Positions 1-56,815 of a stretch of DNA of 56,815 nt are shown here, one piece after another. This DNA is from Bacillota bacterium. Its GTDB lineage: Bacteria > Bacillota > Clostridia > Lutisporales > Lutisporaceae. The DNA lies in the NCBI GenBank assembly GCA_029553855.1, contig JAKPKE010000065.1, positions 1 through 56,815 of the forward strand, written 5' to 3'. Position numbers and translations under genes: made by a program. The notes under the pieces were generated by a model that ran no database searches, was not told the DNA's origin, and saw only the letters and a list, made by a program, of their open reading frames with translations. Position 1 is the stretch's first letter; each line of letters starts with the position of its first letter.

Positions 1-2
1 GC

Positions 3-170
3 AAATACCGGCGTGGGGAAGCTATTTTTGACGAAACCTTCCATTGGACCCCGGAACGGAAAGGCTTCCGGGCAAAATCATCAGACGGGCCTGCAGAGAT
101 GGGACCCTCGCCAATGATTTTGCTGGCTTTGGAAGGTGAGGAGAACATACTTCCCCTACAGCCGGAGTAA
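3..170 (+). CDS. C-terminal fragment of an unknown protein
   Basis: An open frame enters from the left edge and stops with TAA at 168-170, giving about 55 residues that end in ILPLQPE. It contains no motif I recognise. The stretch is noticeably GC-richer (about 54% over bases 1-170, counted by hand) than the genes that follow. It converges on rsgA, with only 27 nt between the two stop codons. Without the rest of the gene no function can be given, and the frame itself could be fortuitous. Confidence 0.4.
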   Translation, partial: KYRRGEAIFDETFHWTPERKGFRAKSSDGPAEMGPSPMILLALEGEENILPLQPE

Positions 171-197
171 TTCACAAACTATGTCGCATTTTTCTCC

Positions 198-1268
198 TTA
201 TTTTTTTAGTGCTTTTATCAGCTTGGCTCTCTTTCTTATGAGGCTCTTGTACTCTAATTCTGCTTTTCTATTGGTCTTCCGTTCTATGAATTCAGCTTCT
301 TTTTTTAGCTTTATATAGTTGTTGTATCTATTCTCATCCAGATTGCCGTTTCCGATGGCTTCAAGCACAGCGCAGCCAGGCTCTGCAGTATGTGTGCAGT
401 CCAGGAACCTGCAGCCTGCAGCCAGATTGTAGATATCGCTGAAGGTTGTATCGATGCTTTCTTCAACATCCATTATATGAAATTCCCTCATACCCGGAGT
501 GTCAATTACGATGCCCCCGTCCGGCAGCACTATAAGTTCCCTGCTGGTTGTGGTATGCCTGCCCCTGTCTCCTAAACCGCTTATCTCCCGGGTATCCATC
601 AGGTTTTCACCCAGGAGACTGTTTATTATTGTTGATTTCCCGACACCTGAGGAACCGAGGAATGCAATAGTGAGTCCAGGCTTTACGTACTGTCTGACTG
701 TTTTTTCCGCAGAATCGTCCAGACAGCTTACACAGTGAACATCAACGCCTGGAGAGACCTCTGCGGTCTCCGCCAGTTTCTCTCCTGCATCTTCGCATAG
801 GTCGGATTTTGTGAGCAGTACTACGGGTACTGCTCCGCTGTTCCAGGCCATGGTTATGAATCTTTCCAGTCTCCTCAGGTTGTAATTCTGGTTGAGGGAC
901 ATGCAGATAAACAACATATCGATATTGACGGCAACAATTTGTTCCTTGACAGTATTACCGGCACCTTTTCTGGAAAACTTACTCTTTCGCTGCATTATAC
1001 CACGGATTATCGCTTTACTGCCGGCTTCAGGGCGCATGTCAAGCAGCACCCAATCACCTACGGCGGGATAATCTTCCCGTTCTGCTGCAGCATATATAAG
1101 TTTGCCTGAGACTGAAGCAAGCACTTCTCCACCTTCGCAATACACTTTGTATAAACCCTTGTATTCTACAGCAACCCTGCCGACTTGGCAGCAAGCCCCA
1201 TAAGCTTCAAATTCACTCTGTAGGTCTTCATTCCAGCCCAAAGCCTTTAAGTCAGTTATATTATTCAA
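198..1268 (-). CDS. rsgA: Ribosome small subunit-dependent GTPase RsgA
   Basis: Circularly permuted GTPase that acts late in 30S subunit maturation. At 356 residues it has an N-terminal OB-fold region, then the GTPase motifs in permuted order: G4 (LTKSDLC) comes before the P-loop GSSGVGKS at about residues 205-212 and the G3 motif DTPGMREF. A C-terminal zinc-binding knuckle follows (CRFLDC, then H and C, about residues 286-300). This order and the zinc motif are diagnostic of RsgA/YloQ. The start has GGAGGGAG just upstream. The gene is alone on the minus strand, in many Firmicutes it lies near prpC/prkC instead. A minus-strand promoter and a possible leader ORF lie upstream at 1376-1513. Confidence 0.95.
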   Translation of the reverse strand: MNNITDLKALGWNEDLQSEFEAYGACCQVGRVAVEYKGLYKVYCEGGEVLASVSGKLIYAAAEREDYPAVGDWVLLDMRPEAGSKAIIRGIMQRKSKFSRKGAGNTVKEQIVAVNIDMLFICMSLNQNYNLRRLERFITMAWNSGAVPVVLLTKSDLCEDAGEKLAETAEVSPGVDVHCVSCLDDSAEKTVRQYVKPGLTIAFLGSSGVGKSTIINSLLGENLMDTREISGLGDRGRHTTTSRELIVLPDGGIVIDTPGMREFHIMDVEESIDTTFSDIYNLAAGCRFLDCTHTAEPGCAVLEAIGNGNLDENRYNNYIKLKKEAEFIERKTNRKAELEYKSLIRKRAKLIKALKK

Positions 1269-1375
1269 TATATTGTCTCCCTCCTGTTAATACAGGGCAT
1301 AAAAATAGCCCCGAATAGTAAGCTTTAACCTGACTACTCCGGAGCATGACCAACAAAGCATCACATTGCAATGCT

Positions 1376-1453
1376 TCAGTTTTTTATCCATCCAGGAGCA
1401 GCTGTTATGAAATCCGAATAAATGGCATGGGAAAACACACATCTATCTTTCAT
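1376..1453 (-). CDS. Possible 25-residue leader ORF upstream of rsgA
   Basis: A short ORF starts with ATG at 1453 (minus) and stops with TGA at 1376-1378. AAAGGAG sits 9 nt upstream of the ATG and a near-consensus promoter lies right before it (1485-1513). The peptide begins MKDRCVFSHA and ends GWIKN. A small inverted repeat (AAGCAT/ATGCTT) overlaps its stop, and rsgA starts 107 nt further on. This could be a leader peptide or a real small protein. No homologue is known to me. Confidence 0.35.
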   Translation of the reverse strand: MKDRCVFSHAIYSDFITAAPGWIKN

Positions 1454-1484
1454 AAGACATCACTCCTTTCAAATCAATACTAAC

Positions 1485-1513
1485 AATATAGCAGAAAAAG
1501 TTTTCATTGTAAA
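1485..1513 (-). promoter_or_regulatory. Sigma-A-type promoter for the rsgA leader
   Basis: Read on the minus strand: TTTACA (1508-1513), 17-nt spacer, TATATT (1485-1490). The spacing is ideal, and transcription would begin near 1478, just upstream of the ribosome-binding site of the 25-codon ORF. Confidence 0.6.
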
Positions 1514-1547
1514 GGTCATTCTATCAATCTATATATCCGTGCATATA

Positions 1548-1576
1548 TTGTAAAATAATTTCTTATTATATATAAT
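1548..1576 (+). promoter_or_regulatory. Sigma-A-type promoter for prmA-rsmE-mtaB
   Basis: TTGTAA (1548-1553), 17-nt spacer, TATAAT (1571-1576). It would start transcription about 60 nt before the TTG start of prmA. It is back-to-back with the minus-strand rsgA promoter. Otherwise the 1269-1645 gap holds only the rsgA leader. Confidence 0.6.
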
Positions 1577-1645
1577 GGGTTAGGACATCATGAATTGTGG
1601 CAAGTGAACAAGCCCGGCATATTTTTATAGTGAGAGGATGATACT

Positions 1646-2584
1646 TTGAAATATATAGAACTTAAGGTTGTAACAACTACAGAGGCATCTGATGCAGTAT
1701 CGGAGATACTATATGATGAAGGAGCTTTGGGAGTGCTTATAGAGGATCCCAATGATTTCAAAGTCTTAAACAGGGATGAGAGAAGCTGGGATTATGTGGA
1801 GGATGAATTTGTGAAGCAGCTGGGAGAAGACACTAAAGTAAAAGGGTATTTTCATCCCGAAAAGTTCGATGAAGCAAAGCTTAAATTTATAGCAGACCGT
1901 GTCAAAAACCTTGATGGTTTCGGCCTTAACAAGGGAAAAGGCACTGTTTCCACCCGGGAGGTAAGTGATGAAGACTGGGCGGATGCATGGAAGAAGTATT
2001 ACAAGCCAATGAAAATAGGGGATAGGGTAGTTATAAAGCCTACATGGGAGGAATATGCAGCCAAAGCTGATGAAGTTGTTATTGAACTTGATCCCGGAAT
2101 GGCTTTTGGCACCGGAACCCACGAAACGACAATAATGTGTATAAAGCTATTAGAGAAGCATGTTAAAAACGGCAATACGGTGTTTGACATAGGCTGCGGT
2201 TCGGGTATACTTGGGATAACGGCTGCCAGACTTAATGCAGGGAAGGTTGTGTGTGTGGATATTGACGAGGTTTCCTGCAAGGCAAGCAGGGAAAACGCGA
2301 AAGCCAATAAAGTAGATGACAGGCTGGAAGTAAAGTGCGGCAGTCTTTTGAATGCTGTATCAGGTAGAGCTGATATTATAATTGCAAATATAATAGCTGA
2401 TATTATCATTTCTCTCAGTGAGGACGTAATGAATTATTTAAAAGAAGGCGGGGTATTCATATCTTCGGGCATCATAGGGGACAGAATGGATGAGGTACTA
2501 AGAAAACTCAGGGAAGAAGGCTTTAAAGTGGTCGAGGTGCTCGAGATGGGAGAATGGTGCGCTATAGCGGCAGAGGGGATGTAA
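1646..2584 (+). CDS. prmA: Ribosomal protein L11 methyltransferase
   Basis: SAM-dependent enzyme that trimethylates ribosomal protein L11 (RplK). The 312 residues are of normal length. The SAM-binding motif VFDIGCGSGILG lies at about residues 178-190, followed by an acidic DIDE motif after the second strand and the NIIAD motif of the catalytic loop. Translation starts at TTG 1646 with GAGAGG 8 nt upstream; no better in-frame ATG is present. It heads a compact operon, ending 1 nt before rsmE. In many Firmicutes prmA follows dnaJ, but here the upstream neighbour is divergent rsgA and prmA has its own promoter. Confidence 0.95.
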   Translation: MKYIELKVVTTTEASDAVSEILYDEGALGVLIEDPNDFKVLNRDERSWDYVEDEFVKQLGEDTKVKGYFHPEKFDEAKLKFIADRVKNLDGFGLNKGKGTVSTREVSDEDWADAWKKYYKPMKIGDRVVIKPTWEEYAAKADEVVIELDPGMAFGTGTHETTIMCIKLLEKHVKNGNTVFDIGCGSGILGITAARLNAGKVVCVDIDEVSCKASRENAKANKVDDRLEVKCGSLLNAVSGRADIIIANIIADIIISLSEDVMNYLKEGGVFISSGIIGDRMDEVLRKLREEGFKVVEVLEMGEWCAIAAEGM

Positions 2585-2585
2585 A

Positions 2586-3326
2586 ATGCACAGGTTTTTT
2601 GTTAGAAAGCAGAATATACACGAAAATGGGATAATTGTAGAAGGGGAAGATGTTCAACACATATCCAAAGTACTTCGGCTGCAGATAGGTGACGAAATAA
2701 TACTGTGTGACAGGGAAGGTATTGACTATATTGCAGCAATTGAAGGTATGGATAAGTACTCTGTGAGGACAATAATAACAGACAGGAAAGAATCAAAGGG
2801 CGAGCCGGATATTAGTGTAGTGTTGTATCAGGGAATGCCCAAGTCAACCAAGATGGATACTATTATACAAAAATGTACGGAGATGGGCATTAAGAGAATA
2901 GTTCCGGTTTATACCGCAAGGACCGTAATCAGGTTTGAATCCGAAAAAGATAAAGAAAAGAAGGTCGAAAGATGGACCAGAATAGCTGAAGAAGCTGCAA
3001 AGCAAAGCGGGAGGGGGATTATTCCTTTAATCGGCATGCCTGTGACATTAACGGAAGCTATTAAGGATTCATCTAAACTTGATAGGGTTATTATTCCGTA
3101 TGAACTTGAAGACAGCCTTTCTATCAGAGAAGTTCTCTGTAAAGGTAAAGGCAGCAGCATCGGCTTTTTTATAGGGCCGGAGGGGGGCTTTGATTTTGAA
3201 GAGGTTGAGAAGGCAAGAGAGGCGGGTGCTGTATCGGTAACATTAGGCAGCAGGATACTTCGTACGGAGACGGCAGGCATTGTGGTGCTGACCAGTATAA
3301 TGTACGAGTACGATCAGATGAGGTAG
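2586..3326 (+). CDS. rsmE: 16S rRNA (uracil-1498-N3)-methyltransferase RsmE
   Basis: SPOUT-family (trefoil-knot) methyltransferase that modifies U1498 of 16S rRNA. At 246 residues it has an N-terminal PUA-like domain (MHRFFV start, then VEGEDVQHISKVLR) and the C-terminal SAM knot motifs GPEGGF and LGSRILRTETA. Both motifs are signatures of this family. It lies between prmA and mtaB in the order common in Clostridia and is surely co-transcribed with them. Confidence 0.95.
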   Translation: MHRFFVRKQNIHENGIIVEGEDVQHISKVLRLQIGDEIILCDREGIDYIAAIEGMDKYSVRTIITDRKESKGEPDISVVLYQGMPKSTKMDTIIQKCTEMGIKRIVPVYTARTVIRFESEKDKEKKVERWTRIAEEAAKQSGRGIIPLIGMPVTLTEAIKDSSKLDRVIIPYELEDSLSIREVLCKGKGSSIGFFIGPEGGFDFEEVEKAREAGAVSVTLGSRILRTETAGIVVLTSIMYEYDQMR

Positions 3327-3337
3327 GAGGAAGCGCT

Positions 3338-4648
3338 TTGAAAAGAGCTGCATTTTACACACTTGGCTGCAAGGTCAATCAGTATGAGACAGAGGCAATG
3401 ATAGAAAGCTTTGAGGACTTAGGATATAAGATAGTGGATTATTCCGAATTTGCGGATGTGTATGTTATCAATACCTGCACAGTAACCAATATGGGAGACA
3501 GGAAATCCCGCCAGATTATCAGAAGGGCCTTGGACGTTAATCCTGATGCCTTTGTTACCGTTGCAGGCTGCTACTCACAGATGGCGCCCAAGGAAGTATC
3601 CGAGATCCCCGGAGTTAGCCTGGTGGTAGGCACAGGTGAGAAGGGCAGGATAGCGGAATTGATTGAATACGCAAAAGAAAATGAAGAAAAACTGAATCTG
3701 GTCAGTGACATTATGGAAGTAAAAGAATTTGAAGAAACGCGAATCAAGAACTACAAGGACAGGACAAGGGCATTTCTCAAAATACAGGAGGGCTGCAATC
3801 AGTACTGTACATATTGTATAATACCATATGCCAGAGGGCGCATCAGAAGCAGGAGGCCGGACAGCATAATAGAAGAGGTGAAGGAGCTAGCAGGTAATGG
3901 ATTCAAGGAGATAGTGCTTACAGGAATACATGTGGCTTCTTACGGAAAGGACCTTGGGGACACTTCCCTGATTGAAATAATCGAAAGGGTTCACGACATA
4001 CCCGTGATCGAGCGAATTCGTATGAGCTCGGTAGACCCTAACGCAATGACGGGCGAATTTATAGACAGACTCCGAAATCTGCCGAAAATTTGCAGGCATT
4101 TTCATCTTTCTTTGCAGAGCGGCTGTGATGAGACACTAAAAAGGATGAATAGAAAGTATACCACCCAGGAATATAAGGGGTTGGTGGAAAGGTTAAGGGA
4201 AGTTTTTACCGATGTAGCAATAACAACGGATCTGATTGTGGGTTTCCCGGGAGAGACCGAGGAGGAATTTCAGAAAACGGTTGATTTCATAAAGGATATA
4301 TCCTTCAGCGCAATGCATGTTTTCAAATATTCGCCCAGGAAAGGGACCCCGGCCTCTAATTATAAGGGGCAGGTAAGTCCTCAGGTAAAGGACGCCAGAA
4401 GCAGACTGATAGTTTCTATTGCCAAGGGAAATGAAGAAAAATACAAGAAAAGTTTTATAGGGCGCAAAATGAAAGTTTTGTATGAACGGCAAATTGATGA
4501 TAAAAGTTCTGTTTTCGAAGGTTTGACAGATAACTATATCAGAGTTGAATCTGAATCACGGAAGGATATAAAGGGAAAAATAGTTGAAACAGCCCTTTTA
4601 GAGTTAAAGGAAGACCATCTTACAGGGAAAATACTGAATGTCTATTGA
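3338..4648 (+). CDS. mtaB: tRNA threonylcarbamoyladenosine methylthiotransferase MtaB
   Basis: Radical-SAM methylthiotransferase that converts t6A to ms2t6A at position 37 of tRNAs. At 436 residues it has an N-terminal UPF0004 domain with three cluster-binding cysteines (TLGCKVNQYE, NTCTVTN, VAGCYSQ). The radical-SAM CxxxCxxC motif GCNQYCTYC follows at about residues 150-158, then a C-terminal TRAM-like domain. CIIPYARGRIRSR is typical of MtaB rather than MiaB. Translation starts at TTG 3338 with AGGAGG 7 nt upstream. It is the last gene of the prmA operon. Confidence 0.95.
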   Translation: MKRAAFYTLGCKVNQYETEAMIESFEDLGYKIVDYSEFADVYVINTCTVTNMGDRKSRQIIRRALDVNPDAFVTVAGCYSQMAPKEVSEIPGVSLVVGTGEKGRIAELIEYAKENEEKLNLVSDIMEVKEFEETRIKNYKDRTRAFLKIQEGCNQYCTYCIIPYARGRIRSRRPDSIIEEVKELAGNGFKEIVLTGIHVASYGKDLGDTSLIEIIERVHDIPVIERIRMSSVDPNAMTGEFIDRLRNLPKICRHFHLSLQSGCDETLKRMNRKYTTQEYKGLVERLREVFTDVAITTDLIVGFPGETEEEFQKTVDFIKDISFSAMHVFKYSPRKGTPASNYKGQVSPQVKDARSRLIVSIAKGNEEKYKKSFIGRKMKVLYERQIDDKSSVFEGLTDNYIRVESESRKDIKGKIVETALLELKEDHLTGKILNVY

Positions 4649-4764
4649 AAAATGGATTATTTGCAGGAATTTGAGGAATTATTGTTGAATATGATAAATG
4701 AGATCTGTTATTATTGTTTAAGCCTGTTTAAATTCAAAACATGACTTATTAAGGAGGTGAAGCA

Positions 4765-5109
4765 GTGAACGACTGCATTTTTTGTAAAATAGTCAGGGGA
4801 GAAATACCATGCAGCCTGATTTATCAGGATGATAAGGTAATGGCTTTTAAGGACATAAACCCGCTTGCTCCGGTTCACATATTAATAATATCAAAACAAC
4901 ATATTGAATCTGTCCAGTCTTTGGATAAAAATAACTCACAGATAGTGGCACATATTTTCGAAAAAATTCCATATATTGCAAAAGAAGCGGATATAGCAAA
5001 AAGCGGTTATCGTGTAATTTCCAATATAGGCAAGGATGGCGGGCAGGTAGTTCCGCACCTCCATTTTCACATACTGGGCGGACGTGCTCTATGCACTGCC
5101 CTGGGATAA
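4765..5109 (+). CDS. HIT family nucleotide-binding protein
   Basis: Small histidine-triad hydrolase of the Hint/PKCI type, which usually acts on adenosine 5'-phosphoramidates. At 114 residues it has an N-terminal CIFCKIVRGEIP and a C-terminal HLHFHILGGR carrying the HxHxH triad. The start is GTG 4765 behind a strong AAGGAGGTG. The last five residues (CTALG) differ from the usual aromatic or Pro-Gly ending of the family, but the active site is complete. It lies between mtaB and rpsU. The rpsU promoter follows directly. Confidence 0.92.
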   Translation: MNDCIFCKIVRGEIPCSLIYQDDKVMAFKDINPLAPVHILIISKQHIESVQSLDKNNSQIVAHIFEKIPYIAKEADIAKSGYRVISNIGKDGGQVVPHLHFHILGGRALCTALG

Positions 5110-5130
5110 CGGAGAAAGAAAAACCCGTTA

Positions 5131-5160
5131 TTGACACTAAATAATCAATTAATGTATAAT
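5131..5160 (+). promoter_or_regulatory. Sigma-A promoter for rpsU-yqeY
   Basis: Perfect TTGACA (5131-5136), 18-nt spacer, perfect TATAAT (5155-5160). The predicted start near 5167 leaves an unusually long leader of about 180 nt before rpsU. Confidence 0.75.
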
Positions 5161-5182
5161 TAACTGAGTATTTTATCATGTT

Positions 5183-5324
5183 CAACAGAGTATTCTGTTA
5201 AATTGTGGTAGAGCTTCCGGCGATGTTTGCGGAAATGTCTGGAATTCCGCACAGATTTGCCGGGGCAGATTTGGATTATCCCACTTAGTAACACGGCATT
5301 TTGATATGCTGTAAGGATCGTTAC
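5183..5324 (+). promoter_or_regulatory. Structured 5' leader of rpsU
   Basis: Three hairpins can be drawn between promoter and gene. The first is AACAGA/TCTGTT (5183-5198). The second is a two-tier stem, CCGGC (5217-5221) with GCCGG (5259-5263) enclosing TGCGGAA (5228-5234) with TTCCGCA (5245-5251). The third is GTAAC (5288-5292) with GTTAC (5320-5324) enclosing ACGGCAT (5293-5299) with ATGCTGT (5306-5312). It may be an autoregulatory site for S21 or another cis-acting RNA. I do not recognise a named family. Confidence 0.45.
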
Positions 5325-5344
5325 CAGCGGAGGGAGGGAAATGT

Positions 5345-5521
5345 ATGTCGGAAATCAGGGTTGGCGAAAATGAATCTCTTGAGAGCGCTCTTAGAAGGTT
5401 TAAAAAGAAGTGTGCAAGGGCTGGAGTTTTGGCAGAGGTTAGAAAAAGAGAGCATTATGAGAGCCCAAGTGTAAAAAGAAGGAAGAAATCTGAAGCTGCA
5501 AGGAAAAGAAAAACGAAATAA
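5345..5521 (+). CDS. rpsU: 30S ribosomal protein S21
   Basis: A 58-residue, highly basic protein beginning [19 protein letters not shown] and ending in the lysine/arginine-rich tail typical of bS21. The ATG at 5345 follows GGAGGGAGG. The family length is 57-70 residues. It lies directly upstream of yqeY, the usual arrangement in Firmicutes (rpsU-yqeY), with a 15-nt gap, so the two are co-transcribed. Confidence 0.95.
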
Positions 5522-5536
5522 AGAAGGTTGATGTGA

Positions 5537-5983
5537 ATGTCCCTCAAAGAGGTATTACTAAGAGACCTTAAATCTGCGATGAAGGAAAAGGACGTTATCA
5601 GGAAGAATGTAATCATAATGGTAAGAGCCGGCGTTTTGCAGATTGAAAAGGACAAAAGGATTGAACTGGATGATGAGGGTGTTATAGAGGTAATCGCCAA
5701 AGGAGTTAAACAAAGGAAGGAATCCATACCCGACTTTGAAAAGGGCAACAGACCCGACCTGGTAGAAAGCATAAAAAAAGAAATTGATATTCTGATGGGT
5801 TATTTGCCGCAACAGCTTACTGAGGATGAGCTCAACCAAATAGTTTCAGATACGGTATTCGAAATAGGCGCACAGAGCATACAGGATTTAGGCAAGGTGA
5901 TGAGTGCGTTGATGCCCAAAGTAAAGGGCAGGGCTGACGGCAAATTGGTTAATTCAATTGTAAGACAGCATTTGCAAAAATAA
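5537..5983 (+). CDS. yqeY: GatB/YqeY domain-containing protein
   Basis: 148-residue helical protein matching the YqeY family, related to the tail domain of the GatB subunit of tRNA amidotransferase. Typical segments are LKEVLLRDLKSAMKEKD, a basic middle with KQRKES, YLPQQLTEDEL, and a C-terminal MGKVMSALM-like stretch followed by GRADGKLVNSIV. Its exact role is uncertain in any organism; a tRNA-binding role is inferred from GatB. It is the last gene of the rpsU transcript, and a strong terminator follows at 6046. Confidence 0.92.
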   Translation: MSLKEVLLRDLKSAMKEKDVIRKNVIIMVRAGVLQIEKDKRIELDDEGVIEVIAKGVKQRKESIPDFEKGNRPDLVESIKKEIDILMGYLPQQLTEDELNQIVSDTVFEIGAQSIQDLGKVMSALMPKVKGRADGKLVNSIVRQHLQK

Positions 5984-6045
5984 AAAATGGAAATCCGTTA
6001 TGGATTTCTAAAGAGACATTTTATAAATCATGGATAATCTAATGG

Positions 6046-6077
6046 GCAGACAGCAGATAAAGCTGTCTGCTTTTTTT
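6046..6077 (+). terminator. Rho-independent terminator of rpsU-yqeY
   Basis: Perfect 9-bp stem GCAGACAGC (6046-6054) with GCTGTCTGC (6062-6070), 7-nt loop, followed by seven Ts. Confidence 0.9.
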
Positions 6078-6115
6078 ATTGTATAGGAAAGTATAACTTT
6101 CCTATACAATAAAAA
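6073..6115. repeat. Perfect palindrome with 19-bp arms
   Basis: Left arm TTTTTATTGTATAGGAAAG (6073-6091), loop TATAA, and an exactly complementary right arm at 6097-6115. It starts inside the T-run of the yqeY terminator. With A/T-rich ends on both sides it could terminate transcription in either direction, or be a small palindromic repeat. Confidence 0.7.
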
Positions 6116-6122
6116 CCTTTGA

Positions 6123-6205
6123 TTTGAGTGCCCGCGCCATTATTCCCTCATTGCATTCGGAAAAGGCGCATGGGCGGCAAATCCGGCGAAGCCGCCTTTG
6201 TTCTT
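6123..6205. repeat. Dispersed structured repeat, copy 1 (partner at 30883)
   Basis: Starts TTTGAGTGCCCGCGCC and contains a 9-bp stem with a 2-nt bulge (GCCCGCGCC with GGCGCATGGGC). An inner TTCC/GGAA stem and a second hairpin CGGC-GAA-GCCG flanked by CAAA/TTTG complete it. A second copy with the same layout lies at 30883-30963. In both places the element comes immediately after a terminator region. Confidence 0.6.
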
Positions 6206-6206
6206 A

Positions 6207-6230
6207 GCAGCCACATTATCCGGCTGCTTT
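6207..6230 (+). terminator. Weak terminator-like hairpin
   Basis: GCAGCC (6207-6212), 8-nt loop, GGCTGC (6221-6226), followed by TTTT. It lies at the end of the dispersed repeat. The short stem makes the call tentative. Confidence 0.35.
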
Positions 6231-6477
6231 TCATTAAAACAGTCGGCTTAATGATTATAAATGATGAAGGAATACTGGAAATAATGTCGAAATAAGGTTA
6301 TAGCGCCAAGGGAAGCCAGATATGTAAAACCTATGTAAATACAGAAATTGCCCGGCAGTTATCAGAAAAGTCGTCAGGGCAATGGGTATATATTCCTTGC
6401 CTCGTTGAAACGCTCGGGCAGGTTTTTTGCATATACAAAAAGACCTCATTGAAATATTGTTGTAAGGAGGCTGTAAT

Positions 6478-9009
6478 ATGTTTAATTTAAGACTGTTTAA
6501 GAACAAGGGAGATAAGGACAGAGGGAGTATTCAGGAGGCATCTGAAGGGTCGGGTGGCGTTTCAGGGAAAAGTTATTTACAGAAAAAGGTTCTTGAGGCA
6601 ACAAATCATAATAAGATAGTAAGCAAGATCGGCTACAGGATAGAGGAAGCCGGCTTTGTAATCGACAGCTTGATTGATAAGACGGGGAACATTGCTAAAT
6701 ATCTGGAAATACAGACTGATTCCATAGAGAAGGTGGTGGGAGAAATCAGCGACTACTCCGCCCTCGCCGAGGAGGTATTTGCCAGCATTGAAAATGCAAA
6801 GAGTATTTCTGTGCAGACTATGGAGGTAGCTAAAAAGGGTAATGATGCAGTTGACGATTCCATAAAGGCAATGAACGAAATTGAAGTCTCGGTGCTGGAA
6901 TCAAAAGAGGTTGTAAATGTGCTGAGTACGAAGGCTGCACATATCAATGAGCTTCTTAATGTAATCAGAGACATAGCAGACAGTACCAACCTTCTTTCCT
7001 TGAATGCCTCAATAGAAGCGGCAAGGGCAGGTGAGGCCGGAAGGGGATTTGCTGTGGTAGCCCAGGAGGTCAAGAAGCTGGCGGAGAGAAGTGTTGACTC
7101 AATAAAATACATTAACGATATAATCAAGGAAATAAACGATAGTGTGCTTATTGCCACAGCTTCCATGGATAAGACAATAAGCAAAGTAAAGGAAGGCACA
7201 GATATATCCAACAACACAATGGAAGTGTTCAATACAATCATTAAGGCAGTTGACAACAACAACCGGGTTTCTGATGAAATAAACTCGGCAGTTACCAAAC
7301 AGACTGCCAACCTTGAGGAGATGGTCAGTTCAACCTATGAGATGAGAGGTACCTTTGACAAGCTGATAATGGCTGTAGAGCAAGCTTCACTCTACACACG
7401 GTTTACCAAGACTGCACTGGAAGCCCTGGAGTCAGCCTCAACCCAACTGAAGGCTTCTGCTGACAGGCAGCATGCAGACAGAATATTGGCTGTGGAATAT
7501 ACTTCAGTGTTGACGACCTGCCTGCCCAGCATTCCCCAGACCTTTGACCCGCATATGTCCTTTGAATACATAGGAGCCCATATAATGCACAATACCAACA
7601 GCGGGCTGCTTAATATAAACTCTGCAAGCCAGGTGGTGGCAGGCATAGCGAAGAATTGGAATCTGGGAGAGGACGGACTTACATGGGTTTTCCATCTGAG
7701 AAAGGGCGCCAAGTTTCAGAATGGCCGCGAGATTACGGCCGAGGATGTCAAGTATTCCTTCGAAAGGGTGCTCAGACCGGAGATGAACTCTCCAAATAGC
7801 TGGGTGCTTATGAGTGTGGACGGGGCAGAGGAATACAATTCGGGAAGTGCAAAAGAAGTCAGGGGGATAAAAGTTCTTGACAGGTACAGGATAGCTCTGA
7901 GACTGACTGCTCCCCATTCCGGCTTTCTTCTTAACCTTGGACAGTTCAGTGCATCCATTTTACCAATGGAGGAAATTGAACAGGGCAGGATAATAGGCTG
8001 CGGCCCTTACAGGACAACCGATATCCAGGATGACAGGTTTATTCTTGAGGCCTTTAAAGATTATTATAACGGGGAACCATATATAAAGAAGATAATTGTT
8101 GAGGTAAACGATAAGGATGTATCAGAGGGACTTATTGATGGAAGATATGATTTCGTAATAACTGACAATAACAGCATAATTGACGGGGTCAGGGATAACG
8201 AAGCTATAAAGGTACAGACAAAGGGAATAATAGGCACATATTATGCCGGCTTCAACCTTTTGTGCGACTCTCCCTATGTCAGGAACAAGGAAGTGCGGAA
8301 GGCCTTAAATATGGCGGTGAATAAGAAACGGATAGTTCAGGAGGTAATGGGCGGTCTTGCGATTGAAGCCAAGGGGCCTTTCCCTCCAAGTATTGTTGAC
8401 ATCGGAAAAGTCAAGGGCTATGAATATAACCCTGGGGCAGCAAGGGAGATCCTTCAGAAGAACGGCCTTGGAAGAGGCGGCCATAAGCTTAGGATACTTG
8501 CCAGGGATGAAGAAGATACCTCTGCATACAATCCTATGATGAATATTATTATAAGCGATTTCAACGAAATAGGTATAGAGTGCGAAGTGATAAGGGTCAA
8601 TGCAGCTCAATACCTTAATATGGATAATATAAGAAGATGCGACATGTATTTGAGCAGATGGATCGGAGACACAGGTGATGCCGATAATTTCCTTCAGCCT
8701 CTTTTCAACATGGAGAGCAAGACGAATTTTTCCGGCTACACCAATAAAAACGTTACTGATGATATGAATAAAGCAAAGGAGATTACTGATCCCGAAAAGA
8801 GAGCTGAGGTTTACAAAAGCATCCAGGAAAGCATAATAGATGATGCCCCATGGATATTCATATTTCATCCGCAGTCGGGGGTAGCTTATAGGAGTAACCT
8901 CGGAGGCATAAGGCTCAGTTCTCTGGGTCTGATGAAATATGAAGATATAATTGAAGAAAATATAACAAGCAGAGATGGCCAAGCTTATAATCCACCACTT
9001 ATTATATAG
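6478..9009 (+). CDS. Soluble methyl-accepting chemotaxis transducer fused to a family 5 peptide-binding domain
   Basis: 843 residues with two modules. Residues about 45-320 form an MCP signalling domain with the hairpin-tip core [20 protein letters not shown] (about 172-191) and long flanking coiled-coil heptads. Residues about 345-825 match the SBP_bac_5 (oligopeptide/dipeptide-binding) fold: [34 protein letters not shown], and a late [21 protein letters not shown]. No signal peptide, membrane helix or HAMP domain is visible, so both modules should be cytoplasmic. The chemoreceptor would then read an internal ligand through its C-terminal binding domain, much as the unrelated regulator SgrR uses a cytoplasmic SBP_5 domain. 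The ATG has AAGGAGG 9 nt upstream. It is monocistronic and followed by a terminator. Confidence 0.9.
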
Positions 9010-9032
9010 CTTCCGGCATATTAGAATTATGA

Positions 9033-9070
9033 TATAAAAATGAAGGCTCTGATGAGCCTCATTTTTATAT
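9033..9070. terminator. Strong, probably bidirectional terminator
   Basis: Stem AGGCTC-TGAT-GAGCCT extended by flanking ATATAAAAATGA and CATTTTTATAT, giving a long perfect hairpin with A-run and T-run on either side. Confidence 0.85.
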
Positions 9071-9151
9071 GGATACTGGTGAAAATAAGCTATATATAGT
9101 ATAATAATCAGAAGATTTAAAAGACAGAGACGAAATGGAGGTTAGAGTTTC

Positions 9152-10834
9152 ATGGGTGAAAACACAAACAGCGGGATTTCCAACTTTATACATGATTTTA
9201 TCGATAAAGACCTGGAGGAAAAAGTATACGACAAGGTACATACCCGTTTTCCTCCGGAACCTAACGGTTATCTTCATATAGGGCATTGCAAGGCCATGTA
9301 TATAGATTTTAGCATTGCAGAAAAATATGGAGGATTATGCAATCTTAGGTTTGATGATACCAATCCGATTAAGGAGGATACGGAATATGTCGAATCCATT
9401 ATGGAAGACATCAAATGGCTTGGATTTGACTGGGAAGACAGACTGTTCTATGCATCGGATTATTTTGATCATATGTATGAGTTTGCGGAAATTCTCATAA
9501 AAAAAGGTAAGGCATATGTGTGTGATTTAAATCAGCAAGAAATAAAGGATTATAGAGGCACTCCGACTGAGCCGGGGGAAAACAGCCCTTATAGAGAGCG
9601 CACAGTTGCCGAGAACCTGGACTTGTTCAGGAGGATGCGGTCAGGTGAATTTCCCGAAGGATCAAGGACCCTTCGTGCCAAGATAGATATGGCGGCACCC
9701 AATCTTAACATGAGAGATCCCGTATTATACCGGATACTGAAGTCAGATCACCATAGAACGGGGGACAAGTGGTGCATTTATCCGATGTACGATTTCCAGC
9801 ATCCGCTTTCCGATGCTCTGGAGGGAATTACTCATTCTCTTTGTTCATTGGAATACGAGGATCACAGGCCGTTGTACAATTGGGTTGTAGAGGAATGTGA
9901 AACCCTGCATAAGCCGAGGCAGATTGAATTCGCAAGACTGAATCTTACCTATACCGTTATGAGCAAGCGATATCTGAGGGAACTTGTGGAATCAGGCATT
10001 GTCAGCGGGTGGGATGATCCAAGGATGCCTACGTTATGTGGTTTGAGAAGGAGAGGTTATACAGCAGCCGCAATAAAGGACTTCTGTGACAGGATTGGTG
10101 TGGCCAAGACAAACAGTACCGTTGATTACGCACTTTTGGAGCATTGCATAAGAGAGGACCTGAATAAAAGGGCGGATCGCGTAATGGCAGTATTGCGTCC
10201 ATTGAAGGTTATCATAGATAACTATCCCGAGAACCAGGTTGAGGATTTTGATGTAGAGATTAACCCGGAAGACCCCGGCAGGGGAATGCGCAAAGTATCC
10301 TTTTCACGGGAAATCTACATTGAGCAGGAGGATTTCATGGAGAACCCGCCAAAGAAATATTTCAGGCTATATCCCGGGGGAGAAGTCAGACTGAAAAGTG
10401 CTTATTTTATTAAGTGTGGAAGTGTTGTTAAAGATCCCCAAACAGGGGAAATTACTGAAATTCACTGTACCTATGATCCGGCTTCAAAGGGAGGAAACTC
10501 CCCTGATGGAAGAAAGGTAAAGGGAACTGTTCATTGGATATCCGCCGCCTGTGCTCTGGATGCGGAGGTTCGTTTGTATGATCAGCTTTTTGCGGTACCT
10601 AACCCGGGGGAAGAGGGAAGGGAATACAAAGATGATTTGAACCCTGATTCTTTGGAGGTGCTGACAGGCTGCAAGATTGAACCGGAATTGGCGGAAACCT
10701 CTGTAGGGACTGTCTACCAGTTCCTGCGAATGGGTTATTTCTGCCCGGATAATAAAGATTTTGGAAAAGGAAAACCAGTATTCAACCGAATAGTAGGTTT
10801 GAAGGACACATGGTCCAAAATTGCGAACAGATAA
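9152..10834 (+). CDS. glnS: Glutaminyl-tRNA synthetase
   Basis: Class I aminoacyl-tRNA synthetase that charges tRNA-Gln. At 560 residues it has the GlnRS-type HIGH region [16 protein letters not shown] (about residues 31-46), [14 protein letters not shown], the KMSKS equivalent VMSKRYL, and the C-terminal anticodon-binding beta-barrels. [14 protein letters not shown] with the NPI/EDTEYV segment separates it from GluRS. Many Firmicutes lack GlnRS and make Gln-tRNA by the GatCAB transamidation route. Here a full-length enzyme is present, a pattern usually explained by ancient horizontal transfer. It is monocistronic, with GGAGG upstream and a terminator behind it. A TATAAT (9100-9105) with only a poor -35 precedes it. 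Confidence 0.96.
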
Positions 10835-10844
10835 TGCTAAAAGA

Positions 10845-10867
10845 GACTGCTGCGGCAGTCCCTTTTT
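10845..10867 (+). terminator. Rho-independent terminator of glnS
   Basis: GACTGC (10845-10850), loop TGCG, GCAGTC (10855-10860), then CC and five Ts. Confidence 0.8.
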
Positions 10868-10983
10868 ATAATCGTATTGTTAATCTTGCATAAAACTGCT
10901 ATGATTAAATTATACTTAAACTGTGATAATGCCTTCAAGATAAGACATTATCGTTAAGATTTACTTGTTGGGGGGTGTAACGG

Positions 10984-11469
10984 GTGTTTGGAAATTGGGG
11001 CCTGCTCACTGCATTTTTATATGTGATGGGTCTGGTACTGCTCCTAGTGGAGGCCACAATACCAGGATTCGGCGTTGCAGGGGTGAGTGGTATCATACTG
11101 GTGTTTATCAGCATAGTAATGATTTCCTCAAGCTTTTATCAGGCAGTTTTTTTACTTATAGGAACTATATTGGGGACAGTATTGGCAGTTTACGTTTTAT
11201 ATAAGCTTGGGTATGGGAAGCGCTTTCTCAAATCCATGGTATTAAGCACCGAACAGAAAAACGAAGAAGGGTATGTAAGCAGTAAAGATTATGAGAAATA
11301 CCTTGGTATGCATGGTACTGTAATTACCCCGTTAAGATCTTCAGGTACTGTACTTATTGATGGAAAAAAGGTAGACGCAATCTCGGAGGCAGAATTCATC
11401 GATAAAGATACGGAGGTTGAAGTAATAAAAATTAAAGGTAACATAATAGTAGTAAGGAGAATAAAATAA
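10984..11469 (+). CDS. NfeD-like membrane protein
   Basis: 161 residues starting at GTG 10984 behind GGGGGGTG. Three to four hydrophobic helices (about residues 5-75; the first contains the VLLLVEATIPGFG signature of NfeD) are followed by a soluble OB-fold-like tail (GMHGTVITPLRSSGTVLIDGKKVDAISE). This short form lacks the ClpP-like protease domain of long NfeD proteins. NfeD proteins pair with flotillin/stomatin-type proteins, and floA follows 18 nt downstream. A role in membrane microdomain organisation is therefore likely. Confidence 0.9.
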   Translation: MFGNWGLLTAFLYVMGLVLLLVEATIPGFGVAGVSGIILVFISIVMISSSFYQAVFLLIGTILGTVLAVYVLYKLGYGKRFLKSMVLSTEQKNEEGYVSSKDYEKYLGMHGTVITPLRSSGTVLIDGKKVDAISEAEFIDKDTEVEVIKIKGNIIVVRRIK

Positions 11470-11487
11470 TTAATCGGAGGTAAACAA

Positions 11488-12477
11488 ATGGATATTTTGA
11501 TTTATGTAATTACCCTGTTTATCATAATACTGGGCCTGACGATATTTTTGAGCTTTGTTCCCCTTGGGCTGTGGATTTCTTCACTGGCAGCGGGAGTTAA
11601 CATAGGAATATTCAACCTGGTAGGTATGAGACTTAGAAGAGTAATTCCAAGCAGGATTGTGAATCCTCTCATAAAGGCCAGGAAGGCCGGTCTCGAAGTT
11701 GGGGTGAATCAGCTTGAAGCTCATTTGCTTGCAGGAGGTAATGTAGACAGGGTTGTAAATGCGCTTATTGCTGCACAGAGGGCGGAAATCGAACTTACCT
11801 TTGAAAGAGCTGCAGCTATTGACCTTGCAGGCAGGGATGTCCTGGAAGCAGTACAGATGAGCGTCAATCCCAAGGTGATTGAGACTCCCATTGTAGCGGC
11901 AGTAGCCAAGGATGGTATTGAAGTAAAGGCAAAGGCAAGGGTAACGGTGAGGGCTAATATTGAAAGGCTTGTCGGCGGAGCAGGCGAGGAGACAATAATA
12001 GCCAGGGTAGGCGAAGGTATAGTTACTACCGTGGGCAGTTCCGAAAGCCATAAGGCCGTCTTGGAAAACCCGGATTTGATATCGAGAACGGTTCTGGCAA
12101 AGGGCCTGGATTCAGGAACAGCCTTTGAGATATTATCCATAGATATAGCTGATGTAGATGTAGGAAGGAATATTGGCGCCCAGCTGCAGACGGACCAGGC
12201 GGAAGCAGACAAGAGGATAGCACAGGCTAAGGCAGAGGAAAGACGTGCCATGGCTGTAGCAAAAGAGCAGGAAATGAAAGCAGGAGTGCAGGAAATGAGA
12301 GCTAAAGTTGTGGAAGCCGAAGCTGAAGTGCCCAAAGCACTTGCTGATGCCCTTAGGAATGGTAAAATGGGTGTAATGGATTATTATCAGCTTCAGAACA
12401 TCCAGGCAGATACCCTGATGAGGGATGCGATATCAAAGGTCAATAAGGGCGACTCAATGGAAAAGGACAGGAAGTAG
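11488..12477 (+). CDS. floA: Flotillin-like protein FloA
   Basis: Membrane-microdomain scaffold of the FloA/YqfA family, 329 residues, normal length. An N-terminal hydrophobic hairpin (about residues 3-47) is followed by the SPFH-like region ([39 protein letters not shown]) and a C-terminal Ala/Glu-rich coiled coil (about 230-290: [18 protein letters not shown]). It forms an operon with the NfeD-like gene and the yqf block. In Bacillus the corresponding genes (yqeZ-floA) affect membrane fluidity and cell-wall stress responses. Confidence 0.95.
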
Positions 12478-12512
12478 TATATGACAGCATCTCCATTAAA
12501 GGAGGGATGTAA

Positions 12513-12995
12513 TTGGATGGTTTATTTGTAATAATCGCTATTATCATAGGCATTGCAAATCTTGTGCAAAAGCAAAACCAGGCCCAGGGTCGTGGCAATG
12601 TGAAGGGCAGGCAGGATCAATACAGACAGAAACCGGAGAAACCGGTTCAAATGCAAAAGCGTGTTTTGCGGCCGCTTCAAAAAATCCTTACGGATCTTGG
12701 AGAAGCCCGGAGCGAAATGCTGAAAAGCATAGAAAGCAGCGAGGGCGTAGAGGCTGAAGACAGAAGCAGGACAGGAAGCCTGGACTATACGGAGCAGGGC
12801 AGGGGTTATGGGGATTCGACCTGTCTCCCCATGAAGCCGGAGCTGAAGGTGAGTGAAGAGAGCAAGGTTGTTGTTGAGCCGGTAACAGCCGGAGAGGGCT
12901 ATATATTTGATTTAAATGAGGGAAACCTTATTAACAGTATAGTTATGGCGGAAATTCTTGGACCGCCGAGAGCAATGAAAAGAAGAATAAGATAA
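12513..12995 (+). CDS. Membrane-anchored hypothetical protein in the yqf cluster
   Basis: 160 residues from TTG 12513 (GGAGGG 6 nt upstream). One N-terminal membrane helix (DGLFVIIAIIIGIANLVQ) is followed by a hydrophilic, Gln/Lys-rich then acidic linker. A compact C-terminal motif NSIVMAEILGPPRAMKR closes the protein. I do not recognise a named family. It sits between floA and yqfC, roughly the place of yqfB in Bacillus, and an end motif like this on a floA neighbour suggests a small anchored partner. That is inference. Confidence 0.75.
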   Translation: MDGLFVIIAIIIGIANLVQKQNQAQGRGNVKGRQDQYRQKPEKPVQMQKRVLRPLQKILTDLGEARSEMLKSIESSEGVEAEDRSRTGSLDYTEQGRGYGDSTCLPMKPELKVSEESKVVVEPVTAGEGYIFDLNEGNLINSIVMAEILGPPRAMKRRIR

Positions 12996-13007
12996 GACAT
13001 GGGAGAG

Positions 13008-13093
13008 GGAGTGTCGCAAAACTACTGAATAAGTAGCTGGCGATACTCCTTTGCATATAAGGAGAAAAATGTGACTGTGTCGCATTTTTCTCC
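13008..13093. repeat. Two-hairpin intergenic element (related to 42090 and 183)
   Basis: First hairpin: GGAGTGTCGC (13008-13017) with GCGATACTCC (13040-13049), enclosing CTACT/AGTAG. Second hairpin: 15-bp arms at 13061-13075 and 13079-13093 (one G-U pair) with a 3-nt loop. The first hairpin recurs at 42090-42132. Part of the second (GGAGAAAAATGCGAC on the minus strand) recurs at 183-197 just past rsgA. It could act as a terminator before yqfC or be a small mobile repeat. Confidence 0.6.
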
Positions 13094-13170
13094 TATTGTG
13101 TAACAGCCCATTATTCCTTTTTGTTCTTCAATATATCCCTTCTGCATACATTTATATAGAGGTGTGTGCT

Positions 13171-13443
13171 ATGGGTAAGAGGGGCTATTGGCTAAAAGAG
13201 AAGTTGTGCAGCACTTTTGAACTTCCAAAGGATATAGTTCTTGATGTTTCAAAGGTAGTCATAATCGGTGCCGGACAAATTACTGTAGAAAATCATAAAG
13301 GCTTGATAGAATACAGCGAAGAACTGATACGCATCAATACCGGCAGCGGAATAATGAAATTATGCGGAAGAAACCTGACAATAAAAAATATTATTCAGGA
13401 AGAAATTGCAATAACAGGTGTAATCACGAATATCGAATTTTGA
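13171..13443 (+). CDS. yqfC: Sporulation protein YqfC
   Basis: 90-residue protein of the YqfC family, conserved in endospore formers and always next to yqfD. The ATG at 13171 (MGKRGYWLKEKL) is preferred over longer in-frame starts because GAGGTG lies just upstream and the family begins there. The body has short beta-strand motifs (KVVIIGAGQITVENHKGL, LCGRNLTIKNI). The biochemical role is unknown; it is linked to sporulation by its taxonomic range and sigma-E regulation of the Bacillus gene. Confidence 0.9.
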   Translation: MGKRGYWLKEKLCSTFELPKDIVLDVSKVVIIGAGQITVENHKGLIEYSEELIRINTGSGIMKLCGRNLTIKNIIQEEIAITGVITNIEF

Positions 13444-13482
13444 TTATGTAAGTGGCGTTAAATGACATGGGGGCAGGAAAGG

Positions 13483-14661
13483 ATGTTTACTATTCGAATA
13501 TGGAATTATTTAAGGGGATATGCTATTATTATTGTTAAAGGATTGAAGATTGAAAGATTTATCAATCTTGCCGTGGTTAATAATATATATATATGGGATA
13601 TTAAGAAGCTTGACTATGTTACGGTAAAGGCAAAAATCAACCTGGGAAATTTCAGGAGGCTTAGGGACATTGTACGAAAAACAGACAGTTCAGTCAGCGT
13701 ATTGAGCAAGCACGGGCTCCCTTTTATCATAAGAAATGTTAAAAGGAGAAAGTTATTCTATACTATTTTGCTGTCACTGTTTATTTTTATATATATAATG
13801 TCCTCTTTTGTATGGATGATTGAAATAAAAGGGGTAAAAAGTGTCGATACTGAAAAGATAGTGAAGTGCCTTAACGCCGAAGGCCTAAAGGAAGGGAGTT
13901 TTAAAGGAAAGCTGGACAGAAGGCATATAGAGAATCAGGTTCTTATTAACATGCCGGAGCTTTCATGGATAGGTATACAGATAAAAGGCACAAAGGCAAT
14001 AGTAGAGGTTGTAGAGAAAAAGGAAAAGCCTCCGCTAATTAGCCGTGATGATGCTTGTGATATTGTTGCCGCTAAAGATGGTGTAATAACAAAGCTGTTG
14101 GTGCTTTCCGGGGACCCGCTGGTTAAGGATGGAACTACCGTAAGAAAAGGTCAGAGGCTGGTTACAGGCACGATACTCAGGGAAAATCTGGAACCCAGAC
14201 AGGTACACTCCCTTGCGCAAGTAATTGCAAGGACGTGGTATGAGGATGCGGAGGAGATACCCTTTCAGCAGATAGAATATAAACCCACCGGAAATGTATC
14301 CAGACAATATAGGCTGAAGCTGCTGAACAAAGAATTTTCCGGGAAGAGGCGTGTCAGCTTCAAGGATTTTAATGAGAATATCAAGGAGAGAGACCTTATC
14401 AGTTTTGGTGATTATGTATTTCCTGTAAAACTGATAGAACATAGATTTGAAGAACTGGTGCCTGAATTAAAGACCCTTATGATAAATGAAGCCAAAGAAA
14501 GATGCCTGGAAAGACTTGATGCAAGGATAAAACTTATGTTGCCGGAAGGTGCGGTAATTTTAAATAGAAATACAAACTACTATCTGAATAAAAAGTCCGT
14601 TAAGGCAACGATAAGTGTTGAAGTCCTGGAGGATATAGGGGTGAAACAAAAAATACAATAG
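13483..14661 (+). CDS. yqfD: Sporulation protein YqfD
   Basis: About 392 residues from ATG 13483; an upstream ATG at 13462 is in frame, but MFTIRIWNYLRGY matches where the family starts and AGGAAAGG abuts it. One strong membrane helix (LFYTILLSLFIFIYIMSSFVW, about residues 90-110) is followed by an extracytoplasmic domain with IEIKGVKSVDTEKI and a POTRA-like beta pattern, then a hydrophilic C-terminal part. It is found in endospore formers beside yqfC and phoH. It is thought to act in the mother-cell/forespore membrane, mechanism unknown. Confidence 0.93.
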   Translation: MFTIRIWNYLRGYAIIIVKGLKIERFINLAVVNNIYIWDIKKLDYVTVKAKINLGNFRRLRDIVRKTDSSVSVLSKHGLPFIIRNVKRRKLFYTILLSLFIFIYIMSSFVWMIEIKGVKSVDTEKIVKCLNAEGLKEGSFKGKLDRRHIENQVLINMPELSWIGIQIKGTKAIVEVVEKKEKPPLISRDDACDIVAAKDGVITKLLVLSGDPLVKDGTTVRKGQRLVTGTILRENLEPRQVHSLAQVIARTWYEDAEEIPFQQIEYKPTGNVSRQYRLKLLNKEFSGKRRVSFKDFNENIKERDLISFGDYVFPVKLIEHRFEELVPELKTLMINEAKERCLERLDARIKLMLPEGAVILNRNTNYYLNKKSVKATISVEVLEDIGVKQKIQ

Positions 14662-14794
14662 GTCCCTTCCAGGCAATGGCTTGCCTGTCAGCAATGAAGC
14701 TATGCTTCATTGATTGGACTAAACTAAGGAAACTTTTGCGAAATATGAACGAACAATAAAAGGATATTTCTCAAAACGTATAGGAGGAAATCAA

Positions 14795-15802
14795 TTGGCA
14801 GAGAACGTCATGGAATTTGGAATACAAATTAACGATATGGAAAATATAATGAACCTTTTTGGGAACTTTGATCAGAACCTTAAAGTCATAGAGGATGAGT
14901 TCGGTGTCGACATAATTATCAGGGAAGGCGAAATAAAAATTATCGGCTTGGAGCCGGCCGTGGATATGGCAAAAAAAACCCTCGACATTCTGATGAAAAT
15001 GCAGGAAAGCGGCGAAATCATTACGGGCCATTCGGTGAGTTATACCATAGAGCTGGTAAAAGAAGGAGAAGAAAGCAAAAGTAGCGGCCTTAGAGATGTA
15101 ATTATTACCAATGCAAGAGGAAAAAACATCAAAAGCAAGACAATAGGACAGAAGAAATATATTGATGCAATACGGAATAATGAAGTGGTGTTTGGGATAG
15201 GCCCCGCTGGTACCGGGAAGACTTACCTTGCTATGGCTATGGCGGTAAAGGCCTTTAAAAACCGTGAAGTCAGCAGGATAATTCTGACAAGACCTGCAGT
15301 AGAAGCAGGGGAAAAGCTCGGTTTTTTGCCCGGGGATCTGCAGAACAAGGTAGACCCATATTTAAGGCCCTTATATGATGCGTTGTATGACATAATGGGT
15401 GCTGAAGCATATCAAAAGCAAATAGAGAGAGGGGCAATAGAAATTGCACCCCTTGCATATATGAGAGGCAGAACCCTTGACGATTCATATATCATACTTG
15501 ACGAAGCACAAAACACATCTACCGAACAGATGAAAATGTTTTTGACCAGGCTGGGAATCGGATCAAAGGCAATAATAACAGGGGATATTACGCAGATTGA
15601 CTTACCCAGGGGAAAATACTCAGGGCTGAAAGAAGTAATGGAAATTTTGAGAAACGTCAATGGTATCGGATTTGTATACTTTAGTGAAAAGGATGTTGTA
15701 AGGCATAAATTGGTGAAGGATATAATAAAGGCGTATGAAACCCATGAGGGGAATAAAAAGTTTAGTTTGGAAGATGATGAAGGAACAGGGGAATACAAAT
15801 GA
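14795..15802 (+). CDS. phoH: PhoH-like ATPase
   Basis: 335-residue P-loop ATPase of the PhoH/YlaK family. An N-terminal KH-like region (about 1-110) is followed by Walker A GPAGTGKT (about 135-142), the motif TRPAVEAGEKLGFLPGD, Walker B IILDEAQN and a GDITQIDLP sensor segment. Translation starts at TTG 14795 behind AGGAGG. The last 4 nt overlap the start of pgpH, so translation is coupled. The family is tied to RNA metabolism together with YbeY, which lies two genes downstream. The 133-nt gap before it has only small hairpins, such as CAATGAAGC/GCTTCATTG at 14693-14713. Confidence 0.95.
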   Translation: MAENVMEFGIQINDMENIMNLFGNFDQNLKVIEDEFGVDIIIREGEIKIIGLEPAVDMAKKTLDILMKMQESGEIITGHSVSYTIELVKEGEESKSSGLRDVIITNARGKNIKSKTIGQKKYIDAIRNNEVVFGIGPAGTGKTYLAMAMAVKAFKNREVSRIILTRPAVEAGEKLGFLPGDLQNKVDPYLRPLYDALYDIMGAEAYQKQIERGAIEIAPLAYMRGRTLDDSYIILDEAQNTSTEQMKMFLTRLGIGSKAIITGDITQIDLPRGKYSGLKEVMEILRNVNGIGFVYFSEKDVVRHKLVKDIIKAYETHEGNKKFSLEDDEGTGEYK

Positions 15803-17862
15803 TAGAGCTTTCTGTTTCAAATCTGAAAAGGATAGCAAAAAATAGCACTACAATCAGAATATTATTGATTGTGTGTCTTTTTATTGCGCTTTTTACACTG
15901 TTTGTCCTGAATGTGACTCCGCAGAAATATCGTCTTAAGGTGGGAGATATATCAGACGAAGATATCTATGCACCTTCAGATTTCGTGGACAAGTCTGCAA
16001 CCGAGCAAATAAGAAAACAAGCGGAGGACAGTGTTCAGCCTATTTATAATCTGGATTTGACAGTACAGATTGACATAGAAAAGAAAATAGACAGCTTTTT
16101 CCTGCTGATAGAATCCGTCAAAAATAGCGAAGGGTTGGACAAAAAACAGAAACTTGCCGCAATTGCACAGGATTCTGATATCAGCCTTGGCAACAGTTTG
16201 TACAATACGCTTCTTGATGCTAATGAATCAGATTTGGCAACACTCAAGGATGACATCAAATATATCAACAATCAGATGTTAAGCGGGAGAATTACAGAAA
16301 AGCAGTTAAATGAAAAAAGAAGCGATATCAGGGAATTCTTTATGAATCTGCCTAAAAAGAATAAACTTAATGAAATTGGCGCAGATATCGCCGTGATGAT
16401 CCTAAGACCCAATATGTACTATGATGAGCAGACTACATTGATGATAAAGCAGCAGGAAAGGGAGAAGATAGAAGATGTGGTCATCCGAAAAGGCACAGTA
16501 ATAGTAAATAGGGGGAGGGAAGTGACATTTCAGCAAATTCAGCTTCTGGATGCTTACGGGCTTCTGTATGAAAACGACAGCCGATTTGATATTAAATTAT
16601 ACACAGGCTATGGAATTATTATAAGCGTTTGTCTTTTTATTACGGGCTTATATTTCAGGGGCCTGGACAAAAAGCTGTGGGACAGCAATTCTACTATATT
16701 TCTTATTAGCCTGATAACTATAACGACATTGGCTATTACGGTTGTGCTTAAGAATGTTTCGGATTATCTCATAATAATGCCTGCAGGAGCGATGCTCATT
16801 TCTTTGCTGGTAAGTCCGAAGATAGCTATAATGGCCAATATTGTAATGTCCATACTTGCCGGCTTTCTCGGAGGTTACGATTTGTCGATAATTACAATAA
16901 TGCTGCTGACAGGAATACTTGGAGCAGGAATGGTATCAAAAACACACCACAGAAGTACTTTCATTCTGGCGGGTTTGGCTGTAAGCCTGGTCAGCCTTTT
17001 GATAATATTCAGCGTAGGTATTCTGGGACGAGAGGATATATATAAAATGCTTAACAATGGGATGTTTGGTGCCATCGGGGGTATTTTGTCGGCAGTTTTT
17101 ACCATAGGAACGCTTCCAATTTTTGAAACTGTCTTTGATATAATAACGCCTGTGAAGCTATTGGAGTTGTCAAATCCCAATCAGCCGGTATTAAGGAGAC
17201 TGCTTATTGAGGCGCCGGGCACTTATTACCACTCCATACTGGTAGGAAATCTGGCGGAGGCAGCGGCGGAAGATATAGGGGCCAACCCCCTGCTGTGCAG
17301 GGTAGGGGCATATTACCATGATATAGGAAAGCTTAAGAGACCGTACTTTTTCAAGGAAAATCAAATTACCAAAGATAATCCCCATGACAAGATAACACCT
17401 AACCTGAGCGCCTTGGTAATAACCTCCCATGTAAGGGACGGAGTAGAAATTGCCAGGAAGAATAAGCTTCCATCAACTGTGATAAGGATTATTGAAGAGC
17501 ATCATGGCAATACCCTGATAGCATATTTCTACCACAAGGCATTGAATGCGGAAGGAGCTGAAGCGATAGAGGAAGGCAAGTTCAGATATCCCTTCAGAAG
17601 ACCTCAGACAGGGGAAGCTGCGATAGTCATGCTGGCGGATTCTGTTGAAGCCTATATCAGGTCATTGAGCGAGCCTACTCAGGAACAGGTAGAGCAGGGC
17701 GTGAGAAAGATAATCAAGGAAAAGCTGAATGACGGGCAGCTTGATGGCAGCGATCTTACACTAAGAGACCTGGAGATTATCGGACAGGCTTTTGTTAAAG
17801 TGCTGGGGGGAATATTCCATGAAAGGATAGAATACCCGGAGAGCGTGAAGGATATACAATAG
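15799..17862 (+). CDS. pgpH: 7TM-HD cyclic-di-AMP phosphodiesterase PgpH
   Basis: 687-residue membrane protein of the PgpH/YqfF family, which hydrolyses c-di-AMP. An N-terminal helix (about 15-37) is followed by a large extracytoplasmic 7TMR-HDED domain (about 40-265) and seven membrane helices (about 270-475). The cytoplasmic HD domain carries GAYYHDIGK (about 500-508), ITSHVRDG, EEHHGNTL and ADSVEAY. All metal-binding histidines and aspartates of the HD core appear present. It overlaps phoH by 4 nt. In Firmicutes this places c-di-AMP turnover in the same transcript as phoH, ybeY and era. Confidence 0.95.
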   Translation: MIELSVSNLKRIAKNSTTIRILLIVCLFIALFTLFVLNVTPQKYRLKVGDISDEDIYAPSDFVDKSATEQIRKQAEDSVQPIYNLDLTVQIDIEKKIDSFFLLIESVKNSEGLDKKQKLAAIAQDSDISLGNSLYNTLLDANESDLATLKDDIKYINNQMLSGRITEKQLNEKRSDIREFFMNLPKKNKLNEIGADIAVMILRPNMYYDEQTTLMIKQQEREKIEDVVIRKGTVIVNRGREVTFQQIQLLDAYGLLYENDSRFDIKLYTGYGIIISVCLFITGLYFRGLDKKLWDSNSTIFLISLITITTLAITVVLKNVSDYLIIMPAGAMLISLLVSPKIAIMANIVMSILAGFLGGYDLSIITIMLLTGILGAGMVSKTHHRSTFILAGLAVSLVSLLIIFSVGILGREDIYKMLNNGMFGAIGGILSAVFTIGTLPIFETVFDIITPVKLLELSNPNQPVLRRLLIEAPGTYYHSILVGNLAEAAAEDIGANPLLCRVGAYYHDIGKLKRPYFFKENQITKDNPHDKITPNLSALVITSHVRDGVEIARKNKLPSTVIRIIEEHHGNTLIAYFYHKALNAEGAEAIEEGKFRYPFRRPQTGEAAIVMLADSVEAYIRSLSEPTQEQVEQGVRKIIKEKLNDGQLDGSDLTLRDLEIIGQAFVKVLGGIFHERIEYPESVKDIQ

Positions 17863-17863
17863 A

Positions 17864-17957
17864 CGCGAGATTCGAGATACGAGATGCGAGGATTAGAGCT
17901 GGGCTTAGGAGGGAAGAAGCGCGGGGCACGAGGTTTCGAGGTTTCGAGGGTGCGGGA
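17864..17957. repeat. Low-complexity CGAG-rich repeat between pgpH and ybeY
   Basis: Runs of CGAGATACGAG-like words (for example at 17873-17883) fill the gap. The same 11-mer occurs reversed at 40580-40590, and related words occur at 35301-35316. The operon is interrupted here by 121 nt although neighbouring genes are tightly packed. Confidence 0.55.
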
Positions 17958-17983
17958 TATAGGATGAGAATGGAGGAGATTGG

Positions 17984-18469
17984 ATGTCGGTATTGATAGA
18001 CAACAGGCAGGAGAATATTATTGTTGATGAAGCTTTGGAAGCCTTGGTTGAACAAGTGATAAAGAAAGTTCTGGACTATGAGGGGTGTGAGGAAGAATAT
18101 GAAGTCAGTATTTCCTTTGTAGACGATGAAGAAATGAGAAGCCTGAACATGAAATATAGGGGAATAGATAAGGAAACAGACGTGCTTTCATTTCCAATGG
18201 CTGAGTTTTTTGAGCCCGGGATCGAGGAAGGGGATGAAGATTCAGAATATGTCGAAGAAGAGGTAGTATTAGGAGATATAGTTATTTCAATGAAAAGGGT
18301 ACTGGAACAGTCAAAAGAATACGGCCACAGCTTCAATAGGGAACTTGCATTCCTGTTGGTACACGGAATGCTGCACCTTCTGGGTTATAATCATGAAAAC
18401 GAAGCTGCGGAGGGAGAAATGTTTGATATACAGGAAGAAATACTGAAGGAAATGAATCTTACAAGATAG
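17984..18469 (+). CDS. ybeY: Endoribonuclease YbeY
   Basis: Zinc-dependent endoribonuclease involved in 16S rRNA 3'-end maturation and 70S quality control. At 161 residues it carries the family motif HGMLHLLGYNH at about residues 127-137, with three metal-binding histidines, and the upstream strand TDVLSFPM. An acidic insertion (GIEEGDEDSEYVEEE) lies between strands, as in many clostridial homologues. The ATG has GGAGG upstream. Confidence 0.95.
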   Translation: MSVLIDNRQENIIVDEALEALVEQVIKKVLDYEGCEEEYEVSISFVDDEEMRSLNMKYRGIDKETDVLSFPMAEFFEPGIEEGDEDSEYVEEEVVLGDIVISMKRVLEQSKEYGHSFNRELAFLLVHGMLHLLGYNHENEAAEGEMFDIQEEILKEMNLTR

Positions 18470-18504
18470 TTAAATCCAGAATTTATTCAGAAAGAGGGTT
18501 TCAA

Positions 18505-19560
18505 ATGAACAGCAAGAGACGGCTATCAATACTGATAGTTTTATGTCTTATTTCATTGATGTTTTCCGGATGCGGCAAAAAGGCGGAAAACGTATCAAAT
18601 GTAGAACCGGAGGACGTTCCCGAGCAGGTTGTTGAACCGGAACCAACTCCTCCGGAGCCTCCAAAAGGCCTTCCATGCCCATTGACAGGAATGCAAATTT
18701 TGGATGAGGGGGACTTAAAGCAGAGACCGATAGCTGTGATGATTGATAATGAGTATAATGCAAGGCCCCAATCAGGACTATTGGATGCAGAGATAGTATA
18801 TGAAATTCCGGTTGAAGGCAATATTACAAGATATATGGCGATTTACCATCATAACCAAACCGATAAAATCGGTCCGGTAAGAAGCGCGAGACCTTATTTC
18901 ATAGACAAGGCATTGGAGTTTAATGCTGTATATGTGCACTGCGGAGGCAGTCCCCAGGCACTTCAGGATCTGGTTTCATTGAAAGTGAATACTCTTAACG
19001 ATCTAAAGGGTTCTCCCTGCTTCTGGAGGTCAAATGACAGAAAGATGCCGCATAACTTGTATACAAGCACCAGGCTTATGAGGGAAGTAATTGAAAGCAA
19101 TAAATTCAATAACAAGACAGCACCTCAATACTTTAAGTTCAGCGAAGAGTTTCTTGACCTGGACGGCAAGAATACCCGGGCAATAAGCTTCAGTTACGGC
19201 AAGAACTACACAGTCGGGTATGAATACGATGCGGAAAGCAAATTATATTATAGAACAATAAACGGAATAAGACTCAAAGATAAAGAATCGGGCAAGGAAA
19301 TTACTACAACCAATATTATCGTTGAAAAAACAACCGCTAAGGTTCTTGATGATGTAGGGCGTTTGAAGGTCAATAACACCGGCAAGAACAGGGGTTATTA
19401 CCTTACGGGCGGAAGGCTTATTGAAATTGAATGGAGCAAAAGCGACAGAAGCGCCAAAACGATGTATAAGGATCTGAAAGGCGACGAAATCACCGTAAAT
19501 ATAGGAAATACATGGATACAGGTGGTTCCGGATTATGTCAGGGTTGAGATAAAGGAGTGA
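18505..19560 (+). CDS. DUF3048 (YerB-like) lipoprotein
   Basis: 351-residue predicted lipoprotein: basic start MNSKRR, hydrophobic stretch, lipobox MFSGCG with Cys at about residue 24, then a Pro/Glu-rich linker (EPEPTPPEPP). The rest matches DUF3048/YerB: RPIAVMIDNEYNARPQSGL, EGNITRYMAIYH, GPVRSARPYFI, VHCGGSPQA, and a C-terminal IQVVPDYVRV. Function unknown; the family is secreted in Gram-positives. It occupies the position between ybeY and cdd where Bacillus carries dgkA. Its stop is only 5 nt from the cdd ATG. Confidence 0.88.
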   Translation: MNSKRRLSILIVLCLISLMFSGCGKKAENVSNVEPEDVPEQVVEPEPTPPEPPKGLPCPLTGMQILDEGDLKQRPIAVMIDNEYNARPQSGLLDAEIVYEIPVEGNITRYMAIYHHNQTDKIGPVRSARPYFIDKALEFNAVYVHCGGSPQALQDLVSLKVNTLNDLKGSPCFWRSNDRKMPHNLYTSTRLMREVIESNKFNNKTAPQYFKFSEEFLDLDGKNTRAISFSYGKNYTVGYEYDAESKLYYRTINGIRLKDKESGKEITTTNIIVEKTTAKVLDDVGRLKVNNTGKNRGYYLTGGRLIEIEWSKSDRSAKTMYKDLKGDEITVNIGNTWIQVVPDYVRVEIKE

Positions 19561-19565
19561 AACCA

Positions 19566-19946
19566 ATGGATTATGGCGCACTAATTGAAAAAGCACAAGA
19601 AGCTATGAAAAATGCTTATGTGAAGTATTCAAACTTCAGAGTAGGAGCGGCATTGCTTGCCAAAAGCGGCAAGGTGTATACAGGCTGTAATATTGAGAAT
19701 TCATCCTACGGAGCAACTATTTGTGCGGAGAGGGTTGCTTTTGTAAAGGCAATATCCGAGGGGGAGAAGGAATTTGAAGCTATTGCAGTTGCAAGTGATC
19801 TGAAGGATTTTACGTACCCTTGCGGGATTTGCAGGCAGTTTATGTCGGAATGGGGCTTGGATATCAAGCTTATAACCAAAAGCGGAGAAAAGATAAGAAT
19901 TCATACTATAGGAGAATTATTGCCGGAGGCTTTTGTTGATTTTTAA
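19566..19946 (+). CDS. cdd: Cytidine deaminase
   Basis: Converts cytidine and deoxycytidine to uridine and deoxyuridine in pyrimidine salvage. At 126 residues it has the zinc/catalytic motif ICAERVAF (Cys plus catalytic Glu) and PCGICRQ with the other two zinc cysteines. YSNFRVGAAL and GCNIENSSYG are substrate-pocket signatures of the homotetrameric class. The ATG at 19566 is chosen because AAGGAG lies 9 nt upstream; an in-frame GTG at 19557 is too close to that site. It precedes era, as in Bacillus. Confidence 0.95.
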   Translation: MDYGALIEKAQEAMKNAYVKYSNFRVGAALLAKSGKVYTGCNIENSSYGATICAERVAFVKAISEGEKEFEAIAVASDLKDFTYPCGICRQFMSEWGLDIKLITKSGEKIRIHTIGELLPEAFVDF

Positions 19947-19985
19947 GCAGAAAGCTGAAATGCATGAAAAAATTGGAGAAATTTT

Positions 19986-20879
19986 ATGGATAATAAATTC
20001 AAATCAGGCTTTGTAACAATAGCAGGAAGGCCAAATACAGGCAAGTCTACCCTTATAAACAGACTTCTGGGTGAGAGGGTTTCAATAATATCCAGTAAGC
20101 CACAGACTACAAGAAACTCAATCCGCTGCATTCATACCACGGACGGATATCAGATAGTATTCATTGACACTCCCGGTATCCATAAGCCAAGGCACACGCT
20201 GGGTGAGTATATGGTAAAGTCAGCAATGGAGTCATTAAAAGGTGTGGATACTATTGTGGTTATGTTTGACTGCTCCGCTGATATAGGCCAGGGGGATATG
20301 TATATAGCCGAGGCGGCGCACAAGGCCGGTCCTCAGGTTATACTGGCACTGAACAAAATTGACAGCATATCAAAATCCAGGTTGGAACGGATTGCTGCTT
20401 CTCTAACAGTATATGAAGACTGGTTTGCTTCCATTATACCCATCTCTGCAAGCACAGGAGAAAATCTCGATATTCTCGAGAAGGAGATAGTAAAATACCT
20501 GCCGGAAGGGCCCAGGTATTATACAGAGGACATTTATACAGATATGCCAGAGAAATTCATTGTTTCAGAAATTATCAGAGAAAAGATTCTGGAGCTTACA
20601 TCTGAAGAAGTGCCCCACGGAACTGCGGTCGAGATTACCTCCATGAAAGAAAGGGATGACAAGGAGCTCATGGATGTAGAGGCTACAATATACTGCGAAA
20701 AGAATTCGCATAAGGGAATAATAATCGGCAGGCAAGGCAGCAAGCTTAAAGAGATAGGCACCAGGGCAAGAACCGATATAGAAAATCTACTGAACTGCAA
20801 GGTTAATCTTCAGCTTTGGGTAAAGGTAAGAAGCGACTGGCGTGATAATAAAAATGCATTAAGAAGCTTCGGTTATTAA
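19986..20879 (+). CDS. era: GTPase Era
   Basis: Essential GTPase that binds the 3' end of 16S rRNA during 30S assembly. At 297 residues it has G1 GRPNTGKS (about 11-18), a switch region QTTRNSI, G3 DTPG, G4 NKID, and a C-terminal KH domain with GRQGSKLKEIGTRAR (about 243-257). All motifs are intact. It lies in the cdd-era-recO order. Confidence 0.97.
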   Translation: MDNKFKSGFVTIAGRPNTGKSTLINRLLGERVSIISSKPQTTRNSIRCIHTTDGYQIVFIDTPGIHKPRHTLGEYMVKSAMESLKGVDTIVVMFDCSADIGQGDMYIAEAAHKAGPQVILALNKIDSISKSRLERIAASLTVYEDWFASIIPISASTGENLDILEKEIVKYLPEGPRYYTEDIYTDMPEKFIVSEIIREKILELTSEEVPHGTAVEITSMKERDDKELMDVEATIYCEKNSHKGIIIGRQGSKLKEIGTRARTDIENLLNCKVNLQLWVKVRSDWRDNKNALRSFGY

Positions 20880-20892
20880 TAGGAGTGAGGAA

Positions 20893-21663
20893 ATGTCAAT
20901 ATCAAAGACTGAAGGTATAGTCCTGAAATATACGGATTTGGGCGAAGCAGACAAAATACTTACAATACTTACAAGAGACAACGGAAAAATCAAAGCAATT
21001 GCCAAAGGCTGCAGGAAACCCAGAAGCAGCCTTCTTTCATCATCTGAAGTGTTTGTTTTCAGCGAGTATGTGTTATACAAGGGCAAAAATTTTTATCATA
21101 TAACCCAGGCAGTAATCAGGGAAACCTTCTATAATATCAGAAAAGACTTGTTGAGGCTTTCATATGCCACTTATTTTGCAGAGCTTGCAGAAGCTGTTTC
21201 CGATGAGGGCATACCGAGTGAAAGGCTATTTTTGCTTCTTGCCAAGGCATTGTACTATCTTTCTACAGAAAAGATACCTATGGGACTTCTTAGCCTGGGC
21301 TATCAGCTTAAGCTGATGGATATCAGCGGATACAGACCCAATTTGCAGAGATGCGGCGTATGCAGAAAATCCTGCAGGGAATACCCGAAATTCAGTGTCG
21401 AACTGGGCGGGGTAGTTTGCGAGGAATGCAATACGGATGAAAGTCTCAGGAATAACGGAGATATTTTCAAAATAAGTCAGGGGACTATTGAAGCTCTTAA
21501 TTTTCTGTTGAACATAGAAATTTCTAGACTAAATACTAAGAAAATTGATAATACTATTTTTAATGAAATAGAAAGAATAATCAGGGCTTTCATTCAAAGC
21601 CACCTAGACAAAAGGTTCAAGTCACTTGATTTTTTGGATGCCATAAAGGATTCGGGTTTCTAA
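20893..21663 (+). CDS. recO: DNA repair protein RecO
   Basis: Recombination mediator that works with RecR to load RecA and anneal ssDNA. At 256 residues it has an N-terminal OB fold (TEGIVLKYTDLGEADKILTI), a helical middle, and a zinc finger CGVCRKSC...CEEC (about residues 156-177). The ATG has AGGAGTGAGG upstream, 13 nt after era. It appears to be the last gene of the long conserved block. Confidence 0.95.
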   Translation: MSISKTEGIVLKYTDLGEADKILTILTRDNGKIKAIAKGCRKPRSSLLSSSEVFVFSEYVLYKGKNFYHITQAVIRETFYNIRKDLLRLSYATYFAELAEAVSDEGIPSERLFLLLAKALYYLSTEKIPMGLLSLGYQLKLMDISGYRPNLQRCGVCRKSCREYPKFSVELGGVVCEECNTDESLRNNGDIFKISQGTIEALNFLLNIEISRLNTKKIDNTIFNEIERIIRAFIQSHLDKRFKSLDFLDAIKDSGF

Positions 21664-21699
21664 AAATTTGCTTAATGAATTCTGAAAGGAGTAGATTTC

Positions 21700-22254
21700 A
21701 TGGATATTAGCCTTGAAAAGGTTGATATTATTAGGGATAGAACGAACGTGACCTATAAGGAAGCCAAGGAAGCCCTTGAAGCTGCAGATGGGAATGTGGT
21801 TGATGCCTTAATAAATATCGAGGAAGCAGGGGAAAAGAAATGGACAGATACTGTTACAATCAGAGGCAGTGAAGCGGTCGATAAGCTCAAAGGGATAGTC
21901 AGAACAGGCAACGTTAATAGAATAAGGGTGAAAAAGGATGATTATGTAATACTTGATATTCCTGTAACAGCCGGAGCAATAAGCGCTGTATTAATACCCC
22001 AGCTTACGGCGATAGGAACAGCGGCAGCATTATTGTCAAAATGTACAATAGAAGTTGAAAGACCCGACAAGCAGACAATAGATGTAACGGAAGCAATATC
22101 TGACACCGCAAGTGATCTGACAAACAAAATAAAGAATGCCGCCGATGATTTTAAAAACAAGAAATCCGGCGTAACCGGCCGGAATACTACTTTGGGAGAT
22201 GCAATAAACACTTTTGGGGCTATTGATGACGACAATAAAGATTATAAATGCTGA
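21700..22254 (+). CDS. DUF4342 domain-containing protein with UBA-like N-terminus
   Basis: 184 residues. The first 45 resemble a UBA/TS-N helical domain (VTYKEAKEALEAADGNVVDALINIE), as in EF-Ts. Then comes a DUF4342 region (GSEAVDKLKGIVRTGNVNRIRVKKDD) with a hydrophobic segment (IPVTAGAISAVLIPQLTAIGTAAALL) that may insert into or lie on the membrane, and a charged tail. Proteins of this kind are common next to recO/glyQ in Clostridia. Function unknown. Confidence 0.8.
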   Translation: MDISLEKVDIIRDRTNVTYKEAKEALEAADGNVVDALINIEEAGEKKWTDTVTIRGSEAVDKLKGIVRTGNVNRIRVKKDDYVILDIPVTAGAISAVLIPQLTAIGTAAALLSKCTIEVERPDKQTIDVTEAISDTASDLTNKIKNAADDFKNKKSGVTGRNTTLGDAINTFGAIDDDNKDYKC

Positions 22255-22262
22255 AGTGTCAC

Positions 22263-22291
22263 TTGACAAGATATTCATGATTTGCTAAATT
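22263..22291 (+). promoter_or_regulatory. Sigma-A promoter for the glyQS T-box transcript
   Basis: TTGACA (22263-22268), 17-nt spacer, TAAATT (22286-22291). The predicted start near 22298 lies right at the beginning of the T-box leader. Confidence 0.7.
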
Positions 22292-22297
22292 AGTGTT

Positions 22298-22530
22298 AGC
22301 ATACCGCAGATAGTCGGTGCTTATGCGTTGAAAAAGAGGAGTAGTCAGGGTTTGTGTTTTCAGAGAACCGGAGGAAGGTGTGAGTCCGGTAATACAGTCT
22401 GATGAAGGGCACTTTGGAGCAGAAATTAAAAGAGAGGGCCTGGATGATTTCTTTTAGGCCAAAAAGGGTGGAACCGCGGAAGAAAACCTTTCGTCCCTTA
22501 ACTTTCAGGGATGGAAGGTTATTATTTTAT
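22298..22530 (+). promoter_or_regulatory. T-box leader (glycine) controlling glyQ-glyS
   Basis: The canonical T-box sequence AGGGTGGAACCGCG is at 22465-22478. The terminator helix pairs AACCTT (22485-22490) with AAGGTT (22515-22520) and is followed by ATTATTTTAT. The upstream half can form Stem I, and a GGC triplet at 22408-22410 is a fitting specifier codon for glycine. Uncharged tRNA-Gly would stabilise the antiterminator and switch on glyQS. The T-box call is firm; the exact specifier position is inferred. Confidence 0.93.
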
Positions 22531-22560
22531 CATTGAATATGGGTTTTTGGAGGGATATGA

Positions 22561-23457
22561 ATGACATTTCAAGAGATCATACTGGCGTTGCAGAAATATT
22601 GGGCTGAACAGCATTGCATTATAGCACAGCCTTATGATGTAGAAAAGGGTGCAGGCACAATGAGTCCTTATACTTTTCTGAAAGCATTGGGACCGGAACC
22701 CTGGAGGGTAGCATATGTAGAGCCCTCAAGAAGGCCTGCAGATGCAAGGTATGGGGAGAACCCCAACAGGTTGTATCAACATCACCAATACCAGGTAATA
22801 CTTAAACCGTCCCCGGATAATGTGCAGGATCTATACCTGGGGAGTCTGAAGGCATTGGGAATCGACCCAGTCAAACATGACATAAGGTTTGTAGAGGACA
22901 ACTGGGAAGCTCCTACTCTTGGAGCCTGGGGGCTTGGCTGGGAGGTATGGCTGGACGGTATGGAAATAACTCAGTATACATACTTCCAGCAGGTGGGCAG
23001 CATAGACTGCCAGCTGGAGTCCGCGGAGCTTACCTACGGCCTGGAGCGAATTGCAATGTATATCCAGAATATCAACAATGTATTTGATATCGAATGGGTT
23101 TCCGGCATAAATTACGGAGATATTTTTAAAGTTGCGGAATTTGAGCACTCAAAGTACAGCTTTGAGGAAGCAGATACCGGGTTGCTTTTCAGGCTTTTTG
23201 ACGAATATGAGAAAGAGGCAAGGAGACTTCTGGGCAAGGATATTATTCTTCCGGCTTATGACTATGTTCTTAAGTGTTCCCATGCCTTTAACATACTTGA
23301 TGCAAGAAAAGCAATCAGCGTTACAGAAAGGACCGGTTTCATAGGACGGGTAAGAAATCTTGCAAGGTTTGTTGCCCAGGGATACCTTAAGCAAAGGGAA
23401 GAATTAGGATATCCGCTGCTTAAAAAGGCTGTATTCGGAGGTGCAAAAAATGAATAA
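22561..23457 (+). CDS. glyQ: Glycyl-tRNA synthetase alpha subunit
   Basis: Catalytic (alpha) subunit of the bacterial heterotetrameric GlyRS. At 298 residues it has class II motifs in conserved blocks: [32 protein letters not shown], the motif 2 region [19 protein letters not shown], and [11 protein letters not shown] (motif 3 area). It is controlled by the upstream T-box and overlaps glyS by 8 nt, so the subunits are co-translated. Confidence 0.97.
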
Positions 23458-25537
23458 GGATTTGGTATTTGAGATAGGTACGGAAGAAATCCCCGCCAGA
23501 TATATGCCGGCTACATTGGAAAAGGTTAAGGATATTGCAGTTTCAATGCTTACCGAAAACAGAATAGATTTTGGGGAGATAAAAACTTACGGAACGCCAA
23601 GAAGAATAGTGCTTCTCGTAAAAGGCATCGCAGAGAAGCAGAGAGACCTGGAGGAGCTTATTAAGGGACCCTCTATGAAAGCAGCATATGACGAAAGCGG
23701 AAATCCGAGCAAAGCACTCCTGGGTTTCCTGAAAGGCCAGAAAGTCGAGCTTCACGAGGTGTTTTTGCAGGAGCTTTCGGGGGTTGAATACATATACTGC
23801 AGGAAGCAGAAGAAAGGGCAGCCCGCCAAAGAAGTGCTGAAAGAAATACTTCCCGGAATATTGACTTCAATTTCCTTTCCAAAATCAATGAAATGGGGTA
23901 ATAAATCCTTCAGGTTTGCCAGACCTGTCAGATGGCTGTTGCCGATACTCGGAGACGAACTTATTGAGTTTGAAAAGGACGGAATTACATGCAGCAAATA
24001 CACAAAGGGCCATAGGGTGCTATCCCAGGGCATCATTGAGATAAATGACACTTCAGAATACTTTGAAAAGCTTAGGAAGGGCTATGTCATAGTGGACCAG
24101 GAGGAAAGGCGTTCACTGATACGCAAGCAATGCGTTGAACTGGCCAGGGACAACGGAGGGGAAGTGCTGATGGATGAGGAATTGTTGGAGGAGATAGTAT
24201 ATCTTGTAGAATATCCGACTGCACTTTTGGGTGTTTTTGAAACTGAATATCTGAAGCTTCCAAAGGAAGTGGTAATTACTCCTATGAAGGAGCACCAGAG
24301 GTACTTTCCGGTAGTTGATAAAAATAATAAGCTCATGAACTATTTCATTACGGTAAGAAACGGAGATAACCGATTTATAGAAACAGTGCGGGAGGGGAAT
24401 GAAAGAGTTTTAAGAGCGAGATTGGCTGATGCCGATTTTTTCTACCGGGAAGATAGAAAGAATTCATTGGAAAGCTGTGTGGAAAAGCTAAAGAATGTAG
24501 TGTTTCAGGAAACCCTGGGCACAATTTATGATAAGACGCAAAGAATAATTGCCATATCCGAATACCTTGCAGAAGCGGCTGGATTAAGCCATGAATCCAG
24601 GAAATACCTGCAGAGAGCAGCGTATTTATGCAAAGCTGATCTTGTCACAAATATGGTCAAGGAATTCGATGAGCTTCAGGGAGTAATGGGAAGGGAGTAT
24701 GCCCTGCTTCAAGGCGAAAAACAAGAGGTTGCGGATGCAATATTAGAGCATTACATGCCAAGATACGCAGGGGATTGCACCCCTAAGACCTTAAATGGGT
24801 CAATTCTCAGCATTTCCGATAAAATTGACACCATATGCGGATGCTATGCAATAGGCATACAGCCTACAGGCTCCCAGGATCCATATGCGCTGAGGAGGCA
24901 GGCAATAGGGATTATTTCAATTATGCTTAAATGCAAAATACATATTGGTTTAGAGCAACTCTGCAATATTTCCCTTGAACCTTTTGAAAAAAGGAACATA
25001 TTAAAGGGTGATAAAAAGACGGTAAAGGCGGAGGTTATTGAATTTTTCAGGCAAAGATTCAGAAATGTCATGATGGATAGGGGCTTTGGATATGACATTA
25101 TTGATGCGGCAACAAGTGTCGGGTTTGATGATATATATGATTTATTCCTGAGAATCCGGGAGCTTTCGGAATGGAAATACAAGAGTGAGTTTTCAGGAAT
25201 ACTGGGGTCCTTCAATAGAGTGACTAATTTAGCATCCAAAGCTTTGAGCCCGGATATGAACCCGGAGTTTTTTACCGAGAAGGCTGAACTGGAACTTCTG
25301 AGGGCTTTTGACAGGGTAAATGCGGAATATGAAGGTTTTGTGGATAAAAGAGAATATGGAAAGGCCCTAAAGCTTTTAATAACACTTGAAAAGCCAATAG
25401 ACGACTTCTTTGACAACATAATGGTAATGGCAGAAGATGCGGATATCAGGAACAACAGGCTAGGATTATTAAAAAGTATTGCAAATATGATGTATAGGAT
25501 TGCAGATTTGAGTTTAATAGTAGTGAACAAAATTTAG
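23450..25537 (+). CDS. glyS: Glycyl-tRNA synthetase beta subunit
   Basis: Beta subunit of GlyRS, needed for tRNA binding. 695 residues. It opens [17 protein letters not shown], has the central HD-like region ([28 protein letters not shown]) and a C-terminal anticodon-binding helical domain ([16 protein letters not shown]). The ATG at 23450 has GGAGGTG 6-7 nt upstream; the GTG at 23441 would overlap that site. It starts inside the end of glyQ. Confidence 0.97.
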
Positions 25538-25556
25538 GCAGAGTAGTATTTTAATG

Positions 25557-25585
25557 TTGTGATGGTAAATTCTTTATGATAATAT
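25557..25585 (+). promoter_or_regulatory. Probable promoter for ppdK
   Basis: TTGTGA (25557-25562), 17-nt spacer, TAATAT (25580-25585). It gives a leader of about 140 nt before ppdK. A less-than-consensus match, so tentative. Confidence 0.4.
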
Positions 25586-25734
25586 TTATTGTATATCGAA
25601 TTCGCACAAAGCAATAAAATAGATGGCGGATGATTTCAAAAGTATGAAACAGGTTTTAGAACAAATGGTGCCACTGGCAAATTATTAGTGAAATAATAAA
25701 TATTTCACTTCAAATATTAAGGAGGCTAACAAGA

Positions 25735-28365
25735 ATGAAGAAATATGTTTACAATTTCAATGAAGGCAAGGCTTCGATGAAAGACCTCTTGGGAGGCAAA
25801 GGTGCTAACCTTGCGGAAATGAGCAATATTGGGCTGCCGGTACCCCAGGGATTTACTATTACAACCGAAGCCTGCAACGAGTACTATAATCAGGGTGAAC
25901 AAATTTGGAGCGAGCTTAAAGATGAGATATTTGCCAAGCTTAAGGAACTTGAAGCCAAAACAGGCAAAACCTTCGGCGGGGGGAGCAATCCTTTGCTTGT
26001 GTCGGTAAGGTCCGGTGCAAAGTTTTCAATGCCCGGTATGATGGACACTATACTTAATCTTGGATTGAATGACGAGGTTGTTGAAACCGTAAAGAATATT
26101 ACCGGAAATGAAAGATTTGCAATGGACAGCTACAGGAGATTCATTCAGATGTTCGGCGATGTTGTCATGGAAATACCGAAGCCGAAATTTGAAAAAGTGC
26201 TTGATGAAATAAAAGAAGAAAAAAATGCAAAATATGATACCGACCTTACGGCTTCCGATCTGAGGAAAGTAGTGGAGAAGTTCAAGGATATCTACAGGAA
26301 TGAAAAGGGTGAGGATTTCCCGCAGAATCCGGAGAATCAGCTTCTTCTTGCGGTAACGGCGGTATTCAGATCCTGGAACAATGAAAGGGCAATAATATAC
26401 AGATCAATGAACAACATACCGGGAAACCTTGGTACTGCAGTCAATGTACAGTCAATGGTGTTTGGAAATATGGGGAACGACTGCGGAACGGGTGTTGCTT
26501 TCACTAGAAACCCCGCAACGGGAGAAAGAAAAATATTCGGAGAGTTTCTTATGAATGCGCAGGGGGAGGACGTCGTAGCGGGTATAAGAACACCCCAGAC
26601 CATAGAAAAGCTAGGGGAAATAAATCAGGAAGTTTACGATCAGTTCATCGGCGTTGCCAACCTGTTGGAAGATCACTACAAAGATATGCAGGATATAGAA
26701 TTTACCATCGAAAAGGGCAAGCTTTTCATGCTTCAGACAAGAAACGGCAAGAGGACGGCTGCTGCAGCACTGAGAGTTGCTGTTGAACTTGTTGAGGAAG
26801 GCAAGATAACCAAAGAGGAAGCAGTGCTGAGAGTAGATCCTGCACAGCTTGACCAGCTTCTTCACCCAACTTTTGATCCGGATGTGCTGAAAAAGGCTTC
26901 ACCGATAGCCAAAGGTCTCCCCGCTTCTCCTGGAGCTGCCTCAGGCAGAGCATACTTCACAGCTGCAGAAGCAGTAAGCGCTTCAAAAAATGGTGAAAAG
27001 GTAATACTTGTAAGACTTGAGACATCACCGGAAGATATTGAAGGAATGGCAGAATCTAAAGGAATTCTTACAGCAAGGGGAGGAATGACTTCCCATGCGG
27101 CTGTTGTTGCAAGAGGAATGGGAAAATGCTGCGTCGCCGGATGCGAAGAGATAAAGGTCAATGAAGAGACGAAGCAATTCACAGCCGGGGGCAAGGTATA
27201 CAAGGAGGGTGACTTTATATCCCTGAATGGCGGTACCGGCTGCGTTTATGAAGGAGTCATCCCTACAAAGGAGCCTGAATTGTCAGGATACTTCGGAACG
27301 CTCATGTCATGGGCCGACGAAGCAAGGAGGATGAAGGTCAGAGCAAACGCAGACACACCGAAAGATGCAGAGCAGGCTGTGAAATTCGGCGCAGAAGGGA
27401 TAGGGCTTTGCCGTACGGAGCACATGTTCTTCAGCGAGGATAGAATAGCTGCGGTAAGAGAAATGATTATATCGGAAACAGTAGAAGAGAGAAAGGTTGC
27501 ATTGGCAAAGCTGCTTCCAATGCAGAGAGAGGACTTTGTCGGGATATTTGAAGCAATGGAAGAAAGACCGGTTACAATAAGGCTTTTAGACCCGCCGCTG
27601 CACGAGTTCCTGCCTCAGGTCGATGATGAGATAAAGGCCCTTTCAAAAACTATGGGAGTTGAATTTGAAAAGCTGAAGGCAAGGGTGGAAGGCCTTCATG
27701 AGTTCAATCCGATGCTTGGACACAGGGGCTGCCGTCTTGCGATATCTTATCCTGAATTGGCCGAAATGCAGGCAAGGGCAATAATAGAAGCTGCTGTAAA
27801 GGTTAAGAAAAATAAAGGAATAGATGTTCATCCTGAAATAATGATACCTCTTGTAGGAGAAATAAAAGAGCTTACCTATATTGAGAAGGTAGTAAGGAAG
27901 GTGGCTGACCAGGTTATTGCAGATTCAGGCATAGAATTGAATTATCTGTACGGCACAATGATAGAAGTACCGAGAGGCGCCATAACAGCTGATGAAATTG
28001 CAGAAACGGCGGAATTCTTCTCCTTCGGCACAAATGACCTTACCCAGATGGCTTATGGCTTCTCAAGGGACGATGCAGGAAAGTTTATTAATGAATATAT
28101 CAGTAAAGGCATATTTGAGCGTGATCCCTTCCAGACTCTTGACCAGAAGGGCGTAGGGAAATTAGTAGAAATGGCAGTAGAGCTTGGAAGAAAGTCAAGA
28201 CCGGACATCAAGCTCGGTATCTGCGGAGAGCATGGTGGAGATCCGGAATCAGTGGAATTCTGCCACAGGGTAGGACTCAGCTATGTGTCCTGCTCACCCT
28301 TCAGGGTGCCTATAGCAAGACTTGCTGCCGCCCAGGCCTCGATAAAGGATAAGAAAAAGCAATAG
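25735..28365 (+). CDS. ppdK: Pyruvate, phosphate dikinase
   Basis: Interconverts pyruvate + ATP + Pi and PEP + AMP + PPi. At 876 residues, normal length, it has an N-terminal ATP-grasp nucleotide domain (KDLLGGKGANLAEM, VRSGAKFSMPGMMDT), a swivelling phosphohistidine domain with GGMTSHAAVVARGMG (His454 by position), and a C-terminal PEP/pyruvate barrel (GLCRTEHMFF, NPMLGHRGCRL, GICGEHGGDP). In anaerobic clostridia PPDK commonly works in glycolysis in the PEP-to-pyruvate direction. It is monocistronic, with a REP-like motif touching its stop codon and a terminator after it. Confidence 0.97.
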   Translation: MKKYVYNFNEGKASMKDLLGGKGANLAEMSNIGLPVPQGFTITTEACNEYYNQGEQIWSELKDEIFAKLKELEAKTGKTFGGGSNPLLVSVRSGAKFSMPGMMDTILNLGLNDEVVETVKNITGNERFAMDSYRRFIQMFGDVVMEIPKPKFEKVLDEIKEEKNAKYDTDLTASDLRKVVEKFKDIYRNEKGEDFPQNPENQLLLAVTAVFRSWNNERAIIYRSMNNIPGNLGTAVNVQSMVFGNMGNDCGTGVAFTRNPATGERKIFGEFLMNAQGEDVVAGIRTPQTIEKLGEINQEVYDQFIGVANLLEDHYKDMQDIEFTIEKGKLFMLQTRNGKRTAAAALRVAVELVEEGKITKEEAVLRVDPAQLDQLLHPTFDPDVLKKASPIAKGLPASPGAASGRAYFTAAEAVSASKNGEKVILVRLETSPEDIEGMAESKGILTARGGMTSHAAVVARGMGKCCVAGCEEIKVNEETKQFTAGGKVYKEGDFISLNGGTGCVYEGVIPTKEPELSGYFGTLMSWADEARRMKVRANADTPKDAEQAVKFGAEGIGLCRTEHMFFSEDRIAAVREMIISETVEERKVALAKLLPMQREDFVGIFEAMEERPVTIRLLDPPLHEFLPQVDDEIKALSKTMGVEFEKLKARVEGLHEFNPMLGHRGCRLAISYPELAEMQARAIIEAAVKVKKNKGIDVHPEIMIPLVGEIKELTYIEKVVRKVADQVIADSGIELNYLYGTMIEVPRGAITADEIAETAEFFSFGTNDLTQMAYGFSRDDAGKFINEYISKGIFERDPFQTLDQKGVGKLVEMAVELGRKSRPDIKLGICGEHGGDPESVEFCHRVGLSYVSCSPFRVPIARLAAAQASIKDKKKQ

Positions 28366-28386
28366 GGACGGTTCTTTCTGCTTTTC
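28365..28386 (+). repeat. REP-like motif after ppdK (matches 55898)
   Basis: The 22-nt stretch begins GGGACGGTTCTTT and overlaps the last base of the ppdK stop codon. It matches 55898-55919, just upstream of the REP-associated transposase, at 21 of 22 positions. It is probably a stray copy of the motif handled by that transposase family. Confidence 0.6.
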
Positions 28387-28396
28387 ATAAACATCA

Positions 28397-28442
28397 AAAC
28401 AGGGTATTGGCACCTGATTTCAGGGGCAAAACCCTGTTTTTT
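28397..28442 (+). terminator. Rho-independent terminator of ppdK
   Basis: AAACAGGGT (28397-28405) pairs with ACCCTGTTT (28431-28439), an inner CCTGA/TCAGG stem lies between, and a T-run follows. Confidence 0.85.
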
Positions 28443-28515
28443 GTGTGCGCGTTTCTGCACTTAAAAAACACTTTTATACAGAAAAATGGTTTTTTATGCA
28501 GGACAAAGCAGGTAA

Positions 28516-30771
28516 ATGGCGAATATAACGAATAACGAAGAGAATCCAAAAGGAGTGAATGCGGTGATTAAAAACATTCAAGATCAGTTCATCGAAAAAG
28601 CCCCTTTAGCTTTTTCTTTTTATGAAGTAATTTTTAATGCTCAAGGCTTGCCTATTGATTACAAATTATTAGAGTACAATTCTGCCTTTGAAAAAAACTT
28701 TAATCCTGAAAAGTCAAAGATAATTGGTAAAAACATGTCGGAATGGCTATTTAAATCAGAGAAAACTCGGGGAAAATGGTACAATGCTTTCGCAGATTTA
28801 ATATTAACGGAATACAGCAGGGAATTCGATGAAATGCTGGAGATTAACGGCCATTGGTATCTCGTTTCTGCTTTCGTACCTTTTTCCGGTTATTTGATTG
28901 TTTTATTTCATGACGCAACCAAATTCGAGAAAGCAAAAATGAAGCCCCGGGGAATGCAGGATTTATCGGAGGTTAATAAGGTTTTCAGCCAAAGTATCTT
29001 TGATTATTCTCCCCTTGCTATCATCATTTATCAGGTAAAAGGAGATGGCGCATCAAGCAGCGACTATATTATTCAGAGTGTGAATCCTGCCAGTCTTAGA
29101 ATTGAAGGATGGCGCGAGGAGAATGTCATTGGTAAACCTTTAGGGGAGGTCCGGCCCGGAGTTGATGAATTTGGCATTATCAATATTTTTCAACAAGTAT
29201 GGAAAACAGGCAGGACTGCATATTACCCAGCCAGGGTCTATAAGGAAGGTGAGGAGCACCGCTGGTTCAAAAATACTATTTTTAAACTCCCAACCGGGGA
29301 GATTGTAGCAGTTTATAGTGATGTTACAGAAAAGATTGAAGCAGAAAAAGAATTATTTGCGGAAAAAGAAAAGCTAAGAGTGACACTGTATTCCATAGGG
29401 GATGGGGTAATAACTACTGACAGGCGGGGCAGAATAGAAATGATTAATCAGGTAACTGAGAACCTTACCGGCTGGAAACAGGATGAGGCTAAAGGCATGC
29501 TTCTAACCACCGTATTTGATATTTACAGTGAAGCTACCGGGAAGCCCTGTGAGAATCCGGTGGATATGGTTTTAAAAAGCGGTAACATTGTAGGTTTGGC
29601 TAACCACACTGTTTTAAGGGCTAAGGACGGCAAGGAAAAGCCTATTGTAGACAGCGCAGCTCCTATTAAAAACCAGCAGGGGGAGATATTAGGAGTTGTT
29701 TTAGTGTTTCGGGACGTATCGGAGGCTAAAGAAAAAGAGGCTCAAATCAAGTTCTTAAGCTATAGGGACTCTTTAACTGGACTTTATAACAGAACTTTTT
29801 TTGAGGAGGAATTAAAAAGGCTGGATACGGAAAGCCAATTGCCCTTAACATTTATAATCGGGGATTTGGATGGTCTCAAGCTGATTAATGATGTTTTTGG
29901 GCATCAGGCAGGAGATCAGGCTTTGGTCAAGATGGCTGAAACAATCAGCGTTTCCTGCAGGGGTTCAGATGTAATATCCCGCTGGGGCGGGGATGAATTC
30001 GTTGTCTTGCTCCCTAAAACCCCGGAAGACATAGGACAGAAAATCTGTGATAGAATAAAAAAGATTTTTTGCGATAAAGAGGTCACAGGTACTAAACTAA
30101 GCATCTCCCTTGGTTGTTCCAGCAAGACTGACAAGAGTGAAAAATGGCAGGAAATCCTTAAAAAAGCAGAGGATAATATGTATAAAAGTAAACTTTTAGG
30201 CGCAAAAAGCTATCGGAGTACTATCTTATCTTCTATTAAAAACACTCTATTTGAAAAAAGCTACGAAACAGAAGAGCATGGCGAAAGATTGGGGCATTTT
30301 TGCAGGGAAATAGGCAGAATAATGGATTTACCTTCCTTTAATATAGACGAATTAGAAGTTCTAGCAATGCTTCATGACATAGGTAAAATTGCAATTGATG
30401 ATCAAATATTGAATAAACCCGGCAAGTTAACAGAAGCCGAGATGCTTATAATAAAAAAGCATCCTGAAACCGGTTGCCGGATTGCCCAGACTGTCCCCGA
30501 ACTGTCAAATATAGCAGATTATATTTTAGCCCACCATGAAAGATGGGATGGCAAAGGCTACCCCAAGGGTTTGGCCGGAGAGGCGATTCCCTTGTTATCC
30601 AGGATTTTGGCAGTGGCGGACGCTTATGATGCCATGACTCAGGACAGGCCCTATCGAAAAGCTGTTTCTCCGGCAGAAGCAAAAGAAGAATTAAGGAGAA
30701 ATGCAGGCACCCAGTTTGATCCTCAAATAGTGGACATTTTTCTTGAGTATTTAGAGGGAATTGTTCCCTGA
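28516..30771 (+). CDS. PAS-PAS-PAS-GGDEF-HD-GYP cyclic-di-GMP signalling protein
   Basis: 751-residue cytoplasmic protein (no membrane segment). Three PAS-like sensor regions (about 25-140, 160-275, 285-405) are followed by a diguanylate cyclase domain (about 410-575) with DSLTGLYNR and the intact active site RWGGDEF (about 488-494). An HD-GYP phosphodiesterase domain (about 590-748) carries LHDIGK and HHERWDGKGYPKGL. Both catalytic motifs look complete, so it may make and break c-di-GMP in response to a PAS-sensed signal. The ATG at 28516 has a weak ribosome-binding site. The in-frame GTG at 28564, with AAAAGGAG 9 nt upstream, may be the true start. A terminator follows at 30838. Confidence 0.93.
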   Translation: MANITNNEENPKGVNAVIKNIQDQFIEKAPLAFSFYEVIFNAQGLPIDYKLLEYNSAFEKNFNPEKSKIIGKNMSEWLFKSEKTRGKWYNAFADLILTEYSREFDEMLEINGHWYLVSAFVPFSGYLIVLFHDATKFEKAKMKPRGMQDLSEVNKVFSQSIFDYSPLAIIIYQVKGDGASSSDYIIQSVNPASLRIEGWREENVIGKPLGEVRPGVDEFGIINIFQQVWKTGRTAYYPARVYKEGEEHRWFKNTIFKLPTGEIVAVYSDVTEKIEAEKELFAEKEKLRVTLYSIGDGVITTDRRGRIEMINQVTENLTGWKQDEAKGMLLTTVFDIYSEATGKPCENPVDMVLKSGNIVGLANHTVLRAKDGKEKPIVDSAAPIKNQQGEILGVVLVFRDVSEAKEKEAQIKFLSYRDSLTGLYNRTFFEEELKRLDTESQLPLTFIIGDLDGLKLINDVFGHQAGDQALVKMAETISVSCRGSDVISRWGGDEFVVLLPKTPEDIGQKICDRIKKIFCDKEVTGTKLSISLGCSSKTDKSEKWQEILKKAEDNMYKSKLLGAKSYRSTILSSIKNTLFEKSYETEEHGERLGHFCREIGRIMDLPSFNIDELEVLAMLHDIGKIAIDDQILNKPGKLTEAEMLIIKKHPETGCRIAQTVPELSNIADYILAHHERWDGKGYPKGLAGEAIPLLSRILAVADAYDAMTQDRPYRKAVSPAEAKEELRRNAGTQFDPQIVDIFLEYLEGIVP

Positions 30772-30837
30772 ACAGCATTAATGTAAAAAGGAGCCTACTG
30801 GACAGGTAAAACCAATAAAAGATATACAGCATTAAAT

Positions 30838-30878
30838 ACACGACTGGGTAAACATGATGCCCAGTCGTGTTATTTTAT
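30838..30878 (+). terminator. Rho-independent terminator of the GGDEF/HD-GYP gene
   Basis: Perfect 11-bp stem ACACGACTGGG (30838-30848) with CCCAGTCGTGT (30860-30870), followed by TATTTTAT. Confidence 0.85.
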
Positions 30879-30882
30879 AGTA

Positions 30883-30963
30883 TTTAAGTGCCCGTGCCAT
30901 TATTTCCTCATTCTTGGGAAAAGGCACATGAGCTTCAAATGCGGCGAAGCCGCTTTTGTTTTC
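30883..30963. repeat. Dispersed structured repeat, copy 2 (partner at 6123)
   Basis: Begins TTTAAGTGCCCGTGCC and follows the 6123 copy closely. The stem keeps its pairing through a C-G to U-A change (GCGCC/GGCGC versus GTGCC/GGCAC), and the CGGC-GAA-GCCG hairpin is intact. Here it lies between a terminator and the first small-protein gene. Confidence 0.6.
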
Positions 30964-30968
30964 TGGTT

Positions 30969-31031
30969 GTAGCAACAGAATGTACAAGTCATATAATGCT
31001 ATTGAAAGATGATAAACCTGTACGAATTCTA
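30969..31031 (+). repeat. Duplicated leader element, copy 1
   Basis: The first 33 nt (30969-31001, starting GTAGCAACAGAATGTAC) are identical to 32025-32057, and the next 30 nt are similar. From the ATG at 30996 the two copies differ mainly by synonymous or conservative codon changes. Here that frame runs on without a stop into the gene at 31059. Confidence 0.7.
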
Positions 31032-31058
31032 TTATTTAAGAAGGAAGGAGGTGAGCCT

Positions 31059-31361
31059 ATGAAGGATAGCGTAAGGATTCCGGAAATGCTGACCCCGGAG
31101 TTAGCTAAGGCTTTAGCAGGTAATGTATATGTAATTAAGGACGAGTCCAGCCCTAAAGAAGAAATTACTGCATCACGGAAAGGGTTTTTTAAATCAGATA
31201 ATAAACCGGGTAAAAAGAAAGAAAAAGAGTGCGTACCGCAAAAAAACATGAGAGATATTGATATGTGCTGCCAGAAAAAAGTCAAATGCATATTTGTATT
31301 GAACAGTGCTGTAGTAATCAACATCAATTCAGTCTGTGAAGAGGATCACCGTACGGCGTAA
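31059..31361 (+). CDS. Small protein of unknown family, paralogue of 32116
   Basis: 100 residues from ATG 31059, with GGAAGGAGGTGA 5 nt upstream; the open frame extends further upstream through the duplicated leader (ATG 30996). It has an N-terminal motif RIPEMLTPELAKALAGN, a lysine-rich charged middle, and a C-terminal CCQKKVKCIFVLNSAVVIN segment (one or two beta strands) ending NSVCEED. The same N- and C-terminal motifs occur in the 79-residue protein at 32116. The middle gene at 31456 shares the N-terminal motif and a similar strand. No signal peptide or membrane helix. I do not recognise the family. Confidence 0.75.
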   Translation: MKDSVRIPEMLTPELAKALAGNVYVIKDESSPKEEITASRKGFFKSDNKPGKKKEKECVPQKNMRDIDMCCQKKVKCIFVLNSAVVININSVCEEDHRTA

Positions 31362-31455
31362 AGACTGTATTAAATGAATAGGTATATAATGTTCAAGCAA
31401 TTGTACCTACACTTTATTGTGCGTATCATGGTCGGAAAGTGAGGTGATGGAAAAC

Positions 31456-31992
31456 ATGGAACAAGTTGTTATGCCTGAGCTTATTACTCCCAAGTTTGCA
31501 GAAGTGATAGCTGAAAACCCGGAGATGTTTAAAATAATCACAGACCATCAGTCTGGTGAGGGGGTAATAGCAGGAAAGAACTGTACTATAGATTGCGGCA
31601 ATAATCCGGCAAATATAAAGCTGGTATTATGCAATGTAACTATCGGTATAGATGAAAATGCAGATGAGAGCGATAAAGTCTACAGCTCAAAAAAAGCAGA
31701 AGAACAGATTGAAGACTTGCATATAAAAATAGTCGGCAACGGCCAAAAACAAGGAAACAAAAGCTGGGGGGAACTTCTGAAGGAACAGAGCCAATTAAAG
31801 CTTGATATAGCAGTGCTTGAAGCAAGAGTAAGTGTAATTAGAAATATACTGAGACTGATACCCAGACAGATATTTAACAGAAAGCTGGTTGCACGATGTA
31901 AAAAAGAGATTATTGAAGCAGAAGTGCAATTAGCCTCCAAAAAGAAGGAATTGGAATATTCGGTCTTGTTTAAGGAATACGGAGAGCATTAG
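31456..31992 (+). CDS. Unknown protein sharing the MPELxTP motif, with C-terminal coiled coil
   Basis: 178 residues from ATG 31456 (GAGGTG 9 nt upstream; ATG 31447 is an alternative). The start EQVVMPELITPKFAEVIAEN matches the N-terminal motif of the flanking small proteins. Residues about 55-75 (ANIKLVLCNVTIGIDENADE) resemble their KVKFIFILNNVVININ strand. The second half is a charged, probably coiled-coil region (LKEQSQLKLDIAVLEARVSV, then KKEIIEAEVQLASKKKELEY). It may be the same small domain with an added oligomerisation arm. Function unknown. Confidence 0.75.
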   Translation: MEQVVMPELITPKFAEVIAENPEMFKIITDHQSGEGVIAGKNCTIDCGNNPANIKLVLCNVTIGIDENADESDKVYSSKKAEEQIEDLHIKIVGNGQKQGNKSWGELLKEQSQLKLDIAVLEARVSVIRNILRLIPRQIFNRKLVARCKKEIIEAEVQLASKKKELEYSVLFKEYGEH

Positions 31993-32024
31993 GGGAAAGA
32001 CGGCAGGAGTATTTTTTACAATCA

Positions 32025-32087
32025 GTAGCAACAGAATGTACAAGTCATATAATGCTAATGGAAGAGGACAAACCGGTTCACATCCTC
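32025..32087 (+). repeat. Duplicated leader element, copy 2
   Basis: Same element as 30969-31031, with the first 33 nt identical. The stretch after the ATG at 32052 keeps the encoded pattern DKPVxIL despite base changes. Confidence 0.7.
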
Positions 32088-32111
32088 CATCCTGTAAAAG
32101 AAAGGAGGTGA
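32052..32111 (+). CDS. Possible 19-residue leader peptide
   Basis: ATG 32052 to TGA 32109-32111, starting MLMEEDKPVHIL. Its stop codon overlaps the GGAGGTGA ribosome-binding site of the gene at 32116, the layout of a translationally coupled leader. Compared with copy 1 the codons GAT/GAC, CCT/CCG, GTA/GTT, ATT/ATC and CTA/CTC differ only silently, as expected of translated sequence. No good ribosome-binding site precedes this ATG, which weakens the case. Confidence 0.35.
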   Translation: MLMEEDKPVHILHPVKERR

Positions 32112-32115
32112 CTTT

Positions 32116-32355
32116 ATGGAATATGTAAAGATGCCTGAATTACTGTCGGCCGAAGCAGCAAAAGCTCTTACCGGTAATATGGAGGCGGTAAGGGATTTGA
32201 TAAGCTCAAGAGAAGTTGACAGCGGATGCCATGGCGAAGAGGAATGCTGCTGCCCGAAAAAGGTTAAGTTTATATTTATACTAAACAACGTGGTGATAAT
32301 AAACATCAATGCAGTATGCGAACAAGAAAATAATGGGCCGCCTAAACAATCCTAA
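32116..32355 (+). CDS. Small Cys-rich protein of unknown family, paralogue of 31059
   Basis: 79 residues from ATG 32116 (AAAGGAGGTGA 5 nt upstream). The N-terminal KMPELLSAEAAKALTGN and C-terminal CCCPKKVKFIFILNNVVI, with ININAVCEQE after it, align with the 100-residue protein at 31059. Only the variable middle is shorter. Cysteines cluster just before the strand (ECCCPKK), so a metal or disulfide site is possible. It is cytoplasmic by sequence. A terminator follows. Confidence 0.75.
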   Translation: MEYVKMPELLSAEAAKALTGNMEAVRDLISSREVDSGCHGEEECCCPKKVKFIFILNNVVIININAVCEQENNGPPKQS

Positions 32356-32374
32356 ATCCTTATAACAAGAATAC

Positions 32375-32415
32375 AGGTATAGAGAGTGCGCAATCTCTAT
32401 ACCTATACTTTATTT
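32375..32415. terminator. Bidirectional terminator between the small-protein genes and the DUF2680 gene
   Basis: Perfect 11-bp stem AGGTATAGAGA (32375-32385) with TCTCTATACCT (32394-32404), followed by ATACTTTATTT. It lies between convergent genes. Confidence 0.8.
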
Positions 32416-32440
32416 AGGAGCGGTCTCATATCCGGTGCTA

Positions 32441-32938
32441 TTAAAAGTTTCTGCCGAATGCTCTGTTGCCCCTTCCGAAGCCGCCCATTCCGCAGCCACC
32501 GTTCATTCTTCCCATGCCGGGAACCTGACCGTTGCAGTCTTCGATATTGCTTTTTAATCTTTCTTTAATAAGCTTGCCCTGTTCTTCCGTAAGTCTGCCG
32601 GCTTTTACTTGTTCATCGATATATGCGTTTTTCTTTTCAATAAGGTCATTTTTGTAATCCTCAGCCTTTATTCCCTCTTCCTCTGCAATCTGGTAATATG
32701 ATTTACCTGCCTGCCTTTGTGCCAATACATCTTTAATATCCATATCAAGTCTGTCGGCAAGTACTGATGCAGGAATGAGCCGGCCGTATCCGACCTTCTG
32801 GTTTCGAAGCTCTGATATTTCATTGTCGCTTAATCCGGTAACCTTTGATAATATACTCTGATCGGTACCGGCAAAAACTGAAAATGAAGAGAGCACCAAT
32901 GCAAAGGTCAAAACAATTGCCAATATAGCTTTTTTCAT
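32441..32938 (-). CDS. Secreted DUF2680 (YckD-like) protein
   Basis: 165 residues from ATG 32938 (minus) with AGGAGG upstream. A longer frame to 33007 lacks a ribosome-binding site and would bury the signal peptide. The signal peptide is MKKAILAIVLTFALVLSSFS with likely cleavage after VFA. The body has helical DUF2680 sequence (KKNAYIDEQVKAGRLTEEQG) and a Gly/Met/Arg-rich tail with GMGGFGRGNRAFGRNF. It is exported and of unknown function; the divergent two-component system may regulate it, which is inference from position. Confidence 0.85.
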   Translation of the reverse strand: MKKAILAIVLTFALVLSSFSVFAGTDQSILSKVTGLSDNEISELRNQKVGYGRLIPASVLADRLDMDIKDVLAQRQAGKSYYQIAEEEGIKAEDYKNDLIEKKNAYIDEQVKAGRLTEEQGKLIKERLKSNIEDCNGQVPGMGRMNGGCGMGGFGRGNRAFGRNF

Positions 32939-33179
32939 TTCATACACCTCCTCTCCTGAAAATTTCTTATTTCTATATTGATTGAGCTCTAATTTTATTT
33001 TACACATCAGGTTTGTTGGTATAATGATGAAATTGTGATGGATTTATGAAAATTGAACAGGTGAGAGTTAAACAGTTACTTTAATCGATAATATATGTAA
33101 TAATATTGCTATAACGAGGTGCATGGGTGATTTACGAATTACCCGTATAAATATGCAGGGGAACGGGAGGAGTGATTCT

Positions 33180-33869
33180 ATGGCAGGGGAAAAAATCCTT
33201 TTGGTAGAGGATGAAGACAGAATCAGAGAGATGGTAAAGGAATATCTGGAAAATGAGGGCTTTATTGTAACGGAAGCGATAGATGGGGCAGACGCGTTGG
33301 AAAAGTTTAAAAGCTTTGAATATGATATGATGGTGCTGGATGTAATGCTTCCCAGGGTGGATGGATGGAGTGTATGCAGAGAGGTCAGGAGGACTTCTTC
33401 GATACCAATGTTAATGCTCACAGCCAGGGGGGAAGAATATGACAGACTTTTCGGGTTTGAACTGGGAGTCGATGATTACATTGTAAAACCTTTCAGTCCC
33501 AAGGAGCTTGTTGCCAGAATGAAGGCAGTGCTGAAACGCAGCAGAAATGCCGCAGGCAATGGCTTTTCTGCCGAACTGTTTGAATATAAAGGGCTCTCAG
33601 TTAATATTAGCTCCAGAAGAGTTGCAATAGACGGTAAAAATATAGATATGACACCCAAAGAATTTGATCTGATAAGCTTCTTTGTAAAAAACAGGGACAG
33701 GGTATTTACAAGGGAGCAGCTGTTAAATCAGGTATGGGGCTATGAGTTCGGAGGGGATTACAGGACGGTTGACACTCATATAAAAATGCTCAGGGAGAGC
33801 CTTGGAGAGTATAGGGGCCTCATTGTAACTGTCTGGGGCGTAGGATACAGGTTCGAGACGGAGGGATAA
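33180..33869 (+). CDS. OmpR/PhoB-type response regulator
   Basis: 229 residues from ATG 33180 with GGGAGGAG upstream; an in-frame extension to 33123 is not needed. The receiver domain has acidic residues VEDED, phosphoacceptor Asp54 in MVLDVML, T in MLTARG, and Lys in DYIVKPFSP. The C-terminal winged-helix DNA-binding domain carries MTPKEFDLISFF, VFTREQLLNQVWGYEF and the end VWGVGYRFE. It is followed 3 nt later by its histidine kinase. Confidence 0.96.
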   Translation: MAGEKILLVEDEDRIREMVKEYLENEGFIVTEAIDGADALEKFKSFEYDMMVLDVMLPRVDGWSVCREVRRTSSIPMLMLTARGEEYDRLFGFELGVDDYIVKPFSPKELVARMKAVLKRSRNAAGNGFSAELFEYKGLSVNISSRRVAIDGKNIDMTPKEFDLISFFVKNRDRVFTREQLLNQVWGYEFGGDYRTVDTHIKMLRESLGEYRGLIVTVWGVGYRFETEG

Positions 33870-33872
33870 GAG

Positions 33873-35255
33873 ATGAAAAAGATATCTGTCAGGCTATGGG
33901 TGCAAATGCTTCTTCTTATTGGGATTACCCTCGGGCTTCTTTGGTTTTCTCAGATTGTCATGCTGGAACGATATTATTTGTACAGTCAGGTTAGAAATAT
34001 TAAACAGGAAGGATTGGCACTGGCAAAGGTTTATGAAGATGGGGGATCCGTTGACCTGCTCGAAAAAGGGGCTGAGGAGCTAAACCTGAAATATAATGCA
34101 GGAGTCGAGGCATACTCCATAAGCGGGGAGAGGGTATTCGGGTATTCCCTTATGCCTATGATGATGGGCAGGGCAGTATATAAGCAGGAGGTATTCAGTG
34201 AAACAGCCAAAGGCGGCATAGTGGTCAGGCAGACAAAGCACAACAGGCTCAACAGCAATATTCTGCTTGTCGGAATCCCTATAGGGGAGCCGGAATCGAT
34301 AAAAGGGGTTCTAATCATTAGTTCACCTCTTGCTGCCATCAAAGAGACAAAGATAATAATAAAAGAGCAGCTGGTAATAATAACCTTTATACTTGTACTA
34401 ATATCTTCAATACTGGCATATTATTTTTCAAAAGCTTTCACAAAACCGATGCTAAAAATCAATGAAGCTGCTGCAAGGATGGCGGAGGGCAATTTATCCG
34501 TAAAAGTAGATGTGGAGAGCCAGGACGAGCTTGGAATGCTGGCAGGTACAATAAGGAATCTTTCGGAGCAGCTGCAGAAAATCGAAAAATTGAGGAGAGA
34601 CCTTGTAGCAAATGTATCCCATGAGTTCAGAACCCCCCTCAGTCTGATCAAGGGATATGCGGAAACCATAAGGGATGTTACAGGGGATGTAAAAGAGAAA
34701 AGGGACAGGCAGCTGGATATCATACTGGAGGAGACTGACAGATTAAGAAGCATGGTTGATGACACCTTGAATATGTCGCAAATGCAGACGGATACCTTTA
34801 AATTGAATATTGGGGCCTTTGATATTTCAGCTGCAATAGGCAGTATTGCGGGCAAATTCTCATATATGACGGAGAAGAAAGGAATAGACATGGAGATGCA
34901 GGGGACTGATAAGGTTATCACAGTTATGGGAGATGAGCCGCAGATAGAACAGGTTCTATATAATTTTGTGAATAATGCTTACAATCATACTCCTTCGGGA
35001 GGTTGGATACGAATAAAAGTTGCAGAGGACAAGAACAATGTCAAAGTCGAAATCTCGGATAATGGGGAGGGCATATCGGAAGAAGAACTTCCATATATCT
35101 GGGATAGGTTTTATAAGGTTTCGAAGGGTAGTAAAGGAACCGGGCTGGGGCTTTCAATAGCAAAAGAGATATTGAAGGCCCATGACAGCAATTATGGTGC
35201 AGAAAGCATGCAGAATGAGGAAACTAAATTTTGGTTTACCCTTGAAAAAGTATAA
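33873..35255 (+). CDS. Membrane sensor histidine kinase
   Basis: 460 residues. Two membrane helices (about 10-30 and 165-188) enclose an extracytoplasmic sensor of about 130 residues. Then come HAMP (about 190-240), HisKA with phospho-His250 in NVSHEFRTPLSLIKGYAE, and HATPase_c with an N box NNAYNHTP, G1 DNGEGI and G2 GTGLGLSIAKEIL. It forms a two-component system with the preceding regulator. The signal is unknown; the neighbouring secreted DUF2680 protein is a plausible target or partner. Confidence 0.96.
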   Translation: MKKISVRLWVQMLLLIGITLGLLWFSQIVMLERYYLYSQVRNIKQEGLALAKVYEDGGSVDLLEKGAEELNLKYNAGVEAYSISGERVFGYSLMPMMMGRAVYKQEVFSETAKGGIVVRQTKHNRLNSNILLVGIPIGEPESIKGVLIISSPLAAIKETKIIIKEQLVIITFILVLISSILAYYFSKAFTKPMLKINEAAARMAEGNLSVKVDVESQDELGMLAGTIRNLSEQLQKIEKLRRDLVANVSHEFRTPLSLIKGYAETIRDVTGDVKEKRDRQLDIILEETDRLRSMVDDTLNMSQMQTDTFKLNIGAFDISAAIGSIAGKFSYMTEKKGIDMEMQGTDKVITVMGDEPQIEQVLYNFVNNAYNHTPSGGWIRIKVAEDKNNVKVEISDNGEGISEEELPYIWDRFYKVSKGSKGTGLGLSIAKEILKAHDSNYGAESMQNEETKFWFTLEKV

Positions 35256-35288
35256 TAATGCCCAATTTCAGGCGAAAAGGGTAATTAG

Positions 35289-35320
35289 GCATGGGGTGAT
35301 AGGTACGAGGTGCGGGGTGA
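35289..35320. repeat. Fragment of the CGAG-type low-complexity repeat
   Basis: AGGTACGAGGTGCGGG (35301-35316) matches the reverse complement of 40522-40537 at 14 of 16 positions. It lies in the 189-nt gap between the kinase and the thiolase, where I see no terminator and no clear promoter. Confidence 0.4.
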
Positions 35321-35444
35321 ACAGTGTTCGCCCGCACAGATTACGACCCATATCGTTCCGTATCCTGATGATTCGAATATTTGGCATAATAGTTGCTATA
35401 CACAATTATGATAATAATAAATCATTGAGGAGGTTATAAATACT

Positions 35445-36620
35445 ATGAGAGAAGTTGTTATAGCAGCCGCCGTAAGAACCGCAATCGGCAACTTTAACGG
35501 CAGCCTTGCGGGGGTATCTGCAGTAGATCTTGGGGCTGTTGTAGTTAAAGAAGCCATTAAGAGGGCAGGCATCAGTGCTGAAATGGTGGATGATACTATT
35601 ATGGGCTGCATTCTCCAGGCAGGCCTGGGACAGGGAGTAGCAAGGCAAGCAGCAGTAAAAGCAGGGATACCGGTAGAAAAACCGGCTTACACAATCAATA
35701 TGATATGCGGCTCCGGTTTGAGGGCCGTACAGATTGCCGCTCAGCAGATAATATCCGGAGAATGTGATATTGTTGTTGCAGGAGGTACGGAGAACATGAG
35801 TGCCGCTCCTTACCTGCTCAGAAATGCAAGAACGGGTTATAGGATGGGGCATGGAGAAATAGTTGATTCAATGATATTTGACTCCCTCACTGATATATTT
35901 AACAATTACCATATGGGTGTGACTGCCGAAAATTTGGCGGAAAAATACAACATATCCAGAGAAGAGCAGGATGCATTCTCGGCAGCCAGCCAGAACAAAG
36001 CCGAAGCTGCAATAAAAGAAGGCAAATTCAAGGAAGAAATTGTACCGGTAGTTATCCCTTCAAAGAAAGGGGATATTGTTTTTGATGCTGATGAATTTCC
36101 GAGGGCAGGGGTTACAGCAGAAGCCCTGGCTAAGCTAAGACCTGCCTTTAAGAAGGACGGAACGGTGACGGCCGGTAATGCATCAGGTATAAATGACGGT
36201 GCGGCAGCCTTGGTGGTAATGGCGGCTGAAAAGGCGGAGGAGCTAGGCTTGAAACCCCTTGCCAAAATAGTGAGTTATGCATCTGCCGGCGTGGATCCCG
36301 GTATTATGGGCATAGGACCTGTTACTGCAGTGAAGAAGGCACTGGAGAGGGGCAAACTCAAACTTGAAGATATGGATATTATTGAGGCTAATGAAGCTTT
36401 TGCCGCACAGTCTATTGCAGTCGCCAAGGAATTGGGCTTTGATATGAATAAGGTCAATGTAAACGGCGGAGCGATAGCCCTTGGCCATCCTGTTGGCGCA
36501 AGCGGTGCAAGGATACTTACAACACTGTTATATGAAATGAAAAGAAGAAATGCGAAGCGTGGCCTTGCAACCCTGTGTATCGGCGGCGGAATGGGAACCG
36601 CACTTATTGTGGAAATGTAA
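35445..36620 (+). CDS. thl: Acetyl-CoA C-acetyltransferase (thiolase)
   Basis: Condenses two acetyl-CoA to acetoacetyl-CoA or runs in reverse. At 391 residues it has the nucleophilic Cys88 in [12 protein letters not shown], the NEAFAAQ motif, His in [17 protein letters not shown], and the second catalytic Cys in CIGGGMGTA. This is the biosynthetic thiolase type. It lies 14 nt before an SDR reductase. Together they could make (R)-3-hydroxybutyryl-CoA. No crotonase, 3-hydroxybutyryl-CoA dehydrogenase (Hbd) or butyryl-CoA dehydrogenase gene is adjacent. Confidence 0.95.
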
Positions 36621-36634
36621 GAAGGAGGTAGTTT

Positions 36635-37375
36635 ATGAGATTAAAGGGTAAGGTAGCCATAGTAACCGGTTCGACAAAAGGAATCGGCCTGGAAACCGCA
36701 AAGGTTTTTGCCCGGGAGGGGGCAAAGATAGTGATCTGCGGCACAAGGGAAAATGCAATAAAGGAAGTAGTTGAAGAGATAAAGTCTGGCGGTGCTGAGG
36801 CATTGGGCTTCAAGGTCGATGTAAGTAACAGGGCTTCCGTAGACGAAATGGTAACCGAAGTTAAGAATGCATGGGGCAGAATAGATATACTTGTAAACAA
36901 TGCGGGAATAACGGCCGATGCAATGCTTAAGAAAATGACGGAAGAACAATTTGACAAGGTGCTGAATACCAACTTAAAGGGTGTATATAATTGTGCGCAG
37001 GCTGTCCTCGACACAATGACCGAGCAGGGAAGCGGTGTAATACTGAATGCATCATCCGTTGTGGGGATATATGGAAACATAGGGCAGACCAATTATGCAG
37101 CTGCCAAATGGGGAGTCATCGGAATGACGAAGACCTGGGCAAAAGAGCTTGGAAGAAAAGGAATAAGGGTGAATGCGGTTGCTCCCGGATTTATAATGAC
37201 TCCAATGACTGAGGCGGTTCCGGAGAAGGTGCTTGATATGATGAAAGAAAAAGCACCCCTGCAGAGGTTAGGAATGCCTATAGATATAGCAAATGCATAT
37301 TTGTTCCTTGCATCAGACGAAGCAAGCTTCATTACCGGAGCTGTGCTATCTGTGGACGGAGGACTCGTAATCTAA
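36635..37375 (+). CDS. SDR reductase: 3-oxoacyl-ACP or acetoacetyl-CoA reductase
   Basis: 246 residues, classical short-chain dehydrogenase. It has a cofactor loop TGSTKGIGLETAK (about residues 10-22), LVNNAGIT, catalytic Ser near 141, Tyr154 and Lys158 in NYAAAKWG, and FITGAVLSVDGG at the end. It resembles FabG and PhaB. Pairing with the thiolase favours acetoacetyl-CoA as substrate, but FabG-like activity cannot be excluded. AAGGAGG precedes the ATG. A strong terminator follows. Confidence 0.92.
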   Translation: MRLKGKVAIVTGSTKGIGLETAKVFAREGAKIVICGTRENAIKEVVEEIKSGGAEALGFKVDVSNRASVDEMVTEVKNAWGRIDILVNNAGITADAMLKKMTEEQFDKVLNTNLKGVYNCAQAVLDTMTEQGSGVILNASSVVGIYGNIGQTNYAAAKWGVIGMTKTWAKELGRKGIRVNAVAPGFIMTPMTEAVPEKVLDMMKEKAPLQRLGMPIDIANAYLFLASDEASFITGAVLSVDGGLVI

Positions 37376-37395
37376 GAAATCACTGGTATCAAAAA

Positions 37396-37425
37396 ATCAG
37401 CCGGCTATAGCCGGCTGATAATTTT
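37396..37425. terminator. Bidirectional terminator between the SDR and YcdB/SLH genes
   Basis: Perfect 10-bp stem ATCAGCCGGC (37396-37405) with GCCGGCTGAT (37410-37419), with As on the left and AATTTTT on the right. It separates convergent genes. Confidence 0.88.
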
Positions 37426-37434
37426 TGGTTGTTT

Positions 37435-39627
37435 CTATTTCGCTATTGGCATTACTGCCTGAATTTCAAGTACCTGTGAGTCTTTTGGCGTTTTTTCCAC
37501 CTTCAGATAACCTATAAGCAAATTAGCTGCCTCGGCCTTTGTAAGCTCGTGGTTTGGTCCGAAGCTGCCGTCTGTCACATCGACAATGCCCAGGGCGGTT
37601 GCAATTGCCGCATACCCTTTGTTTTCTGAAGTAATATTTGAAGCATCGCTAAAGTTAAGATTGAATATACTGCCTAGATCTGCAACGAAACCGACGCCCA
37701 GGGCTTTTATCGTCATTTTTGAGGCTTCCATTCTTGTGACACTGGCTTCGGGATTCTTGTCCTTTTTAGCCAGTATATTCTGCATTATGGCCATATCATA
37801 GTATCTGTCATATTCGCTGTCGCTTGCGGCATAAGGTATCGGATAATAATCCGGCTGGGTTGCTTTCATCAGCAGCTTGACAAAATACTTCTGGGATATT
37901 TTTGAATCCGGATCAAATTTGCTTTCGTCGGAGTCAATGATACCCAGCTCCGCCAACAGCTTAATATCATTTTCATACTTGTGTCCGTCTATATCTGTAA
38001 ATGTAATCTTATTATCATCTTTTACGGGATTTCCGTTGTAGTCTATAAACTGTCCGCTTTTCGCATCAATCATCCCGTAATAGTCATCAAGCATGTAAAT
38101 AAGTTTTATAACAGTACTTTCGTTAAATCTCTCATAATTATGCATTCTTGCATATTTGAGAGCAAGATCATGTTTTTTATAAAGTTTTCCGTATGCGTCG
38201 CTCATACTTATTATGCCCTTTGCTTCAGGGAAATCCAGGTTCTGCCAATTCATATAAAAGCTTGTCACTTTGCCGGTATAAGTGCTTACAGTTGCACTGA
38301 GATTATTAAAAGGAACGGAGATTCCGTTTTCTCTCCTGATGTAGTTCATACTATAACTTGGTATGTTTTTGGGGTCTCCATAAATCTCATAATTCTGCTC
38401 CCTATATTCGGAGGTACTGAATTTGGCCGGTTGTATATTTTTAAGGAAATCTTCAGCTATTTTCCTGCATTGCTCTTTTGTATACTTTGGAACACCGTTG
38501 GATTTGAATTCATTTTCGCTGCTTGAAATGCTGAAGCTTTTGACTTCGCCGGTAACGGCGTCCACCGTACCATATATATAGCTGTAGGTGTTCTTTTCTT
38601 TATCGTTAAAGCTCCAGCTGAAGCTCCAGGCAGCGTCCTCCATTTTTTGACCGCCGTACAAGCTGGAATCATTCATTTTATAGCTGCTGTCAACAGGCAC
38701 ATACTTTTTAAGTATTTCTACAGCCTTTTCTCTGCTTATATATTTTTCGGCGTTGTCGATAACCTTCTGTTCCTGAGGTGTGGGCACATAGCCGGCTTGA
38801 TCATAAAAGCCTCCGCCTCCGGCGGCCATTTCCTTCATTGCATTGTAATAAGGCTGAGTCACTATTTCACCGGTAATTGCATCAATCGGCCTGTCGGAGT
38901 ATTTTTGATTGTACACAAGTATAAGTTCCGGATCCTTATTCATGTCCGGGTATATAAGCTGATACGCAAGCTCTATACCTAATTCTTCCTCATATATTTT
39001 CTTTGCAGCTTCCGTACTTATTGCTTTTTTGGAGTCAGGAATAGGTATTACGGTATCCCAGTCAAGATTGAAGCTTCTTACCTTAAGGGTGTTTTTATCA
39101 ACTTCAATCCTGATAAAGTTATCCGGAAAGTCTATCCCATTTATTTTCCTTATAAAGCTGAAATTATACAAATCGTTGTTATAAGGGCGAAAGAGGTTGT
39201 TCCGATATTCGTCAATAAGCCTTGCTTCCTTGAATTTAACGGGGTGGAGTCTGGAAGCCAGTTCTTCCGCCACCTTCAAGGCTTCTTCCTTTGTATGCTT
39301 TGGTATTATGTTTGTCGGAGCCGGAGCATTCTCCCATTGGTACATATTTACTATTTCTTTATTTGCCGCATCTACAGTAATATTGATGCTTGAACCGCTG
39401 CCGGTTTTCAAATACCAGTTCAGGTACCAGAGCTTTTTGCCGTACTGCGTCTCTGAGTAGCTGCTGTTGAAATCATAGTTCGTGGTATCAAAATTGAAAG
39501 CAGCTTTGGCAATTTCCAATGCCTCTTTAAGTTCAATATTATTATCCGCTGAGGCGGATATCGGACCTGTGGACATGATGCCTGCCAATATTGCCAGCAT
39601 CGCAATAACAGATATTACTTTTTTCAT
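37435..39627 (-). CDS. Secreted YcdB/YcdC-repeat protein with C-terminal SLH domains
   Basis: 730 residues. The signal peptide is MKKVISVIAMLAILAG with likely cleavage after ISASA. Two related PepSY-like YcdB/YcdC repeats follow (about 30-270 and 290-530). Both carry a KHTKEEALKVAEELASRLHP-like segment and an IRRENGI/IRKINGIDFPDN-type segment. The C-terminus (about 535-715) holds about three SLH-type repeats (FTDIDGHKYENDIKLLAELG; a weaker middle repeat; AAIATALGIVDVTDGSFGP with LTKAEAANLL). The protein should be anchored to the secondary cell-wall polymer. The repeats may bind or inhibit peptidases; that is not established. Confidence 0.88.
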   Translation of the reverse strand: MKKVISVIAMLAILAGIMSTGPISASADNNIELKEALEIAKAAFNFDTTNYDFNSSYSETQYGKKLWYLNWYLKTGSGSSINITVDAANKEIVNMYQWENAPAPTNIIPKHTKEEALKVAEELASRLHPVKFKEARLIDEYRNNLFRPYNNDLYNFSFIRKINGIDFPDNFIRIEVDKNTLKVRSFNLDWDTVIPIPDSKKAISTEAAKKIYEEELGIELAYQLIYPDMNKDPELILVYNQKYSDRPIDAITGEIVTQPYYNAMKEMAAGGGGFYDQAGYVPTPQEQKVIDNAEKYISREKAVEILKKYVPVDSSYKMNDSSLYGGQKMEDAAWSFSWSFNDKEKNTYSYIYGTVDAVTGEVKSFSISSSENEFKSNGVPKYTKEQCRKIAEDFLKNIQPAKFSTSEYREQNYEIYGDPKNIPSYSMNYIRRENGISVPFNNLSATVSTYTGKVTSFYMNWQNLDFPEAKGIISMSDAYGKLYKKHDLALKYARMHNYERFNESTVIKLIYMLDDYYGMIDAKSGQFIDYNGNPVKDDNKITFTDIDGHKYENDIKLLAELGIIDSDESKFDPDSKISQKYFVKLLMKATQPDYYPIPYAASDSEYDRYYDMAIMQNILAKKDKNPEASVTRMEASKMTIKALGVGFVADLGSIFNLNFSDASNITSENKGYAAIATALGIVDVTDGSFGPNHELTKAEAANLLIGYLKVEKTPKDSQVLEIQAVMPIAK

Positions 39628-39722
39628 TTTTCCCCCTCCTTAGGTTGTTTGTTTTTACATACCTTTGACTGCCACGTATTAATAAAAGTTCCAATTAAAA
39701 GGCATCAAGGGTTATTTTATTA

Positions 39723-40481
39723 TTAAGTCGATTCTTTTGCCTTTACCGATTTTGATATCAGGTTATTTATTATTCTGAGTTCTTCGGCTGTCAAATACCT
39801 CCATCTTCCCGGGGGAAGTGGACCAAGAGTCACATTCATTATTCTTACACGCCTGAGATTCAATACCTTGTAGCCAAATACTTCACACATCCTTCTTATT
39901 TGTCTGTTCATTCCTTCGGTAAGGACTATTTTAAAGGCATATTTAGATATTTGTGTTGCTTTGCACTTCTTAGTGATAGTGCCCAGTATTTTTACGCCTG
40001 CTGCCATAGATTTTATAAAATCTTCGGTTACAGGTTTGTTTACTGCAACAATGTATTCCTTTTCATGGTTATTCTCGGCCCTTAGAATCTTATTTACGAT
40101 ATCCCCGTCGCTGGTCAGAAAGATCAGCCCTTCGGAATATTTATCAAGTCTTCCTATAGGGAAAATCCTTTTGGGATAATTAATGAAATCGATAATATTG
40201 TCTTTTTCCTTTTTATCTGTAGTGCAGACAATTCCGGGAGGCTTATTGAAGGCCAGGTAAACAGGGGGGCTTTTGGGCTTTAAGGGCTTGCCCTTTACCT
40301 TTACAACATCTCCGGGGTATACCTTGCTGCCCATTTCCGCTGTTTTGCCGTTTATCGTGACTTTTCTCTGGTTTATCAGCTCGTCAGCTTCCCTTCGGGA
40401 GCATACGCCCTTCTCGCTTATGTATTTATTTATTCGCATGCTTTCGATTTGTTCAGTGTTTGCCTTAACCACGTTTTTCAT
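39723..40481 (-). CDS. rluF: 23S rRNA pseudouridine synthase, RluF/RsuA type
   Basis: 252 residues from ATG 40481 (minus), with GGAGG 7 nt upstream. An open extension to 40544 reads through a low-complexity repeat and is probably not translated. An S4 RNA-binding domain (MRINKYISEKGVCSRREADE) is followed by the synthase domain with catalytic Asp in GRLDKYSEGL, then EKEYIV and LTEGMNRQIRRMCEVFGYKV. These match RluF (U2604 of 23S rRNA) more than RluB or RsuA. It lies 95 nt upstream of the SLH gene on the same strand; co-transcription is possible. Confidence 0.9.
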   Translation of the reverse strand: MKNVVKANTEQIESMRINKYISEKGVCSRREADELINQRKVTINGKTAEMGSKVYPGDVVKVKGKPLKPKSPPVYLAFNKPPGIVCTTDKKEKDNIIDFINYPKRIFPIGRLDKYSEGLIFLTSDGDIVNKILRAENNHEKEYIVAVNKPVTEDFIKSMAAGVKILGTITKKCKATQISKYAFKIVLTEGMNRQIRRMCEVFGYKVLNLRRVRIMNVTLGPLPPGRWRYLTAEELRIINNLISKSVKAKEST

Positions 40482-40512
40482 CTGTGCCTCCGTATTTTTG
40501 ATTTTTGCTGCT

Positions 40513-40595
40513 TGTCTCGAATCCCGTGCCTCGTACCTTTTCACGCTCCAGCGCCATGCCCAAACCTGGCGACTCGCGACTCGTATCTCGCGACT
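40513..40595. repeat. Low-complexity CGAG/CTCG repeat upstream of rluF
   Basis: Contains CTCGTATCTCG (40580-40590), the exact reverse of the word at 17873-17883, plus repeated GCGACTCG units and ATCCCGTGCCTCGTACC. It creates the spurious N-terminal extension of the pseudouridine synthase frame. Confidence 0.55.
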
Positions 40596-40748
40596 ATTAT
40601 AAATATATTTTACGTATTTTTAGTAAATTAATCAATTTGTGTATTATTAAAACTGAATAGATAAATAAAAAATGTAAATAATTAGATATAAAGGAAAAAG
40701 AGGTAAAGTACGCATTTAATTTCCTGAAAATCTTTTGGAGGTATGCAT

Positions 40749-41393
40749 ATGAGAAGAAGCGGAAACCCCAAGGGTAAGTTGAAAATAGCCGAAGACAGCA
40801 AGACTCCTTCAGAGATTTACAGCATTATATTGCATGGTGTAATTTGCACATTAAGAACAATTTTTTTAAATTATTATGTTTCCGGGAATATTGAGGCGCT
40901 AATGAGATACATTAACGGAAAGAGGATTATCAGTGCAGAGGAGTATAAAAGGCTTCTTTATGAAGCAAAGGATTTTTACCCTGTAATCATTTCTGCATTG
41001 TTTATTAATCCTTTAAAAAAGCATACGAAAAATTTCAAGAGCACCATAATTGAAAGCCAATCCAAACAAGAACTTTTTAATGAAATTTATGATGAATTAA
41101 ATAAGTTCTTTAATGATTGGCTCTGCGATATTGAGATAGATCCATTGCTGTTTTTCAGGCTTTCCATTGCTTATGGAAAGCCATTCTGTCTTGAATTGTC
41201 AATAAAACAGCAGCTTTCATCATTGCTTACACCAATAGAAGAGCAGTTTTTAAAGCTTCAAATGACGGATATTATTACTTTATACACCATGGAGCAGGTT
41301 GCAACACATTTGGGTATTGCAGGCCTTGATTATATTGATTATGTAAAAACACCTGAAAAGAAGAGTGAAAAAAGCGACCAGGAAATAGTATAA
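40749..41393 (+). CDS. Hypothetical protein
   Basis: 214 residues from ATG 40749 (GGAGGT 7 nt upstream; ATG 40743 is too close). It begins MRRSGNPKGKLKIAEDSKTP, then runs as a mixed, mostly helical soluble sequence with PLLFFRLSIAYGKPFCLELS near the middle. The end is charged (KTPEKKSEKSDQEIV). No signal peptide, membrane helix or known motif is visible. It stands alone between a divergent rluF and the ECF gene. I do not recognise it. Confidence 0.75.
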   Translation: MRRSGNPKGKLKIAEDSKTPSEIYSIILHGVICTLRTIFLNYYVSGNIEALMRYINGKRIISAEEYKRLLYEAKDFYPVIISALFINPLKKHTKNFKSTIIESQSKQELFNEIYDELNKFFNDWLCDIEIDPLLFFRLSIAYGKPFCLELSIKQQLSSLLTPIEEQFLKLQMTDIITLYTMEQVATHLGIAGLDYIDYVKTPEKKSEKSDQEIV

Positions 41394-41458
41394 CAAAAAT
41401 GTATCGATACAATTAAACAAAATTTGATGAAAATGCACAACAAAATGCAGGTTTCATA

Positions 41459-41486
41459 TTGTTCCCATTATCAGATCCTATATAAT
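41459..41486 (+). promoter_or_regulatory. Probable promoter for the ECF S-component gene
   Basis: TTGTTC (41459-41464), 16-nt spacer, TATAAT (41481-41486). The transcript would begin about 45 nt before the gene. Confidence 0.4.
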
Positions 41487-41536
41487 TAAATTACAGAAAT
41501 AATACCGGGATTACTGATTTATGGGGGCATTGATAA

Positions 41537-42070
41537 ATGGAAACAAAAAATTCAAATTTCAGCACTATTAGATTTGATATAAGAAATATGGTACAGATTA
41601 GCCTTTTATCCGCGCTGACCTTTGCGGCGGCCTGGGCAATTCATATTCCTTATGGAAACGGCGGGGTCATTCACTTGGGAGATAGTATGATATTTCTTAC
41701 GGCTGTAATTTTCGGAAGGAAATATGCAGCAATATCCGGAGCAATAGGAATGACCATGTTTGACATACTTTCAGGCTTTTCGGTATGGGCGCCGTATACC
41801 TTTGTTATAAAAGCAGTAATGGGCATGATCGCAGGCAGCATGTCATACATGGGAGGCTCAAGAGGCGGAAGCGCATTGAAGAATGCGGCGGGAATGCTTT
41901 TGGCGGGTGTATGGATGATATTCGGTTACTATGCTGCGGAGGCAATAATAATCTGGAACATCAAGCAGCCGTTATTTAGTATATGGGGCAACGCTGTACA
42001 GTTTGCAGCAAGCGTGGCAATAGCCTTCGTAATAATAACAGCTGTCAAGAGGACCGGCTATTTTAAATAA
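41537..42070 (+). CDS. ECF transporter S component (riboflavin-type family)
   Basis: 177 residues with five to six membrane helices: QISLLSALTFAAAWAIHIPY, then the loop GNGGVIHLGDSMIFLTAVIF, GRKYAAISGAIGMTMFDIL, and later helices ending ASVAIAFVIITAVKR. The short GGxIHLGD loop and the GxxxDI helix are typical of the DUF1393/ECF-riboflavin S-component family. The substrate (a vitamin or precursor) cannot be told from sequence. No EcfA or EcfT gene is near, so it must share a module encoded elsewhere. Confidence 0.85.
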   Translation: METKNSNFSTIRFDIRNMVQISLLSALTFAAAWAIHIPYGNGGVIHLGDSMIFLTAVIFGRKYAAISGAIGMTMFDILSGFSVWAPYTFVIKAVMGMIAGSMSYMGGSRGGSALKNAAGMLLAGVWMIFGYYAAEAIIIWNIKQPLFSIWGNAVQFAASVAIAFVIITAVKRTGYFK

Positions 42071-42089
42071 ATACGGAAGTTTCAAAAAC

Positions 42090-42138
42090 GGAGGGTCGCA
42101 AAACTACCGGATAAGTAGAGGGCGATGCCTCCTTTTTT
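42090..42138 (+). terminator. Terminator built on the 13008-type hairpin element
   Basis: GGAGGGTCGC (42090-42099) pairs with GCGATGCCTCC (42122-42132), enclosing CTAC/GTAG, followed by six Ts. The GTCGCAAAACTAC and GTAG-GCGAT skeleton is the same as at 13008-13049, though the outer stem sequence differs with preserved pairing. Confidence 0.75.
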
Positions 42139-42193
42139 AACATAAAATGCATTTTTTTTGAAACGCTTCTGTAACAATTCAAGTTTACATAAA

Positions 42194-42202
42194 TGGTATA
42201 AT
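42194..42202 (+). promoter_or_regulatory. Extended -10 promoter for the SLH-GH18 gene
   Basis: TGGTATAAT gives an extended -10 element. No good -35 is seen, which is tolerated for this promoter type. It lies 22 nt before the chosen start. Confidence 0.4.
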
Positions 42203-42223
42203 TGTTACGAGGAGCGTGGTGTA

Positions 42224-44272
42224 ATGATTAGAAAAAGTGCGAAGTATATAATGATATTAATGTTGCTGATATTTATACTTGGCATTTATCTGCCTATTTT
42301 CGCTGCTGAAGCAGAGGGTGCACATTATGATGCGCCTTTGGTGGACAAGCAAATAGCAAAAAATGAATTGTTGTATTTGGAGGATAACTCATATAACTTT
42401 AAAGACATAGTCAAATACTGGGCCAGGGATGAAATACTGGAATTAAGCTACATGGACATAATTAAAGGCTATGGCGATGGAACGATTCAGCCCGACAGGA
42501 GCATATCCAGGGAAGAATATGTAGCTATGCTTGTAAGAGCAATAGGTCTTCCTACAAACGAAGAGTTCAGTAAAAACTATAGTGATGTAACGGACAAGCA
42601 TTGGAGTCATAAATATATTACAGCAGCTAAAGAAAATGGGTTGCTTTCTATTTTTAGTGGGTATTACTTTTATCCTTACAGGGATATAACAAGGGAGGAA
42701 ATGGCGGTTATCACAGCAAAAGCGGTACATACTGCCGACATTACGGGGCAAAAGCTCAACCTCAAAGACATACCCCAGTATTACAGATATAATGAAAGCA
42801 TTGACATAGTAACTGCATTAGGTATAATAACAGGACTTCCAGATGGAACCTTTGACCCTAAAGGAAAGGCTACAAGAGCGCAGGCTGCGGCGGTAATAGG
42901 GAGAGTTCTGAAAGTCAGAGAGGCTTCAAGAGAAACAGATGATGCTGCTTTGACATCTTTTGCAGCCGATTATGAAAAAAGCATATTAAGTTCCTTAAGC
43001 GGAGGCGATTTGAGCCTCAGTAAACCTATCTCCCTTTCAGCGGGAAAAGAAGCCGGGCTTAATATAAAAAGGTCCAAACAGCTTAATACGCAGTATTCAA
43101 AGGGCTTTATAGGCAGAAAATATATGGATAAGGAGAGCTTCACTGTCACAAGCAAATCCAGATATCTGGCCGGAGTTGAGGCGTCCTACGAGTTGGTGCT
43201 GGATAACGGAGCAAGATATACAATCAGAAAAACATTTCATCTAAAGGATATGGGAGATCATTGGGTGGTGTACAACAGTATTCCGGAATTCAGCAATAAT
43301 TCTGATTCAGGGAATAAAATAAACCTTACATGGCATTATATCTGGAGCAATACGCCAGACATGTCAAATGTAAAAAAAATTAATGGGCTTAATGTAATAT
43401 CCCCTACGTGGTTTACCCTGGCAAATGAAAAAGGTGATTTGAATGACAGGGGGAGCATAAGCTATGTCAACTGGGCTCATAAAAATGGATATAAGGTCTG
43501 GGCCCTGACAGACAATCAGTTTAATTCTGATTTGACAAACAAGTTTCTCAGCAATGCAAGTGCAAGAGCAAGATTTATAAATAATCTTATAAGTCGTGCA
43601 AAGAAATATAGGCTTGATGGAATAAACATCGATTTTGAAAACATGTATATAAAAGATAAGAACGCATTTACCCAGTTTATGAAAGAGCTTTCAAAACAGG
43701 CTAAAGCAAATAGCCTGGTCCTATCGGCAGATGTAAGTATAATTGCCGTTAACTCAAACTGGTCTGAAAGCTTCGACAGGGCGGCACTTTCAAAGACAGT
43801 GGATTATGTGGCGCTAATGACCTATGACCAGCATTGGGGAGGCAGTCCTGTAAGCGGGTCTGTAGCACAGCTTTCCTGGGTTGAACAAAGCTTGAAGAGA
43901 GTACTTGCGGAAGTACCGAAAGAGAAGTTGCTGCTGGGAGTTCCTTTCTATACACGACTATGGAAGGAAGAATATGTGAGCGGCAGCAGCAAGCCTGTCG
44001 TTACCTCCAATGCTATTTCCATGGACGAAGCAGAGCGCACTATCAGCGAGAATAAGGCTGCAAAAACATGGGACGCCGTCAGCGGGCAGTATTATGCTAC
44101 CTTTAAGAAGGGCAATGCAACTTATAAAATCTGGCTGGAGGACGAAAAATCGATAAAGCTTAAGGCCGAATTAGTAAATAATTACGGTCTTGCGGGTATA
44201 GCATCCTGGAAGTACGGGCAGGAAAAGGCTGTCGTATGGGATGCAATTGCAAAAGGCCTGGGGTTTAAATAA
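42224..44272 (+). CDS. SLH-anchored glycoside hydrolase family 18 protein
   Basis: 682 residues from ATG 42224 (GAGGAG 9 nt upstream); the frame is open further left, but the signal peptide starts here (MIRKSAKYIMILMLLIFILG, cleavage near IFAAEA). Three SLH repeats (about 45-240) are followed by a linker domain (about 250-360) and a GH18 barrel (about 375-680). The active-site strand is LDGINIDFENM, with catalytic Glu near residue 472, and YVALMTYDQHW follows. It resembles YaaH/YdhD-type N-acetylglucosaminidases that act on peptidoglycan or spore cortex. The SLH part would hold it on the cell wall. The stop codon lies in a terminator. Confidence 0.92.
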   Translation: MIRKSAKYIMILMLLIFILGIYLPIFAAEAEGAHYDAPLVDKQIAKNELLYLEDNSYNFKDIVKYWARDEILELSYMDIIKGYGDGTIQPDRSISREEYVAMLVRAIGLPTNEEFSKNYSDVTDKHWSHKYITAAKENGLLSIFSGYYFYPYRDITREEMAVITAKAVHTADITGQKLNLKDIPQYYRYNESIDIVTALGIITGLPDGTFDPKGKATRAQAAAVIGRVLKVREASRETDDAALTSFAADYEKSILSSLSGGDLSLSKPISLSAGKEAGLNIKRSKQLNTQYSKGFIGRKYMDKESFTVTSKSRYLAGVEASYELVLDNGARYTIRKTFHLKDMGDHWVVYNSIPEFSNNSDSGNKINLTWHYIWSNTPDMSNVKKINGLNVISPTWFTLANEKGDLNDRGSISYVNWAHKNGYKVWALTDNQFNSDLTNKFLSNASARARFINNLISRAKKYRLDGINIDFENMYIKDKNAFTQFMKELSKQAKANSLVLSADVSIIAVNSNWSESFDRAALSKTVDYVALMTYDQHWGGSPVSGSVAQLSWVEQSLKRVLAEVPKEKLLLGVPFYTRLWKEEYVSGSSKPVVTSNAISMDEAERTISENKAAKTWDAVSGQYYATFKKGNATYKIWLEDEKSIKLKAELVNNYGLAGIASWKYGQEKAVVWDAIAKGLGFK

Positions 44273-44287
44273 CCCCGGGCCTTTTGC
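44249..44287. terminator. Bidirectional terminator shared by the GH18 gene and folT
   Basis: Long stem GCAAAAGGCC (44249-44258) with GGCCTTTTGC (44278-44287) plus inner GGGG/CCCC. It includes the last codons of the GH18 gene and ends 3 nt before the folT stop. Confidence 0.85.
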
Positions 44288-44289
44288 AG

Positions 44290-44808
44290 TTATTCCTTTA
44301 CATAGTCAGACTTGTTAATATGACTGCCTATGTATTTCCACAGCACATTTATTGACACTATTTGTATAGGCAGCATGATAGCACTCTTTGAAATCCTTGG
44401 TATCAGGAGTGCAGCCGCAGCTTTCCCCGTGGTCATGTACACCCAAAGTGTAGTCAGCCCGAGATCCACAAAAATAGTAATCAAAAGTACACTTTTTATT
44501 ATGTTGGATAATGTAACCGGTTTTTTCTTTTTGTGCAGAAATAATCCGTAAACGGCACCGGTCAAAAATGCACTTAACGTAAATCCGGGGAAATACGCAT
44601 ACTTGGGAAAAATCAGCATACCCAGGATATCGGCAATAGCTGCAGTCAGTCCGCCTATAACCGGACCGAACATTATCCCTGAAAAAGCAATGGGTATAAA
44701 CCCGAAGCCTATCCTGATTATTGGGGTCTGTAAAGCCAGAAAACGTGTAAAAATGATTTCCATTGATATGAGCAATCCGACAAAAGCAATTGTCTTTGTA
44801 TTACTCAT
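44290..44808 (-). CDS. folT: Folate ECF transporter S component FolT
   Basis: 172 residues from ATG 44808 (minus), with GGAGGTG 6 nt upstream. Five to six membrane helices match FolT: IAFVGLLISMEIIFTRFLAL, RIGFGFIPIAFSGIMFGP, GGLTAAIADILGMLIFP, and a later helix with TLWVYMTTGK. The folate assignment is strongly backed by the tetrahydrofolate riboswitch just upstream. EcfA/EcfT are not nearby, so it relies on a shared energising module. Confidence 0.95.
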   Translation of the reverse strand: MSNTKTIAFVGLLISMEIIFTRFLALQTPIIRIGFGFIPIAFSGIMFGPVIGGLTAAIADILGMLIFPKYAYFPGFTLSAFLTGAVYGLFLHKKKKPVTLSNIIKSVLLITIFVDLGLTTLWVYMTTGKAAAALLIPRISKSAIMLPIQIVSINVLWKYIGSHINKSDYVKE

Positions 44809-44841
44809 ACAATCACCTCCTCTCAATAAATGGCAAATAGA

Positions 44842-44870
44842 CCACTTAAAGAGGGATGGCTCTTAAGTGG
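44842..44870 (-). promoter_or_regulatory. Expression-platform hairpin after the THF riboswitch
   Basis: CCACTTAAAGAG and CTCTTAAGTGG form a long hairpin between aptamer and folT, followed on the minus strand by TCTATTTG. It may act as a weak terminator or alter access to the folT ribosome-binding site 20-30 nt further on. Confidence 0.5.
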
Positions 44871-44970
44871 CAGCGGAATGCAGCACACATACCGCAAGCC
44901 CGGAAGGGCTTTTCGTCTGGCGTCAACTTCCCGTACAACCAACACTTTACGCATGCATGCCTACTCTACC
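44869..44970 (-). promoter_or_regulatory. Tetrahydrofolate (THF) riboswitch
   Basis: Read on the minus strand the element begins GGTAGAGTAGGCATGC, continues GCGTAAAGTG, ACGGGAAGTTGACG, ACGAAAAGCCC, and ends GGGCTTGCGGTATG plus GCATTCCGCTGCC. These segments match the THF riboswitch class in order and spacing, including the two junction halves. It precedes folT, its classic target, so high folate would lower importer expression. Confidence 0.92.
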
Positions 44971-44981
44971 AAATATTATTT

Positions 44982-45011
44982 TTATAATAAAATTGTACAT
45001 TAAATTTTCAA
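44982..45011 (-). promoter_or_regulatory. Promoter of the folT transcript
   Basis: On the minus strand TTGAAA (45006-45011), 18-nt spacer, TTATAA (44982-44987). The predicted start lies just at the edge of the riboswitch (about 44975). Confidence 0.55.
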
Positions 45012-45036
45012 TAAAAACAATAAAAAAATTTGGATA

Positions 45037-45123
45037 TATATGTCGTGAAAACATTTATCATTATAAAAATAGTTGATGCGTCTAATTTTGCACTATTGAA
45101 TATGAATTTTCTCACGACATATA
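45037..45123. repeat. 12-bp inverted repeat with nested repeat
   Basis: TATATGTCGTGA (45037-45048) and its exact complement TCACGACATATA (45112-45123). Between them AATAGT and ACTATT form an inner pair. It lies in the control region between folT and the giant surface-protein gene. Confidence 0.6.
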
Positions 45124-45134
45124 AATAGCGGAAA

Positions 45135-45182
45135 ATGTTTCGTGCCATTTGAATTCAATGCAATTTGTTTGACACGAAACAT
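45135..45182. repeat. 10-bp inverted repeat
   Basis: ATGTTTCGTG (45135-45144) and CACGAAACAT (45173-45182), enclosing the palindrome TTGAATTCAA. A third small palindrome ACTCTT-T-AAGAGT follows at 45196-45208, flanked by direct repeats ATGTTACA (45187-45194 and 45209-45216). Confidence 0.6.
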
Positions 45183-45302
45183 ATAGATGTTACAGACTCT
45201 TTAAGAGTATGTTACAAAACGTCACAGCAGTACATTTTGCAGGAATGGTTTCATACTTAATTAGTAGGTAAGTAATAATACTAAATCAGGGAGGTACGTT
45301 TC

Positions 45303-48300
45303 ATGTTGAAAAGGTTTATTTCCATACTTACTTTTCTTGCACTTGTACTGGGCGCAATAATGCCGGTACAGCTTTTTGCCGGCGGCGACATTTGTTATGA
45401 GGGGCGTATTTGCAGAGACTTGGGAATGCTTAAGGGGGAAACGGGGGTTGTAGATGAGGATTATCTTGAAACACGCCCAAGCAGGCTGCAGGCAGCAATT
45501 ATGTTCTTAAGGCTTAAGGGACTGGAACAGGATGCATTACACTATACCGGAGGAAACAATTTCAAGGATGCTCATGCTGTTGCATGGAAAGAAGGCAGGA
45601 ATGTGCTGAGTTATCTGAAGGATCATCCGGGGCTGGGATGGATTGGCGATGGAGTCAATTTTATGCCCTACAGCCTCATTGATTCAAAAGCATATTATAA
45701 AGTGCTTTTAGAAAGCCTGGGCTACAGACAGAAGATCGATGGGGACGGCGATTTTTCATGGGATTCAGTGCTCGAATTCGCAGAGAATAAAGGTTTGTAT
45801 AAAGTGACCGGTGCAAAGGTCTTTACTGTAGAAAGCCTTGCCATAGCAACTGTGGAGGCATTGAAAACAAAGATGAAGGGCACAGGAAAGAAACTCATAG
45901 AGCATCTGGTGAATGCCGGTGTTATTGACAGAATGGAGGCGATATCTGCAGGATTATACTCCAAGGGTCTGGAGGCGAAGATAAAATCGGTAGGAGCTGT
46001 TTCAAACAGCAAGGTTGAGGTGGTATTTGAAGAATCTGTAGATGATTCCGATGCTGCAGACGAGGATTTATATGAAATCAGGGCCTTGGAAATAAAGGGC
46101 GTTGTCGTAAAGAATGCAAATTCTATAATAATTGATACCTCGGCAATGAAGGAAAACACTGATTATAAACTGATTTTTAATGATAAAAGCTATTATTTCA
46201 GAGGCTTGAAAAAAGACAGCGATGCACCAAGGCTCATCAGTCTAGAGTGCAAGGATACCGATTTGGTAGAGCTTTGCTTTGACCGGGTGCTTGACAACGA
46301 AGCAGCCCAGGATACAGATTCATATTCAATACTCGGAGTAGAGATTAAATCGGCTGAGCTTGACAGCACCAACACCAAAATAAGGCTTAGTACTTACGGT
46401 ATTCAGGCGGGACGTTCCTATGAACTGAAAATCCATAATATCAAAAATGGCGATGGGGTAAAAACAAAACTGATTACAAAGAGGTTTACGGGGAAAAAAG
46501 ATACGACTCCCCCAAAGCTTAACAAACTGACGGTTTTGAACAACATTAAGCTGCTGCTGGAGTTTTCCGACAGCAACGGATTAAATAAAACTACCGCCCA
46601 GGATGAAAGTAACTATAGAATAACTTATAGCGGCGGAAGCCTGCAGATTGAATCTGCAATAGTAAAAGACAGGGACAATGACGGATTATGGGACTCAGTT
46701 GAACTTATTACAGAGAGCCAGGAGCCCGGCAGGGCATATACACTGATAGCAGCAAATATTTCGGATGATTCGGTGCTCGGTAACATAATTACCAGAGATA
46801 TCAAGAGGGAATTCAGAGGGAAGGCAATGGACAGGACAGCTCCGACAATTGCCCGGAATCCTCAGGCAGTCACAAATACGATGGTGGAAATAGAATTCAA
46901 GGATGCCAACGCTCTTGATGTACAATCGGCATGTGATTTCGACAACTATGAAATTGATGAGGACCTTGAAATCAAAGAAATAAGAATTAAGAATCCGGAT
47001 GACCTTTATTCGGCAAAAGGAAGGACAGTAGTCCTTATTACCAGTGAAATGGAGAAATCTGAGTCATATACTCTGACAATAAGGGATGTAGCTGACGAAT
47101 TCGGAAACGAAATGAAGGTTTCAGGCCATAAAACATATAGATTCAAGGGATTGGCTGCCGACAGGACCCCGCCGTATATAACCTTTGTTGAATGTATAGA
47201 CAGCAGGACAATAGATATTAGATTCGACAACATAGTGGATGAGGAATCCGCAGAAAATACTGCTAATTATAGAATAGACGGATTAGCATTGACTACTGAA
47301 GCGGTACTGCAGGGGGATGACAGGACGGTCAGACTGACGGTAAGCTCACTGGCCTCCAGCAAAAGCCATACAATACTGTTGAATAATATCAAAGACTTAT
47401 CGGGAAATGCACTGTCCAATGTAAAGGTAAGCGTCCTATACAGCGGCAGCCTGTATGATAACGACCCGCCTGAGGTCGAATATATCGAGGCCGTTAACGA
47501 AGAAGAGGTTTGGATACATTTCGATAAAGAGGTATATGCAAAAAATGCAAAGATGAAAACATCCGGTCCTGATTTCGAGCAGGTAGGCAGTGTGCTTGAC
47601 GATGGCACCGTAGTTGTCATGAAGGCATCCAAGCCGATGAAAAACGAAGAATATGAAGTAATAAGGCTGACAGGGATATGGGATCTAAGGGATAATGCCT
47701 ATGAATTTGATAGAAACCTGGATTTCTATGGTACAGATATAGAGAATGACCCGCCGGAAGTAGAGGATTGGGAGCAGATGGACATAAGGAGGTTCCGGGT
47801 AGTATTTACAGAGCCTGTATTGCTGAAAGGAAATGGGGTATCAGGTATCAAGAATCCCGGCAATGTAAGCATAGAGTGGAATGCAGTGCTTAACCCTGAT
47901 GAGGAGGAAAACAACGAAGCATACAGCACCATAGATTATGAAGCTTCCAAAAATATACCCGCTGATAAGGAGTTCAGATTCAATTTTACAGCCATGGTAT
48001 CCGATTATATTGGTTTGGGCGTATACGATGAAGATGATGACTATGGAAATTCCGGCAGCACAACACTCGAATCTTTTATAGAGGATGACGAAAGACCATA
48101 TATAGAATACATTGAGGCCATAACCCGCAACAAGATTCAGATAGTATTCAGTGAGGCCATGGGGCTCTCAGGCAGCTACAAAATAACCTATGATGACGAT
48201 AGGGGCAAACTTAGGACAATTGCAATCGAGCGGGTGGAGATAGATTCCAAGGACAGGACCAGGGTAAACATATTTACAAAGGACCAAATGAGCGATGAAT

Positions 48301-50120
48301 ACATTTATACCCTTATGCCGCAGTCGGCAGCGGCGGATATTGCTGGGAACAAACTTGATATTAAAGATTCGGAAGTTGATTTTGAAGGCTCCAACATAAT
48401 GAGCAGCGATTATATACAGGGAGTAGAAATACTGGATGCTTATACTTTGAAGGTGAGCAAAAGCAGCAGAATATATAAAGTAAACTCCCTTTATGAGCTT
48501 GGAACTGACGGTGAAAGAGTTGGAGAGGACATTAAGGATGGTAATTCGATTCGTATAAGCGACAATGTTCATAAATTAGCTTCAAAAAAGCCGCTGCTTA
48601 AAGGTGTCAGATACAAAATTACAGTCGACGGAATTGAATACAAGTTTTATGGAATTGTGCCGGAGATAATATCTCCGTTATCTCATTCAAAGGAGATAAT
48701 AAGCTTCAGGATAAAAGGCATTGAAAGCAATGCAAAAATTGATAACAACAATAATAAAATAATTCTGACTTTGCCGAAAGGCACGAACCTGAAGAAGCTG
48801 GTGCCAATAATCGAAGTATCTCCTTATGCCGATATTACCCCAGGGTCGGGAGTTGAGCAGGATTTTACCGGGACTGTAGTTTATAAGGTTACCGCCGAAG
48901 ACGGTTCGACCCGAAATTACACAATCAATGCAAGTTTGCCTCAGAATTCCGAAAACTATATAATATCCTTTAAATTCGAAGGCATAAAAGTTTATGAGAC
49001 TAATATTTCTGAGGGAAGTAAGAATACAGTATTCATGAAAGTACCATATTACACTGATGTTGAAAAACTAGTGCCAGTATTGATTCTGTCGGAGGACGCT
49101 TCGGTAACGCCGGAGGCTGGTGCAGAGATGGATTTTAGCGAACCTGTAAAGTTTACCGTCACTGCCCAAAACGGAGAGAAGAGAACTTATATTGTTACTG
49201 TGGAAAAGGATCAAAGTCCTGAGAATTTTATTACGCATTTCTCCTTTCCGGGGATTAGCATTAAGGATAGTGTGGAAATTGATAACGAGTCCCGAATTAT
49301 AAGTGTGACCGTGCCCTATGGGACAGACTTGACCGGTATTAAGGCTTCCTTCAAGTGTTCGGCTAAAGCCGTGGTTATGATAGGGGATAAAGAACAAGAA
49401 AGCGAAGAAACGATAAATGATTTTTCCGGGGATGTTATCTATACCGTTATTGCAGAAAATGGTTCAAGAGCGCGGTATACTGTGAAAGCAAGCGTTGAGG
49501 CAAGCAAATATAAAAAAGAAATAGAAAGGTTTTCATTTAAGGGGCTGGATCCTGAGGTAGTAGGGGAAATAAATCAGGGTAAAAATGAGATAGTTTTACA
49601 GGTTCCTTACGGTACTGATCTGAAAGCTCTGGTGCCCTATATTAGTGTTACCCCCTATACTATAGTGAAGCCGGAGTCAGGGGAAGCCAAAGATTTCAGC
49701 AATCCTGTGGAATACAGAGTTGTGGCACCCGATGGCTCTTCACGGGTTTATAAAGTAACTGTAACAGTTATAAAAAGTAGCGAAATGCTGATAAAGGAAT
49801 TCGGGTTTGTCATACCCAAGGCCTCAGGAGTAATTGATGAAACTGCTAAAAGCATCAATGTAACAGTTCCTTTTGGTACTGACGTGACAAAACTGGCAGC
49901 GGTATTCAAAAGCTCCGATAACAGCATTGTTATGGTAAACGGCATCTTGCAGGAAAGCGGAGTTACTATAAACAGTTTTACGGAGAAGGTGGTTTATTCG
50001 GTCACTGCCGAGAATGGCTCAACCCAGAATTATGATGTAATCGTTACGGTTGCTGCCGGCGGCAGGAAAGGATGGCCGAGGCTTTGGCCAAATCCAATAC
50101 ATCATAATAAGGACAATTAG
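45303..50120 (+). CDS. Giant secreted surface protein with Ig-like repeat arrays
   Basis: 1605 residues. Signal peptide MLKRFISILTFLALVLGAIM with likely cleavage near LFAGG. Residues about 25-220 look like degenerate SLH repeats (FKDAHAVAWKEGRNVLSYL, YYKVLLESLGY). Then come about nine beta-sandwich modules of roughly 80-110 residues, starting near 225, 307, 400, 512, 622, 720, 815, 929 and 1034. Most open with (D/T)xPP and contain VEVVFEESV-like strands, as in SbsA/Big_5 Ig-like domains. The last 480 residues hold five DUF5018-like repeats (for example VPYGTDLKALVPYISVTP then SRVYKVTV). It ends in a short basic/Trp-rich tail. No catalytic domain is visible. It is probably a long cell-wall stalk or S-layer-associated adhesin. 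GGGAGG precedes the ATG. Confidence 0.85.
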   Translation: MLKRFISILTFLALVLGAIMPVQLFAGGDICYEGRICRDLGMLKGETGVVDEDYLETRPSRLQAAIMFLRLKGLEQDALHYTGGNNFKDAHAVAWKEGRNVLSYLKDHPGLGWIGDGVNFMPYSLIDSKAYYKVLLESLGYRQKIDGDGDFSWDSVLEFAENKGLYKVTGAKVFTVESLAIATVEALKTKMKGTGKKLIEHLVNAGVIDRMEAISAGLYSKGLEAKIKSVGAVSNSKVEVVFEESVDDSDAADEDLYEIRALEIKGVVVKNANSIIIDTSAMKENTDYKLIFNDKSYYFRGLKKDSDAPRLISLECKDTDLVELCFDRVLDNEAAQDTDSYSILGVEIKSAELDSTNTKIRLSTYGIQAGRSYELKIHNIKNGDGVKTKLITKRFTGKKDTTPPKLNKLTVLNNIKLLLEFSDSNGLNKTTAQDESNYRITYSGGSLQIESAIVKDRDNDGLWDSVELITESQEPGRAYTLIAANISDDSVLGNIITRDIKREFRGKAMDRTAPTIARNPQAVTNTMVEIEFKDANALDVQSACDFDNYEIDEDLEIKEIRIKNPDDLYSAKGRTVVLITSEMEKSESYTLTIRDVADEFGNEMKVSGHKTYRFKGLAADRTPPYITFVECIDSRTIDIRFDNIVDEESAENTANYRIDGLALTTEAVLQGDDRTVRLTVSSLASSKSHTILLNNIKDLSGNALSNVKVSVLYSGSLYDNDPPEVEYIEAVNEEEVWIHFDKEVYAKNAKMKTSGPDFEQVGSVLDDGTVVVMKASKPMKNEEYEVIRLTGIWDLRDNAYEFDRNLDFYGTDIENDPPEVEDWEQMDIRRFRVVFTEPVLLKGNGVSGIKNPGNVSIEWNAVLNPDEEENNEAYSTIDYEASKNIPADKEFRFNFTAMVSDYIGLGVYDEDDDYGNSGSTTLESFIEDDERPYIEYIEAITRNKIQIVFSEAMGLSGSYKITYDDDRGKLRTIAIERVEIDSKDRTRVNIFTKDQMSDEYIYTLMPQSAAADIAGNKLDIKDSEVDFEGSNIMSSDYIQGVEILDAYTLKVSKSSRIYKVNSLYELGTDGERVGEDIKDGNSIRISDNVHKLASKKPLLKGVRYKITVDGIEYKFYGIVPEIISPLSHSKEIISFRIKGIESNAKIDNNNNKIILTLPKGTNLKKLVPIIEVSPYADITPGSGVEQDFTGTVVYKVTAEDGSTRNYTINASLPQNSENYIISFKFEGIKVYETNISEGSKNTVFMKVPYYTDVEKLVPVLILSEDASVTPEAGAEMDFSEPVKFTVTAQNGEKRTYIVTVEKDQSPENFITHFSFPGISIKDSVEIDNESRIISVTVPYGTDLTGIKASFKCSAKAVVMIGDKEQESEETINDFSGDVIYTVIAENGSRARYTVKASVEASKYKKEIERFSFKGLDPEVVGEINQGKNEIVLQVPYGTDLKALVPYISVTPYTIVKPESGEAKDFSNPVEYRVVAPDGSSRVYKVTVTVIKSSEMLIKEFGFVIPKASGVIDETAKSINVTVPFGTDVTKLAAVFKSSDNSIVMVNGILQESGVTINSFTEKVVYSVTAENGSTQNYDVIVTVAAGGRKGWPRLWPNPIHHNKDN

Positions 50121-50173
50121 GTTTCGGGTATATTTTTATCACAATATTAGATACTAAAGACGGAGGTGATTTT

Positions 50174-50629
50174 TTGAATAATTTGACACAAAAGGAAAAG
50201 GGGTTGCTGCAGGATCAGAAGACCCATGAGGAGGTATGCGTAAAGAAATATAATGAATATGCAAACAAGGCAAAAGACTCCCAGTTAAAGCAACTGTTCA
50301 ATACTATTGCGCAGCAGGAGCAGCAGCATCTCAATACTGTCAACGGAATAATAAACGGCCAGGTGCCTGATGCAAATCAAGGCCAGCAGCAGGGCACGCA
50401 AGGCCAACAGCCTGTAAAGACAGGAAGCGGGTGCAAGAGTGACGGAGAATTGTGCAATGACATACTTATGACTGAAAAATATGTTTCAGGCACATACGAT
50501 TCGGCAATATTTGAATTTAGGGACTCAAACATCCGCCAAGCCCTGAACCATATACAGAAGGAGGAACAGCAGCACGGGGAGAGTGTCTTCAAGTATATGG
50601 AGAGCACAGGACTGTACAATCCGCAATAA
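50174..50629 (+). CDS. cotF: CotF-family spore coat protein
   Basis: 151 residues from TTG 50174 behind GGAGGTG. Two ferritin-like helical halves (LLQDQKTHEEVCVKKYNEYA; LCNDILMTEKYVSGTYDSAI) with repeated QQEQQH/EEQQHG are joined by a Gln/Gly-rich linker. This matches the CotF coat-protein family of endospore formers. It lies 53 nt behind the giant surface protein and could be co-transcribed. Terminator at 50635. Confidence 0.9.
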   Translation: MNNLTQKEKGLLQDQKTHEEVCVKKYNEYANKAKDSQLKQLFNTIAQQEQQHLNTVNGIINGQVPDANQGQQQGTQGQQPVKTGSGCKSDGELCNDILMTEKYVSGTYDSAIFEFRDSNIRQALNHIQKEEQQHGESVFKYMESTGLYNPQ

Positions 50630-50634
50630 AACTA

Positions 50635-50678
50635 TTAATTGCCTTTTCCGGTTAACCGGGAAGGGCAATTAATTTTTT
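50635..50678 (+). terminator. Rho-independent terminator of cotF
   Basis: TTAATTGCC (50635-50643) pairs with GGCAATTAA (50664-50672), with an inner CCGG-TTAA-CCGG stem and a T-run behind. Confidence 0.85.
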
Positions 50679-50750
50679 ACATTACCTATTTACTGCCACA
50701 CAGTTGCCACAGTTTCCCATAGTCCCATAGTTGCCGTCCATAAAATATTC

Positions 50751-50779
50751 TTTACAATATTAAAAAATGGTGATATACT
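50751..50779 (+). promoter_or_regulatory. Promoter of the liv operon leader
   Basis: TTTACA (50751-50756), 17-nt spacer, TGATATACT with -10 TATACT (50774-50779) and an extended TG. The predicted start near 50786 leaves about 340 nt before livJ. Confidence 0.65.
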
Positions 50780-50785
50780 TTTATG

Positions 50786-51124
50786 CAAGTATATACAGAA
50801 TATTTGAAATATATTCAATTAACTGAATCTATAATTTTTAGGAGGAAGCTCTTTATTTTTGCCCGTTATCCCGGTTCGAACCTATAGCCCCAGGGCATGG
50901 GCGTCTAAAATAACAACAATTGAAATACCTTTTAAGGTATTTTATTCGTATTATACATTCTGGAAAATATTTCATCCTGGGCGATAACTTTAGTAATGCC
51001 GTGTTTTATCTACCCTTATTATGACAAATAACATTTTACTATTATGTGCTTGAACCCGATGGTCTTATTGCAGAACTTAAATGGCTAACGGGATAAAATA
51101 TATAATGATAGGGAGGAAGAATTG
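50786..51124 (+). promoter_or_regulatory. Long untranslated leader of livJ with possible attenuator
   Basis: The leader contains AGGAGG at 50840-50845 with no ATG behind it, a GC-rich segment with GGTTCGAACC (50873-50882) and GCCC/GGGC pairing potential, and the hairpin AAATACCT (50923-50930) with AGGTATTT (50935-50942) followed by TTATT. A 42-codon TTG-initiated frame (50859-50987) follows the AGGAGG. The layout suggests attenuation, but I do not recognise a known riboswitch. Confidence 0.4.
50859..50987 (+). CDS. Speculative small ORF in the livJ leader
   Basis: TTG 50859 to TAA 50985-50987, 42 residues, opening LPVIPVRTYSPRAW and with a basic, aromatic end. AGGAGG lies 13 nt upstream, further than usual. 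The frame spans the possible attenuator hairpin. It could equally be chance. Confidence 0.2.
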   Translation: MPVIPVRTYSPRAWASKITTIEIPFKVFYSYYTFWKIFHPGR

Positions 51125-52297
51125 ATGGCAAAAAGACTTTGGATCTTGGCATTTGTAGTTGTATTAATAGCGTCAGGGGTTGTTGGCTGTTCTCAGCCTG
51201 CCGCACCACCGAGCGGCGGTGAGGAGAACAAGGGAGCATCCGAGGCACCGAAGTTTGACGGCGAAATTCTCTTAGGAATCATGGTGCCTGTCACAGGGTC
51301 AGAGGCTACATATGGCAAGGATATGGAGAATGCAATCAAAATTGCCGCAGAAGAAATAAACGCGGCAGGAGGAGTCTTGGGCAAGGAGCTGAAATTCACC
51401 TTGGGGGATGACGGCTGCGATCCGCAAATGTGTACTGCAGCAGCAAGTAAACTAGTATCGTCGGAAGTCGTGGCTGTACTTGGAGGCTATTGCTCCGGGG
51501 CAACCATACCTGCATTGAAGATTTACGGGGATGCCAAGAAACCCTTTGTAATTCTGGCGGCAAACTCCACACAGTTAATTGATGAAAACCCAGGCTGGGC
51601 ATTTATGATAAACAGCCCCGGCTATCACCAGGCAGATGCTGCGGCTAACTGCTTTGAAAACCTCAAAGTTAACAAACTGGCCTTAGTGCACCAGGGAGAC
51701 GGTTTCTCCGAGAACCTGGCACAGCTGACAAAGGTAGAATGGGAAAAAAGAGGCCATTCAGTTGTGGCATATGACGTAGTCAATAAAGGAGAACAGGACT
51801 TCTCGTCACTGGTTACCAAGATAAAGTCCTCCGGAGCAGAAGGAGTCTATTGGACGGCTTACCATGCAGACGGAGCTCTGCTTATAAAGCAGCTTCGTCA
51901 GGGAGGATATACCGGTGAGATAACGGTTGCTGACGGTTCCAGCTCGGTACAGCTTCTGGAGATTGCAGGAGCGGCCGGCGAAGGCGTATATTGCACATCG
52001 CCTCCGGTTGTTGATTTCCTGCCGGCAGCCAAACAGTTCATTTCCGCATACCATGCGAAACACAACCAGGAGCCGGGCCCCTATGCGGGACTTGCCTATG
52101 ACGGGACCTATCTTCTGGTGGATGCTATAAAAAGAGCCGGAAGCATCGATCCGGATGCAATTAAAAATGCACTGTCAGCGACGGATAAATTCCAGACCCT
52201 TTCCGGCACAGTCACCTTTACACCGCAAAACGTACTCGAGGAAAGTAACTTCATTACCATAAAAGGCGAAGGAGGCAAATGGGTTCTGGTAGAATAA
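51125..52297 (+). CDS. livJ: Branched-chain amino acid-type ABC transporter substrate-binding lipoprotein
   Basis: 390 residues from ATG 51125 (GGGAGG 8 nt upstream). Lipoprotein signal: MAKRLWILAFVVVLIASG then lipobox VVGC. The mature part is a Leu/Ile/Val-binding periplasmic-type fold: LGIMVPVTGSEATYGKDMEN, DDGCDPQMCTAAASKLV, and the late AYDGTYLLVDAIKRAG. It captures a hydrophobic amino acid or a related amide outside the membrane and delivers it to LivHM. Exact substrate unknown. First gene of a full livJHMGF set. Confidence 0.93.
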   Translation: MAKRLWILAFVVVLIASGVVGCSQPAAPPSGGEENKGASEAPKFDGEILLGIMVPVTGSEATYGKDMENAIKIAAEEINAAGGVLGKELKFTLGDDGCDPQMCTAAASKLVSSEVVAVLGGYCSGATIPALKIYGDAKKPFVILAANSTQLIDENPGWAFMINSPGYHQADAAANCFENLKVNKLALVHQGDGFSENLAQLTKVEWEKRGHSVVAYDVVNKGEQDFSSLVTKIKSSGAEGVYWTAYHADGALLIKQLRQGGYTGEITVADGSSSVQLLEIAGAAGEGVYCTSPPVVDFLPAAKQFISAYHAKHNQEPGPYAGLAYDGTYLLVDAIKRAGSIDPDAIKNALSATDKFQTLSGTVTFTPQNVLEESNFITIKGEGGKWVLVE

Positions 52298-52311
52298 ACC
52301 TATTAACACAA

Positions 52312-52334
52312 GACGGGGGCATTTGGCCCCCGTC
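52312..52334 (+). terminator. Intra-operon hairpin between livJ and livH
   Basis: Perfect 9-bp GC-rich stem GACGGGGGC (52312-52320) with GCCCCCGTC (52326-52334) and no T-run. It probably protects or partly terminates the livJ message so that binding protein outnumbers permease. Confidence 0.65.
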
Positions 52335-52369
52335 CTGTGCGTACCTCCAATTTACGAAAGGGTGAGCTT

Positions 52370-53287
52370 ATGTCATTACAAGAAATAGTCGTTCAGCAGA
52401 TTGTTAACGGCTTGCTTCTGGGGTCGTTTTACGGGCTGGTTGCTCTGGGCTATTCAATGGTTTACGGTATTGTCAAGCTGCTAAACTTTGCCCATGCGGA
52501 TGTCTATATGGTGGGGGGGTTTTGCAGCTTAACTTTGTTGACATTTTTCGGGAAAACCTTTTTAGGTAATGGTTGGGCAGGAATAGTTGTTTCCATGCTG
52601 ATTACCATGATAGTTGTGGGACTCTTAGGTGTTATTATCGAAAGAGTTGCATATAAGCCTCTGCGGAATGCGCCGCGACTTTCACTTCTAATTACCGCAC
52701 TGGGTGTTTCAATGATTCTTTATAACTCGGTAATGGTTATCACCGGGGGTGAGTATAGGGCATACAAAACCGGATTGGGTTTTCAGGGGATATCGATAGG
52801 CAGTATCTTTATTACCCATACCCAGGCTATTTTGATAGTGGCAGCGATTGCACTTATGCTGGTCCTTCACCTTTTTATAACAAGGACGATGTATGGAAAG
52901 GCGATGAGAGCGATATCAATGGACCTTGACTGCTGTCGTCTTATGGGAGTTAACTGTAACAAAATTATTGCCCTTACATTTTTCGTAGGTACGGCGCTGG
53001 CTGCTTCTGCGGGAACAATGGCAGGGGTGTATTACGGAAGTTTGCACTTTTTTATGGGTTTTGTAATCGGCATAAAAGCTTTTACTTCAGCAGTTATTGG
53101 CGGAATAGGAATAATTCCCGGTGCAATGCTGGGAGGTCTGCTGCTGGGTCTTTTGGAATCCTTCGGGACGCAGATCCCTTTTATAGGCTCGGAGTGGAAG
53201 GATGTATTTTCCTTTTCAATACTGATTATTATTCTGATATTCAAGCCAACGGGGCTTTTAGGTAAAAAAGAAAGTGAGAGGATGTAG
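52370..53287 (+). CDS. livH: Branched-chain amino acid ABC transporter permease LivH
   Basis: 305 residues from ATG 52370 (AAAGGGTGAG upstream); an earlier in-frame start at 52337 lacks a site. About eight membrane helices: QQIVNGLLLGSFYGLVALGY, the LivH hallmark YGIVKLLNFAHADVYMVGGF, IIERVAYKPLR, and a coupling-helix region GKAMRAISMDLDCCRLMGVN. GIGIIPGAMLGGLLLGLLES lies near the end. One of two permease subunits; livM follows 5 nt later. Confidence 0.95.
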   Translation: MSLQEIVVQQIVNGLLLGSFYGLVALGYSMVYGIVKLLNFAHADVYMVGGFCSLTLLTFFGKTFLGNGWAGIVVSMLITMIVVGLLGVIIERVAYKPLRNAPRLSLLITALGVSMILYNSVMVITGGEYRAYKTGLGFQGISIGSIFITHTQAILIVAAIALMLVLHLFITRTMYGKAMRAISMDLDCCRLMGVNCNKIIALTFFVGTALAASAGTMAGVYYGSLHFFMGFVIGIKAFTSAVIGGIGIIPGAMLGGLLLGLLESFGTQIPFIGSEWKDVFSFSILIIILIFKPTGLLGKKESERM

Positions 53288-53292
53288 AGGCT

Positions 53293-54333
53293 ATGAAGGA
53301 AAACCAGGTTGACATACAGACTGCAGCCGCTCAGACAGCTACCAAACAAAAAAATCCTTTAGTTCAGCTTATTGACAGGTTATATGAGTTGTTTGACAAT
53401 AAAAAGATACGTTTTATTGTATTAGCTGCCGCCGTAGCTGTGCTGCTTTATTTGCCTATGAGGACAAGCATGTACTTTATGGAAGTAATGACCAACGTAT
53501 GGTTTTATGTGGTTATGTGCCTTGGCCTTAACATAATAGTAGGATTTGCCGGGCTTTTGAGCCTTGGTTATGCCGCTTTTTTTGCCGTTGGGGCCTATAC
53601 TACCGGGATACTAATCCTGCACTATGGAGTAAATTTTTGGCTTACACTCCCGGTCAGTGTTCTGATGGCGGTAATAGCGGGGCTGGCAATAGGCACGCCC
53701 ACATTAAAGCTGAGAAGTGATTATCTTGCCATAGTTACATTAGGATTTGGCGAGATGACCAGACTGGCGGCAAGAAATTTGGAAATAACCGGACGCGCCA
53801 CCGGGTTAGTAGGAATAAGCAGGCCTTCTATATTTGGCATGACTCTATATAAGATAAACCATTTCTATTACGCATTTTTACTGCTGGCTATCCTGGCAAT
53901 ATTTGTTTCGTATAGGCTGCAGGATTCCAGGATTGGAAGAGCATGGAAGTGCATCCGGGAGGATGAGGATGCCGCAGAGGCTATGGGTATCAATGTGGTT
54001 GCAATACGTCTGTTTGCATTTGTAATAGGGTCTGTTTTCGGGGCACTGGCAGGCTCTTTCATGGCGGTTAAAATGACGGCTATTTCACCCGATTCCTTTT
54101 TATTTACCCAGTCGGTTATGATTCTGCTGGCAGTGGTGCTTGGGGGAATGGGGAAGATTCCCGGTGTAATACTTGGAGCGTTTGCTATGGTTATTTTCCC
54201 TGAGATTTTCAGAGGGATCGGCCAGTACAGGATGCTGATCTTCGGTTTGCTGTTGCTGGTATTAATGATTTACCGTCCCCAGGGACTGTGGCCGGAACGC
54301 AGTGGCGGATACTCAGCGAAGGGTAAAATTTGA
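53293..54333 (+). CDS. livM: Branched-chain amino acid ABC transporter permease LivM
   Basis: 346 residues. A cytoplasmic N-terminus of about 40 residues is followed by about nine membrane helices with LGLNIIVGFAGLLSLGYAAF, LKLRSDYLAIVTLGFGEM, the EAA-like loop GRAWKCIREDEDAAEAMGIN, and VVLGGMGKIPGVILGAF. These are LivM signatures. It pairs with LivH to form the membrane channel. Confidence 0.95.
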   Translation: MKENQVDIQTAAAQTATKQKNPLVQLIDRLYELFDNKKIRFIVLAAAVAVLLYLPMRTSMYFMEVMTNVWFYVVMCLGLNIIVGFAGLLSLGYAAFFAVGAYTTGILILHYGVNFWLTLPVSVLMAVIAGLAIGTPTLKLRSDYLAIVTLGFGEMTRLAARNLEITGRATGLVGISRPSIFGMTLYKINHFYYAFLLLAILAIFVSYRLQDSRIGRAWKCIREDEDAAEAMGINVVAIRLFAFVIGSVFGALAGSFMAVKMTAISPDSFLFTQSVMILLAVVLGGMGKIPGVILGAFAMVIFPEIFRGIGQYRMLIFGLLLLVLMIYRPQGLWPERSGGYSAKGKI

Positions 54334-54353
54334 AACGGACGGGGTGATTTAAG

Positions 54354-55127
54354 GTGATTTTAGATATTAAGGATTTAACATTAAGGTTCGGAGGACTTAC
54401 GGCGGTTAACAAAGTCAGTTTCGGTATCGAGGAGGGTTCCATAGAAAGCCTTATTGGGCCTAATGGGGCTGGGAAAACATCGCTTTTTAACTGCCTGACC
54501 GGTTTCTATAAAGCTCAGGAGGGGGATATACTGTTCCAGGACCAAAGCGTTATGAGACTGAAACCCCACAAAATTACCATACTTGGGATGGCAAGAACCT
54601 TTCAGAACCTTCGTTTGTTCAAGAACCTGACAGTAATGGAGAACATAATGTCCGGCATGCATTGCCGTACTTCCTCGGGTTTGGCGGGAGCCGTCATGCG
54701 GTCTCCGGGCCAGAGAGCCGAAGAAAAAAGGATCAGGGAAGTAGCAACGGAATGCATGGAATTTATCGGCATTCTGGATAAAAAGGATATGGTGGCAAAA
54801 AACCTGCCTTATGGGGACCAAAGAAGGGTGGAATGGGCAAGAGCACTGGCGACGCAACCCAAGCTCCTGCTGCTTGACGAGCCTGCCGCAGGGCTTAACT
54901 ACGATGAAAAAATGCAGCTCGTAGAGCTTATAAGGCGTATTCGGGATGAGAGAAAAATAACCGTATTTCTGATTGAGCATGACATGGGGCTTGTTATGAA
55001 GGTTTCGGAGAAAATATTCGTAATAGACTACGGCACAAAAATTGCAGAGGGAACCGTCCAGGAAGTACAGAATAACCCCAGGGTAATCGAAGCATACCTT
55101 GGGAAAGAGGAGGAAGACGCCATATGA
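54354..55127 (+). CDS. livG: Branched-chain amino acid ABC transporter ATP-binding protein LivG
   Basis: 257 residues starting at GTG 54354 (GGGGTG upstream). Walker A GPNGAGKTS (about 35-43), Q-loop ARTFQNLRLF, signature LPYGDQRRVEWARAL, Walker B LLLLDEPAAGL, and the switch His in LIEHDM. The signature has YGDQ in place of the common SGGQ, which is normal for LivG. It overlaps livF by 4 nt. Confidence 0.95.
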   Translation: MILDIKDLTLRFGGLTAVNKVSFGIEEGSIESLIGPNGAGKTSLFNCLTGFYKAQEGDILFQDQSVMRLKPHKITILGMARTFQNLRLFKNLTVMENIMSGMHCRTSSGLAGAVMRSPGQRAEEKRIREVATECMEFIGILDKKDMVAKNLPYGDQRRVEWARALATQPKLLLLDEPAAGLNYDEKMQLVELIRRIRDERKITVFLIEHDMGLVMKVSEKIFVIDYGTKIAEGTVQEVQNNPRVIEAYLGKEEEDAI

Positions 55128-55840
55128 GTGAAGTAGTCCTTTCTTTGAAAAACCTTGAAACCCGATATGGACAGATTTATGCGCTAAAGGGTATCAGCCT
55201 GGATGTATATGAAGGTGAAATAGTGACGCTACTCGGCTCCAATGGCGCGGGCAAGAGCACAACCCTTAAAACAATATCCAGTCTGGTGCCGGCATGCGGC
55301 GGTAAGGTGGAGTTTTACGGCAAAGATATTACAAATGCTCCGCCTCATTCAATCGTCGAAATGGGCGTAATACATGTTCCTGAAGGACGTAGGATTTTTA
55401 AGGAACTAACCGTTACGGAAAATCTTGAGATGGGATCCTTTACATTAAAGGATGATGTCGAAAGAAAAAGAAGGATGGATAAGGTATTTGAACTGTTCCC
55501 GGTACTGGCGGACCGGTACAAACAAATGGGGGGACTTCTCTCAGGCGGGGAACAGCAGATGCTTGCCATAGGGCGTGCGCTGATGACCGAACCGAAGGTA
55601 CTTCTCCTGGATGAGCCTTCTATGGGGCTTGCTCCAATAATAGTCCAGGGAATAATGGATATAATAAAAAGGATTAATGGGGAAGGGACTACGGTCCTTC
55701 TTGTAGAGCAAAACGCAAAGGCTGCCCTCAAGCTTGCACACAGGGGATATGTGCTGGAGACAGGTGAAATAGTGATGGAAGGCAAGGCGGATGCGCTTAG
55801 CAAAGACGACAGCATTGTAAAGGCATATCTTGGACACTAA
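55124..55840 (+). CDS. livF: Branched-chain amino acid ABC transporter ATP-binding protein LivF
   Basis: 238 residues. Walker A GSNGAGKST (about 37-45), VPEGRRIFKELTVTENL (LivF hallmark), signature LSGGEQQMLAIGRAL, Walker B LLLLDEPSMGL, switch His replaced by Gln in LLVEQNA, as is usual in LivF. Last gene of the liv operon. Terminator at 55856. Confidence 0.95.
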   Translation: MSEVVLSLKNLETRYGQIYALKGISLDVYEGEIVTLLGSNGAGKSTTLKTISSLVPACGGKVEFYGKDITNAPPHSIVEMGVIHVPEGRRIFKELTVTENLEMGSFTLKDDVERKRRMDKVFELFPVLADRYKQMGGLLSGGEQQMLAIGRALMTEPKVLLLDEPSMGLAPIIVQGIMDIIKRINGEGTTVLLVEQNAKAALKLAHRGYVLETGEIVMEGKADALSKDDSIVKAYLGH

Positions 55841-55855
55841 GATAATTAAAAGGAT

Positions 55856-55889
55856 GCCGGGAGTAAGAATTCTCCCGGCTTATTTCTTT
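55856..55889 (+). terminator. Rho-independent terminator of the liv operon
   Basis: Perfect 8-bp stem GCCGGGAG (55856-55863) with CTCCCGGC (55872-55879), followed by TTATTTCTTT. Confidence 0.85.
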
Positions 55890-55897
55890 AAGCAGTG

Positions 55898-55919
55898 GGG
55901 ACGGTTCTTTTTGCTTTTC
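55898..55919 (+). repeat. REP-like motif upstream of the IS200-like transposase
   Basis: A GTGGGGACGGTTCTTTT-type motif lying 50 nt upstream of the transposase gene. The near-identical copy at 28365-28386 is the only other one I found in this window. Such motifs commonly accompany REP-associated transposases in Clostridia and relatives. Confidence 0.65.
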
Positions 55920-55968
55920 TTTACTTGCATGGAATAATATGGTACAATCCTTTTTGGGGGGTGAAATT

Positions 55969-56676
55969 ATGCCTAGACAAGCCAGAACTCAAAGCCCAAC
56001 GGAATATTACCATGTAATGATGCGGGGAAACAATAGGGAAAACATCTTTGTTGCAGATGAACAAAAGAGGTTTTTTCTGGAATCACTAAAAAGACAGGAA
56101 GAGAATCAACTAATTGATATTGCTGCATATTGCTTCATGGATAACCACGTACACATTGTTATTAAAGCCGTTCCGTCAGATTTATCAAAAGCTATTAAAA
56201 GTATAAATATAAGATATGCCATGAACTTCAATGGAAAACGAGATAGAATAGGACATGTATTTCAAGACCGATATAAAAGTGAAGCAATAATTGATGATAA
56301 ATATTTGCTCCAAGCAATTAGATATATACATAATAATCCAATTAAGGCAAAAATGGTTAAGTCACTTGAGGACTATTATTGGAGTAGCTACAATGAGTAC
56401 GTAAAAGAGGGTTCTATTATAAAATCACAACAGAGAGAGTTTATATTAGGTTACTTTAGCAATGATGTGGGGCAGTTTATAGCATTTCATAAGCAAAAAG
56501 ATAATCAAGAGTATATGGAAATAAAAGAAGACATTTTGAAAAACAGAATTGAGCAGGCTCAGGAAATAATATCAGTATATTTTTCAGAAAAGGGTTTAGT
56601 TGAAGCCAAGCAGTTTAATAGAAATGCGGTTTATACAGAAGAGATGGTTCAAAGACTCTTGATAAAAAGCATATAA
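55969..56676 (+). CDS. REP-associated tyrosine transposase (IS200/Y1 family)
   Basis: 235 residues from ATG 55969 (GGGGGGTGA upstream; the frame is open to 55939). Y1_Tnp HUH nuclease: N-terminal MPRQARTQSPTEYYHVMMRG, metal-binding HUH motif in MDNHVHIVIK (about residues 66-75), and the catalytic Tyr region YLLQAIRYIHNNPIKA (about 114-129). It is a single-strand endonuclease of the RAYT type, usually domesticated and not flanked by IS ends. A final helix-turn-helix often seen in longer relatives is not obvious, so the C-terminus may be short. Confidence 0.9.
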   Translation: MPRQARTQSPTEYYHVMMRGNNRENIFVADEQKRFFLESLKRQEENQLIDIAAYCFMDNHVHIVIKAVPSDLSKAIKSINIRYAMNFNGKRDRIGHVFQDRYKSEAIIDDKYLLQAIRYIHNNPIKAKMVKSLEDYYWSSYNEYVKEGSIIKSQQREFILGYFSNDVGQFIAFHKQKDNQEYMEIKEDILKNRIEQAQEIISVYFSEKGLVEAKQFNRNAVYTEEMVQRLLIKSI

Positions 56677-56688
56677 GGAGGTTTCTTA

Positions 56689-56815
56689 ATGAAACAGACA
56701 CTATTCGTATTGCTGGCGTTGCTGTTGGCGCTGGGACTAGCGGCCTGCGGCGCTCCCGCCGCAACGGCTACTCCGTCGCCGGAAGCGTCAGAATCCACCA
56801 ACGCGCTTACTCCGG
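56689..56815 (+). CDS. N-terminal fragment of a lipoprotein (runs off the window)
   Basis: ATG 56689 with AAGGAGG 7 nt upstream, open to the right edge (42 complete codons). It starts MKQTLFVLLALLLALGLAAC, a lipoprotein signal peptide with lipobox LAAC (Cys at residue 20), followed by a Pro/Thr/Ser/Ala-rich linker (TPSPEASEST). Base composition is about 62% GC by hand count, clearly above the AT-rich transposase gene 12 nt upstream. The function lies beyond the window. Confidence 0.75.
   Translation, partial: MKQTLFVLLALLLALGLAACGAPAATATPSPEASESTNALTP

Follow-up and report, generated by a model that had tools for sequence, protein, structure and literature searches.

A soluble chemoreceptor of Bacillota with a C-terminal SBP_bac_5 domain, a possible sensor of cytosolic solutes

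Among cytoplasmic chemoreceptors, CZB domains are common C-terminal sensors, as in TlpD (PMC8262984), and some archaeal cytoplasmic receptors also carry their sensor domains at the C-terminal end (PMC9680633). SBP_5 sensors are found in the cytosol in SgrR and DsvR (PMC13060122), and SBP-type domains have been noted generally in cytosolic signalling proteins (PMC9602780). The combination of MCPsignal and SBP_bac_5 was not found in the literature searched, including a literal search of both Pfam names, although key reviews fell outside this coverage and an earlier mention is possible; the receptor family described here is apparently unstudied so far.

The window (the whole stretch of DNA analysed, 56,815 nucleotides of contig JAKPKE010000065.1 from a Bacillota bacterium) contains a gene for such a fusion. 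Its features, in window coordinates, are:

6464..6470, + strand: ribosome-binding site AAGGAGG, 7 bases before the ATG (sequence)
6478..9009, + strand: whole gene, 843 residues, MCP hairpin plus SBP_bac_5 (ORF, Pfam)
6478..6555, + strand: disordered N-terminus, residues 1-26 (pLDDT < 50)
6556..7476, + strand: MCP coiled-coil hairpin, helices 27-183 and 185-333 (AlphaFold2 pLDDT mostly 70-87; alignment to 2ch7)
6757..6786, + strand: consensus methylation-type site, residues 94-103, with Glu98/Glu99 (consensus match, 32/37 members)
6985..7047, + strand: hairpin tip, residues 170-190, predicted CheA/CheW contact region (invariant residues in 37 members)
7303..7332, + strand: second consensus methylation-type site, residues 276-285 (only Glu280 well conserved, 30/37)
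7477..7506, + strand: short linker, residues 334-343 (lower pLDDT; fast-evolving)
7507..8970, + strand: SBP_bac_5 domain, residues 344-831, Venus-flytrap fold (Pfam, model, Foldseek)
7999..8001, + strand: Cys508 in a GCGPY motif (Cys in 32/37 fused against 3/70 unfused proteins)
8503..8505, + strand: Arg676 (Arg in 30/37 fused proteins)
8668..8670, + strand: Asp731, equivalent to mature DppA Asp408, putative amine-binding residue (alignment count; 37/37)

Architecture and location of the fusion protein

The gene is a single open frame from an ATG start to a TAG stop, in whose product Pfam recognises two families only, MCPsignal at residues 111-289 (E 3e-39; 135 bits for a cut-off of 34.6) and SBP_bac_5 at residues 386-746 (E 3e-74; 250.7 bits for a cut-off of 32.4). 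It is separated by 497 bases from yqeY upstream (5537-5983), and by 142 bases from a downstream gene identified by eye as glutaminyl-tRNA synthetase (9152-10834; tRNA-synt_1c is among the neighbours), and is therefore probably transcribed alone. An Rfam scan around the gene returned no RNA element. At window positions 6079-6109 lies a 31-base palindrome, TTGTATAGGAAAGT-NNN-ACTTTCCTATACAA, which occurs at 26 places in the genome and at none in a reversed control; its arm ends show paired changes (TCG..CGA, TAG..CTA), and it is a REP-like or terminator-like element.

Relatives were recovered by a profile search with the SBP half, a single-sequence locus search having given none. The alignment set comprises 37 distinct full-length fused proteins, the window protein among them; both domains are matched in each of the 37, and the few other matches are to weak coiled-coil families.

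Within the window protein, the greatest mean hydropathy over 19 residues is 0.96, well below the level of a membrane helix, and the protein therefore has none; neither a signal peptide nor a lipobox was seen by eye, and a HAMP domain is matched in 0/37 full-length members. Sequence and structure prediction together place the fusion protein in the cytosol, with nothing that would target it outside the cell. In most of the 37 members, the first residues (window 6478-6510) are hydrophobic or aromatic, followed by Lys/Arg (MFxFKKxK-like). A peripheral membrane contact through this hydrophobic-basic stretch is weakly possible, the hydrophobic moment of the N-terminal peptide in the window protein being only 0.25.

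The AlphaFold2 model of the whole protein (pLDDT 83.8, about 90 in the Venus-flytrap domain), which replaced an earlier and poor model built from 8 sequences (pLDDT 69.5), comprises an intact hairpin and a complete flytrap domain, the latter placed by the model on the end of the hairpin's C-terminal helix, at the hairpin base. The hairpin aligns gap-free over about 240 residues to the Thermotoga maritima MCP 2ch7; this alignment and the length of the helices (about 154 residues) fit what we take to be the 44-heptad class, and on the model the hairpin is full-length and apparently belongs to this long class. Four tip residues (T170, N176, E180 and R183) and two glycines at the hinge (121 and 240) are invariant in the 37 members, and the Glu98/Glu99 motif precedes the tip motif by 78 residues, a spacing kept in 32/37. 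Aligned with L008, a second receptor encoded in the same genome, the fusion hairpin is free of inner gaps up to 120 residues from the tip, which makes mixed arrays of the two proteins conceivable from their sequences.

A preliminary description of this DNA had proposed one 843-residue frame joining an MCP hairpin to a complete SBP_bac_5 domain, devoid of signal peptide, membrane helix and HAMP. Frame, Pfam and fold model confirm the first point, with the extent of the hairpin corrected to about residues 27-333, and the scans above uphold the second; the missed membrane segment that it named as a refutation is rejected by the hydropathy maximum.

The sensor domain and its putative ligand

The closest structures to the SBP domain in Foldseek are 3m8u, 5f1q, 8arn and 8upi (TM on the target 0.84-0.86; E 2e-38), a likeness that extends over GbpA, DppA, OppA and 8upi. 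The SBP half scores 157 bits with the NCBIfam DppA model (cut-off 1005) and 40.5 bits with the SgrR model (cut-off 476), thus below the cut-off of both, and the Opp/Dpp models score far better than SgrR. In mature DppA, Asp408 binds the ligand amine and Arg355 the dipeptide carboxylate, roles supported by the structure entry 8z1z of the mutant R383D/D436R (precursor numbering). Counted from the printed alignment, the equivalent of Asp408 is Asp731, conserved in 37/37 fused proteins versus 49/70 unfused relatives, while Arg355, the Arg of the RPYNP motif, is found in 0/37 fused members. A plain DppA-like dipeptide sensor is unsupported because this carboxylate-binding Arg is missing.

Two further positions distinguish the family: that of Cys508 is usually Thr in unfused relatives (and Ala in 5 fused members), and that of Arg676 is commonly Asn, Met or Thr in unfused relatives, Arg not being among their common residues. 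Taken together, Asp731, Arg676, Cys508 and the missing Arg355 equivalent suggest that the family shares a specific ligand of its own, which has an amine group and is bound in another way than DppA binds a dipeptide, and the domain is possibly a sensor for an amine- or peptide-like solute. The cytoplasmic sensor proposed in the preliminary description is thus retained in part: a cytosolic location, an intact hairpin, a complete SBP_5 fold and CheA in every carrier tested speak for it; a peptide as the ligand and an action on CheA are its hypothetical parts.

The reading that we favour, with a probability of about 0.62, is that of a soluble chemoreceptor acting in the CheA pathway of the flagella, whose SBP_5 domain is the sensor for a cytosolic solute; what the family senses is probably an intracellular small molecule. 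The protein would dimerise through its MCP hairpin, whose tip would join CheA/CheW arrays, and closure of the flytrap on the solute would alter how the hairpin base is packed and thereby change CheA activity, with adaptation by CheR/CheB possibly acting at Glu98/99 and Glu280. The ligand probably has a free amine, which would contact Asp731, and any acid end would be bound differently from DppA in the absence of an Arg355 equivalent, perhaps via Arg676. In such a scheme, an internal pool, for example of imported peptides or amino compounds, would guide the cell, and external concentrations would do so only indirectly. A bolder and more tentative proposal, which we hold to be somewhat improbable in its entirety, is that an extracellular nutrient-binding domain has been turned inside out, flagellated Bacillota navigating by an internal peptide- or amine-like pool, with Arg676 and Cys508 as marks of the shared ligand.

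The SBP domain might instead bind no small ligand, and serve either in docking or structurally, bringing another protein to the array, or as a redox sensor acting through Cys508. Loss of the DppA Arg355 motif and the near-fixation of Cys508 (32/37) fit this explanation, as does the occurrence of cysteine-based oxidant sensing in other cytosolic receptors; it is nevertheless unlikely, given the invariant Asp731, the purifying selection, the complete fold and the Ala found at position 508 in five members.

Genomic context and evolutionary history

CheA and flagellin are present in 21/21 carrier genomes tested, against a background for CheA of 329/398 genomes in the phylum sample (83%), which gives p of about 0.02 if carriers were independent, but they are not; the association is thus only weakly informative, consistent with a chemotactic role and no proof of it. 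Two carriers (G000 and G260) have two CheA genes each. In G000, the two CheA-type kinases are encoded on C3 and C208, and an MCP gene is found some 1.6 kb away from the C3 copy; this genome may therefore have a second chemosensory system. MCP genes adjoin the fusion in a few loci (4/71 neighbouring genes scanned), and no conserved partner gene was found at carrier loci. A dCache receptor gene adjoins the fusion in Tissierella praeacuta, and in G260 (L048:5426-7501) the fusion is directly preceded on its own strand by a gene for a sensor-less soluble MCP (331 residues) and, ahead of that, by a gene judged FIST-like by eye.

Could the MCP dimer serve instead as the scaffold of a regulator in a pathway other than flagellar chemotaxis? 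The preliminary description had offered this alternative, which gained no positive support in our analysis and seems improbable: the two CheA genes in two carriers and the altered tips in tandem copies of one lineage (see below) could be read in its favour, but the tip and the methylation-type site are intact in nearly all members, the loci lack a conserved partner, and flagellin accompanies the fusion in every carrier tested.

A role in transport is very unlikely for the fusion protein, because a Dpp-type (DppB-like) permease is found near 0/24 carrier loci, compared with 45/58 loci of ordinary relatives in the same search. That the protein is an exported binding protein of a peptide transporter, with a vestigial MCP region, would agree with the normally extracytosolic location of SBPs (PMC9602780), and is highly improbable in view of these loci, of the missing signal peptide and lipobox, and of the constraint on the MCP half, which is no weaker than that on the SBP half.

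The fusion is carried by 2/6 genomes of the genus, 8/391 of the class and 14/398 of the phylum, and its patchy presence within the genus indicates that it is dispensable; the copy of a second species of this genus is 66% identical over the whole length. All carriers retrieved in a search of named genomes are Bacillota, including Clostridium carboxidivorans P7 (complete genome), C. thailandense, C. algidicarnis, C. punense, C. hydrogeniformans, Tissierella praeacuta, Caloramator australicus, Asaccharospora irregularis, Hathewaya massiliensis and others. A plasmid search gave partial matches only, none over 80% of the query.

A well-supported branch separates the SBP halves of the fusions from 71 unfused SBPs; four rows that seemingly break the fused group are fragments of tandem fusions truncated at the ends of their loci. 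In the MCP tree, 34 of the fused proteins group in a single clade, two broken fused copies excepted, and three others (L065-L067), which stand apart on long branches, may represent a separate or early fusion. In close pairs, dN/dS is 0.03-0.12 in both halves (closer pairs were used since dS is saturated between the window and G004 copies), so both halves are in use, and the linker evolves faster than the halves in every pair where this was computable. Strong purifying selection on both halves and the clustering of each thus indicate an old, mostly single fusion, and its recurrence in dozens of clostridia-like bacteria shows a real receptor family.

Some copies of the fusion depart from this pattern. 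Frameshifts interrupt it in Tissierella sp. P1 (L099), Caloramator sp. mosi_1 (L126) and Clostridium senegalense (L139), and these copies are pseudogenes or sequencing errors. At L170:2072-6894 (G674), two fusion copies lie in tandem about 14 bases apart, both with altered tips (one reads NASIQSAHAGQ, the other has lost a residue), and are perhaps a specialised or heterodimeric pair; tandem matches also occur in G556, G604 and G651.

An artefactual joining of neighbouring genes by sequencing or assembly error, conceivable in a draft assembly that comprises 311 contigs and has 6% contamination, can be set aside as extremely improbable, since 36 further full-length relatives have the same order and a similar length, one of them in the complete C. 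carboxidivorans P7 genome, and share the same junction, which excludes the hidden stop or frameshift near residues 320-345 that the preliminary description had named as a refutation.

Comparison with described receptors and binding proteins

Every feature tested identifies the fusion protein as a soluble chemoreceptor, and its sensor is the unusual part; there are precedents both for soluble receptors whose sensor is C-terminal and for SBP_5 sensors in the cytosol. The SBP_5 domain, a textbook extracytosolic part, is here likely a cytosolic chemoreceptor sensor, kept by selection across several Bacillota families. A well-understood binding fold thereby opens internal-state sensing in chemotaxis to direct tests, and a function can be offered for public proteins whose annotation probably goes no further than MCP or ABC binding protein. 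Placing the sensor last is unusual but has precedents, and calling it the reverse of a usual receptor was an overstatement, C-terminal CZB sensors being common (PMC8262984).

Like H. pylori TlpD, the fusion protein has no membrane segment, its hairpin comes first and its sensor last, and its signal would be cytosolic; unlike TlpD, whose sensor is a small zinc/oxidant domain (CZB), it carries a Venus-flytrap of 490 residues. With the transcription regulators SgrR and DsvR it shares a cytosolic SBP_bac_5 domain as C-terminal sensor, whereas its output is an MCP and theirs an HTH DNA-binding domain, for which Pfam gives no match in the window protein. It resembles DppA, GbpA and HbpA in the fold of the sensor (TM to target 0.84-0.85) and in the amine-binding Asp, and differs from them in lacking an export signal, a nearby permease and Arg355, in place of which it has Arg676 and Cys508. 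Finally, its hairpin is of the same length class as that of the Thermotoga maritima MCP (2ch7/3ja6), to which the fusion adds an SBP domain that the T. maritima MCP does not have.
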